The position numbers were made by a program, and so were the translations under genes. Below are positions 1 through 38,893 of a stretch of DNA of 38,893 nucleotides, piece by piece (position 1 is the first letter of the stretch; the number at the start of each line of letters is the position of its first letter). The notes under the pieces were generated by a model, which was given only the letters and a program-made list of their open reading frames with translations, was not told the DNA's origin and did no database searches. Origin of the DNA: Moorena sp. SIO3I8 (GTDB taxonomy: Bacteria > Cyanobacteriota > Cyanobacteriia > Cyanobacteriales > Coleofasciculaceae); the NCBI RefSeq assembly GCF_010692325.1, contig NZ_JAAHHW010000063.1:1-38893 (forward strand), given 5' to 3'.

Positions 1-133
1 GAGTACTGTACCTGATTCAATCTTCGGTACAACCAAGGAGAATTCTTTGAGTTGCATTTTGCCCTTCGCACCTTGATGACAATTACCAGTTTACATGCTT
101 TTCAAGCTTAACCGAACCGTATTGTCCTCACAC

Positions 134-170
134 TGTTCCCCCTGTTCCCTGTTCCCTGTTCCCTATTTCC
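134..170. repeat. TGTTCCC heptamer array
   Basis: About four copies of TGTTCCC followed by a TATTTCC variant. This is the leftmost member of the CCC-N4 heptamer family seen across the window. I recognise no gene in bases 1-133 on either strand. Confidence 0.8.
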
Positions 171-191
171 TCTTAAACACTTATGCATCAA

Positions 192-226
192 TTGTTAATT
201 GCCAATTAGCAATTGACAATTAACAA
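192..226 (-). terminator. inverted repeat after the caspase-like gene
   Basis: TTGTTAATTG at 192-201 is the exact reverse complement of CAATTAACAA at 217-226, with further AATT symmetry in the loop. It lies 8 bp beyond the stop codon of the leftward gene, where a transcript-ending hairpin is expected. The stem is AT-rich and lacks a clear T-run, so it may be only a dispersed palindrome. Confidence 0.4.
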
Positions 227-233
227 GCTGAAA

Positions 234-2537
234 TTAAACCACCCGATAGAGAAAACTTAGAGTTGCCCAAGTATTGACATCCAAGGCGTAGGAATCAGCA
301 GCTATACTGAGGGAAGAATCTAGGGAATTTGCACTAGCATCATGTATGTCTTGCAACACCGCCTTGGCCACATCCAAGGGGTTAAACAAATCATCAATTG
401 GTGCTCCGATTCCGCGACGAGATGGCACAGCGTCGAGAGCTTTACTGGCCTCAGTGAAGGGAGAGCGACTGCAAATAAGTTGCATTTCCACCATTCCACT
501 AGGACCTGAGACAATCCCACCAACAGAAGCTACGGCTGATGGCAGAGTTAGGGTTTCCCCAGGAGCAATTACAGCATCTTTGATAGATGGAGAGTTTTCT
601 GAAGTCTGTGATGTCTCCAAAAATGGCAGTTCATATAGTGCGATCGCATTGCCACTGGTATTAAACCCTAATAGCAAGAAATAGACCGGTTGGTCACCGT
701 AGTTTTCGATCTGATAATGGAGACGACTCCCTACCGGCAAAATAGGAACACCTGCTTCTGTCAAAGTTTGTGTCAACTCAGCCTGAGATTTAGCTTCACC
801 CTCACCTACCAAATCTACCCGTGAGGAGGAAGCTGTCCGTGATGTTTCGAGTTGCATCACTAGCTTTTGCTCTGGTTCAATCATCTGTAGGGATACTCGA
901 ATACCTAGACCGGAAGACCCATCATTAGCAGTTAGACGCAGCAATTTCGCTGCCAGCAAGGTGTTCAGTTTACCAGCCAATCCCATAGCTGCTGACTTCA
1001 CAGCTACCCCAGCTTCCCCAACTCCATTGGGTATGGGTTCACCGTCAATATAAAAGATTCCATAACCCCCTCCCCCAGCATTTTTGGAAGAGAGTGCTTT
1101 CCCAAACAAGTAATCAGCAGGTTGTTCCCCTGCTTGCACTATCGATGCAGTAGAGATACTAGAAAAGGCACTGGTAGCATCTACTCGCTCAATTCTTTCT
1201 AGGTTCCCATCCAGAGCTACCGTTAGACCAATATTACGGGGTAACACCCGGACGGCTTCTTGCACCAGCTGCCCAACTTGTAGCTGATTGTTATTAGTAC
1301 TAGCACCAATAAATTTTGCCTTAGCAGTCAGACCATCTTTAGAGGTTATTTGTAGTTGAGAGACTCCCGACTTAGCACCAACTAATTTCAATACAGAGTT
1401 GTTGCTATAGTAATCCACAACTGTTGCTGGTAATCCTGCCAACCACAACTGTGCCGTTTGACCATTATCTTCCACGGCAGTGACCACACCATCCGCTCCC
1501 ATGCTAGGGTCAAGGGGCAAATAATAGGTAGGTATTGGCTCAAGACTACTTTGACCCCCTAGCCTGGGCTGTTGTTGTGTACCTGTCAGTTGATTAACCA
1601 TCACACCAGCGTGAGTCAGGCTCACCTGACTTGTGGTTGTTGGTATTGCCTGCCACAGATACTGAGTAAGAGCATAGGTAAATAAGCCAGCACTGAAACC
1701 ATTCCATTTAGCCTCCATGGCCATTTGATTTGGTTCAGCAGCGGTGAGAACCAGACCTGCCATAGGATTCATCGATCCAGGCACAACCGAGACCGATTTC
1801 TGGTTTACCATCCCTTTCCCAGAATCCTGTATCCGCCGCCGCAGTTGCTCTTGAAAAGCCAGTTCGTCCCGACTAGCCTCTTGGGCTGGTGGGTTAGTAC
1901 TAGAGCGTACCTTAATATTTCCTTGGAGGAGGCTATCAGCTACCGTGTGGCTAGTATCGAGTACTGTAGTGACTTGGTCAGTGAAGAGCGATCGCAATAG
2001 CAAAACTAGAGTTTCTTCCAGTAAATCGTTGGCTACCTTAGGTTTTTTTTTGGTCAGGCTCCCATCTACTGGAACCAAGCTATTTTGAAGTGCAACAGAC
2101 GTATCGGTTTGATACCCTTGAGATAGCTTGACCTGGCTACCGAAGCCACTGAAGTGGAAGACTACCACATCACCCGCTTTCGCTTGCTCCGTCAGATGTT
2201 CAATAAAAGCCGTTTCAATATTTTCGCGAGTCGCTTGGTGATCTTTAAGTATCAGTATATCCTTCGGGTTGAAGCCAAACCGATGAATCAATAGTTCTTG
2301 TTGTAGTTCTACATCAGTAACACAGCCATCCAAGACTGTGCTACGAGGATACTTGTTGATACCCACTAGTAGGGCTAACTTTCGCCCAAGGGGTTGTGCT
2401 AATACTTGGAAGTAACGGTCTATTCCAGGAACAGCTAAACCACTATTCCCTAGGAGGGATAGTAATGTTTCACTTACTCCTAATGTTGCCAATCCCAAAC
2501 TAGCTTTTTGCAGAAAAGTCCGGCGATTAAGTCCCAT
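234..2537 (-). CDS. caspase-fold (peptidase C14, orthocaspase-like) protein with lost catalytic dyad
   Basis: A 767-residue protein. The N-terminus has a twin-arginine motif (NRRTFLQK, residues 4-11) and a hydrophobic stretch, so Tat export is likely. Residues about 53-340 resemble a C14 p20 domain (ALLVGINKY, then DVVVFHFSGFGSQ, then VTTVLDTSHT). In active members the two catalytic residues sit in SGHG and D-x-C-H. Here they are Phe132 (SGFG) and Ser196 (DTSH), so protease activity is not expected. Residues about 600-690 (LHYQIENYGDQPVYFLLLGF) resemble DUF4384, which often follows caspase domains in cyanobacteria. The gene is monocistronic, with no clear Shine-Dalgarno sequence and an inverted repeat after the stop. 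A structural, binding or regulatory role is more likely than proteolysis. The family call is fairly sure; the role is unknown. Confidence 0.85.
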   Translation of the reverse strand: MGLNRRTFLQKASLGLATLGVSETLLSLLGNSGLAVPGIDRYFQVLAQPLGRKLALLVGINKYPRSTVLDGCVTDVELQQELLIHRFGFNPKDILILKDHQATRENIETAFIEHLTEQAKAGDVVVFHFSGFGSQVKLSQGYQTDTSVALQNSLVPVDGSLTKKKPKVANDLLEETLVLLLRSLFTDQVTTVLDTSHTVADSLLQGNIKVRSSTNPPAQEASRDELAFQEQLRRRIQDSGKGMVNQKSVSVVPGSMNPMAGLVLTAAEPNQMAMEAKWNGFSAGLFTYALTQYLWQAIPTTTSQVSLTHAGVMVNQLTGTQQQPRLGGQSSLEPIPTYYLPLDPSMGADGVVTAVEDNGQTAQLWLAGLPATVVDYYSNNSVLKLVGAKSGVSQLQITSKDGLTAKAKFIGASTNNNQLQVGQLVQEAVRVLPRNIGLTVALDGNLERIERVDATSAFSSISTASIVQAGEQPADYLFGKALSSKNAGGGGYGIFYIDGEPIPNGVGEAGVAVKSAAMGLAGKLNTLLAAKLLRLTANDGSSGLGIRVSLQMIEPEQKLVMQLETSRTASSSRVDLVGEGEAKSQAELTQTLTEAGVPILPVGSRLHYQIENYGDQPVYFLLLGFNTSGNAIALYELPFLETSQTSENSPSIKDAVIAPGETLTLPSAVASVGGIVSGPSGMVEMQLICSRSPFTEASKALDAVPSRRGIGAPIDDLFNPLDVAKAVLQDIHDASANSLDSSLSIAADSYALDVNTWATLSFLYRVV

Positions 2538-2588
2538 ATCCGCGCTTCAGCTTTCAGATTTCAGCTATCAGCCTACCAGGATTGGCGC

Positions 2589-2611
2589 TCCCACGGCCAC
2601 AAGCCGTGGGA
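2589..2611. repeat. perfect 9-bp hairpin, 5-nt loop
   Basis: TCCCACGGC pairs perfectly with GCCGTGGGA around CACAA. It lies in the 608-bp gap between the caspase-like gene and sat. A second small hairpin, GGCC-GAAA-GGCC, follows near 2691-2702 inside a segment rich in GCG motifs. Both resemble dispersed intergenic hairpins rather than gene parts. Confidence 0.6.
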
Positions 2612-2706
2612 TTCCCAGTTGAGCTAGTTCACTAGTTCACTAGTTAAAGGTTTAACGCGATGGACTTCGTCCCGCTTTGCTGCGAAGCGCGTGGCCGAAA
2701 GGCCAA

Positions 2707-2961
2707 GGTTACAGGTTGAAGGTTATTTGGTTGAAGGTTGAAGGTTGAAGGTTGAAGGTTGAAGGTTATTTGGTTACAGGTTACAGGTTACAGGTTGAAG
2801 GTTATTTGGTTACAGGTTACAGGTTACAGGTTGAAGGTTATGTGGTTACAGGTTACAGGTTACAGGTTACAGGTTGAAGGTTATTTGGTTACAGGTTACA
2901 GGTTACAGATTGAAGGTTATAGGTTTAAGGTTATAGGTTTAAGGTTACAGGTTTAAGGTTT
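2707..2961. repeat. GGTTGAA / GGTTACA heptamer array
   Basis: About 255 bp of tandem 7-mers on the + strand, mainly GGTTACA and GGTTGAA, with interspersed GGTTATTT and GGTTTAA variants. The phase is 7 bp, as in the short tandemly repeated repetitive (STRR) sequences known from filamentous cyanobacteria. Open frames read through it are low-complexity and I do not consider them genes. Confidence 0.9.
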
Positions 2962-2966
2962 GGAAT

Positions 2967-3150
2967 ATAACCAAATAACCAAATAACCAAATAACCAAAT
3001 AACCGCCTCACCTCCAACCTTCAACGGTCTAACCTCCAACCTTCAACGGTCTAACCTCCAACCTTCAACAGTCTAACCTTCAACCTTCAACGGTCTAACC
3101 TTCAAAGGTCTAACCTTCAACGGTCTAACCTTCAACCTTCAACCTTCAAC
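2967..3150. repeat. AACCAAAT octamers then AACCTTCAA-type array running into the sat stop
   Basis: About five copies of an 8-mer (AATAACCA register) lead into repeated AACCTTCAACGGTCT units. The TTCAACC units are the reverse complement of GGTTGAA in the array to the left, so the two arrays could pair over a long distance. The array reaches base 3150 and contains the TGA stop of sat at 3146-3148. Confidence 0.9.
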
Positions 3151-4333
3151 TCCTCTCGTGCATTGCCTTAGCCAGTTCTGCTGCCACTTCAGGTCGGGAA
3201 AATTCCGGTGGTGGTAATTCTCCCTCACGCAGCATTTTCCGTACCTTAGTACCGGATAAATGAATCCTCTGCTCCGGTGTACTTGGACTAGTCTTGGCGG
3301 TAGCCATACCTTGGGTGCGAGTGCAGTAGAAGGCGTGCTCAAACTTCATCGGCATGATCCCCAACTCACCTGGCTCAAACTCACCAAAAATGTGTTGGGC
3401 ATCATAGGTGCCGTAATAGTCTCCCACACCAGCGTGGTCTCGTCCTACAATGAAATGGGTACAGCCATAATTCTTCCGTACCAAAGCATGGAAAATGGCT
3501 TCTCTTGGGCCTGCATAACGCATGGCAGCAGGGTTAATTGCCAGAATCACGCGGTCATTGGGAAAATAATTCTCCAACATGATTTCATAGCAACGCATGC
3601 GCACATCGGCTGGGATGTCGTCGCTTTTAGTAGCACCCACTAAGGGATGAAGGAATAGACCGTCTACGGTTTCTAGAGCACATTTGATGATATATTCATG
3701 AGCCCGATGAATGGGATTACGGGTTTGGAAACCTACCACTGTTTTCCAACCCCGTTCCGAGAACATGGCTCTCGATTTTTCTGGATCGATTTGGTAGGAG
3801 GGAAACTGGGGATGGGGTAACCGTTCCAGTAACCATACTGAACCAGCTAAATTAATCTCTCCCTGGTCATACACGACTTTCACACCAGGATGCTTGTCTT
3901 CATCAGTGCGGTAAACTTGCACCGCTTCATGGGTTTTGTCGTAAGAATATTTTTCTGTCAGTTCTAATACACCAATAAACCGACCACTGGTATCATCCAA
4001 ACGGACTAACCCCCCCTCTTGCAGAGGGGCAGCTACTTCAGAGGTAACCGAGAGGGTGATCGGAACTGACCACGGTAGGTTATTGGCTAGACGCATCCGG
4101 TCTACCACTGATTCGTAGTCTTCTTTGGCCATGAAGCCAGTCAGGGGACTAAAGCCACCGATAGCAATCATTTCAAGGTCGCTGACAGCCCGTTTATCCA
4201 GTGTGACTCTGGGCAGAAATTCAGCTTTATCCAAAAATTCCTGCCGTTGTTCAGGTGTAGCGACACGGTTGACCAGTTGACCACCGTGAGCTGGGATAGT
4301 TTGTGAAGGATGGCTTAACACCGGGCTTTGCAT
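3146..4333 (-). CDS. sat: sulfate adenylyltransferase (ATP sulfurylase)
   Basis: A 395-residue protein of normal length for the bacterial homo-oligomeric family. It makes adenosine 5'-phosphosulfate from sulfate and ATP, the first step of assimilatory sulfate activation in the cytoplasm. The ATP/sulfate-binding motif [10 protein letters not shown] is at residues 203-212, and GRDHAG is near residue 298. It lies downstream of cysC on the same strand with a 125-bp gap, consistent with cotranscription. The gap holds a tandem 12-mer. The stop codon falls inside the downstream heptamer array, so the last residues (MHERS) border repeat DNA; the body of the protein looks intact. Confidence 0.97.
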
Positions 4334-4360
4334 ACTCTAGGAATAATAATTAGGTTCTAC

Positions 4361-4396
4361 AATTGTCTCAAGAATTGTCTCAAGAATTGTCTCAAG
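4361..4396. repeat. three tandem 12-mers in the cysC-sat gap
   Basis: AATTGTCTCAAG occurs three times head to tail with no mismatches. It lies 28 bp upstream of the sat start codon and would be in the cysC-sat mRNA or in a sat-specific leader. It could be a binding site array or replication slippage. Confidence 0.8.
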
Positions 4397-4458
4397 ATAC
4401 GACTCCCACTCCAAAGCGTGTACGTGGAGTCCTTTAGTTAAGGTATAAAGATTCTGCT

Positions 4459-4995
4459 TCAAGTACTAGAAATATAATTTAACTCTTCCAGCTTTTTCAG
4501 AACTTTGTCCACACTTTCTGATAATTCTTCTTGGTCAGTGCGACATTCTACCTCCGGATTTAATGGTGGCTCATAGGGGTCATCAATACCAGTAAAATTC
4601 TTAATTTCTCCATCACGAGCTCGTTTGTAAAGTCCTTTGACATCTCGGCCTTCGCAAACTTTTAGGGGAGCATTAACATAAACTTCTACAAAGTCACCAA
4701 TCCTTTGCCTGACCTCCTCTCGAATTTCACGGTAAGGAGAGATAGCGGATACCAATACAATAACTCCATTGCGGGTTAAAAGATGGGCAACAAAGCCAAT
4801 GCGGCGAATGTTTTCATCCCGGTCTTCTTTACTAAATCCGAGTCCTTTGGTTAAGTTCTGACGGACGATATCCCCATCCAAGACTTCGGGCTTACATCCT
4901 TTGGCGTTTAGTTTTTCTTCTAATGCCTTAGTAATAGTGGTCTTTCCAGCACCACTAAGACCAGTTAACCATACTGTAACACCACGATGTTCCAT
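4459..4995 (-). CDS. cysC: adenylyl-sulfate kinase
   Basis: A 178-residue protein, the standard single-domain length. It phosphorylates adenosine 5'-phosphosulfate to PAPS, using the product of sat next door. The P-loop GLSGAGKTT starts at residue 12. FVEVYVNAPLKVCEGRDVKG and LYKRARDGEI followed by FTGIDDPYEPP are typical of the APS-binding part of CysC. The start codon is supported by an AGGAGGT Shine-Dalgarno at 5007-5013 (minus strand). Gene order cysC-sat on one strand suggests an operon for sulfate activation. Confidence 0.97.
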   Translation of the reverse strand: MEHRGVTVWLTGLSGAGKTTITKALEEKLNAKGCKPEVLDGDIVRQNLTKGLGFSKEDRDENIRRIGFVAHLLTRNGVIVLVSAISPYREIREEVRQRIGDFVEVYVNAPLKVCEGRDVKGLYKRARDGEIKNFTGIDDPYEPPLNPEVECRTDQEELSESVDKVLKKLEELNYISST

Positions 4996-5307
4996 TAAAT
5001 TTATTTACCTCCTAGATTTTTTGTTGACATGAGTTGGATTTGGTGTGGATCGGGTATTGGTATTTCAGCTGAACACCAAACTCAACCTCGTAAGTCCTAT
5101 GGCCTTTAGTCTCGGCTCATTTATAACAGATGCTTCCCTTCCGTAGCATGCTTTTGAGATACCCCAACTTAACGTAGTAGAACGAGTCGGATTGCCCTCG
5201 AATTATTTTCTGTCACATCCCCCCTATAGTGGCTTACCCTAATGGCAATTTAATGGGTATTTTTGCCCTTTTTCAATGCTAACCTTCTGAAAGTCTCAGC
5301 AACCAGA
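4996..5307. other. 312-bp gap upstream of cysC, with leader inverted repeat
   Basis: The notable element is an imperfect inverted repeat, 5033-5046 with 5073-5086 (12 of 14 pairs; arms GTTGGATTTGGTGT and ACACCAAACTCAAC), 20 bp upstream of the cysC Shine-Dalgarno. It could be a leader structure or an operator of the sulfate genes. The rest should hold the cysC promoter and the end of purE. I see no gene, tRNA or known riboswitch. Confidence 0.5.
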
Positions 5308-5835
5308 TTAACTCATCTGCCCTAAGTATTGCTGATAACCTAACTCATCCAGCAATGCTTGCTTTTCCATCACTGATTGGGCTAAATTCTGGCGATACTG
5401 CTGCACTCTCTCTAGTAATTCCGGCTGATGAGTCCCCAAAATCTGCACTGCTAACAACCCTGCATTCTTGGCATTACCAATTGCTACAGTAGCGACGGGA
5501 ATTCCCCCAGGCATTTGAACAATTGAGTATAGGGAATCGATACCCTGCAAGTGACGACTAGACACTGGAACCCCAATTACAGGCAAGGGTGTTAGGGCCG
5601 CTACCATCCCAGGCAGATGAGCCGCCCCCCCAGCACCAGCGATAATAACTTTGAGTCCACGCTTGTGAGCGTTTTGGGCATAATTTACCATCCGTTCAGG
5701 GGTGCGGTGGGCGGAGACAATCGCCACTTCCGAAGGAACACCGAAGTCTTCACATACTGCGATCGCATTTTGCATGGTGGGCAAATCGGAATCGCTGCCC
5801 ATAATAATCCCAATTAACGGTTGGTTATTGGTCAT
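5308..5835 (-). CDS. purE: 5-(carboxyamino)imidazole ribonucleotide mutase
   Basis: A 175-residue class I PurE that moves the carboxyl group of N5-CAIR to make CAIR in de novo purine synthesis. Diagnostic motifs are MGSDSD (residues 12-17), the catalytic SAHRTPERM (41-49, His43) and [10 protein letters not shown]. No PurK partner is in the window. It is divergent from nagA with only 46 bp between start codons, so the two genes share a compact promoter region. Confidence 0.97.
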
Positions 5836-5881
5836 GGATCATGTTTGATGGTAGATGAATTAGACTTCGCCACATTCCCTA

Positions 5882-7090
5882 ATGACTCTAGATATTATCA
5901 ATGCTCGTGTCCCTAGTTACCACGGTTTACAGAATATTCACATTAATGCTCATGGAATTATTGACGCGATCGCACCCAACCCAGAAACTCTTCCTAAGCT
6001 AGAAACTCTTCCTAACCCGGCTATCCTTGACGTTGCTGGGGATTGGGTCTCCCTAGGGGGTGTGGATTTGCAGATTAATGGGGGGCTAGGCTTAGCCTTC
6101 ACCGATGTGGATTTTCACCACATCCCTTTACTCCAGGATATTTGTCAATTCCTTTGGCATCAGGGTGTCGATCACTTTTTACCCACTCTGGTGACTACTT
6201 CTGTAGAGAAGATTCAGCGATCGCTTTCTGTCTTTGCTAAATTTATCCCTTCCCAACCTTACCAGACCCCAAGCGCCCGCATCTTGGGTGTCCATCTAGA
6301 AGGGCCTTTTCTCAATCCCCAAAAACGGGGAGCTCATCCTCTTGAGTATCTATTACCACTTACTCTTGAAAATGTCAAGGAAGTTTTGGGATACTATGGT
6401 AATCTGGTTAAACTAATTACCATAGCGCCAGAGTTAGATAGCATTGGTGAGGTGATTCCGTATTTGCGATCGCGCAACATAATCGTTAGTCTTGGTCACT
6501 CCCAAGCTACAGCAGAGCAAGCCCAAAGCGCCTTTGAACATGGGGCATCCATGGTAACCCATGCTTTTAATGCCATGCCAGGACTCCATCACCGCAAACC
6601 AGGATTACTCGGAGCTGCCCTAGTTACTCCCGGTGTCCAGTGTGGACTAATTGCCGATGGTCAGCACGTTTGTTCCACCATGATCCAATTGCTGCTCCGT
6701 GCTGGGGGTTATGAACAAGGGATTTTTCTAGTTAGCGATGCCCTAGCACCAATAGGATTACCCGATGGCGTCTATCCCTGGGACACCCGCCAGATAGAGG
6801 TCAAAAATGGGACAGCACGGCTACCAGATGGGACATTATCTGGGACAACCTTGCCATTATTGGTAGGGGTAGAGAATTTAGTCCAGTGGGGGATTTGTAG
6901 CATTGAGAATGGCATTGCCCTCGCAACGGTTTCCCCTCGCCAAGCCATCGGTTTACCAACCCTCAACATTGGTCAACCAGCTCAGTTATTACGCTGGCAT
7001 CTCGATGAGGAAACATCAAAGCTGAGTTGGCAGCGTTTGTCAGATTATAGGAGTTCTCAATTGGTTGGGGTACAAAGTCCAGGGTTTTAG
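5882..7090 (+). CDS. nagA: N-acetylglucosamine-6-phosphate deacetylase
   Basis: A 402-residue amidohydrolase. It removes the acetyl group from GlcNAc-6-phosphate during amino-sugar and cell-wall recycling. Motifs in order: HLEGPFLNPQKRGAH (metal-binding Glu), SLGHSQATAEQA, VTHAFNAMPGLHHRKPG, GLIADGQHV and VSDALAPIG with the catalytic Asp. The length is normal. It is divergent from purE and no nagB or other amino-sugar gene is adjacent. The stop codon is followed at once by GGGAGCA repeats. Confidence 0.95.
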   Translation: MTLDIINARVPSYHGLQNIHINAHGIIDAIAPNPETLPKLETLPNPAILDVAGDWVSLGGVDLQINGGLGLAFTDVDFHHIPLLQDICQFLWHQGVDHFLPTLVTTSVEKIQRSLSVFAKFIPSQPYQTPSARILGVHLEGPFLNPQKRGAHPLEYLLPLTLENVKEVLGYYGNLVKLITIAPELDSIGEVIPYLRSRNIIVSLGHSQATAEQAQSAFEHGASMVTHAFNAMPGLHHRKPGLLGAALVTPGVQCGLIADGQHVCSTMIQLLLRAGGYEQGIFLVSDALAPIGLPDGVYPWDTRQIEVKNGTARLPDGTLSGTTLPLLVGVENLVQWGICSIENGIALATVSPRQAIGLPTLNIGQPAQLLRWHLDEETSKLSWQRLSDYRSSQLVGVQSPGF

Positions 7091-7342
7091 GGAGCAGGGA
7101 GCAGGGAGCAGGGAGCAGGGAAGAAAATTTAAATGTACCTTACGCTTACTACGAAACTCTATAGACTTCTCCGAGAAGTCGGGAATAGGGGGAAGAGTGT
7201 GTTAGACAGGGTAAGCGTGGTAAGCCTGGTAAACGTAGTAGATTTTTAGTAAGGGTAATCATAGAGTTAATCATACTCATGAGATACAGTCAATTTTCTT
7301 ACCCCTACTCCCTACTCCCTACTCCCTACTCCCTACTCCCTA
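7088..7342. repeat. repeat-rich gap upstream of psaE (GGGAGCA and CTACTCC arrays)
   Basis: In order: four to five GGGAGCA heptamers (7088-7122), a perfect 7-bp hairpin GACTTCT-CCG-AGAAGTC (7164-7180), three imperfect 9-mers of the GGTAAGCGT type (7210-7236), and five or more CTACTCC heptamers (about 7301-7342). The remaining ~90 bp to psaE should contain its promoter. I see no gene here. Confidence 0.75.
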
Positions 7343-7434
7343 GAGGTAAATTAATAAAACTTAAACAATTAAGTCAACGGAGAAGCCTAATTGAGTAGTA
7401 CGCTGTAGAACTAGAGCGTAAGGTAAATTTTTTT

Positions 7435-7650
7435 ATGGCAGAACTAAAACGTGGTGCAAAAGTTCGGATTAAAAGAAAAGAATCCTACTGGTATAACGAT
7501 GTGGGAACTGTGGCTAGTATAGACAAGAGTGGTATCAAATACCCAGTGATTGTCCGCTTTGATAAGGTCAACTATACTGGCTACAGCGGTAGCCCCTCTG
7601 GGGTTAACACCAATAACTATGCACCGACTGAACTGGAAGTAGTTGGTTAA
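7435..7650 (+). CDS. psaE: photosystem I reaction centre subunit IV (PsaE)
   Basis: A 71-residue protein, the family's normal size. It is a stromal-side extrinsic photosystem I subunit with an SH3-like fold that helps dock ferredoxin/flavodoxin and stabilise Psa[21 protein letters not shown] at the N-terminus and [17 protein letters not shown] near the middle are the family's hallmark segments. The ATG follows a TAAGGT sequence about 10 nt upstream. A hairpin follows the stop, so the gene is probably transcribed alone, as is usual for psaE. Confidence 0.98.
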
Positions 7651-7656
7651 CCTAGC

Positions 7657-7687
7657 CAGACTCAGGAATTTGAGTTCCTGGTGTCTG
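7657..7687 (+). terminator. hairpin after psaE
   Basis: CAGAC-CAGGAA pairs with TTCCTG-GTCTG around TTTGAG with one or two bulged bases, starting 7 bp after the psaE stop. There is no T-run after it, so it may protect the 3' end or act as an imperfect terminator. Confidence 0.5.
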
Positions 7688-7743
7688 TAGAGTGCTAAGT
7701 TAACACGCTTGCACTCACCATTGATTAACTAAAGCACTCAATC

Positions 7744-8592
7744 GTGCCGGAACTACCAGAAGTTGAAACAATTCGCCTGGGTCTAAATCAAGTGACTACA
7801 GGCCAAGAAATCCAGGGTGGAGAGGTGTTACTATCGCGCACCATCGCCCACCCTATTTCTCCGAAAGATTTTTTAGCCCAACTCAAAACTGTCACCATTA
7901 GTGATTGGTATCGACGGGGCAAATACCTACTCGCTAAACTAAGCAAGTCAGACAGTGATCAGGCCGGTTGGTTAGGTGTTCACCTCCGGATGACTGGTCA
8001 ACTGCTATGGCTAAGTCAAGACCAGCCTCACCCAAAACACACGCGAGTGCGATTGTTTTTCCCAAACAACCAGGAGTTAAGGTTTATCGACCAGCGCACC
8101 TTTGGTCGAATGTGGTGGATTCCGCCATCCCAATTACCAGAAACTATTATCACTGGTCTAAAGCAACTCGGACCAGAACCGTTTTCCCAGGAATTTTCTA
8201 CAGATTACCTAGTTAGTAAGCTCCATCACCGCCAGCGTGCGATTAAAACAGCCTTGCTCGATCAATCCCTGGTAGCAGGAATAGGTAATATCTATGCCGA
8301 TGAAGCATTATTCTTGAGTGGTATTCGACCAGAAACCCTTTGTAAAGATTTGGGGTTAGAGCAGATCGAAAAGCTGAGCATCGCGATTATCCAAGTATTG
8401 GAAAAAGCGATTGAGTCTGGTGGTACCACGTTTAGTGATTTTATCAACGTCCAGGGAGTCAATGGCAACTATAAGGGGATTGCCTGGGTTTATGGTCGCA
8501 CCGGAGAACCCTGTCGTATCTGTAGCACCCCCATCCAGCGAACCAAGTTAGTCGGTCGCTCAGCTCACTTTTGTCCGAACTGTCAGCGTTGA
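7744..8592 (+). CDS. mutM: formamidopyrimidine-DNA glycosylase (Fpg)
   Basis: A 282-residue bifunctional glycosylase/AP lyase that removes 8-oxoguanine and formamidopyrimidines from DNA. The mature N-terminus PELPEVETIR provides the catalytic proline and Glu. RRGKYLL holds the conserved Lys, and a C-terminal zinc finger (C-x2-C-x16-C-x2-C, residues about 257-280, with SAHFCPNCQR) completes the family signature. The start is GTG, fixed by the requirement for Pro at position 2. It lies between psaE and ndhO in the same direction. Oxidative base repair suits a photosynthetic cell. Confidence 0.97.
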   Translation: MPELPEVETIRLGLNQVTTGQEIQGGEVLLSRTIAHPISPKDFLAQLKTVTISDWYRRGKYLLAKLSKSDSDQAGWLGVHLRMTGQLLWLSQDQPHPKHTRVRLFFPNNQELRFIDQRTFGRMWWIPPSQLPETIITGLKQLGPEPFSQEFSTDYLVSKLHHRQRAIKTALLDQSLVAGIGNIYADEALFLSGIRPETLCKDLGLEQIEKLSIAIIQVLEKAIESGGTTFSDFINVQGVNGNYKGIAWVYGRTGEPCRICSTPIQRTKLVGRSAHFCPNCQR

Positions 8593-8594
8593 TA

Positions 8595-8789
8595 AGTGTG
8601 GGAAGTGTGGGAAGTGTGGGGAGATGGGGAGATTTCTATTAAGGGTAATTATCGGTTCTCATGGTAATAAGGTAAACAAGATTTTTTACCGACTCCCGAC
8701 TCCCAATTCCCGATTCCCGATTCCCGATTCCCAATTCCCTGTTCCCGATTCCCGATTCCCGATTCCCGATTCCCGATTTCTCATTCCCC
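8595..8789. repeat. TGTGGGAAG nonamers, then a long GATTCCC heptamer array
   Basis: Three or four GTGTGGGAA-type 9-mers and GGGGAGAT occur at about 8595-8632. GATTCCC/GACTCCC/AATTCCC heptamers run from about 8688 to 8785. The array ends about 40 bp before the ndhO start, leaving little room for an ordinary promoter between array and gene. Confidence 0.85.
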
Positions 8790-8824
8790 CGATAGAATAG
8801 AAGAGGAAAGACAAAAGAGATTTT

Positions 8825-9046
8825 ATGGCTGGGAAAATTAAAAAGGGAGTATTGGTTCGGGCTATCCAAGCCCAGTTAGAGGGTAGCCTGGAAGCAAAAG
8901 CAAGTGACCCCCGCTTTTCCTCTTATCTGTTTGAAACCGATGGGGAAATTGTTGATATTAAGGGGGATTATGCCCTGGTCAAATTTGGTCGGGTACCTAC
9001 CCCCAACATTTGGTTACGTATTGACCAGTTGGAAATCTCGTCTTAA
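8825..9046 (+). CDS. ndhO: NAD(P)H-quinone oxidoreductase subunit O
   Basis: A 73-residue oxygenic-photosynthesis-specific subunit of the thylakoid NDH-1 complex, which runs cyclic electron flow and respiration. The segments [19 protein letters not shown] and the C-terminal [17 protein letters not shown] match NdhO over its whole length. It is transcribed in the same direction as mutM and mdh. The 5' region is a heptamer array. Confidence 0.95.
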
Positions 9047-9065
9047 CCGGCCTGAAAAGTATCGT

Positions 9066-9103
9066 CTTAACGAGCATCCCTTTTGAAGACGATGCTCGTT
9101 AAG
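9066..9103. repeat. perfect 13-bp hairpin between ndhO and mdh
   Basis: CTTAACGAGCATC (9066-9078) is the exact reverse complement of GATGCTCGTTAAG (9091-9103), with a 12-nt loop. It begins 19 bp after the ndhO stop and could terminate or stabilise its mRNA, though no T-run follows. Its right arm is part of a dispersed element (9091-9121, GATGCTC...CTACGCGAACGCA) that recurs inverted at 35607-35643. Confidence 0.7.
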
Positions 9104-9144
9104 AGCGGCTACGCGAACGCATTTCCACCCTACCCATTCCGATC

Positions 9145-10116
9145 ATGGTACCCTATCCCAACTCCCCAATTGCCTGCCACGACAACCGTGTATCCGTAAT
9201 CGGTGGTGGTAGAGTAGGGAGTACTCTTGTCCAACGGATTGCTGAGAAAAATCTGGCCGATGTCGTACTCCTGGATATTAAACCAGGTATGCCCCAAGGC
9301 ATTGCTCTCGATTTAATGGAGGCCAGGGGCATTGAAGGTCACGATTGCCAAATTATCGGAACTAATGACTATGCTGATACTGCTGGTTCCGATGTGGTGG
9401 TGATTACGGCAGGAAGTCCCCGGAAACCAGGCATGAGTCGGGATGACCTGCTACAGATCAATTCCAAAATTGTGGTGGAAGCGGCTAAAAATGCGATCGC
9501 AAAATCCCCAGATGCCATGTTAATCGTGGTCACCAATCCCCTCGATGTGATGACCTACCTAGCCTGGCAAGCTACTGACTTACCACCCCATCGCGTCATG
9601 GGCATGGCAGGGGTGTTGGATTCTACCCGATTCCGGACATTCATTGCCATGGAAAATGGTGTATCCGTTGCGGATGTCAATGCTGTAGTGCTCGGAGGCC
9701 ATGGGGACCTAATGGTGCCACTACCCCGCTACTCTACCGTTAGCGGTGTTCCCATCACGGAACTGATGACACCAGACCGGATAGAAGCCCTGATCGAACG
9801 GACTCGCCGAGGCGGAGCAGAAATTGTAGAACTGATGCGCACTGGCAGTGCTTATTTTGCTCCAGCATCATCTGCCTGTTTGATGGTAGAAGCAATATTA
9901 CACAACCAATCCCGCCAAATCACCGCAGCTGCCTACCTTCAGGGTGAATATGGTTTAAAAGATATTTTTATAGGGGTACCCACCCGATTGGGGTGTCGAG
10001 GTATCGAAAAAATTTTGGAATTAAAGTTGACAGATTATGAACTGTCCTCCCTCAAGATATCAGCTGAATCAGTTCGTGACAATATTAAGAAGGCACAAGA
10101 GATGCTGGGTCATTAA
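9145..10116 (+). CDS. mdh: malate dehydrogenase (LDH-like type)
   Basis: A 323-residue NAD-dependent enzyme interconverting malate and oxaloacetate. The Rossmann motif VIGGGRVGSTLV (18-29) is followed by Asp44, which favours NAD over NADP. The substrate loop RKPGMSRDD (93-101) carries Arg where lactate dehydrogenases have Gln, which is why I call it malate dehydrogenase. VTNPLDVMTY and the catalytic-His motif GGHGD (184-188, His186) are present. The first ~12 residues (MVPYPNSPIACH) are a short extension before the conserved start; a later start is possible but no better ATG exists. A G-rich repeat array begins immediately after the stop. Confidence 0.95.
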   Translation: MVPYPNSPIACHDNRVSVIGGGRVGSTLVQRIAEKNLADVVLLDIKPGMPQGIALDLMEARGIEGHDCQIIGTNDYADTAGSDVVVITAGSPRKPGMSRDDLLQINSKIVVEAAKNAIAKSPDAMLIVVTNPLDVMTYLAWQATDLPPHRVMGMAGVLDSTRFRTFIAMENGVSVADVNAVVLGGHGDLMVPLPRYSTVSGVPITELMTPDRIEALIERTRRGGAEIVELMRTGSAYFAPASSACLMVEAILHNQSRQITAAAYLQGEYGLKDIFIGVPTRLGCRGIEKILELKLTDYELSSLKISAESVRDNIKKAQEMLGH

Positions 10117-10245
10117 GAGAGTGTGGGGAGTGTGGGAAGTGTGGGAAGTGTGGGGAGATGGGGAGATGGGGAGATGGGGAGATGGGGAGATGGGGAGATG
10201 GGGAGATGGGGAGATGGGGAAGTGTGGGGAGCTTCGGGAGCTTGG
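10117..10245 (+). repeat. GTGTGGGAA and GGGGAGAT arrays after mdh
   Basis: GTGTGGGAA/GTGTGGGGA 9-mers lead into about eight GGGGAGAT 8-mers (10155-10219), then more TGTGGGGAG. The coding-strand sequence has eight or more consecutive G4 tracts spaced by AGAT, which fits the standard intramolecular G-quadruplex pattern. It lies in the mdh 3' untranslated region. Confidence 0.9.
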
Positions 10246-10249
10246 GGAG

Positions 10250-10712
10250 TTAGTCGAGTAACCAATTATCTGGATTGGTGATCATCTTGACTAATCCACT
10301 AAGAATTTGATTGTAATTTCCGTAGAGTTCTCTGACTTGTTCGACCGTGAGATACTGGCATTTCACCGCAAAGGTTAACCAAACTTGAGTCTCTGCTGCC
10401 TCTGCCTCACAATCATTCAGTTTAGCTACAAAAGCGGCTTTATATCTCCGTTTTATCCAAGCTTCTGCGAGATTAGCACAGACTGAGCGAGAGGAACGAC
10501 GAATTTGATCAGTTAGCGATGCAGCGCGGTCTTGGGGGTTTCCCCCACTCGCTATTGCATCAAGACAATGAATATTTTTCTTCAACTGGGAACTTTTTAG
10601 AATGTTCAAAAATTAGCATCGCTGTCTCAAATGCCAATTGATAAATAACCAAATCTTCATGAGTTCTAAAATACTTTTTACCTTTTTCGTTTTCTGCTCC
10701 TATCTTTCCCAT
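10250..10712 (-). pseudogene. four-helix-bundle protein (23S rRNA IVP family), broken by a 52-bp insertion
   Basis: The two halves of a four helix bundle protein lie in different frames. The upstream half, from the ATG at 10712, reads FRTHEDLVIYQLAFETAM and KKFPVEEKYSL, then hits a stop. The downstream half resumes TDQIRRSSRSVCANLAEAW and runs to DNWLLD. Removing bases 10514-10565 joins the halves in frame as ...KYSL-TDQIRR..., matching the family pattern also seen in the intact paralogue at 19479-19856. The insert is 52 bp, so it shifts the frame and brings a TGA. Proteins of this family are small, of uncertain function, and related to the Avd accessory protein of diversity-generating retroelements; no reverse transcriptase is near. 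Confidence 0.85.
10514..10565. mobile_element. 52-bp palindromic insertion element
   Basis: The inserted segment has outer arms GATGCA and TGCATC, inner GCG/CGC pairs and a central GGGGG-TTT-CCCCC hairpin. Its borders are inferred from the protein reading frame, so they could shift by a base or two. It looks like a small REP/MITE-type palindrome. I see no second copy in this window. Confidence 0.7.
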
Positions 10713-10749
10713 CTTCTTTAATTGCCATCGCTCTTCTCTTCTGTCCTCT

Positions 10750-10853
10750 CCATCTTCCCACACTCCCCTATCTGATGACCAGTAACTTCCCACCCCTCCC
10801 ACACTCCCCACCCTCCCCACACTTCCCACACTCCCCACCCTCCCCACACCCAG
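10750..10853. repeat. CACACTCCC / CCACCCTCC array upstream of the kinase gene
   Basis: C-rich 9-mers, the complement of the GTGTGGGAG units at 10117. They occupy the region between the four-helix-bundle pseudogene start and the kinase start, so the kinase promoter must be in or beside the array. Confidence 0.85.
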
Positions 10854-10884
10854 CGTTATAGATTATCAATTATTGGCGGCTATT

Positions 10885-12312
10885 ATGTCTAATACCTTAA
10901 AACCTGGAGCAATTATCAAAGACCGCTATACAATCTTAGGCGACTTAGGTCAAGGAACTTTTGGACGGACCTATCTCGCTGAAGATGCTAATCGCTACCA
11001 AGAGCGTTGTGTACTTAAAGAATTTGCTCCCCAACTTCAAAACAACTATGAGTTACAAAAAGCTCAAGAATTATTTGAGCGAGAAGCTGGGATGCTATAC
11101 CAGCTCAGACATAACCAAATTCCTTGTTTTCGAGAGTTACTTAGAACCAGTATTGGTCGTAAAAATTATCTCTTTTTAGTACAAGACTATGTCGAAGGGT
11201 TAACCTATCACCAGCTGTTAGTCCAGGGTCAAAAGTTTAGGGAAGCAGATGTGATTAAACTGCTCCAAGACATCTTGCCAGTTTTAGATTATATTCATTC
11301 TAAGCAGATCATTCATCGGGATATTTCTCCGGATAATCTGATTAAACGGAATTCTGACAATAAGCCAGTATTAATTGACTTTGGTTGTGTCAAAGAAATG
11401 GTAACCACTGCCATTGTCCAATCAACCGGACACGTGATTGGAACTCAAGTGGGCAAACGGGGTTACTCCCCAGATGAACAGTTACGATATGGTAAAGCTG
11501 ATGCCACTAGCGACCTTTACGCTTTAGCAGTAACTGCTTTAGTATTGCTAACCGGTAAACAGCCTCTAGACCTTTATGATAGTTATCACGCCACCTGGCT
11601 TTGGCAAGAGATAACTATTAGCCCCAGCTTCAAATCGGTCTTGGCTAAAATGCTGGCTAATCTTCCTAAAGAACGGTATCAGTCAGCCCAAGATGTCAGT
11701 GAAGCCCTAGAAACCGTAATTCCCCAGCCGGTAAGTAGCCAGCAGCCAACTAAGCTACCCAATAATCTACCAACTAAACAACCAAATAATCTACCAACTA
11801 AGCTACCAAATAAACAACCAAATACACTATTTACCCAGATTGCTACCTTAGTGGCTGCTCCTGGTCAAACCATTAAAACAACGTTCACTGCTGTGCTCAA
11901 TCGCAAACAGCAATCCACTAACCGTGAACTAAAGTTTTTTGGTCTTTCTATGTCCATTGCTTTATTAGTAGTGTTTGGAACGGTAGCAGTAGCTAGAGGA
12001 GGGTTTACTACACCAAAATTACCCAAGATATCCTGGAAATTGCCATCTATACCATCATTGCCTTCTCAATCATCTGTGAGTAACACAGAGCAGCAACGGC
12101 AAAAGCAAATCTATCAGCGTTGTCTAGATTTGAACATTGATCCAGGTACTTTTTATCAGAAAGTTGATCAATTTTTTTATAGTACATATCCACAATTAAA
12201 AGGAAAGACTCTTTCCGATAAACAAGAGGATGTTCAATTCCGGGCAGCTTGGTATCAAATTGCTGAGGATTTACTGGATAATTTGGAACAAGAGGCTTAT
12301 TTGAGTAATTAG
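10885..12312 (+). CDS. membrane-anchored serine/threonine protein kinase
   Basis: A 475-residue Hanks-type kinase from the ATG at 10885; an in-frame TTG at 10873 adds four residues. Numbering from the TTG: glycine loop LGQGTFGRTY (25-34), VAIK-type lysine in CVLKE (Lys49), catalytic HRDISPDN (148-155) and DFGCVKE (169-175), so it should be active. Short PTKLPNN-type repeats link the kinase (about 291-317) to one transmembrane helix (about 355-375). A C-terminal domain (about 410-479, RQKQIYQRCLDLNIDPGTFY) lies outside the membrane and may sense a signal. This N-in topology with an extracytoplasmic tail is common for cyanobacterial kinases. Substrates are unknown. Confidence 0.93.
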   Translation: MSNTLKPGAIIKDRYTILGDLGQGTFGRTYLAEDANRYQERCVLKEFAPQLQNNYELQKAQELFEREAGMLYQLRHNQIPCFRELLRTSIGRKNYLFLVQDYVEGLTYHQLLVQGQKFREADVIKLLQDILPVLDYIHSKQIIHRDISPDNLIKRNSDNKPVLIDFGCVKEMVTTAIVQSTGHVIGTQVGKRGYSPDEQLRYGKADATSDLYALAVTALVLLTGKQPLDLYDSYHATWLWQEITISPSFKSVLAKMLANLPKERYQSAQDVSEALETVIPQPVSSQQPTKLPNNLPTKQPNNLPTKLPNKQPNTLFTQIATLVAAPGQTIKTTFTAVLNRKQQSTNRELKFFGLSMSIALLVVFGTVAVARGGFTTPKLPKISWKLPSIPSLPSQSSVSNTEQQRQKQIYQRCLDLNIDPGTFYQKVDQFFYSTYPQLKGKTLSDKQEDVQFRAAWYQIAEDLLDNLEQEAYLSN

Positions 12313-12322
12313 AGTGAGATGT

Positions 12323-12508
12323 TTTGGGGAGAGGGTGGGTTGTGTGGGAAGTGTGGGGAGGGTGGGAGGAGTAAGTTAAGAGGGAGAAGAGGGTGTTGGA
12401 AAAGTATTGCATTGTCGCAATTTAAAGGAAAAACCGATGGGGGGTGTGGGATGAGTAAGTTAAGAGGGAGAAGAGGGTGTTGGAAAACTATTGCATTGTT
12501 ACAATTTA
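12323..12508 (+). repeat. GTGTGGGGA units and a 56-bp direct duplication
   Basis: After G-rich 9-mers, a 56-bp unit at 12369-12424 recurs at 12453-12508 with about four differences. The offset is 84 bp, a multiple of three, so an open frame passes through both copies (SKLRGRRGCWK twice). The frame is low-complexity, overlaps arrays and has no start signal, so I treat it as repeat DNA. Confidence 0.8.
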
Positions 12509-12661
12509 TTGATCTTGAGGTTGACCCCGACTATCCCTGACCAGGCTTAGGTGCAGCATTGATTTGTGCGATCGCAAACGAAATAACCTCCATGAGCCAG
12601 ACAGTTATGGGAGGGCTAGTAAAAGTTAGCTGAAATCTAGTAAAAACAGAAAGTTTTTGAG

Positions 12662-12682
12662 CTATCGTTAGAAATACGATAG
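12662..12682. promoter_or_regulatory. candidate operator of the toxin-antitoxin pair
   Basis: CTATCGT and ACGATAG form a perfect 7-bp inverted repeat around a 7-nt spacer, ending 16 bp before the ATG of the UPF0175 gene. Toxin-antitoxin operons are usually autorepressed by a DNA-binding antitoxin at such sites. Function here is inferred from position and symmetry only. Confidence 0.5.
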
Positions 12683-12698
12683 ATAAGGCAATTTGGCG

Positions 12699-12947
12699 AT
12701 GAGTATTGTTATTTCAGACACAATCCTAGAAGCATCCCAGCTTACCCCAAGTGAGTTTCGTCAGGAAATTGCATTACACTTGTTTCAAACAGGTCGCCTA
12801 ACACTGAACTATGCCAGCCGACTGGCTCACATGCAACCCAACGAGTTTCGCCAATTTCTCAAGCAGCGCAAAATTCCCCTTTACTACTACGATGTTGAAG
12901 ACTTTGAAATTGACTTGAAAAATTTGCGGGAGTTAGGACGGTTGTGA
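12699..12947 (+). CDS. UPF0175 family protein, probable antitoxin
   Basis: An 82-residue protein. The family signature is clear: TPSEFRQEIALHLFQTGRLT, then YASRLAHMQPNEFRQFL and IPLYYYDVEDFEIDL, a short helix-turn-helix-like DNA-binding region followed by a tail that likely contacts the toxin. I chose the ATG at 12699, with AAGG 10 nt upstream, over an in-frame TTG at 12693. The stop overlaps the GTG start of the next gene by 4 bp, the tight coupling usual for toxin-antitoxin pairs. A palindrome just upstream may be its operator. Confidence 0.85.
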   Translation: MSIVISDTILEASQLTPSEFRQEIALHLFQTGRLTLNYASRLAHMQPNEFRQFLKQRKIPLYYYDVEDFEIDLKNLRELGRL

Positions 12948-13438
12948 TTGTTATTAGCGATACATCAGCAATCACAAATTTGGCAGCCATTCAACACTTG
13001 CAGCTTCTGCCTCAACTCTATAATCAAGTCATTATTCCTGAAGCAGTCTATCGTGAACTTGCAGACATTGATCCTCCTGTTCCTGGCACTCTCGAAGTTC
13101 AATCTGCTTCCTGGCTTGAAGTCAGGCAAGTGCTTAACTATGAAGTAGTTGAACATCTTCAGAGTGAGGTGAGTTTAGATCCTGGAGAATCTGAGGCGAT
13201 TGCCCTTGCCCTAGAAATCAATGCTGACTTGCTATTAATTGATGAGCGTCGTGGTCGAGCAGAAGCCGATCGTCTGGGCTTAAGGATTACTGGATTGCTG
13301 GGTATTTTAGTTGAGGCGAAACACCAAAATCTCATCGTTGCTGTCAAGCCGTTGATGGATGCCTTAATTGCTACCTCAGAGTTTAGAGTGTCTCTAGCCT
13401 TATATAATCAGATTTTAGACATGGTGGATGAAATCTAG
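12944..13438 (+). CDS. DUF3368 / PIN-like toxin
   Basis: A 164-residue PIN-fold protein starting at a GTG that overlaps the preceding stop (GTGA). Acidic residues expected of a PIN RNase are present: Asp6 in ISDTSAI, Glu82/84 in DPGESEAIALA and Asp100 in LLLIDERRGRAEA. Families UPF0175 and DUF3368 are commonly encoded together as a type II system, so this is the probable toxic nuclease. The targets, likely RNA, are unknown. A terminator-like hairpin lies about 110 bp downstream. Confidence 0.87.
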   Translation: MIVISDTSAITNLAAIQHLQLLPQLYNQVIIPEAVYRELADIDPPVPGTLEVQSASWLEVRQVLNYEVVEHLQSEVSLDPGESEAIALALEINADLLLIDERRGRAEADRLGLRITGLLGILVEAKHQNLIVAVKPLMDALIATSEFRVSLALYNQILDMVDEI

Positions 13439-13550
13439 AGGGCAGGGCTGATTAATGCTGGTGGAAGTTATTAGACTTCGCAGCAGTTGTTAGGTATCCC
13501 AATCTAAATTATGAACAGCTTAACTATACCAATAAATCAATAAAAAAAAT

Positions 13551-13586
13551 TCGGTCAAGTTCTGGTTAACCCCAAGTCTTGACCGA
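13551..13586. terminator. terminator-like hairpin after the toxin gene
   Basis: TCGGTCAAG (13551-13559) pairs perfectly with CTTGACCGA (13578-13586). An A-run precedes it and TTTCTATTTT follows, so it could terminate transcription from either side. The rest of the 345-bp gap 13439-13783 shows no gene. Confidence 0.65.
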
Positions 13587-13746
13587 TTTCTATTTTGTAA
13601 GCTTCCACAAGTACAGCTGAGCTGCACTCAAATCTAAATCGCTACTGATAAACTATCGAATTAGTCAGCAACTACTCGAAAGTAACCACCTCCCAACTCA
13701 TCCTTCATCCTGATATATACCCCTCCACAAAACAACTTTAACCCTT

Positions 13747-13783
13747 GATAGTCGCCAGGGCGACGCCCTGGCAATTTACTATC
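13747..13783 (-). terminator. nested hairpin after the small unknown gene
   Basis: GCCAGGGC-GAC-GCCCTGGC (13754-13772) is a perfect 8-bp stem with a 3-nt loop, inside outer arms GATAGT and ACTATC (13747-13752, 13778-13783). It lies directly beyond the stop of the leftward gene that ends at 13784. No T-run is present, so it may be a dispersed hairpin used as a 3' end. Confidence 0.5.
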
Positions 13784-14017
13784 CTAGTCTAGGTATAAGT
13801 ATCGAATCAAAAAAGTCGTAACCTGACCAGATTTTCCGGTAGGCTCGAAAGCGCTCCACTCGTCGGGATAGGCGTATTTAAGGGAATAGATAGCATTAAT
13901 TGTTTTGCGAACTTGTTTAGGAGAACCGACCAAGATGTGCTTGACTTTTTTAGGTTTGCGACCTGGCTTTTCAGGGTTGGTATTTTCATCGGAGTTGGGT
14001 GGAAGGTTGTCATTCAT
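13784..14017 (-). CDS. small conserved-looking protein of unknown function
   Basis: A 77-residue protein I cannot assign. The N-terminal third is hydrophilic and rich in Pro, Asn and Lys (ends PGRKPKKVKHI). The rest (VGSPKQVRKTINAIYSLKYA, YPDEWSAFEPTGKSGQVTTF) looks like a compact folded domain. A Shine-Dalgarno-like AAGGAA lies about 9 nt upstream of the ATG and a strong hairpin follows the stop, which supports a real gene. It sits between a toxin-antitoxin pair and an Rpn-type nuclease, in accessory DNA. Confidence 0.6.
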   Translation of the reverse strand: MNDNLPPNSDENTNPEKPGRKPKKVKHILVGSPKQVRKTINAIYSLKYAYPDEWSAFEPTGKSGQVTTFLIRYLYLD

Positions 14018-14246
14018 CAGTAGTAATTCCTTAAAACTGCTTACATAATTAATATATACATAAATTAATTTACTGTCAAGGGATTTAGGAATTTTTTTTT
14101 ATTAATAAATTGAAAATGGCTATAATAATAAATAGGTCATAAATAATAGTAAATAACCAGTAATATATCTGATATTTTCTGTAGAGATGCTATAGCTTTT
14201 ATCATTTATTACTCCTGCTGCTAAGCTCCCTGCTCCCTTAGTTAAA

Positions 14247-14286
14247 ATACTATATATATTTTTTTGTTATAATAAGGTATAAAACC
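14247..14286 (+). promoter_or_regulatory. candidate promoter and ribosome site of the Rpn-type gene
   Basis: The gap 14018-14286 is very AT-rich. TATAAT at 14267-14272 gives a perfect -10 hexamer, and AAGG at 14273-14276 lies 10 nt before the ATG. The two are so close that the -10 box may instead be chance AT-richness, or the transcript may start near the ATG. Confidence 0.35.
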
Positions 14287-15189
14287 ATGAGATTCATCAG
14301 TCCTAAAACTGACTTTGCTTTCAAGAAAATATTTGGTTCAGATCAGAGTAAGGATATTCTAATTTCTTTCCTCAATGCTATGATATACTCTGGTAATTAC
14401 GTCATCCAGGATTTAGAAATTATTGATCCTTATAGCGCGGGGGATGTAGTAGATTTAAAAGACACTTATCTAGATGTTAAGGCAGTATTAGAGGATGGAA
14501 CAACTGTTATCATTGAGATGCAACTCTGGAATGTGGAAGGTTTCAAGAAGCGAGTGGTTTATAACTTGTGCAAAACCTATGGAAATCAACTGCAATTGGG
14601 ACAGGGATATTTCGATATAAATCCAGTCATTGCTTTAACTATCACGGATTTTAAGTTATTCCCTTCCAGCGATAAAGTAATTAGCTGTTTTTACTTTCAA
14701 GAGGAAGAAGACCACTTACCTTATCAGGAAAATGAATTAAAGCTGGTGTTTGTGGAACTTCCTAAATTTACTAAGCAACTGGAAGATTTAGAAAGTGTGA
14801 TAGATAAGTGGATATATTTTATCAAAGAAGCGCCAAACTTAGAAATTATTCCTGACAACTTCAGGGAAATCCCACAGCTGGAAAAAGCCTTAACCATAGC
14901 GAATCAAGCGGGGTTGAGTGTGTCAGAAGTGGAAAAACTCCGCAAACAGGAGATGGTTTTGGAAGACGCGCGAGGTGCATTGAGTTTCGCGAAAAGGCAA
15001 GGACGAGAAGAAGGGGAAAGAAATTTACTATTGCGACAGCTTGAGAGCCGCTTTGGCAAACTAACGATTAATGGCTTGGCATTAATCGAAGCCTTGACCA
15101 ACGAAGACCTAAACCGTTTATCAGAAGCCATCTGGGATTTTCAGACCAGTGAGGACTTACTCAACTGGCTGCAAGAGCACTCTAATTAA
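14287..15189 (+). CDS. Rpn family PD-(D/E)XK nuclease / putative transposase
   Basis: A 300-residue protein. MRFISPKTDFAFKKIFG at the N-terminus is the hallmark of the Rpn/PDDEXK_2 family (recombination-promoting nuclease). Asp63 in TYLDVKAVLEDG and Glu77-x-Gln79 in VIIEMQLW match the nuclease active site. The C-terminal part (LLLRQLESRFGKLT, then LNRLSEAIWDFQTSEDLLNWL) matches the DUF4351-type tail common in cyanobacterial members. These proteins cut DNA and promote RecA-independent recombination; they are numerous in large cyanobacterial genomes and not true transposases with inverted ends. No terminal repeats are obvious. Confidence 0.9.
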   Translation: MRFISPKTDFAFKKIFGSDQSKDILISFLNAMIYSGNYVIQDLEIIDPYSAGDVVDLKDTYLDVKAVLEDGTTVIIEMQLWNVEGFKKRVVYNLCKTYGNQLQLGQGYFDINPVIALTITDFKLFPSSDKVISCFYFQEEEDHLPYQENELKLVFVELPKFTKQLEDLESVIDKWIYFIKEAPNLEIIPDNFREIPQLEKALTIANQAGLSVSEVEKLRKQEMVLEDARGALSFAKRQGREEGERNLLLRQLESRFGKLTINGLALIEALTNEDLNRLSEAIWDFQTSEDLLNWLQEHSN

Positions 15190-15220
15190 AAGTCTAAATT
15201 TTTAATAAAATTAATCCGAT

Positions 15221-15281
15221 GGTGGGCAGTAGTTGATACCAATTAAAAAGCTGACAATCTCGAAGCTAAGCACTGCCCACC
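15221..15281. repeat. 10-bp inverted repeat of a dispersed element
   Basis: GGTGGGCAGT (15221-15230) pairs perfectly with ACTGCCCACC (15272-15281), with about 41 nt between. It begins 31 bp after the Rpn-type stop. The GTGGGC...GCCCAC ends look like a small non-coding mobile or terminator-like repeat. Confidence 0.5.
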
Positions 15282-15344
15282 CTACATCAAATGCTGCTAT
15301 TGACTAAAATAGACTTAATGTCTAGTATTTTTACCTAAAAAGTG

Positions 15345-15593
15345 ATGAAAAACCTTGGAGCATCTGAGGCAAAAAACCGTTTTGGTGAACTGTTGGATTT
15401 AGCTCGAAGAGAGCCAGTAAAAATTACTAAAAAAGGGCGTAATGTTGCTGTTGTTATTTCTATAGAAGAATTTGAAAGGTTCTTAGAATTAGAAGACGAA
15501 CTTATAGCTATTAAAGCTAAACAAGCACAACAAGAAGGGTTTATTGGGCTGTCAGAAAGTGAGCAGCTTTTGGAGGATATTATGAATGCTTAG
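15345..15593 (+). CDS. Phd/YefM-type antitoxin, no adjacent toxin
   Basis: An 82-residue protein from the ATG at 15345; a GTG directly before it is also possible. GASEAKNRFGELLDLARREP followed by VKITKKGRNVAVVISIEEFE is the Phd/YefM DNA-binding fold. The C-terminal tail (EGFIGLSESEQLLEDIMN) is the usual toxin-binding region. The toxin gene normally follows within a few bases, but here the next 300 bp are GGGAGCA and ATTCCCG repeats. It is therefore an orphan antitoxin or the survivor of a deleted pair. Confidence 0.85.
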   Translation: MKNLGASEAKNRFGELLDLARREPVKITKKGRNVAVVISIEEFERFLELEDELIAIKAKQAQQEGFIGLSESEQLLEDIMNA

Positions 15594-15604
15594 GCTTAAA
15601 GGGA

Positions 15605-15850
15605 GGAGGGAGCAGGGAGCAGGGAGCAGGGAGCAGGCAGAAGAAAATTGAAATTGAAGGTACTTCATCACGTATGATAAACGCGCTAAGTTACCAAGTT
15701 CAAGAAGAAATTATAGAAATATTACTGATTGCTACCCCACCGCAGCACTCAAACGCGATTGACCTACGGTCACGCTACGCGAACGCACTCCCGATTCCCT
15801 ACTCCCCACTCCCGATTCCCGACTCCCCACTCCCGACTCCCCACTCCCGG
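15605..15850. repeat. GGGAGCA array and ATTCCCG/ACTCCCC array upstream of crtQ
   Basis: GGGAGCA heptamers at 15605-15637 and GATTCCC/CACTCCC/GACTCCC heptamers at 15787-15850 flank a short open stretch (from ATGATAAACGCG at 15674). ACGCTACGCGAACGCA at 15772-15787 matches the core of the dispersed element at 9091 and 35607. The open stretch runs into the array and I do not call it a gene. Confidence 0.85.
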
Positions 15851-15892
15851 AATATATTAAAATATGTAAAGAAACTGAAAGGATAAGGGAGA

Positions 15893-17329
15893 ATGCGCTT
15901 AGCAATTGTTGGTGCGGGGCTCGCGGGCATGGCCACAGCAGTAGAATTAGTGGATGCTGGTCATGAGGTGGAAATTTTTGAATCCCGTCCCTTTGTGGGG
16001 GGAAAGGTGGGAAGCTGGGTAGATAAGGATGGCAATCACATCGAAATGGGGTTGCATGTCTTCTTTGGCTGCTATTACAACCTGTTTGACCTGATGAAGA
16101 AGGTGGGAGCGTTCCAGTTTCTGCGCCTGAAGGAGCATACTCACACTTTTATTAATCAGGATGGACGCAAGGGTGAGCTAGACTTTCGCTTCATTACTGG
16201 TGCTCCCTTTAATGGCCTAAAAGCGTTTTTCACCACCTCCCAGCTCTCCCTCCAGGATAAGCTGCAAAACTCCATTGCCCTGGGGATTAGCCCTCTGGTT
16301 CGTGGCTTGATAGATTTCGATGGCGCAATGAAAACGATTCGTGACCTAGATGCCGTCAGTTTCGCTGATTGGTTTCGCGGTCATGGTGGTTCCGACGGTA
16401 GTTTAAAGCGGATGTGGAATCCCATTGCCTATGCTCTGGGTTTCATCGATACCGAAAATATTTCTGCCCGTTGTATGCTAACGATTTTCCAGTTATTTGC
16501 GGCTAGAACCGAGGCATCGGTACTACGAATGCTGGAAGGCTCTCCTCATGAGTACCTCCATAAACCAATTATTAACTATTTAGAGGAAAGAGGAGCAAAA
16601 ATCCACACTCGCCGCCAAGTCAGGGAAATTCTGTTTACCGAAACCCCAGAGGAAACCCGAGTCACTGGTTTAGTGATTGCCAAAGGGGAAACCGAAGAAA
16701 CCATCACTGCTGATGCCTATGTCTGTGCCGTTGATGTGCCTGGTGTTCAACGGCTGTTACCCAAATCATGGCGCAAGTGGTCTGATTTCGATAATATCTA
16801 CAAGCTGGATACGGTACCAGTGGCTACGGTACAACTACGATTTGATGGCTGGGTCACAGAGCTTCATGATGCCGAGAAACGCAAGCAACTCCAAGAAGCA
16901 GCAGGGATGGATAATCTACTGTATACTCCCGATGCTGACTTTTCCTGCTTTGCGGATTTAGCTCTGACTAGTCCTGGTGACTATTACAAAGCCGGTGAAG
17001 GGTCACTGATGCAGTTGGTACTAACCCCAGGAGACCCATTTATTCGACAAAGTAATGATGCGATCGCAAAACATGTGCTTCACCAAGTCCATAATTTGTT
17101 TCCCTCCTCACGAGACTTGACCATGACCTGGTATAGTGTCGTAAAACTCGCTCAGTCTCTATACCGAGAAGCCCCTGGCATGGACCCCTATCGCCCTAAC
17201 CAAAAGACCCCAATCCCTAATTTCTTCCTAGCCGGTAGCTATACCCAACAAGACTATATCGATAGTATGGAAGGAGCTACCCTATCCGGGCGTCGTGCTG
17301 CTAAGGCGATTGAGTCTTTGGTTAGTTGA
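15893..17329 (+). CDS. crtQ: zeta-carotene desaturase (plant/cyanobacterial CrtQ type)
   Basis: A 478-residue FAD enzyme that introduces two double bases' worth of desaturation into zeta-carotene on the way to lycopene, at the thylakoid or plasma membrane. The dinucleotide motif [15 protein letters not shown] is at residues 5-19. [20 protein letters not shown] and the C-terminal [20 protein letters not shown] are typical of the CrtP/CrtQ family. I assign CrtQ rather than phytoene desaturase from the [11 protein letters not shown] and [20 protein letters not shown]-like segments. AAGGATAAGGGAGA before the ATG gives a good ribosome site. An SRPBCC gene follows at 96 bp. Confidence 0.95.
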
Positions 17330-17333
17330 AGAA

Positions 17334-17396
17334 GGGAATCGGGAATCGGGAATCGGGAATCGGGAATCGGGTTCCGATTCCCGACTCCCGATATAA
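17334..17396 (+). repeat. inverted heptamer pair after crtQ
   Basis: About five GGGAATC units are followed by GATTCCC/GACTCCC units, so the sequence can fold into a hairpin directly after the crtQ stop. It may serve as a 3' end. It belongs to the GGG-N4 family. Confidence 0.8.
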
Positions 17397-17425
17397 TCAC
17401 TAAAACTTGAGGAATCTAAAACCCT

Positions 17426-17866
17426 ATGTCTGATTGGCTGGAACATAGTGTACAAGTTGAAGTAGAAGTTCCCATTGAGTTAGCGTGGGAGCTTTGGTCA
17501 GATTTAGAGCAAATGCCGCGCTGGATGAAGTGGATTGACTCAGTAGAAGTGCTAAAAGAGGATCCTGACTTATCCCGGTGGAAACTTGCTAGTACAGGTT
17601 TTGAGTTTAGCTGGCTCTCTCGAATTCTGAAATTAGTTCCACATCAGATTATTCAGTGGGAATCAGTAGATGGTTTGCCCAATCGAGGTGCAGTCCGCTT
17701 CTACGACCGTAAAGATAGCAGTATCGTTAAGCTGACCATTGCTTACGCAATTCCCGGCATTCTTGGTCAGTTAATGGATAACTTATTTTTAGGTAACCTA
17801 GTTGAATCTACTATCCAGGAAGATTTAGAACGATTCCGGGATTATGCTCTGAAGGTTAAAGGGTAG
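17426..17866 (+). CDS. SRPBCC (START-like) family protein
   Basis: A 146-residue helix-grip protein that likely binds a hydrophobic ligand. VEVEVPIELAWELWSDLEQM and PRWMKWIDSVEVLKEDP at the N-terminus are typical of the polyketide cyclase/dehydrase group. The C-terminal helix (ESTIQEDLERFRDYALK) caps the pocket. GAGGA about 15 nt before the ATG may serve as a ribosome site. It follows crtQ in the same direction, so a carotenoid or other isoprenoid ligand is plausible but unproven. Confidence 0.85.
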   Translation: MSDWLEHSVQVEVEVPIELAWELWSDLEQMPRWMKWIDSVEVLKEDPDLSRWKLASTGFEFSWLSRILKLVPHQIIQWESVDGLPNRGAVRFYDRKDSSIVKLTIAYAIPGILGQLMDNLFLGNLVESTIQEDLERFRDYALKVKG

Positions 17867-17870
17867 CAAT

Positions 17871-17917
17871 GGGGAGTCGGGAATCGGGAGTCGGGAATCG
17901 GGAGTCGGGAATCGGGA
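17871..17917 (+). repeat. GGGAATC/GGGAGTC array
   Basis: About six heptamers directly after the SRPBCC stop, ending where dispersed repeat copy A begins. Confidence 0.85.
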
Positions 17918-18066
17918 GTGGCTCTATGGTAGAAACGCGCTGATCCCTATGGTTGTCAGTCTCCAAAAACATTTGCCATTTATGATATAATCCAAACCTT
18001 TTGTATACTAAGCGTACCCAATTTTTTAATAACAAATACAACATCCACAACCCGAAAAATATATCT
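17918..18066. repeat. dispersed repeat, copy A
   Basis: Begins GTGGCTCTATGGTAGAAA and continues through TATGGTTGTCAGTCTCC, CATTTGCCATTTAT, TTTTGTATACTAAGCGT and ACAACATCCAC to CCCGAAAAATATA. It matches copy B (19926-20070) closely along its length and copy C (20104-20180) in its central part. Heptamer arrays flank it on both sides. There is no coding capacity; TATACT could be a -10 box. Confidence 0.85.
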
Positions 18067-18166
18067 ATTCCCGATTCCCGATTCCCTACTCCCGATTAGC
18101 TACTCCCTACCGATTCGATTCCCGATTCCCGATTCCCGATTCCCGATTCCCGATTCCCGATTCCCT
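18064..18166. repeat. GATTCCC array downstream of lipA
   Basis: GATTCCC heptamers, partly degenerate in the middle (CTACCGATTCGATT). It fills the gap between copy A and the lipA stop, along with AACCTTCAA units near 18181. Confidence 0.85.
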
Positions 18167-18193
18167 AGAACTTAACAGTTGAACCTTCAACCT

Positions 18194-19102
18194 TCATGTT
18201 TCCCCAGCATGATAAGAACTACGAACCAAAGGACCGGAACGAACATGGGCAAATCCCATATCCCGTGCGATCGCACCTAGCTCATCAAACTCTTCCGGTG
18301 TCCAGTATTTTTGTACGGGCAAATGTTGGAGAGAGGGACGCATATATTGACCGAGGGTGATGCGATCGCATCCAATTTTACCTAAATCTGCCATAGCCTC
18401 AATCACTTCTGCTTTGGTTTCCCCATGGCCCAACATTAATCCGGACTTAGTGGGAATGGTGGGATTGAGTTGTTTGACAATGCTGAGCACATCAAGCGAT
18501 CGCTGATATTGTGCTCCCCGGCGCACCTTGCCCTGTAGCCGCTGCACTGTTTCAATATTGTGGTTGTAACAGGCTGGCTTGGCCTCCACCACCGTGGCTA
18601 TCCGTTGCTGTTGCAACTCTGCTGAGGTTTGATCCTGCTCACCTTTACCCCCCCAGAAATCTGCCGTTAGCACTTCTATCTCAGTACCTGGATTGAGTTT
18701 GCGGATTGCATCCATCGTAGCGACAAACCAACCCGCACCCTGGTCTGGTAAATCATCCCTGGCCACAGAGGTCAGCACCACATACCGCAACCCCAATAAC
18801 TGTACCGATTCCGCCACTTTTTGCGGCTCCTCTGGGTCTAGGGCCATGGGAGCATGACCTTTATCTACTTGACAAAATGCACAAGACCGTGTACACGTCG
18901 GTCCCATCAACAAAAATGTAGCAGTTTTCTGAGAATAGCACTCACCTCGGTTGGGGCAACGTCCCTCTTCACAAATGGTGTGAATTTGCCGTTGTTTAAT
19001 AATCCGCTGCACCGTTGAGATGTCACTAGCATTACCAATAGGACGTCGCAACCAAGAGGGAAGTGCAGTAATTTCTGAACGCCATTGTTTTTGTGTAGTC
19101 AT
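18194..19102 (-). CDS. lipA: lipoyl synthase
   Basis: A 302-residue radical-SAM enzyme that inserts two sulfurs into octanoyl groups on lipoyl domains. The auxiliary cluster motif C-x4-C-x5-C is at Cys44, 49 and 55. The radical-SAM CTRSCAFC is at Cys70, 74 and 77, and RSSYHA near the C-terminus supplies the serine ligand. I set the start at the ATG at 19102, giving the [12 protein letters not shown]-terminus. The frame extends 43 codons further upstream, but that part is translated heptamer repeat (PDSRFPI units) and is very unlikely to be protein. The array comes within about 5 bp of the ATG and no Shine-Dalgarno is visible. Confidence 0.95.
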
Positions 19103-19106
19103 GGAT

Positions 19107-19190
19107 AATCGGGAGTCGGGAGTCGGGAATCGGGAGTGGGGAATCGGGAATCGGGAATCGGGAATCGGGAATCGGGAATCGGGAGTCGAA
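19107..19190. repeat. GGGAATC/GGGAGTC array abutting the lipA start
   Basis: About eleven heptamers. On the lipA strand it reads as C-rich units and must be in the lipA leader or overlap its promoter. Confidence 0.9.
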
Positions 19191-19208
19191 TAGAATTGTA
19201 ACAGGAGC

Positions 19209-19227
19209 AACGGGCAAGATGCCCGTT
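19209..19227. repeat. hairpin of the GGGCA-AGA-TGCCC family
   Basis: AACGGGCA-AGA-TGCCCGTT is a perfect 8-bp stem with a 3-nt loop, followed by CCACG. It aligns with hairpins at 21884-21902 and, inverted, at 25592-25613, with paired changes in the stem. The surrounding gap 19103-19478 has no gene; another array (GATTCCC) fills 19428-19478. Confidence 0.75.
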
Positions 19228-19478
19228 CCACGTTAGATGGCTATTCTACCAAGATGGCTATTCCACAAAACTATTTCCATCAAACGAAGTCTACTATTGT
19301 TTAACTAGTCACACAAAGACTTGACTTCGCGGCAGTTGTCTGGAACAGGGGATCACCAGAACAGTAGACAAGAATTGATGCAAACACTATCAGAAAACTA
19401 CTTTTGCGCATAGGTCTACTATCTACTCCTCCCGATTCCCCACTCCCGATTCCCGATTCCCGATTCCCGACTCCGGAA

Positions 19479-19856
19479 TTATGAGTTATCTAGCAATGAC
19501 CGAATCAGAGAACGTAGCATTCTTCCTAAAGCTTCACACTCATCTATAATCGGATTAATGCTTCCAGAAGTAGCCAGTTTCACTCTGACCGATAAGAAAA
19601 GATGGGTTTCCAATTCTTTGAGAGAGCCTTGAGCTATTCTAAGAAATTGAACATATTCTCCTCGATACTCCCGTCCATATCCCTCTGCAATATTAGCAGG
19701 AATTGATGCAGCTGCTCTCCTTATCTGTGCAGTCATCCCATACATTTCCTGTTTAGGGAATTCTCTGGTGATCACATAGCAACTCTCGGCCACATCCATT
19801 CCCTTTTGCCAAACTCGCAAATCTCGATAAGACTGAATTTGATTATAATTGCTCAT
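19479..19856 (-). CDS. four helix bundle protein (23S rRNA IVP family)
   Basis: A 125-residue protein. SYRDLRVWQKGMDVAESCY, FPKQEMYGMTAQIRRAAASI and PANIAEGYGREYRGEYVQFL are the family's conserved segments, predicting four helices that assemble as a pentameric barrel in solved relatives. It is the intact counterpart of the broken copy at 10250-10712. The start sits just inside a heptamer array on its 5' side, and another array touches its stop. Function is unknown. Relatives include proteins encoded in 23S rRNA intervening sequences and the Avd protein of diversity-generating retroelements; no such partner is visible here. Confidence 0.9.
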   Translation of the reverse strand: MSNYNQIQSYRDLRVWQKGMDVAESCYVITREFPKQEMYGMTAQIRRAAASIPANIAEGYGREYRGEYVQFLRIAQGSLKELETHLFLSVRVKLATSGSINPIIDECEALGRMLRSLIRSLLDNS

Positions 19857-19870
19857 GCTTAAACTAGAGT

Positions 19871-19925
19871 TCGGGAGTCGGGAGTGGGGAATCGGGAATC
19901 GGGAGTGGGGAGTCGGGAGTCGGGA
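19871..19925. repeat. GGGAGTC/GGGAATC/GGGAGTG array
   Basis: About seven heptamers just upstream of the four-helix-bundle start, running straight into dispersed repeat copy B. Confidence 0.85.
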
Positions 19926-20070
19926 GTGGCTCTATGGTAGAAAAGCGATCGCTATGGTTGTCAGTCTCCGAAAACATTTGCCATTTATAAAATTATTAGC
20001 TTTTGTATACTAAGCGTTCCCACTATTTTTTGAAAATCACAAATACAACATCCACCACCCGAAAAATATA
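19926..20070. repeat. dispersed repeat, copy B
   Basis: Starts GTGGCTCTATGGTAGAAA and ends CCCGAAAAATATA, the same borders as copy A, with scattered substitutions. A GATTCCC array (20071-20103) follows and leads directly into copy C. Confidence 0.85.
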
Positions 20071-20103
20071 CCGATTCCCGATTCCCGATTCCCGATTCCC
20101 GAT

Positions 20104-20180
20104 TATGGTTGTCAGTCTCCGAAAACATTTGCCATTTATAAAATCATTAGCTTTTGTATACTAAGCGTACCCACTATTTT
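20104..20180. repeat. dispersed repeat, copy C (partial)
   Basis: Matches copy B from TATGGTTGTCAGTCTCC to about CCACTATTTTTT, then diverges before the next array. It lacks the first ~20 bp and the last ~40 bp of the longer copies. Confidence 0.8.
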
Positions 20181-20199
20181 TTTATAAATAGTCACACAT

Positions 20200-20386
20200 C
20201 GATTCCCAATTCCCGATTCCCAATTCCCGATTCCCCACTCCCGATTCCCGACTCCCGATTCCCGACTCCCGATTCCCGACTCCCGATTCCCGACTCCCGA
20301 CTCCCGACTCCCGATTCCCGATTCCCAATTCCCGATTCCCGATTCCCGATTCCCGATTCCCAATTCCCGATTCCCGATTCCTTCAC
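20200..20386. repeat. longest GATTCCC/GACTCCC array
   Basis: About 26 heptamers alternating mainly GATTCCC, GACTCCC and AATTCCC. Position CCC is almost invariant while the four other bases vary. It ends 12 bp from the stop of the glycosyltransferase gene. Long open frames here on both strands are translated repeat ([14 protein letters not shown]) and are not genes. Confidence 0.9.
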
Positions 20387-21069
20387 CCCTTTGCCCGACG
20401 ATACCAACCCACAATCCGGTGAGGAGAAACCCCCAAATGATAGGCAACGATCACCAGTTGGTTAATTAATGTAGTTTTGACAACCCCCAAGGTCTGCCAG
20501 CGGCGTCCTGATGTTAAGACAGGTTGATTAAGGATAGTTATTTTACCTAGGTGGCGGAGGCGTCGCATCAAGTCAAAATCTTCCATAATCGGTAGATTAA
20601 GAAAACCACCAAGGTCTGTAAACACCTTAGTCTTGATAAAGATAGCTTGATCACCGTAAGGCAAAGAGCAAAAACGCGATCGCAAATTCACCATCCGTTC
20701 AATTAGCCTTACCCCCCGCAGGTTAGCATCAATCGCTAATTCAAAAGCACCAGCCACGGTATCATAGTTTTGTAACCCTTCGCGAACTAAGGTATCAAAT
20801 CCTTTTGGTAAACGGGTATCAGCGTGGAGAAACAGTAGAATATCTCCGGTAGCCACCGCAGCACCAGCATTCATTTGACTAGCGCGACCGGTACCAGCAG
20901 CTATAATCTTAGCACCCAGTGATTGTGCGATCGCAACGGTTTCATCATGACTGCCCCCATCTACCACAATCACTTCCACATTAGACGCTTCCCTAACCGT
21001 AGCCAAAGTATCAGCTATGTGACTAGCCTCATTCAGAACCGGGATGATAATTGAAATTTTTACTATCAC
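20383..21069 (-). CDS. TIGR04283 family arsenosugar-type glycosyltransferase
   Basis: A 228-residue GT-A fold family 2 glycosyltransferase. [18 protein letters not shown] is the nucleotide-sugar-binding N-terminus. [32 protein letters not shown] and LHADTRLP give the DxD-like metal site, and [14 protein letters not shown] with [18 protein letters not shown] follow. These match TIGR04283, linked to arsenosugar biosynthesis. The start is GTG (21069); no better ATG exists. Its usual partner TIGR04282 lies upstream on the same strand but is separated by an IS607-type gene. The stop directly touches a heptamer array. The substrate is inferred from the family. Confidence 0.88.
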
Positions 21070-21151
21070 GCAACAGCTTTAGCATTGTTTCTGACAAATT
21101 AGCATCCCTGACTAGGAAATAACCAATGTTCCCTTAATTTCTATCCATATT

Positions 21152-21181
21152 TAGACATTTATTACGTAATAGCGATATAAT
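21152..21181 (+). promoter_or_regulatory. promoter with embedded palindrome upstream of the IS607-type gene
   Basis: TAGACA (21152-21157) and TATAAT (21176-21181) are spaced by 18 bp, close to the sigma-70 consensus. The perfect 12-bp palindrome TATTACGTAATA (21160-21171) fills the spacer, where a bound protein would block polymerase. The recombinase has a MerR-like DNA-binding domain, so autorepression is plausible. Confidence 0.55.
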
Positions 21182-21231
21182 AAAAGGTAAACTAAATACA
21201 AACTAGATTCAAATAAGGTGAGAAATCCAAC

Positions 21232-21819
21232 ATGTCAGGGTTAACCATTAGTATTGGAGAAGCAGCCAGTGAGCTAGGAGTCTCAGTTAAAACCTTAAGG
21301 AGGTGGGCAGACGCAGGAAAGATTAGGTCACAACGTTCTCCCAGTGGCCATCGGCGATTTTATGTAGCCGATATCAAACACATTACACCACGGAATGTCG
21401 GTCAGATCGATGATCGCATAACCATTAACTATGCCCGTATTTCAGATCAAGACCAAAAAGAAGACTTAGTCAAGCAAATCAAAATTTTAGAGTCTTTTAG
21501 TACTGCTAATGGTTGGCAGTATGAAACAATTCAAGATTCAGGTGCCGGAATCAATTCCCAAAATAAAGGCTTACAGAAACTGCTCAAGCGCATCATGCAG
21601 GGGAATGTTGGCAGACTTGTCATTACTCACAAAGATAGGCTGCTTAGAGTTAGCGCTGAATTAGTCTTTGCTATGTGTGAAGAATTCAAGACAGAAGTAA
21701 TAATTATCAACAAGTCATCAGAAGACATCAGCCTTGAACAAGAATTAGTTACAGACATGATGGAGCTGATTACAATATTTTCAGAAAAACTCCATAGTGC
21801 TAAAAGTTCCAAAATGTAA
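21232..21819 (+). CDS. tnpA: IS607-family serine recombinase (TnpA), without TnpB
   Basis: A 195-residue protein. Residues 5-55 form a MerR-like helix-turn-helix (IGEAASELGVSVKTLRRWAD, then SGHRRFY). Residues about 65-190 are a small serine-recombinase domain: INYARISDQDQKEDL with Arg69 and the nucleophile Ser71, and HKDRLLRVSAELVFAMCEEF. This domain order defines IS607 transposases, which move circular intermediates to GG sites. The usual second gene tnpB is absent. AAGGTGAG lies 13 nt before the ATG. It runs opposite to the two arsenosugar-type genes it separates, which suggests insertion between formerly adjacent genes. It looks intact and could act on related tnpB-only elements elsewhere. 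Confidence 0.92.
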   Translation: MSGLTISIGEAASELGVSVKTLRRWADAGKIRSQRSPSGHRRFYVADIKHITPRNVGQIDDRITINYARISDQDQKEDLVKQIKILESFSTANGWQYETIQDSGAGINSQNKGLQKLLKRIMQGNVGRLVITHKDRLLRVSAELVFAMCEEFKTEVIIINKSSEDISLEQELVTDMMELITIFSEKLHSAKSSKM

Positions 21820-21829
21820 GCTATTAGCT

Positions 21830-22016
21830 ATTAGCTATCAGTGATCAGCTATCAGCTATCAGCTATCAGCTTATGGGCTACATCACAGGCTAGAAGCCTG
21901 TGCCACGATTCCCGATTCCCGATTCCCGATTCCCGATTCCCGATTCCCTACTCCCTACTCCCTGTTCCCGATTCCCGATTCCCGATTCCCGATTCCCTAC
22001 TCCCTACTCCCATCAA
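21830..22016. repeat. AGCTATC heptamers, hairpin and GATTCCC/CTACTCC array
   Basis: Tandem AGCTATC/AGCTATT units (21830-21870) follow the recombinase stop. A perfect hairpin CACAGGCT-AGA-AGCCTGTG (21884-21902) comes next, of the same family as 19209. GATTCCC, CTACTCC and TGTTCCC heptamers fill 21906-22016. The right end of the IS607-type element may lie in this stretch, but I cannot place it. Confidence 0.8.
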
Positions 22017-22622
22017 ATTTGATACTACCCATAAATCCTCTGGGCGGTCAACATCAGTAAGCTCGGAAAGCATCGCCATAGTTAAGTTAAGACTCTTAGC
22101 AATATCCACGGTTTGCTGCAAAACCTCAGATGTTCCCCAACTCACTCCCACAAACAACTCTGGAATCAATCGACCTAGACCAACCAGATAGTAGCCACCA
22201 TCCTTGGCTGGTCCAAGTACTAAATCATGATTGTCTAGAGCCTCAAATGCCTGATTCATCACCGAACTATTCAAATCGGGGCAATCAATACCAATTATCA
22301 CAACTTTGGTCATGCTTTCCGCAAACGATAACTCAAAAGCTGAAGTGATTCGCTTGCCCAAATCCCCATCACTCTGAGGTTTACAGACCAGAGTCGAGCC
22401 TAACCAATTCTCCATTAGCTGTTGATTACCACCAGCAAAATCGATTTCTACAGACACAGGGCGACCAGTTGTTAATTCCTTGACCTGGGCAACAGTATGT
22501 TCGGTCATCCGACGTTGAAGGTTTGCCGCACCATCCGCTCCTAGAGCTGGTATCATCCGGGTTTTAGTCTTTCCGGGCTCTGGATAGCGGCTGAAAATAA
22601 TTAGGCGTTCTGTCATTATCAT
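21948..22622 (-). CDS. TIGR04282 family arsenosugar-type glycosyltransferase (DUF2064)
   Basis: A 224-residue protein as read. ERLIIFSRYPEPGKTKTRMI at the N-terminus, VVIIGIDCPDLNS and LVLGPAKDGGYYLVGLGR are the family's nucleotide-transferase-like motifs. The family is linked to arsenosugar biosynthesis and commonly adjoins TIGR04283. The conserved part ends near DLWVVSNLMG (about base 22014). The last ~18 residues ([11 protein letters not shown] type) are translated heptamer repeat, so the original stop codon has been lost or replaced and the tail is supplied by the array. Either ATG, 22622 or 22616, could start it. Catalytic residues appear intact. Confidence 0.87.
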   Translation of the reverse strand: MIMTERLIIFSRYPEPGKTKTRMIPALGADGAANLQRRMTEHTVAQVKELTTGRPVSVEIDFAGGNQQLMENWLGSTLVCKPQSDGDLGKRITSAFELSFAESMTKVVIIGIDCPDLNSSVMNQAFEALDNHDLVLGPAKDGGYYLVGLGRLIPELFVGVSWGTSEVLQQTVDIAKSLNLTMAMLSELTDVDRPEDLWVVSNLMGVGSRESGIGNRESGTGSRE

Positions 22623-22964
22623 TAATGTAAAGGGAGTAGGGAGTAGGGAGTAGGGAATCGGAACCCACCCCTAACCCCTCCCAGGAGGGGAACGGGAGTC
22701 GGGAGTCGGGATTAGGGGACAATAATTATCACAATTACTACACGGATTTTTATATAGCATTTATAATGCTATCACGAAAAATAATCTTAATTTATCATAA
22801 CAGTAAAAACTCCTTTGATATCTTGACTACTGTTCCCTATTTCCTCTTACCTCTTACCTGCTCCCTACTCCCTACCGATTCGATTGACGATTCCCGATTC
22901 CCGATTCCCGATTCCCGATTTACCATCAATCTTATGTTCACCTATCAAATACAAACCCTATAGT
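22623..22964. repeat. 342-bp repeat-filled gap between glycosyltransferase and ParA genes
   Basis: GGGAGTA heptamers (22631-22660) lead to a CCCCTCC-CA-GGAGGGG hairpin (22675-22690), GGGAGTC units (to about 22712) and a GATTCCC array (about 22880-22922). The middle is AT-rich with a TTTATAATGCTAT stretch. No convincing gene is present. Confidence 0.75.
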
Positions 22965-23822
22965 TTACATGCCTATTTTTTCCAAAACTTCTTGGGCAAG
23001 AGACCTAAATTCTTCTGAAGCCATAGAATAGGGCTTATAATCCAACACAGACACAGGATACGGTATATCCTGATTGTCTACTTTTTCAACTTGTTCAGCA
23101 CATTTTGCCAAATCATCTCGATCGAAAATAACACTCTTCATCACATCAAACCCATATCGTTCGGAAATTGCTTTTATCCGTTTTGGCAAGGTATGCTGTA
23201 TAAACATATTATTGGTTGCTATTTTACAAGGCAACACTCCCAAAACCTTAAGGGGCGGCTTAATCTTGACTTGTTTTCTATAGCCATTAATAGCTCTGAT
23301 GAAATCTTTTACATTCAGTAATCCTTGATTAGAAAAAGGCTTGAGGTCTGAAGGAATGATTAAATAGTCAGCAGTTATTAAAGCAATCCTAGCATATAAA
23401 TTCCAAGAAGGCGGAGTATCAATAATTACCACATCATAGTAAGTTTTAACATCCTCTAGTTTATCCATCAGCATGAGCAGGCTAAAATCAAGCTGATTCA
23501 TATCAAGTTCATATTTCATCAGATCGATGTGAGCAGGAACCACATCAATTTCTGGATTGCTGAATTCAGATTTTCTAGCTACTTCCGAGATTGAGAAGAA
23601 TTCCTCAGATTGCAAAACATGGAGAATATTACACTCTTTGATATCATCAAATGCTTCGTCATGAAATTTAACCAGTCCGGTAGCAAAGGTAGCATTAGCT
23701 TGGCTATCAAGATCGATGACAAGCACTTTTTTGCGGTTTTTTCGGATAGCTGCCCCTAGGTTAACCACCGTTGTGGTTTTCCCCACGCCGCCTTTGTTAT
23801 GGTATACTGCAATGACTTTCAC
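22965..23822 (-). CDS. ParA family ATPase (divergent pair, left member)
   Basis: A 285-residue deviant Walker-A ATPase. HNKGGVGKTTTVVNLG (residues 8-23) carries the signature lysine, followed by VLVIDLDSQANAT and VVIIDTPPSWN. Such proteins partition plasmids, chromosomes or large protein complexes by patterning on DNA. The start is GTG at 23822, with AGAGGT about 9 nt upstream. Its start codon is 20 bp from that of the second ParA on the opposite strand. No ParB or centromere-like repeat is recognised nearby. The protein is full length. Confidence 0.88.
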   Translation of the reverse strand: MKVIAVYHNKGGVGKTTTVVNLGAAIRKNRKKVLVIDLDSQANATFATGLVKFHDEAFDDIKECNILHVLQSEEFFSISEVARKSEFSNPEIDVVPAHIDLMKYELDMNQLDFSLLMLMDKLEDVKTYYDVVIIDTPPSWNLYARIALITADYLIIPSDLKPFSNQGLLNVKDFIRAINGYRKQVKIKPPLKVLGVLPCKIATNNMFIQHTLPKRIKAISERYGFDVMKSVIFDRDDLAKCAEQVEKVDNQDIPYPVSVLDYKPYSMASEEFRSLAQEVLEKIGM

Positions 23823-23842
23823 GTTATATTACCTCTTTCTTT

Positions 23843-24745
23843 TTGTCAAAACTGGGATACACCATTTCCATAGTCAATATGAAAGGCGGTGTTGGCAAGA
23901 CTACCACCACCGTCAACCTTGCTACCTGTCTTGCCAAAGATTATGGCATGCGAGTATTAATCGTTGATCTCGATACCCAGATTAATGCTACCCTAAGCCT
24001 GATGCCTCCAGTCCAATTTGCTAAACTCAAGAAGGAAGACCGAACCTTAAAAAAAATAATTAATCAAGTCATTCAGTCACCCACTCAGGCATATATTCCC
24101 ATTGAACAAGCGATTCAGCGCAATATTTGTCGAGTCGATGGACTAGATTTATTGCCAGGGGATATCGAAACCTACAATGATTTTCTATTGGCTGCATTGC
24201 TGTTTTCTCAGTCAAAGGATAATCCCCAAGAGTTTGAAAACAACTGGAATCAGCTAGAGAATTATTTAATTAAGCGTGCCCTTGAGCCAGTTCAACAAAC
24301 CTACGATTTTATTCTATTGGATTTCCCTCCAAGTGAGAATATTATCACTCGTAGTGGAATTATTGCTAGTGATTTTTATATCATTCCTGCCAAACCTGAA
24401 CCCTTATCAGTGGTTGGGATTGGCATCCTGGAAGAAGGTCAGATCAAAAAGCTCGTACAAAGCGATCGCTCTGGCATAACCCTGATTGGGATTCTGTTTT
24501 TCTCCCTTGGTCACGCCACCAATATGGCTACACAAGTCAAGAACCGATTGACCGATAATTTTGGGAAAGACAAAATTTTTAGTATAGAAATTCCCAGGAA
24601 TGTTGCGGTTGCCAAAGCCGTGGATGAGTTTCGACCGGTAGTCATCAATGAACCCCAAGCAACTGGAGCCAAAGCCTTTACTGAATTCACGGCAGAATTT
24701 ATCCAAAAATTATCAAGTATTATAACAAATAAATCTAAGAACTAG
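23843..24745 (+). CDS. ParA family ATPase (divergent pair, right member)
   Basis: A 300-residue ParA-type ATPase, clearly a different lineage from its neighbour. ISIVNMKGGVGKTTTTVNLA (residues 9-28) contains the deviant Walker A; VLIVDLDTQINATLSL and FILLDFPPSENI follow. The C-terminal ARNVAVAKAVDEF-like segment (IPRNVAVAKAVDEFRPV) is typical of plasmid/chromosome ParA. The start must be the TTG at 23843: the next ATG would remove the first strand before Walker A, and no ATG or GTG lies between the TTG and the upstream in-frame stop. There is no visible Shine-Dalgarno. Cargo and partner are unknown. Confidence 0.87.
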   Translation: MSKLGYTISIVNMKGGVGKTTTTVNLATCLAKDYGMRVLIVDLDTQINATLSLMPPVQFAKLKKEDRTLKKIINQVIQSPTQAYIPIEQAIQRNICRVDGLDLLPGDIETYNDFLLAALLFSQSKDNPQEFENNWNQLENYLIKRALEPVQQTYDFILLDFPPSENIITRSGIIASDFYIIPAKPEPLSVVGIGILEEGQIKKLVQSDRSGITLIGILFFSLGHATNMATQVKNRLTDNFGKDKIFSIEIPRNVAVAKAVDEFRPVVINEPQATGAKAFTEFTAEFIQKLSSIITNKSKN

Positions 24746-24757
24746 TTGAGCAGAAGG

Positions 24758-24942
24758 GTGGAATCGGGAATCGGGAATCGGGAATCGGGAATCGGGAATC
24801 GGGGTAAGAGTGTGGGGAGAGGAGGGAAGACGTATTTTTCGATTATTTTAGTATACAGCGCTTTTCATAACTATAAGCTACATAGGTTTTTTCCCAGATC
24901 CGCTGTTCCCAGATCCGCTGTTCCCAGATCCGCTGTTCCCTA
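24758..24942. repeat. GGGAATC array and three 15-mers downstream of the ParA gene
   Basis: Five or six GGGAATC units (24758-24804) are followed by three tandem TTCCCAGATCCGCTG units (about 24892-24936). The rest of the 298-bp gap to the TspO-like gene shows no gene; AGGAG at 25026-25030 and AAGG at 25032-25035 precede that gene's ATG. Confidence 0.85.
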
Positions 24943-25043
24943 AAACCGAGGAATCTGTCCCTCATACCCTTTAAAACCGCTATATTCAAGACATTTTTGC
25001 TCATTTTTGAGGAAATTGGGAATTTAGGAGCAAGGCCAAAATC

Positions 25044-25520
25044 ATGATTAAATCTTGGATGGTAATTGGACTGGTAACCCTGCTAGTAGCATTTGCTGGT
25101 AACTTAATCACCACACCCGAAGGAGTCAGATGGTTCTATCGCCTACGTCGTCCGCGATGGCTCACCTTCGAGAGAGCAATTCCCCTGATCTGGATAACTA
25201 TCTTTATTTGCGGTGCTTGGTCAGCGTATATAGTTTGGGAAAATGACCCAGGTAGCCGAAGCACCTGGTTGCTGATGGGTTTATATCTACTACTAGAAAT
25301 CATCACCATCGCTTATACACCCGTGATGTTCCTATTTCGTAGCCTCACAGTTGGCACCATTATTGGTGGCACAGGTGCCTTATTAAGTCTTATCCTGGCT
25401 TTACTGATTTATCCCGTATCTATCGTGGCGTTTTTGTTGCTACTTCCCTACATACTTTGGAGTCCGATTGGGACCTACACTACCTGGCAAATGAGGCGAC
25501 TTAATCCAGGAGCAGCCTAA
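25044..25520 (+). CDS. TspO/MBR-related membrane protein
   Basis: A 158-residue protein with about five transmembrane helices, the TspO topology. GNLITTPEGVRWFYRLRRPR followed by WLTFERAIPLIWITIF matches the Trp/Pro-rich loop after helix 1, and YILWSPIGTYTTWQMRRLNP matches the C-terminal helix. TspO proteins bind tetrapyrroles or other hydrophobic ligands and act in stress signalling. Canonical TspO loops have W-P-P; here the loop is divergent, so I call it TspO-related rather than tspO. AAGG lies 8 nt before the ATG. Confidence 0.75.
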   Translation: MIKSWMVIGLVTLLVAFAGNLITTPEGVRWFYRLRRPRWLTFERAIPLIWITIFICGAWSAYIVWENDPGSRSTWLLMGLYLLLEIITIAYTPVMFLFRSLTVGTIIGGTGALLSLILALLIYPVSIVAFLLLLPYILWSPIGTYTTWQMRRLNPGAA

Positions 25521-25591
25521 TTTTTGGCGTTGCTTAATAATGGAATGATTTTAAGCGTTTTTAGGTGCGCTTGACCTAGGCACATCAGGCG

Positions 25592-25643
25592 TGGAACTGG
25601 CATCTTGCCAGTTTCAATATATTTTCGGGCGGGCAGGATGCCC
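25592..25643. repeat. two GGCA-NNN-TGCC hairpins
   Basis: AACTGGCA-TCT-TGCCAGTT (25595-25613), preceded by GTGG, is the inverted counterpart of the 19209 hairpin with a compensated G:C to T:A change. GGGCA-GGA-TGCCC follows at 25631-25643. They lie between two converging genes and may serve as 3' ends. Confidence 0.7.
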
Positions 25644-25698
25644 ACTCTACTCCTATTCATCGCTTGATTCACCAACGCCTAATTTTTTTTACCAGAAA

Positions 25699-26418
25699 TT
25701 AGTAATCATCTGTGCCATAAACAGTTTTCCCATCAGGCATAACCGCAAATTGTAAATCAGCACCTTTTAGATTAGTACCCTTCAATACCGCATCTTGCAA
25801 ATTGGCGTAACGCAAATTAGCTTTATAAAGGTTGGCACTAGTTAGATTAGCCTCCCTCAAAATTGCACCATAAATACTAGCATGACTCAAGTCAGCATGC
25901 TCCATATTGGCACCAGTCAAGTCAGCTTCTCGAAGCTCAGTACGATTAAGAATAGCAGCACTTAAATCAGCATTAGCCAATCGGATATTGAGCAGATTAG
26001 CATCACTGAGATCAGCACCTTTCAAGTTAGTATCTTTAAAATCAGCGCCATCTAAGTCAGCAGAGGTTAACTTCGCATTTTCCAAACGAGCACCAATCAC
26101 TTTAGCATCTTTGAGTTTAGCCTTCTCTAGGTTACTATCGGATAAGTTAGCTTGGCTAAAGTCAGCTCTGCTAAAGTCAACTCCACTTAAGTCAACTCCA
26201 CTCAAATCAAAACCCATGAGATCACACTCTACACAGGTCTTAGTTTTTAAGATTAATTCAAGCTTTTTTGTCTTGGCTTGTTGATGTTGAATGGTCTTAC
26301 TGGAGTTATCATTAGTTTTTAGGGATATGCTGACCGGTTGCGCAGATGATAGATGAAGAGCAATTGCTATAGTTACCCCTAAGATAGCAGCAATGATTAA
26401 AGATAGCTTAATGTTCAT
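25699..26418 (-). CDS. pentapeptide-repeat protein with N-terminal membrane anchor or signal
   Basis: A 239-residue protein from the ATG at 26418 (an in-frame TTG lies two codons upstream). The first ~30 residues (LSLIIAAILGVTIAIALHL) are a signal peptide or anchor. From about residue 70 the protein is a run of A(D/N)LxX pentapeptides (LSGVDLSGVDFSRADFSQAN and onward, over 25 units), predicting a right-handed square beta-helix. The export sequence places the helix in the thylakoid lumen or periplasm, as for several cyanobacterial members. A Cys pair (TCVECD) just before the repeats could form a disulfide. Partner unknown. Confidence 0.9.
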   Translation of the reverse strand: MNIKLSLIIAAILGVTIAIALHLSSAQPVSISLKTNDNSSKTIQHQQAKTKKLELILKTKTCVECDLMGFDLSGVDLSGVDFSRADFSQANLSDSNLEKAKLKDAKVIGARLENAKLTSADLDGADFKDTNLKGADLSDANLLNIRLANADLSAAILNRTELREADLTGANMEHADLSHASIYGAILREANLTSANLYKANLRYANLQDAVLKGTNLKGADLQFAVMPDGKTVYGTDDY

Positions 26419-26839
26419 AAACAAAAGCTTGCCCAGATTGACCCGAGAGTAGAAGCTCTACTGAGATAGATATAATATATTATTAGCCATACCGCAAAAA
26501 AAGTTTAAAGTTTTGTGTATAACAATAGCAGCTGTTTGCTGTAGTAAGAGGAGAGGCTTTGCCATAAGGGAGCGATAATAGAGCTAGTTTCCCGTTTGGT
26601 TGTTATCCCCCCTATGCTCCCTGGGTAGACTATAGGGTGTAGCCTAGAAAAAAAATAGTTACTTAAAAAATTTCTTTAATTATAGCATGACATGGCACGA
26701 GAGCGTAAAAATTGTAATCAGGCTATGCTGCTAAAAGCTGCCATTATAGATTACAGCGTGGCCAACTAGATGGCAGTTAGATTAAATCTTAAAAGTTACC
26801 CACCAAAGCGCGGAATTTAAGGATTAAGGAAGTTCCATT
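26419..26839. other. 421-bp divergent intergenic region
   Basis: Separates the start codons of the pentapeptide-repeat gene and the PP2C gene, so it should hold both promoters. It contains AGTAGA-AGC-TCTACT (about 26450-26464), an AT-rich TATAATATATTATT stretch (26470-26483) and an A/T-rich run near 26650-26690. I see no gene and none of the window's heptamer arrays. Confidence 0.5.
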
Positions 26840-29161
26840 ATGTTAGTTTGTCCCCAGTGTCAGTTCGAGAACCCAAATACCAACAAGTTTTGTCAACGAT
26901 GTGGAACTTCCCTAACCGATAAAACTTGTCATGAATGCGCTAGCCAAGTGCCCCTAAATGCTGAAACTTGTCACAACTGCGGTGCGTTCACAGGAACGGT
27001 TTGGAGGGCAATTATTTCTAAGCAGCAAAATTCGGCAACCTCCCCGCAGTATTCTCCTCAAACCCCAGTTGAGGTGTCAGAGTCCTCAACTGATCAGGCT
27101 ACGGCAGTAGCGGTGTCGCAACCAGAGTCTGACCAGACCGAGAGGGAACTAACCCAGCCAGCATCATTCCTAGAAACAAGACAAGAGTGGCTAACGGAAT
27201 CGGATACTATACTAACAGAGCCAGGGGATGATGGCACCTTGTCCCAAGCATCAACAGTCAACGCTGATGAAGCATCGATAAACAACAGAGGTGGCTGTGA
27301 TCAAGTGGAACTAGAATCTGGAGAGGAGCCATTACTAGAGATTAGCCCAATACAGAAGAAACCTCAATCTACTGAAGCTTCCACCTGGTCAATTCTTAAT
27401 CTCGAAAACCCAACTTCAGAAACAGCAACAATTGTCTATCTAGACCAAGGTAAGCGTTACAGAGTACTAGAACCTGAGAAACTCTCTCAGATAGGGGAAA
27501 GTAAGACAACAGACCATAGTATCTTTGTCACAGTTTTGGACTGCCAACCGTTACAAAAGTCTCCCCTAGAAACCCTGATTAATCAAACAAAATTGTCTCC
27601 AGAGAAATTCGATATATCGACAACCCAAGAGCAGCCAAAACCTTCCTCGAAAGAAAACGTAGACGTTTGGAAAGTCCTAGATATCCCACAGAGTGCTAAA
27701 CCCTATTTGGCTCTCAAGGACTTATGTTATCCTAGTGTGCCAGAAATTCATGATGTTTGGCAGCAAAATGGTAAGGCGATAATCCTGCTAGAAAACCGTT
27801 CAGAATGGCAGTTACTGAGTAAGTTGTGGGGGTCAGAAGAGTTTTCTAAACTGCAAATCCTATACTGGCTCGATGAAATGGCAAAGCTTTGGCAAGCTCT
27901 AGAGCCTTGGCATTGTCGTCAGAGTCTGTTGGAACTGACGAATCTCCGGGTGGATGAAGACCAAGCACTAGGTTTGGAGCGTCTATATCCGGATATGGAG
28001 GAAAATCCGCTAACCTTAGAGGATTTGGGACAACTGTGGCAACGATTATTTAACGAGTCCCAGCGAACCCAATTTACCTCCTTGTCAACGGTTGTCCGGC
28101 AGTTGTGTACTAAGGAAATTGAAACCATTGAGGAATTGCGATCGCATCTGCAAGGGATTGCTGACGAACAAGAATCTGACCCATACGAATCCGGTATGGA
28201 ATTAACTGAGGCTGTACTCTCAGAAATGGCAACGGCAGACACTGAACCTCCTGATAGCCAGGAATTATTGTCTGATCTACCAGGAAAAGAGCAACAAGGG
28301 GATGACATGCCAACGGTACTGTTGCCAATGAGCTTGCAGAGTCTCGATGATCTCGGTAGTACAGATATTGGTCATCAAAGAGATCATAATGAGGATTGTT
28401 TTGGCATCGAGACCCAACTCAAAAAGCAGGAAAATCCCATTGGTCGAACTATACAAGCTCGTGGTTTATATATTCTCTGCGATGGCATGGGAGGGCATGC
28501 GGCTGGGGAAGTAGCCAGTTCTATGGCAGTAGAGGTACTCCAGAATTACTTTAAACAAAATTGGCAAGACGAGTTTCCCACAGAAGATAGTCTCAGGAAA
28601 TCGGTATATGTAACAAATCAAGCGATTTTCGATATCAACCAACAAAATGCTCGCTCTGGCAGCGGTCGCATGGGTACGACTCTAGTCATGATGTTGATTC
28701 AAAATACCAAGGTAGGGATTGTCCATGTCGGAGATAGTCGGGTCTATCGTCTAACTCGCAAACGGGGCTTAGAGCAAATCACTATAGACCACGAGGTGGG
28801 TCAACGAGAAATCCAGCACGGAGTAGATCCAGAGCTGGCTTACTCTCGCCCTGATGCCTATCAACTAACTCAAGCCCTTGGACCGCGCAGTGAGCAATTC
28901 CTAAATCCGGATGTGCAATTCATAGATATCGCAGAAGATACTATATTCTTACTTTGTTCTGATGGTTTGTCAGATAATGACCTGTTGGAAAATCACTGGC
29001 AAACTCACTTAGCGCCTTTACTAAGTTCCCGAGCTAGCCTCGATCAGGGTCTGGCTAACTTGATTGAGCTGGCAAATGAGCATAATGGTCACGACAACAT
29101 TACACTAATCCTAGTTCGGGTGAAGGTGCGACCAAACTTGGCTCAACCAAAATTACATTAG
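26840..29161 (+). CDS. zinc-ribbon / kinase-like / PP2C-type protein phosphatase
   Basis: A 773-residue protein with AAGGA 9 nt before the ATG. It starts with two zinc ribbons (CPQCQFENPNTNKFCQRCG and CHECASQVPLNAETCHNCG), then a long acidic linker. Residues about 275-450 resemble a degraded kinase: ILLENRSEWQLLSKLW, HCRQSLLELTNLRVDEDQAL where an active kinase has HRDxKPxN, and TIEELRSHLQ like the last kinase helix. No HRD or DFG is present. Residues about 510-765 are a complete PP2C phosphatase (STDIGHQRDHNEDCF, LCDGMGGHAAGEVASS, HVGDSRVYRL, LLCSDGLSDN, GHDNITLI), with all metal-binding aspartates visible. It should dephosphorylate Ser/Thr residues. The FHA kinase gene follows, suggesting a matched pair. 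Confidence 0.93.
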   Translation: MLVCPQCQFENPNTNKFCQRCGTSLTDKTCHECASQVPLNAETCHNCGAFTGTVWRAIISKQQNSATSPQYSPQTPVEVSESSTDQATAVAVSQPESDQTERELTQPASFLETRQEWLTESDTILTEPGDDGTLSQASTVNADEASINNRGGCDQVELESGEEPLLEISPIQKKPQSTEASTWSILNLENPTSETATIVYLDQGKRYRVLEPEKLSQIGESKTTDHSIFVTVLDCQPLQKSPLETLINQTKLSPEKFDISTTQEQPKPSSKENVDVWKVLDIPQSAKPYLALKDLCYPSVPEIHDVWQQNGKAIILLENRSEWQLLSKLWGSEEFSKLQILYWLDEMAKLWQALEPWHCRQSLLELTNLRVDEDQALGLERLYPDMEENPLTLEDLGQLWQRLFNESQRTQFTSLSTVVRQLCTKEIETIEELRSHLQGIADEQESDPYESGMELTEAVLSEMATADTEPPDSQELLSDLPGKEQQGDDMPTVLLPMSLQSLDDLGSTDIGHQRDHNEDCFGIETQLKKQENPIGRTIQARGLYILCDGMGGHAAGEVASSMAVEVLQNYFKQNWQDEFPTEDSLRKSVYVTNQAIFDINQQNARSGSGRMGTTLVMMLIQNTKVGIVHVGDSRVYRLTRKRGLEQITIDHEVGQREIQHGVDPELAYSRPDAYQLTQALGPRSEQFLNPDVQFIDIAEDTIFLLCSDGLSDNDLLENHWQTHLAPLLSSRASLDQGLANLIELANEHNGHDNITLILVRVKVRPNLAQPKLH

Positions 29162-29353
29162 GTGATTAGTTGTATGTGATTAGTCATTAGTTGTATGTGA
29201 TTAGTCATTAGGTGATTAGTTGTATGTGATTAGTAGCTGCCAGTAGATTCTGGTTAGTCACTTTGGACAAAGGATAAAACCGACAAAGGATAAAACCGAC
29301 AAAGGATAAAACCGACAAAGGATAAAACCCACAAAGGACTTTGGACAAAGGAC
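29161..29353 (+). repeat. ATTAGT units and 16-mer AAAGGATAAAACCGAC array
   Basis: GTGATTAGTTGTAT-type units (29161-29235) are followed by four tandem 16-mers (about 29274-29336) each carrying AAAGGA. The final AAAGGA (29347-29352) lies 9 nt before the kinase ATG and is its probable ribosome-binding site, so the array extends into the translation signal. Confidence 0.85.
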
Positions 29354-29361
29354 AACTGACT

Positions 29362-30585
29362 ATGGTCACACTGACCCTATTAGATCCGTTAAGCCCCACT
29401 CCAGTGCAGCAGTGGAGCTTTCAGAGCAAATCTACGATTCGCATTGGTCGTGCTCCTGATAATGATGTGATTGTCGATGACCCGATCGTGTCACGACATC
29501 ACCTGGAACTCAGGGCTAGTGCTTCCCCATCGGGTCCGATGTGGCAGTTGGTCAATCAGGGTGCCAATGGCACCTTCCTCAATGGTGTCTTGGTTTCCCA
29601 GGGGGTGCTGCCGGAAAAGGCTCTGATTCAGCTAGCCCAGAAAGGTCCGAGGCTGGAATTCCAAGTTCAAACCCAGCAACTACCTTCCCTAGCACCCAAG
29701 CCCTTGACTGAGACTACTAAGCCATGCCAACACCAAGGCAATGCACCAGGCAATTTGTTCTGTATTCACTGTGGTCAACCCTTGGTGCCAGTCGAGGGAG
29801 TCATTCGCAACTACCATGTTTTGCGGACATTGGGACAGGGGGGAATGGGAACCACTTATCTTGCCTGGGACAAAGTTAACAGCAAGGATGGATACCCACT
29901 CCTACTAGTACTGAAGGAAATGAATGCTGACATGGCTCAAATTTCCAAGGCTCAAGAACTGTTTGAACGAGAGGCTCGCACCCTGAAAACCCTGAATCAT
30001 CCCGGAATTCCGCAGTATTACGACTTTTTTGTGGAAGGGGGGAAAAAATACTTAGCAATGGCTCTGATCCACGGTGAAGATTTAGAAAAACGTGTCTTGA
30101 GCACTGGACCAGTCACCTTGCCCCAGGCAGTAGAGTGGATGATTCAGACTTGCGATATCTTAGACTACATCCACGACCGCCAGCCGCCTCTAATCCACCG
30201 AGACGTTAAGCCCGCGAATTTGATGGTGCGCCATCGAGATAACCGAATTGTGATGTTGGATTTCGGTGCTGTTAAAGAAATTGGCACAATACCAGGCACA
30301 CGGATTGGTGCCGAGGGATATAGTGCTCCTGAACAAGACCGAGGTCAGCCTTGCACTCAATCGGATCTTTACGCCATTGGCCCAACTCTAATATTTCTGC
30401 TCACCGGGGAAGCTCCTCTAAAGTATTATCAAAGGCGTAGTTCAGGATATCGGTTTGATGTATCAGGCGTTCCCACTGTTACTCCCCAATTAAGGCAAGT
30501 AATTGAGCGGGTTTGCCAACCAAGAGCTTGCGATCGCTACCAAACGGCAAAAGAGCTGATCCAGGCTTTGGTTGCTTGTATTTAG
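29362..30585 (+). CDS. FHA domain / zinc-ribbon serine/threonine protein kinase
   Basis: A 407-residue protein from the ATG at 29362; an in-frame TTG at 29341 falls in repeat DNA. The FHA domain is residues about 1-100, with the phosphothreonine-binding set IGR (28-30), SRHH (44-47) and NGTFLNG (69-75). A single zinc ribbon (CQHQGNAPGNLFCIHCG, 122-138) resembles those of the upstream phosphatase. The kinase domain covers about 150-405: LGQGGMG (157-163), Lys185, HRDVKPAN (279-286) and DFG (300-302), so it should be active. No transmembrane segment is seen; it is cytosolic. It could phosphorylate and bind its own targets, with the adjacent PP2C removing the phosphate. Confidence 0.94.
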   Translation: MVTLTLLDPLSPTPVQQWSFQSKSTIRIGRAPDNDVIVDDPIVSRHHLELRASASPSGPMWQLVNQGANGTFLNGVLVSQGVLPEKALIQLAQKGPRLEFQVQTQQLPSLAPKPLTETTKPCQHQGNAPGNLFCIHCGQPLVPVEGVIRNYHVLRTLGQGGMGTTYLAWDKVNSKDGYPLLLVLKEMNADMAQISKAQELFEREARTLKTLNHPGIPQYYDFFVEGGKKYLAMALIHGEDLEKRVLSTGPVTLPQAVEWMIQTCDILDYIHDRQPPLIHRDVKPANLMVRHRDNRIVMLDFGAVKEIGTIPGTRIGAEGYSAPEQDRGQPCTQSDLYAIGPTLIFLLTGEAPLKYYQRRSSGYRFDVSGVPTVTPQLRQVIERVCQPRACDRYQTAKELIQALVACI

Positions 30586-30967
30586 GAGTCGGCGTCTTAG
30601 AATATGAGCAGAAATTTCACGGCCAGAATTTGGCGATCCCTAGTGATTAGGATAAGGGGGGGCAAGGGAATCAAGAAAGGATATACTAACCCTACCCGCG
30701 CTGTATCCTCATCCATAGCCAAGCTCCACCGATTGAAGCGTGGACACCAAACGGGAGCGAAACAAGTCAGATCAAGTCCGGTTAATTACTTCTAAAAATG
30801 GTTGATCCCCGTTGATCGCCTTTTGTCAATTGTCAATTTTCTATTGTTAATAGCAAATTGTTAATAGCAAATTGACCACTGACAAGTTTTAATTGTCAAT
30901 TTTATGTCAATTTTCATTCTTACGAACAACAGAGATCGATAAGTACTTAACCTGACACTGGATCAGA
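30586..30967. other. 382-bp gap after the kinase gene
   Basis: A 63-codon open frame (30604-30795) has no ribosome site or recognisable match and I do not call it. ATCAAGTCCGGTT (30771-30783) has its inverse at 34546-34558. ATTGTTAATAGCAA occurs twice in tandem (30843-30870), flanked by TTGTCAATT motifs. The GCs of the first half resemble old mobile DNA, but I cannot name an element. Confidence 0.45.
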
Positions 30968-31186
30968 TCATTCTTCGTCCCAGGCTTCCACAGCTAGTAA
31001 GTCACTGATCGGGTCTTGCATGGTAAACCCGAATTCAGTCAGTTCCTGTTTCCAGTGGGACCATTTGTCCCCATAGAGCAGGGCAATTTTCCAAAGGCTG
31101 TCACTGGGTTTAATAATATTGGATTCCGCCAGTGAACGCACATGGCGTTGCAACTTCACCATGGGGTGAGTAACTGTTTGAGTCAT
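30968..31186 (-). CDS. small DUF4327-like protein
   Basis: A 72-residue protein. Its arrangement VKLQRHVRSLAESNIIKPSD, then KWSHWKQELTEFGFTMQDPI and SDLLAVEAWDEE parallels DUF4327, a small cyanobacterial family of unknown function (a helical R-x-L segment, a central W/C-rich patch, and a D-L-L/V...W-D/N-E/D end). The match is from memory and the central region is divergent. The gene stands alone, divergent from the S9 peptidase, and is probably soluble. Confidence 0.65.
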   Translation of the reverse strand: MTQTVTHPMVKLQRHVRSLAESNIIKPSDSLWKIALLYGDKWSHWKQELTEFGFTMQDPISDLLAVEAWDEE

Positions 31187-31461
31187 ACTCTAAAATCTCT
31201 AAATCAATTCTGTTGTTGGATTGGCTTTTGCTAATACCTGAACTACAATGCTTCCCCTTTGCGTTAATGCGCCGATCTGTAGAGTTTTGTACGGCAAGGA
31301 AGCCCCTCTATACTCTTTTAGCGCAATCGGATGCATTTAAGCAAGCCCGATTTGGGTAAATGTACGGGAATCCCTACTTTAACGCTAACCATGGACACGT
31401 AGTCAGGTTATGATAGTAGATAGAGCCCAAGCAAGTTAGAGGCAATTACAGCAGTTTTTCC

Positions 31462-33399
31462 ATGACCCAACCACCACACCTTGTTCCCTATGGTTCCTGG
31501 AAATCCCCTATTACCGCTGACATGATTGTTCAAAGCAGCGTTAGGTTGGGCAGCATTGCCCTTGATGAAAAGGATGTTTACTGGATTGAAGGGCGACCTG
31601 CGGAAGCTGGACGCAATGTAATCGTGCGACGCACCCCTGATGGCAAAACTGTTGATCTGACTCCCGAGCGCTTCAATGCTCGTACTCGGGTTAACGAGTA
31701 TGGTGGTGGTGGTTTTGCGGTTAAGGATGGCAAAATTTACTTCTCTAATTTTGCTGACCAACGTCTGTACCAACAAACCCCAAACTCCAAACCCCAACCC
31801 CTAACCCCCATAGCTAACTGGCGCTATGGTGATGGGGTAATTGACCAGGAAAGAGGACGTATAATCTGTGTGGGAGAAAACCACACGGTGGATGGGGAAC
31901 CAGTCAATACCTTGGTTAGCATCAGCCAAGAAAACGGTGAAGATATTCAAGTGCTAGCCTCTGGCTGTGACTTTTACTCCTCGCCGCGCCTAAGTCCGGA
32001 TTCCTCTAAACTCGCTTGGCTAACCTGGAATCATCCCCATATGCCCTGGGATGGTACTCAACTATGGGTAGCTCCAATCTTAACCGATGGTTCTATAGGT
32101 GTTGCAGAGCCTATTGCTGGTGGGGGGGATGAGTCGGTATTTCAGCCAGAGTGGTCACCAGATGGTGTCCTTTACTTTGTTTGCGATCGCACTAATTGGT
32201 GGAATCTCTACCGCTGGCAACCAAGCCAAGGGGCAATCGAACCCCTGTGTGAAATGGAAGCCGAGTTTGGACTACCCCAGTGGGTCTTTGGTATGTCTAC
32301 TTATGGCTTCGATGGTGCCAATCGAATCATATGTACCTATACTCAGGAAGGAAACTGGCATTTAGCTAGTATTGACCTAAAAACGAAGCAGCGGTCGGTG
32401 ATTGCTACACCATACACCAGTATTTCCGACCTAAAGGTAGCTGATAATCAAGCGGTTTTTATCGCTGGTTCTGTAACAGAAGCAAGCGCTATTGTTCAGT
32501 TGGACTTGACAAATGGACAAATAAATGTACTGAGGAGTAAGCGTGAGTTAGCTATCGATACTGGCTATCTATCGCAGCCTGAAGCGATCGCATTTCCCAC
32601 AACTAATGGACTGACCGCCTATGGTTTCTTCTACCCACCACAAAACAAAGACTACACTGCACCAACCTCCGAAAAACCACCCCTAATTGTCAAAAGCCAC
32701 GGTGGACCTACGGCAGCGACTTCCAGTACCTTTAACCTAAAAATTCAATACTGGACCTCTCGTGGTTTTGCCATCCTAGATGTCAACTATGGAGGCAGTA
32801 CTGGCTATGGGCGGGACTATCGTCAACGCCTTAAAAACAACTGGGGAATTGTGGATGTTGATGACTGCACCAATGGAGCAAAGTACCTAGCTGAGCAAGG
32901 ACTAGTTGATGGTGAGCGACTGGCCATTGCAGGGGGAAGTGCTGGGGGTTATACAACTCTAGCTGCTCTGACATTCCGAGATGTGTTTAAAGCTGGCGCT
33001 AGCTACTACGGTGTAAGTGATTTGGAGGTACTAGCCAAGGATACCCACAAATTTGAATCCCGGTATCTAGATGGCTTGATCGGTCCTTATCCAGAACGTA
33101 AAGATTTATATCAACAGCGATCGCCTATTCATTTCACAGACCAACTTTCGTGTCCTGTAATTTTCTTCCAGGGGCTAGAAGACAAGGTAGTCCCCCCTAA
33201 CCAAGCAGAAATGATGGTGGCAGCTTTGAAGGCTAAGGGGTTACCTGTAGCCTATGTTACCTATGAAGGGGAGCAACACGGTTTTCGTAAAGCAGAAACG
33301 ATTAAACGGACTCTGGAAGGGGAGTTGTATTTTTACTCCCGGGTATTTGGATTTGAGCTAGCAGAGGCGATAGAACCTGTAAATATTTATAATTATTAG
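31462..33399 (+). CDS. S9 family (prolyl oligopeptidase-like) serine peptidase
   Basis: A 645-residue protein without a signal peptide, so cytoplasmic. The N-terminal ~370 residues form a beta-propeller of WD/TolB-like repeats ([33 protein letters not shown]). The C-terminal alpha/beta-hydrolase carries the triad: Ser493 in [10 protein letters not shown], Asp574 in GLEDKVVPP and His606 in [10 protein letters not shown]. The family cleaves short peptides or acyl-peptides. Length and motifs are complete. The upstream gap (31187-31461) contains no repeats of note. Confidence 0.94.
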
Positions 33400-33437
33400 T
33401 TATTAGTTGAGTTATTAGTCATTAGTCATTGGTTAAT
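33396..33437 (+). repeat. TTATTAG / CATTAGT units after the peptidase
   Basis: Heptamer-like ATTAGTT/ATTAGTC repeats directly follow the peptidase stop (TAG within TTATTAGTTATTAG). They resemble the units at 29161. Confidence 0.75.
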
Positions 33438-33550
33438 TGCCTTGATCAATTAAGTTAGTCTGTAGACATGGAGCAACACCTGCGAAGTAAGCCAATGTCA
33501 GTATTTGTCTATTGGTTTCGATATTATTGTTCACCATAAACTCATCAACA

Positions 33551-34138
33551 ATGACTAGGCAGGAAAGACAATCAATAACCAGTGAGTTACAAACTCAGGC
33601 AATCATTCTCGGTGGATGGGTCGCTCTGATGTGGATTGTAGAGCTGGTGGATATATTCATTTTTGGAAGGAAACTTGATCTATATGGCATCATTCCCCGC
33701 AACCCAATTGGGCTGCGGGGTATTTTATTTGCCCCTTTTCTCCACGGTGGTTTTTCTCATCTGATTTCCAACACTATACCTTTTCTTGTCCTAGGCTGGT
33801 TTGTAATGTTGCAAGAAACTAGCGACTTTTTCGTAGTTACCAGCATCACCATGGTGGTTGGTGGTCTTGGGGTTTGGCTGTTGGGCGCTCCCAATTCAGT
33901 TCACATTGGGGCAAGTGTGCTGATCTTTGGCTACCTAGGTTTTCTGCTATTTAGAGGCTTCTTTGAACGAAACCTACCCTCAATTTTTCTATCAATTCTA
34001 GTCGGCTTCCTCTATGGTGGTTTAGTTTGGGGTGTCTTACCTTCACAGCCCCATGTATCTTGGCAAGGACATTTATTTGGTTTTATCGGCGGTATCCTAG
34101 CCGCACGTCTACTGGCAAGGCGTAAACTCTCTTCGTAG
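33551..34138 (+). CDS. rhomboid family intramembrane serine protease
   Basis: A 195-residue protein from the ATG at 33551; an upstream TTG frame adds 13 unlikely residues. Six hydrophobic segments are evident. The catalytic dyad is Ser122 in HIGASVLIFGYLG and His174 in WQGHLFGFIGG. GRKLDLYGIIPRNPIGLRGI and LHGGFSHLISNTIPF (the HxxxN region) are classic rhomboid landmarks. It cleaves within membrane-embedded helices, but the substrate is unknown. It is in line with the peptidase upstream and the Trp-rich gene downstream. Confidence 0.95.
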   Translation: MTRQERQSITSELQTQAIILGGWVALMWIVELVDIFIFGRKLDLYGIIPRNPIGLRGILFAPFLHGGFSHLISNTIPFLVLGWFVMLQETSDFFVVTSITMVVGGLGVWLLGAPNSVHIGASVLIFGYLGFLLFRGFFERNLPSIFLSILVGFLYGGLVWGVLPSQPHVSWQGHLFGFIGGILAARLLARRKLSS

Positions 34139-34188
34139 TGCTAAGTTGTGAGTGCTCAGTGGGAAAGTGAAACCAGACCATACAGGAA

Positions 34189-34431
34189 ATGGCTCAAAAA
34201 CAGAAATTCCCTCATCTTGTGGGTTCAAAATGGACAGCTAAACAGAAAACTTGGGGCTGGCGGCATTTCCAAGTGGTCAATCGTAAAAACCAAGGAAAGT
34301 GGGTGTTTGCTGAAATGGTGGCTTCTTGTGACCCGAATGTCCGTTTTTGGCTGAATGCTAAACAGCTTAAAGATCCTGGCTTGTGGCAAGCAGGCTGGAA
34401 ATCTTTAGCCGAAATCGAAAGCGAAGAGTAA
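34189..34431 (+). CDS. TIGR02450 family Trp-rich small protein
   Basis: An 80-residue protein with six or seven tryptophans. FPHLVGSKWTAKQKTWGWRH, FQVVNRKNQGKWVFAEMVAS and NAKQLKDPGLWQAGWKSL match the TIGR02450 pattern, a small family found in cyanobacteria and some proteobacteria. Function is unknown. The AGGA before the ATG is only 1-2 nt away, too close to be a normal ribosome site. A strong terminator follows. Confidence 0.88.
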   Translation: MAQKQKFPHLVGSKWTAKQKTWGWRHFQVVNRKNQGKWVFAEMVASCDPNVRFWLNAKQLKDPGLWQAGWKSLAEIESEE

Positions 34432-34434
34432 CCA

Positions 34435-34463
34435 ATCCCCGTTGATATAGTATCAACGGGGAT
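34435..34463 (+). terminator. strong intrinsic terminator
   Basis: ATCCCCGTTGATA and TATCAACGGGGAT form a perfect 13-bp stem with loop TAG, followed by TTT. It starts 4 bp after the TIGR02450 stop. Confidence 0.85.
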
Positions 34464-34515
34464 TTTGAATCAAAATCTCCTAAAAATCTGTCCCATCTGG
34501 CGATATCCCTATCTC

Positions 34516-34558
34516 CCCATCAATCTACAAGATTGATGGGTATTCAACCGGACTTGAT
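34516..34558. repeat. perfect 11-bp hairpin and AACCGGACTTGAT motif
   Basis: CCCATCAATCT-ACA-AGATTGATGGG (34516-34540) is a perfect stem with a 3-nt loop. AACCGGACTTGAT (34546-34558) follows and is the exact inverse of 30771-30783. The rest of the 392-bp gap (34464-34855) has no gene; TTGACA at 34754-34759 is a possible -35 box for the downstream operon. Confidence 0.65.
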
Positions 34559-34855
34559 ATAAGACGGAACTTTCATGCCCATGCATAAATCCCACAAGCT
34601 TCCAGTTTCCCCTGACCAACCCCCTACTCGGTCAAGCAGAAATCCTTGGTGCAGATGATTAAGGGTATTGGCTTTAAGCTAATAGTAATAGGTTTTAAGT
34701 ATTTTGTATCGTTAGTGATGGGGGTAAAGATGTTTGTCACACAACGGTTCCGGTTGACAGCAGCATCTGATTGATAACATAAATGGCACGCTCCTTGAAT
34801 TCAAGGCAAGCTAGTAATTGTTTATGGTTAAGTGTTTATTGTTTATTTGAGTTTT

Positions 34856-35533
34856 ATGGTCATGGATGGAATCAATAAAGCAGAAATGCGGGAAAGACTG
34901 GGAAATCTTGAGAAGATACGTGATATAATAGTAGGCTCTAAGCTGCGAGAGTATGATACTCGCTTCACGAAGATAGAGTCTGACTTATCTATGTGGCAGC
35001 AGGAAATACGCGATCGCGTTGAGCAGATCAAAACGACTCTCTCAAAAGAAATGGCTGCTGCTGTAGATTCCCTGGAAAAAAAAATAAGTACTCTTAGTTT
35101 AACTGCAGCCGAAGAGAGGAATGAGATTCAGGAGCGGGTTGAGCTGCTCAACAAAAAGTTTTCTAAGAGTATTGAGGTGCTCGACGAGACAGTCTACAAG
35201 CAGTCAACCTCCCTAAAGAAGGAACTTTCAGAAACTAAAGAACAGCATCAGCAAGATGTGATCAATCTCAGAAAGCAGATCTTGGCCGAGCTGGAAACTA
35301 AATTTGCACAGCTCAAAGATGCCAAAGCCTCGAAAGCAGATCTCGGAGACATGTTGTTAGAGTTGGGTTTGAGGCTCAAAGGGACTGAATTGGTTCCAGC
35401 ACTCAAAGAAGCTAGTGATGGGTGGTCTGGGTTACCACAGACCAAAGGTCATAATGGTACGGTCATGGAGAAAACTGCTACTAATGATGACGAGCATCTC
35501 CAGTTAATCAAGCAAACTCAGACTTTGGAATAG
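34856..35533 (+). CDS. soluble coiled-coil protein, first gene of the GTPase-OmpA group
   Basis: A 225-residue protein from the ATG at 34856; an ATG two codons on and a GTG at 34832 are alternatives. It has no signal peptide or membrane segment. Residues about 10-170 are charged heptad-rich helix (RLGNLEKIRDIIVG, then EQIKTTLSKEMAAAVDSLEK and ETKEQHQQDVINLRKQILAE), predicting a long coiled coil. A short C-terminal part (LGLRLKGTELVPALKEASDG) is followed by a polar tail. I recognise no named family. It runs 148 bp ahead of the BON/OmpA-like gene in the same direction, so it may be a scaffold or adaptor for that protein. Confidence 0.8.
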   Translation: MVMDGINKAEMRERLGNLEKIRDIIVGSKLREYDTRFTKIESDLSMWQQEIRDRVEQIKTTLSKEMAAAVDSLEKKISTLSLTAAEERNEIQERVELLNKKFSKSIEVLDETVYKQSTSLKKELSETKEQHQQDVINLRKQILAELETKFAQLKDAKASKADLGDMLLELGLRLKGTELVPALKEASDGWSGLPQTKGHNGTVMEKTATNDDEHLQLIKQTQTLE

Positions 35534-35606
35534 ACTTGGCACAGTCCGGCAATGTCAGTAACAAAAATTAACTTGATTTTCTCGCTAAGATTAGTTTTAA
35601 ATCAAG

Positions 35607-35643
35607 GTGCGTTCGCGTAGCGGCTCTTTGCTGAGCATCGCTG
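35607..35643. repeat. inverted copy of the 9091-9121 dispersed element
   Basis: GTGCGTTCGCGTAGCGGCTC followed by TTTGCTGAGCATCGC is the reverse complement, with small changes, of GATGCTC...AAGAG-CGGCTACGCGAACGCA at 9091-9121. It lies 39 bp before the OmpA-like start codon. Confidence 0.75.
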
Positions 35644-35681
35644 ATTTTTCCAAAAGGTTAAATAGTAACGGATAGCCACCA

Positions 35682-38093
35682 GTGGCATTTTCAAACCAAA
35701 ATCCGGCTGATGCCTCTCAGCCGGAAAATTCTAGATCAGAGTCAATTGAGGTCAATTCGAGTACAGAAGACGAGTTGAAGGATTTACTTAATTTACTCGT
35801 TGACCTCAAGATTATTGATCACAGGGATAAACCTAGCCAACATCCTAACTCTAAGCAGCAAGGGATGACCTCTGATCAGGGAGACACTATTAAACAATCC
35901 GATTCATCCGGTGACCTTGAGGTTCCGGCTATTGAACCTCAAACTGACCGTGGGAGTAGCAGCCTCCCGTCTAGGGTTCAGGAGAAAGAACCATTAGCTC
36001 AAGAAAGGGATCAACCCCAATCCTTCGGTGTCAAAGTTTTTCCCGATCAGAACCCATCACCACAGCTTCCTACACCAAAGGAGCATCTGCCGCAAATGCC
36101 TCAAAATTCCGAAGATCCAGTATTAGCTGAGAAGTTAGTCCAATCCGAAACCACAAAAACCAACCAAGACCTGCAATCAAAGTCTGATCACGACACCTCC
36201 CAGGAATTAGACACCTTGGCTGAGATTTTACAAGAACTGGTGATATCTCCAGAAATGGCAGAGTTTCGTGACCAGATAGAAAGGCTAGCCCAGAGACAAG
36301 GCAGGCTTGAGCATCGGATTTATCAACCTCAAGAATTGATTAATCTATTGCTACCAGTGATGGCTAAGCTCCTGGATCTCACAGTAGCTCAGTTCAGTAC
36401 CTCGGTTACCGATTCCCTGACTCCCATCATTGATGAAGTCATTGACCACAGAACTCAACAGGATAAAGTGTGTGTGGGAGAAGCGATCGCTCCGGCAGTT
36501 CCAATAGCTATTTCCTCCCGGATCATGGAGTGTCCAGAGGAAGTTGGGTTTGCGATCGCACCAGAAATGGCAGCAGCGATCCGGCAACAGATTATAATTG
36601 AGCGAGACGCCATGGTAAATGCTCTGTATCCGGTCATTGGCAGTACCATTTCCACATACTTAGCAGAAGAAATCCGAGCTATCAATGAGAAACTGGAAAA
36701 TGCCCTCAGCGTTGAAGCAATTAAGCGCAAGATTCGCGCTAAGGTGCAGGGAGTTTCTGAAGCGGAATTGCTGTTTCGGGAGGTGATGCTGTTTCGGGCG
36801 CGAGCGATCTTTTTGATTCATAAAGACTCTGGTTTAGTGATTGCTGAGGTACAACCCTCTGACAGCCAGCACCTAGAGTCAGATATGGTAGCAGGGATGC
36901 TCACCGCTATCCGTAGCTTTGTCAATGACTGTATCGCTCAGTCTGGGGATGTGGCAGAAATCGATGCTATTGACTATGGTACATCCAAGATCATCCTGGA
37001 AGTAGAGGGATACTGCTACCTGGCGGTGTTAGTTCAAGGGGAACCCACCCACCAGTTCATTAATCAGTTGCGGGAAAGCCTAGAAACTATTATTACCCAT
37101 TATGGTAAACCGATCAAGTCTTTTGATGGATATCATACAACTATCCCGGTGGGAGTCAAGGGAATTTTACAAAATTTATTAGATCAATCCCTTAGTCAAG
37201 GGCGTCGTGATACTCAGGAAAATCGGAAAAAAGGCAAGAAACCGCCAGCCTTATTGGTGGTTGGCTTGGGGCTTCTGGGTTTAATCGCTGTATTTGGGGG
37301 AATTTATCAGCATAGGGCTAAAATAAACCGTCGCATTGAGCAAAAAACTCAACTTGCCCTCGCCTATTATGCCCCAGAAGTGTCTGATTATGGTTTAACA
37401 GTTAAAGCCAATCGCCAGAGACTAAAGCTAGCTGGACAGCTACCGAATCAGGCTCTGCGCTCAAACGTCGAGCAAATTGCCAAAGCTGCGGCCCCTAACT
37501 TAGCGTTGGATAATCGAATTGAGGTGATCGAACTCCCTTATACTGATGAGTTAACCAAAGCTCAAGTCCAACGGGTGAGAAACACCTTGAATCAAATGGA
37601 TGGAGTGGTAATTGTAGCATCTTATACAGAAGGCAGGGTGACCGTAAAAGGAGCGATACTCTATGCTAAAGATTTCCCTAAGATTACCGAAGCCTTTGAG
37701 AACATTCCTGGTGTCAAGTCGGTCGAGAACAATTTACAACTCCACGGATCAGACCTTACCAGCCGGATCTACTTTGATCTTGGTTCAGCCCAGTTGAAAC
37801 CAGAGGATATAGGCACTAAAATCCGATCAATTAAGGAATTTCTGGAGCGGTATCCTCAAAAGCACCTGAGGATAATCGGCTACGCCGATCCTAGGGGTCA
37901 ACTTACCGAAAATCAGGGATTGGCACAACAACGAGCCCAAATGGTAAAAGATGTGCTTGTTCAGCAAGGCATTGATCCCAAGCGGCTGCAAGTGCGTGGG
38001 GTTGGCAAACGCCCCCCAGATGTTGATGCTAGTCAACCGCTGTGGTTAAATCGATGTGTCGTATTTGATCCGTTTACCAAGAAATCCAGTTGA
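35682..38093 (+). CDS. single-span protein with cytosolic roadblock/longin-like domain and periplasmic BON/OmpA domains
   Basis: An 803-residue protein starting at GTG 35682; no ATG nearby is better. Residues 1-175 are acidic, Pro/Gln-rich and probably disordered. About 176-355 is helical. About 370-475 (RARAIFLIHKDSGLVIAEVQ, then AEIDAIDYGTSKIILEVEGY and CYLAVLVQGEPTHQFINQLR) has the beta-beta-alpha-beta-beta-beta-alpha order of roadblock/longin domains; this is a fold guess. A basic run (RKKGKK) precedes one membrane helix (522-541). Residues about 560-690 resemble BON domains (VTVKGAILYAKDFPKITEAF, GVKSVENNLQLHG). Residues 693-796 are an OmpA/MotB peptidoglycan-binding domain (IYFDLGSAQLKPEDI, IIGYADPRG, LAQQRAQMVKDVL). 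It would connect cytoplasm to cell wall. The next gene is a small GTPase, the usual partner class of roadblock/longin proteins. Confidence 0.85.
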   Translation: MAFSNQNPADASQPENSRSESIEVNSSTEDELKDLLNLLVDLKIIDHRDKPSQHPNSKQQGMTSDQGDTIKQSDSSGDLEVPAIEPQTDRGSSSLPSRVQEKEPLAQERDQPQSFGVKVFPDQNPSPQLPTPKEHLPQMPQNSEDPVLAEKLVQSETTKTNQDLQSKSDHDTSQELDTLAEILQELVISPEMAEFRDQIERLAQRQGRLEHRIYQPQELINLLLPVMAKLLDLTVAQFSTSVTDSLTPIIDEVIDHRTQQDKVCVGEAIAPAVPIAISSRIMECPEEVGFAIAPEMAAAIRQQIIIERDAMVNALYPVIGSTISTYLAEEIRAINEKLENALSVEAIKRKIRAKVQGVSEAELLFREVMLFRARAIFLIHKDSGLVIAEVQPSDSQHLESDMVAGMLTAIRSFVNDCIAQSGDVAEIDAIDYGTSKIILEVEGYCYLAVLVQGEPTHQFINQLRESLETIITHYGKPIKSFDGYHTTIPVGVKGILQNLLDQSLSQGRRDTQENRKKGKKPPALLVVGLGLLGLIAVFGGIYQHRAKINRRIEQKTQLALAYYAPEVSDYGLTVKANRQRLKLAGQLPNQALRSNVEQIAKAAAPNLALDNRIEVIELPYTDELTKAQVQRVRNTLNQMDGVVIVASYTEGRVTVKGAILYAKDFPKITEAFENIPGVKSVENNLQLHGSDLTSRIYFDLGSAQLKPEDIGTKIRSIKEFLERYPQKHLRIIGYADPRGQLTENQGLAQQRAQMVKDVLVQQGIDPKRLQVRGVGKRPPDVDASQPLWLNRCVVFDPFTKKSS

Positions 38094-38177
38094 AAGCCCC
38101 TTTGGTTTAGCTAGGAGATCACAACAAGTTATGGACTTTAGTCCCTTGTATATTAAATGTGTATTAAATCTCAAATC

Positions 38178-38189
38178 AGGAGGTGATCC
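38178..38189 (+). promoter_or_regulatory. 12-nt perfect anti-SD complement without an adjacent start
   Basis: AGGAGGTGATCC is fully complementary to the conserved 3' end of 16S rRNA. No start codon lies at the proper distance: the next 30 nt contain TAG and TAA and no ATG. It could be a ribosome standby or decoy site in the operon mRNA, or chance. The rest of the 287-bp gap before the GTPase gene shows no gene. Confidence 0.4.
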
Positions 38190-38380
38190 AACTACTGCAA
38201 TAGATCACTAACACTAAAACCATAGTGCTGTCTGGGAACATACGGTCGGTGAGCAATTAGGTGTTCAAGTCCGCTGAAGAAATCATATCGTAAACTTGTT
38301 CAGATGTGGAGCCACGCCCATCTCTTAACAACTGTTTACAATCCCCGAGAGTTCAAACCAGTTGTCAGCAACCAGTAACA

Positions 38381-38893
38381 ATGTCCACTATTGATCGAAA
38401 AATTTGCCTAGTTGGAGACTTTGGTGTAGGCAAAACTAGCCTAATCCGCCGATTTGTGGAGGGTGTGTTTAGTGACCAATATCTTTCAACAGTCGGAGTG
38501 AAAATTTCCCGCAAAATCATAAAATTTAAGGATGAAACCCGATCAGAACTGCTGGATATAAAATTGATGATTTGGGATTTAGAAGGTCATACTAAATTTA
38601 AGGGAATTTCACCAACTTATTTAAAAGGAGCTCAGGGTGCAATTATTGTTGCTGATGTAACTCGCATGGAAACCATTGAGCACATTGTTCATCATATCGA
38701 TCTGTTTTTATCCATCAATCCCAAAGGGTTGATTATTACTGCCTTAAATAAATCCGACTTAGTTGATCAAGCAAAACTGGAGGAATTGACACAGATGTTA
38801 CAGAAAAAAACTGCCCAGCAAGACCAAGTCATAGCAAGTTATTATACCTCAGCGAAAACCGGGTTATACGTCGATGATATATTTTACCAATTA
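38381..38893 (+). CDS. Rab/Ras-like small GTPase (3' end beyond window)
   Basis: At least 171 residues, open to the right edge. The G motifs are all visible: G1 GDFGVGKTS (12-20), G2 Thr37 in STVGVKI, G3 DLEGH (66-70), G4 NKSD (123-126) and G5 TSAKTG (156-161). The order and spacing are those of a Ras-superfamily protein, close to Rab in style (ICLVGDFGVGKTSLIRRFVE). The residue after the G3 glycine is His70, where Rab/Ras have the catalytic Gln, which suggests slow or differently activated GTP hydrolysis. It follows the BON/OmpA-like gene by 287 bp in the same direction. It probably acts as a switch on that membrane protein. Confidence 0.9.
   Translation, partial: MSTIDRKICLVGDFGVGKTSLIRRFVEGVFSDQYLSTVGVKISRKIIKFKDETRSELLDIKLMIWDLEGHTKFKGISPTYLKGAQGAIIVADVTRMETIEHIVHHIDLFLSINPKGLIITALNKSDLVDQAKLEELTQMLQKKTAQQDQVIASYYTSAKTGLYVDDIFYQL

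Follow-up and report, generated by a model that had tools for sequence, protein, structure and literature searches.

Gene sets of the kind found here were described in 2014 as Group 1 Rup cassettes, in which a coiled-coil protein, a protein combining an unknown domain with a membrane helix and an OmpA domain, and a small GTPase are encoded together, with Cyanobacteria among the carriers. The GTPases of this group lack the catalytic Gln of the G3 motif and are very similar to Rab, Ran, Ras and Rho, and no Rup member had been characterized as of 2014 (all from PMC4316618). The Moorena locus analyzed here has the same composition, with the trio standing together and the G3 Gln absent (His in the window). 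The original prediction that a GTPase partner fused to a cell-wall anchor would be a new arrangement is therefore superseded by this earlier description. The locus differs from the described cassettes in that the domain left unknown in PMC4316618 is a longin by predicted fold, and in that a fourth, output gene is not found beside the three Moorena cassettes examined. The gene set being known, the longin assignment, which comes from structural models, appears to be the new element; a search of openly licensed PMC papers, a partial collection, found none on a bacterial or prokaryotic longin.

Several better-described systems offer comparisons. In TRAPP, Mon1-Ccz1 and Fuzzy-Inturned, nucleotide exchange on Rabs is the work of paired longins (PMC8833172, PMC6864590 and PMC10933270). 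The TRAPP core, Mon1-Ccz1 and Fuzzy-Inturned share with the cassette the canonical longin topology and a Rab-type GTPase, but they are multi-subunit or multi-longin eukaryotic complexes, whereas the bacterial protein would carry one longin per chain, tied to a peptidoglycan-binding domain, with a putative exchange role. Asgard longin and roadblock-longin proteins (8yqg) are generally not in operons with the small GTPase genes of MK-D1, according to PMC10933270, whereas in the present case the two stand together in a single bacterial cassette with a membrane anchor. MglA-MglB (Myxococcus, Thermus) likewise couples a bacterial small GTPase to a partner of the roadblock/longin superfamily; MglB, however, is a soluble roadblock and MglA belongs to another GTPase family, unlike the longin topology, Rab-like GTPase and wall anchor proposed here. 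Ragulator (LAMTOR)/Rag is also a membrane-tethered platform of this superfamily for small GTPases, and both are among our fold matches, but it is lysosomal, built of heterodimeric roadblocks and paired with Rag-type GTPases.

Layout and gene products of the Moorena cassette

The window, i.e., the whole stretch of 38,893 nucleotides that was analyzed (Moorena sp. SIO3I8), carries in its last 4 kb three same-strand ORFs encoding a coiled-coil protein, an 803-residue protein and a small GTPase. All three genes of the original prediction were recovered in the ORF list (34832-35533, 35682-38093 and 38381-38893), and the trio is more than a chance grouping because homologs of all three ORFs are kept in a conserved order. 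The features are as follows:

34856..35533, + strand: coiled-coil cytosolic protein, first gene of the cassette (ORF open from GTG 34832; in-frame ATGs at 34856 and 34862)
35682..38093, + strand: 803-residue protein with predicted longin domain, membrane helix, BON and OmpA, second gene of the cassette (ORF, Pfam, model)
36465..36794, + strand: conserved helical stalk preceding the longin, residues 262-371 (alignment and model)
36795..37199, + strand: predicted longin domain, residues 372-506, cytosolic side (two models and fold searches)
37248..37304, + strand: single membrane helix, residues 523-541 (hydrophobicity)
37572..37742, + strand: BON domain, residues 631-687, probably periplasmic by topology (E 1.8e-8)
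37770..38039, + strand: OmpA/MotB-type, putatively peptidoglycan-binding domain, residues 697-786 (Pfam E 1.2e-15; solved OmpA-family relatives)
38381..38893, + strand: Rab-like small GTPase of Group 1 Rup type, truncated where the contig stops (motifs, Ras match, PDB matches)
38414..38437, + strand: G1/P-loop GDFGVGKT (read from sequence)
38573..38590, + strand: G3 WDLEGH, with His at the catalytic-Gln position (read from sequence, alignment)

The first gene encodes a protein of about 225-233 residues, in which the hydrophobicity scan detects no hydrophobic span. This agrees with the soluble coiled-coil protein originally proposed; its coiled-coil-type matches in Pfam and NCBIfam are weak and below cut-off (SpiroCoCo, E 4.5e-5, among them). 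The pattern IR[DE]..[FL]G.Q.R.Y..R[FIL] is present in an ORF at 53 of 80 named loci, and a coiled-coil homolog lies upstream of the second gene at 67 of the 80. At this site the window protein reads IRDIIVGSKLREYDTRF and its Mesorhizobium counterpart IRDLLFGNQMQDYDRRF, the Mesorhizobium first gene bearing the same kind of motif (IRD..FG.Q...YD.RF).

In the 803-residue protein, 80-89% identical to its nearest Moorena homologs in the best segment, the OmpA match scores 58.1 bits against a Pfam cut-off of 27.2, which bears out the OmpA/MotB-like C-terminus read from the sequence beforehand. The membrane helix assigned at the same time to residues 522-541 corresponds to the one hydrophobic span above the threshold used (523-541). 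This span directly follows the conserved cytosolic/longin region in 79 of 80 homologs, and none of the 80 has a hydrophobic span in its first 40 residues, so the N-terminal half is probably cytosolic; the BON/OmpA half would be periplasmic, because OmpA-like domains usually sit there, with the OmpA domain as a putative peptidoglycan binder. Within the stalk, model pLDDT falls under 50 at residues 309-332 and 337-342.

The GTPase gene starts with the ATG at 38381 and is truncated at 38893, where the contig stops, which leaves its product about 13 residues shorter than the Moorena bouillonii homolog. All five motifs G1-G5 of the original prediction can be read in the sequence (in a 196-residue frame: G1 GDFGVGKT, residues 37 to 44; switch-I Thr 62; G3 WDLEGH, residues 90 to 95; G4 NKSD, residues 148 to 151; G5 SAK, residues 182 to 184), and the Rab/Ras-like assignment stands, with a Pfam Ras match (E 1.2e-25) and Rabs as the nearest solved relatives. 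The best 60 of 679 PDB chains are Rab-type by name, save one named only GTP-binding protein, and are led by Rab22A (E 3.6e-21), plant RABF2b, Rab14 and Rab1B; the Mesorhizobium homolog is annotated as a Rab family GTPase. Across 34 aligned GTPases, K5, G10, G15-K16-T17-S18, T35, W63-D64, G67, N121-K122, D124 and S155-A156 are invariant. Most Ras-type GTPases have Gln directly after the G3 glycine; here the residue is His, and Gln occurs in 5 of 31 aligned GTPases, so that the residue is not conserved rather than always absent. A Cys among the last five residues is found in none of 66 homologs in the named loci and in one of 30 further frames (L074, a single Cys), the window gene being without its end; eukaryotic-style double-Cys prenylation is unlikely, because a C-terminal Cys is nearly absent among the homologs. 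One such Rab-like GTPase gene was found in the genome. Identity with MglA was considered and rejected: the G3 Asp is invariant in 34 of 34 aligned GTPases, the matches are to Rabs, and no Robl_LC7 match lies on the window's contig, whereas the hallmarks of MglA are a replaced G3 Asp and an MglB encoded nearby (PMC4316618).

Fold of the cytosolic domain

At the sequence level, the cytosolic domain has nothing above the Pfam cut-off, and searches of the PDB with two profiles (A3 and A5) found no longin. Fuz_longin_1 matches 6 of 77 homologs (best E 1.2e-4), which is noise level, unrelated families matching up to 22 of the 77; in the wider set it matches 1 of 27 (E 0.03). The assignment comes instead from two structural models. 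Model 1 covers residues 262-514 and was built from an alignment of 77 homologs (A3). Its overall pLDDT is moderate (70.7): most strands and the two final helices reach 82-93, and strand 3 together with the first long helix 60-77. Its topology is b-b-a-b-b-b-a-a, plus a low-confidence helix ahead of strand 1 (DSSP, model numbering: strands 111-119 and 125-129, helix 139-160, strands 167-171, 174-181 and 184-191, helices 196-218 and 229-245). Model 2, limited to the domain and led by the Microcoleus vaginatus sequence (A7, 64 rows, mostly the same sequences as in model 1), has a pLDDT of 77.9, a pTM of 0.71 and the same order of elements. The canonical longin order is bb-a-bbb-a-a, whereas a roadblock begins with a helix and has a single last helix (PMC8833172 and PMC6864590). 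Both predicted models follow the longin order.

Structurally, the closest solved folds are longins in both models (VIA-align). For model 1 the top Z scores belong to VAMP7 (13.8), Sec22b (13.6), SYBL1 (12.8), Ykt6 (12.6), synbindin (12.1) and a Lokiarchaeal longin (12.1), followed by TRAPP, Fuzzy-Inturned and Mon1-Ccz1 at about 10-11; its Foldseek matches, with E values of about 1e-4 to 1e-3, take in AP sigma subunits, Mon1-Ccz1, Sec22b and Rag GTPase complexes as well as MglB. For model 2 the top-ranking matches include Sec22b, VAMP7, synbindin and a TRAPPIII subunit, with Gse1 at 10.0 and Ego3 at 9.8 over 101-110 residues, both of which we take to be roadblock-type. The 50 VIA-align matches listed per model are of the longin/roadblock superfamily by name, with longins first, and mostly span the whole domain. 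A viral structure library gave no match at E 0.001 or better, with a viral longin-domain protein and synaptobrevins among the top rows. The models argue strongly for a longin domain at residues of about 372-506, a confidence held down slightly because of the helix ahead of strand 1 and the Ego3-type matches. The original prediction had placed a roadblock/longin-like domain at residues 370-475: the superfamily fold stands, while predicted topology and best matches point to a longin of about 372-506 rather than to a roadblock/MglB-type domain.

Two other readings of the fold were weighed. A roadblock/MglB-type homodimer, acting as a GTPase-activating protein as MglB does for MglA and close to the earlier reading, is raised slightly in weight by the helix before strand 1 (H99-107; H17-25) and by the Ego3-type matches; the folds are related, and roadblocks do occur in the match lists. 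That helix, however, has a block pLDDT of only about 52-73, whereas both models place two confident helices after strand 5 (block pLDDT about 85-93), which is the longin pattern, a roadblock having one, and the highest Z scores (12-13.8) belong to longins. The profile check went against the roadblock: a profile of close relatives compared with 25 roadblocks of the phylum gives 3.8% in hhalign, and the 803-residue protein has no Robl_LC7 match at E up to 10 (Pfam). A wider-set profile compared with the same 25 reaches 32.6%, in register, as expected because longin and roadblock folds are related. The neighboring GTPase is not MglA, and the genome's three Robl_LC7 matches sit on contigs other than the window's. 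Given the two helices after strand 5, the match ranking and the profile comparison, the roadblock is not preferred and seems improbable. A generic PAS/GAF/profilin-like sensor fold for small ligands, with a convergent likeness to longins, would fit the absence of a significant sequence link to longins, but the listed matches of both models, which are longin/roadblock throughout with longins on top and mostly whole-domain, and the Rab-like GTPase encoded by the adjoining gene leave it very little probability. The longin reading is used below.

Conservation of the gene set and the downstream gene

Genomic neighborhood analysis of 80 named loci (the best 80 of 465 confirmed loci, and so close relatives) finds the coiled-coil protein, longin protein and GTPase in this order at 64, on one strand at 63 (the GTPase of L092 is on the opposite strand), with one intergenic gap above 1.5 kb each in L099, L106 and L119. 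The genes are thus neighbors in many genomes, as the original prediction required. Among the remaining 16 loci, two are without the first gene and three without the third (in four of the five cases the locus or the contig ends there), and the other 11 have only the longin protein, which in 10 is a paralog of about 1200 residues. In 39 neighborhoods picked by hand from the profile match list, hence not a random sample, all three genes are ordered on one strand in 22 (with the GTPase 3.4 kb on in L058), in 8 just the coiled-coil match is missing, in 3 the GTPase is, and 6 have the second gene alone; L068-L070 match the periplasmic half only. In a distant cyanobacterial group (A2, profile probability 100% to A1), the GTPase follows the longin protein at all 9 of the loci picked, 5 of which also have an upstream coiled-coil match.

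Among 291 cyanobacterial genomes, the longin profile matches 66 and the GTPase profile 67, with both in 64 and neither in 222 (three GTPase matches in frames over 900 residues, in G173, G276 and G015, were left out); as the genomes are related, this co-occurrence is a pattern rather than an independent test. The GTPase lies within 2.5 kb downstream of 58 of 70 longin genes. In G225 and for one G200 copy (C82) the longin gene is well inside a contig and the GTPase is on another contig, both being kept; G278, G226, G075, G232 and G165 also have the two on different contigs, some at contig ends and so perhaps assembly breaks. A draw of 117 genomes from the phylum gave longin-profile matches in 15, all within Moorena's own order or class. 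The search beyond the phylum covered a plasmid collection, where the GTPase occurs in two Rhizobium, one Mesorhizobium and one Nostoc record. Mesorhizobium sp. WSM1497 has the order hypothetical protein, OmpA family protein, Rab family GTPase, cyclase, as does Rhizobium sp. 007, and the Mesorhizobium OmpA protein matches the longin-region profile with a probability of 99.5.

The second protein also varies. The paralog of about 1200 residues, in Microcoleus and other Oscillatoriales (L145 5001-8612; L132, L137, L142, L143, L148, L149, L150, L153 and L158), shares the longin-TM-OmpA end; neither a coiled-coil nor a GTPase match lies beside it in the loci examined, some of which end soon after. 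In L145 its helical stalk is longer, with AIAP-type motifs about every 65 residues. The rhizobial longin-OmpA protein (L196 2920-5985, L197 2921-5986) has, by eye, about four similar tandem periplasmic units of about 130 residues each, which suggests that its wall-facing arm varies in length.

Downstream, an ORF of 150 residues or more starts within about 420 bases of the GTPase end at 64 loci, and in 58 of them this fourth gene has a shared N-terminal domain of about 140 residues. Six such proteins were scanned: all have PAS domains, four end in histidine-kinase modules (two with a receiver or Hpt after), one ends in a nucleotide cyclase, and one is truncated where the locus stops. The window ends inside the GTPase, ahead of the fourth-gene position. 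The domain is not found beside the three Moorena cassettes L083-L085, where L084 has a Ser/Thr kinase (Pfam), L085 a gene with nearly the same N-terminal part and L083 another ORF, and it has no match in the genome itself, while the same search matches six of seven other genomes. Because of this double absence, the Moorena cassette seems to run without the fourth gene or to use an unlinked, far-diverged regulator. In G017 C476, G142 C59 and G283 C6, the GTPase is followed by two genes that carry the fourth-gene domain and are 2-3 kb apart, so that one GTPase may serve several outputs. In Moorena bouillonii (L083 8495-9766), a 424-residue ORF stands after the GTPase gene and before a 678-residue ORF; it has what we take to be an IscB-like look and is possibly a mobile insertion after the cassette.

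Possible coupling of the longin domain to the GTPase

Taken as a whole, the locus is best read, with fair probability, as a Group 1 Rup signaling cassette whose formerly unassigned domain is a longin that, on a wall-anchored protein, binds the Rab-like GTPase as exchange factor or state-reading receptor. The second protein would be held in the inner membrane by its one helix, with BON and OmpA (family matches, inferred placement) reaching towards peptidoglycan and a cytosolic helical stalk bearing the predicted longin. The longin, probably as a homodimer since longin and roadblock platforms are mostly dimers, would bind the neighboring GTPase at its switch regions. Binding is proposed because longin pairs act as Rab exchange factors and because MglB shows that bacterial GTPases use related platforms. 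As exchange factor or state-reading receptor, most likely, the longin would let active GTPase gather at wall-anchored sites. The relay of nucleotide state to the wall that the original prediction proposed, and its suggested roles in polarity, gliding or septum positioning, are hypothetical here. GTP hydrolysis probably requires a partner in trans, because the catalytic Gln is not conserved; scaffold or effector may be the part of the coiled-coil protein, and the fourth gene, with its conserved N-terminal domain in most relatives examined, would often supply a kinase or cyclase output. Binding, dimerization, the direction in which the pair works and its tie to places on the cell wall are what we infer. 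Direct longin-GTPase binding is likely; that the longin's activity is exchange, rather than another platform activity, is put forward tentatively.

The main alternative, a substantial though minority possibility, is that the longin is an effector or receptor that reads one nucleotide form without exchange, in which case loading and unloading of the GTPase would fall to the fourth component or to unlinked proteins. SRX reads SR-beta in this way, and adaptor sigma/mu subunits work near Arf1; SRX and adaptor longins are among the fold matches. An invariant Gln of the fourth gene has also been proposed to substitute for the missing catalytic one (Wuichet & Sogaard-Andersen, PMC4316618), but the fourth-gene domain is missing beside the Moorena cassettes and unmatched in the genome, so Moorena would need another regulator. 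It is unlikely, though more plausible than either fold alternative, that the longin binds the coiled-coil protein or some other partner and shares with the GTPase only an operon and a pathway. Longins can bind helices of non-GTPase partners. In a mirror-tree analysis, the partial correlation with the GTPase is 0.17 for the longin versus 0.24 for the periplasmic OmpA domain (79 loci, some duplicated; L084 and L085 left out), and 0.18 versus 0.27 without duplicates (76 loci), so that the longin is not singled out and no longin-specific tie to the GTPase emerges. Against this, the longin and GTPase are both kept even when apart, as in G225 and G200 (C82) and perhaps in the five further genomes with separate contigs.

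A wall-anchored longin that binds the GTPase would give this uncharacterized cassette a testable mechanism and a way to fix GTPase state to cell-wall sites, and the pairing of a longin with a Rab-like GTPase in one bacterial operon would bear on the origin of the Rab-longin partnership. It is doubtful, though conceivable, that the cassette is a bacterial Rab-longin switch, a wall-anchored transmembrane longin loading or reading a Rab-type GTPase, related by descent to the Asgard/eukaryotic longin-Rab modules. If such common descent were true, the pairing, usually traced to archaea, would be older or would have been exchanged between domains of life.

Other genes of the same genome were noted in passing. 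On contigs C81 and C101 (L001, L002, L037, L039 and L040), Robl_LC7 genes have Ras-type GTPase matches about 0.5-1.8 kb off and are perhaps MglA/MglB-type pairs separate from the cassette. Upstream of the cassette, the window carries a double-zinc-ribbon/PP2C phosphatase gene and then an FHA/Ser-Thr kinase gene (26840-30585), likely a kinase-phosphatase pair, and, on the - strand, a gene for a caspase-like (Peptidase_C14) protein of 767 residues (234-2537).
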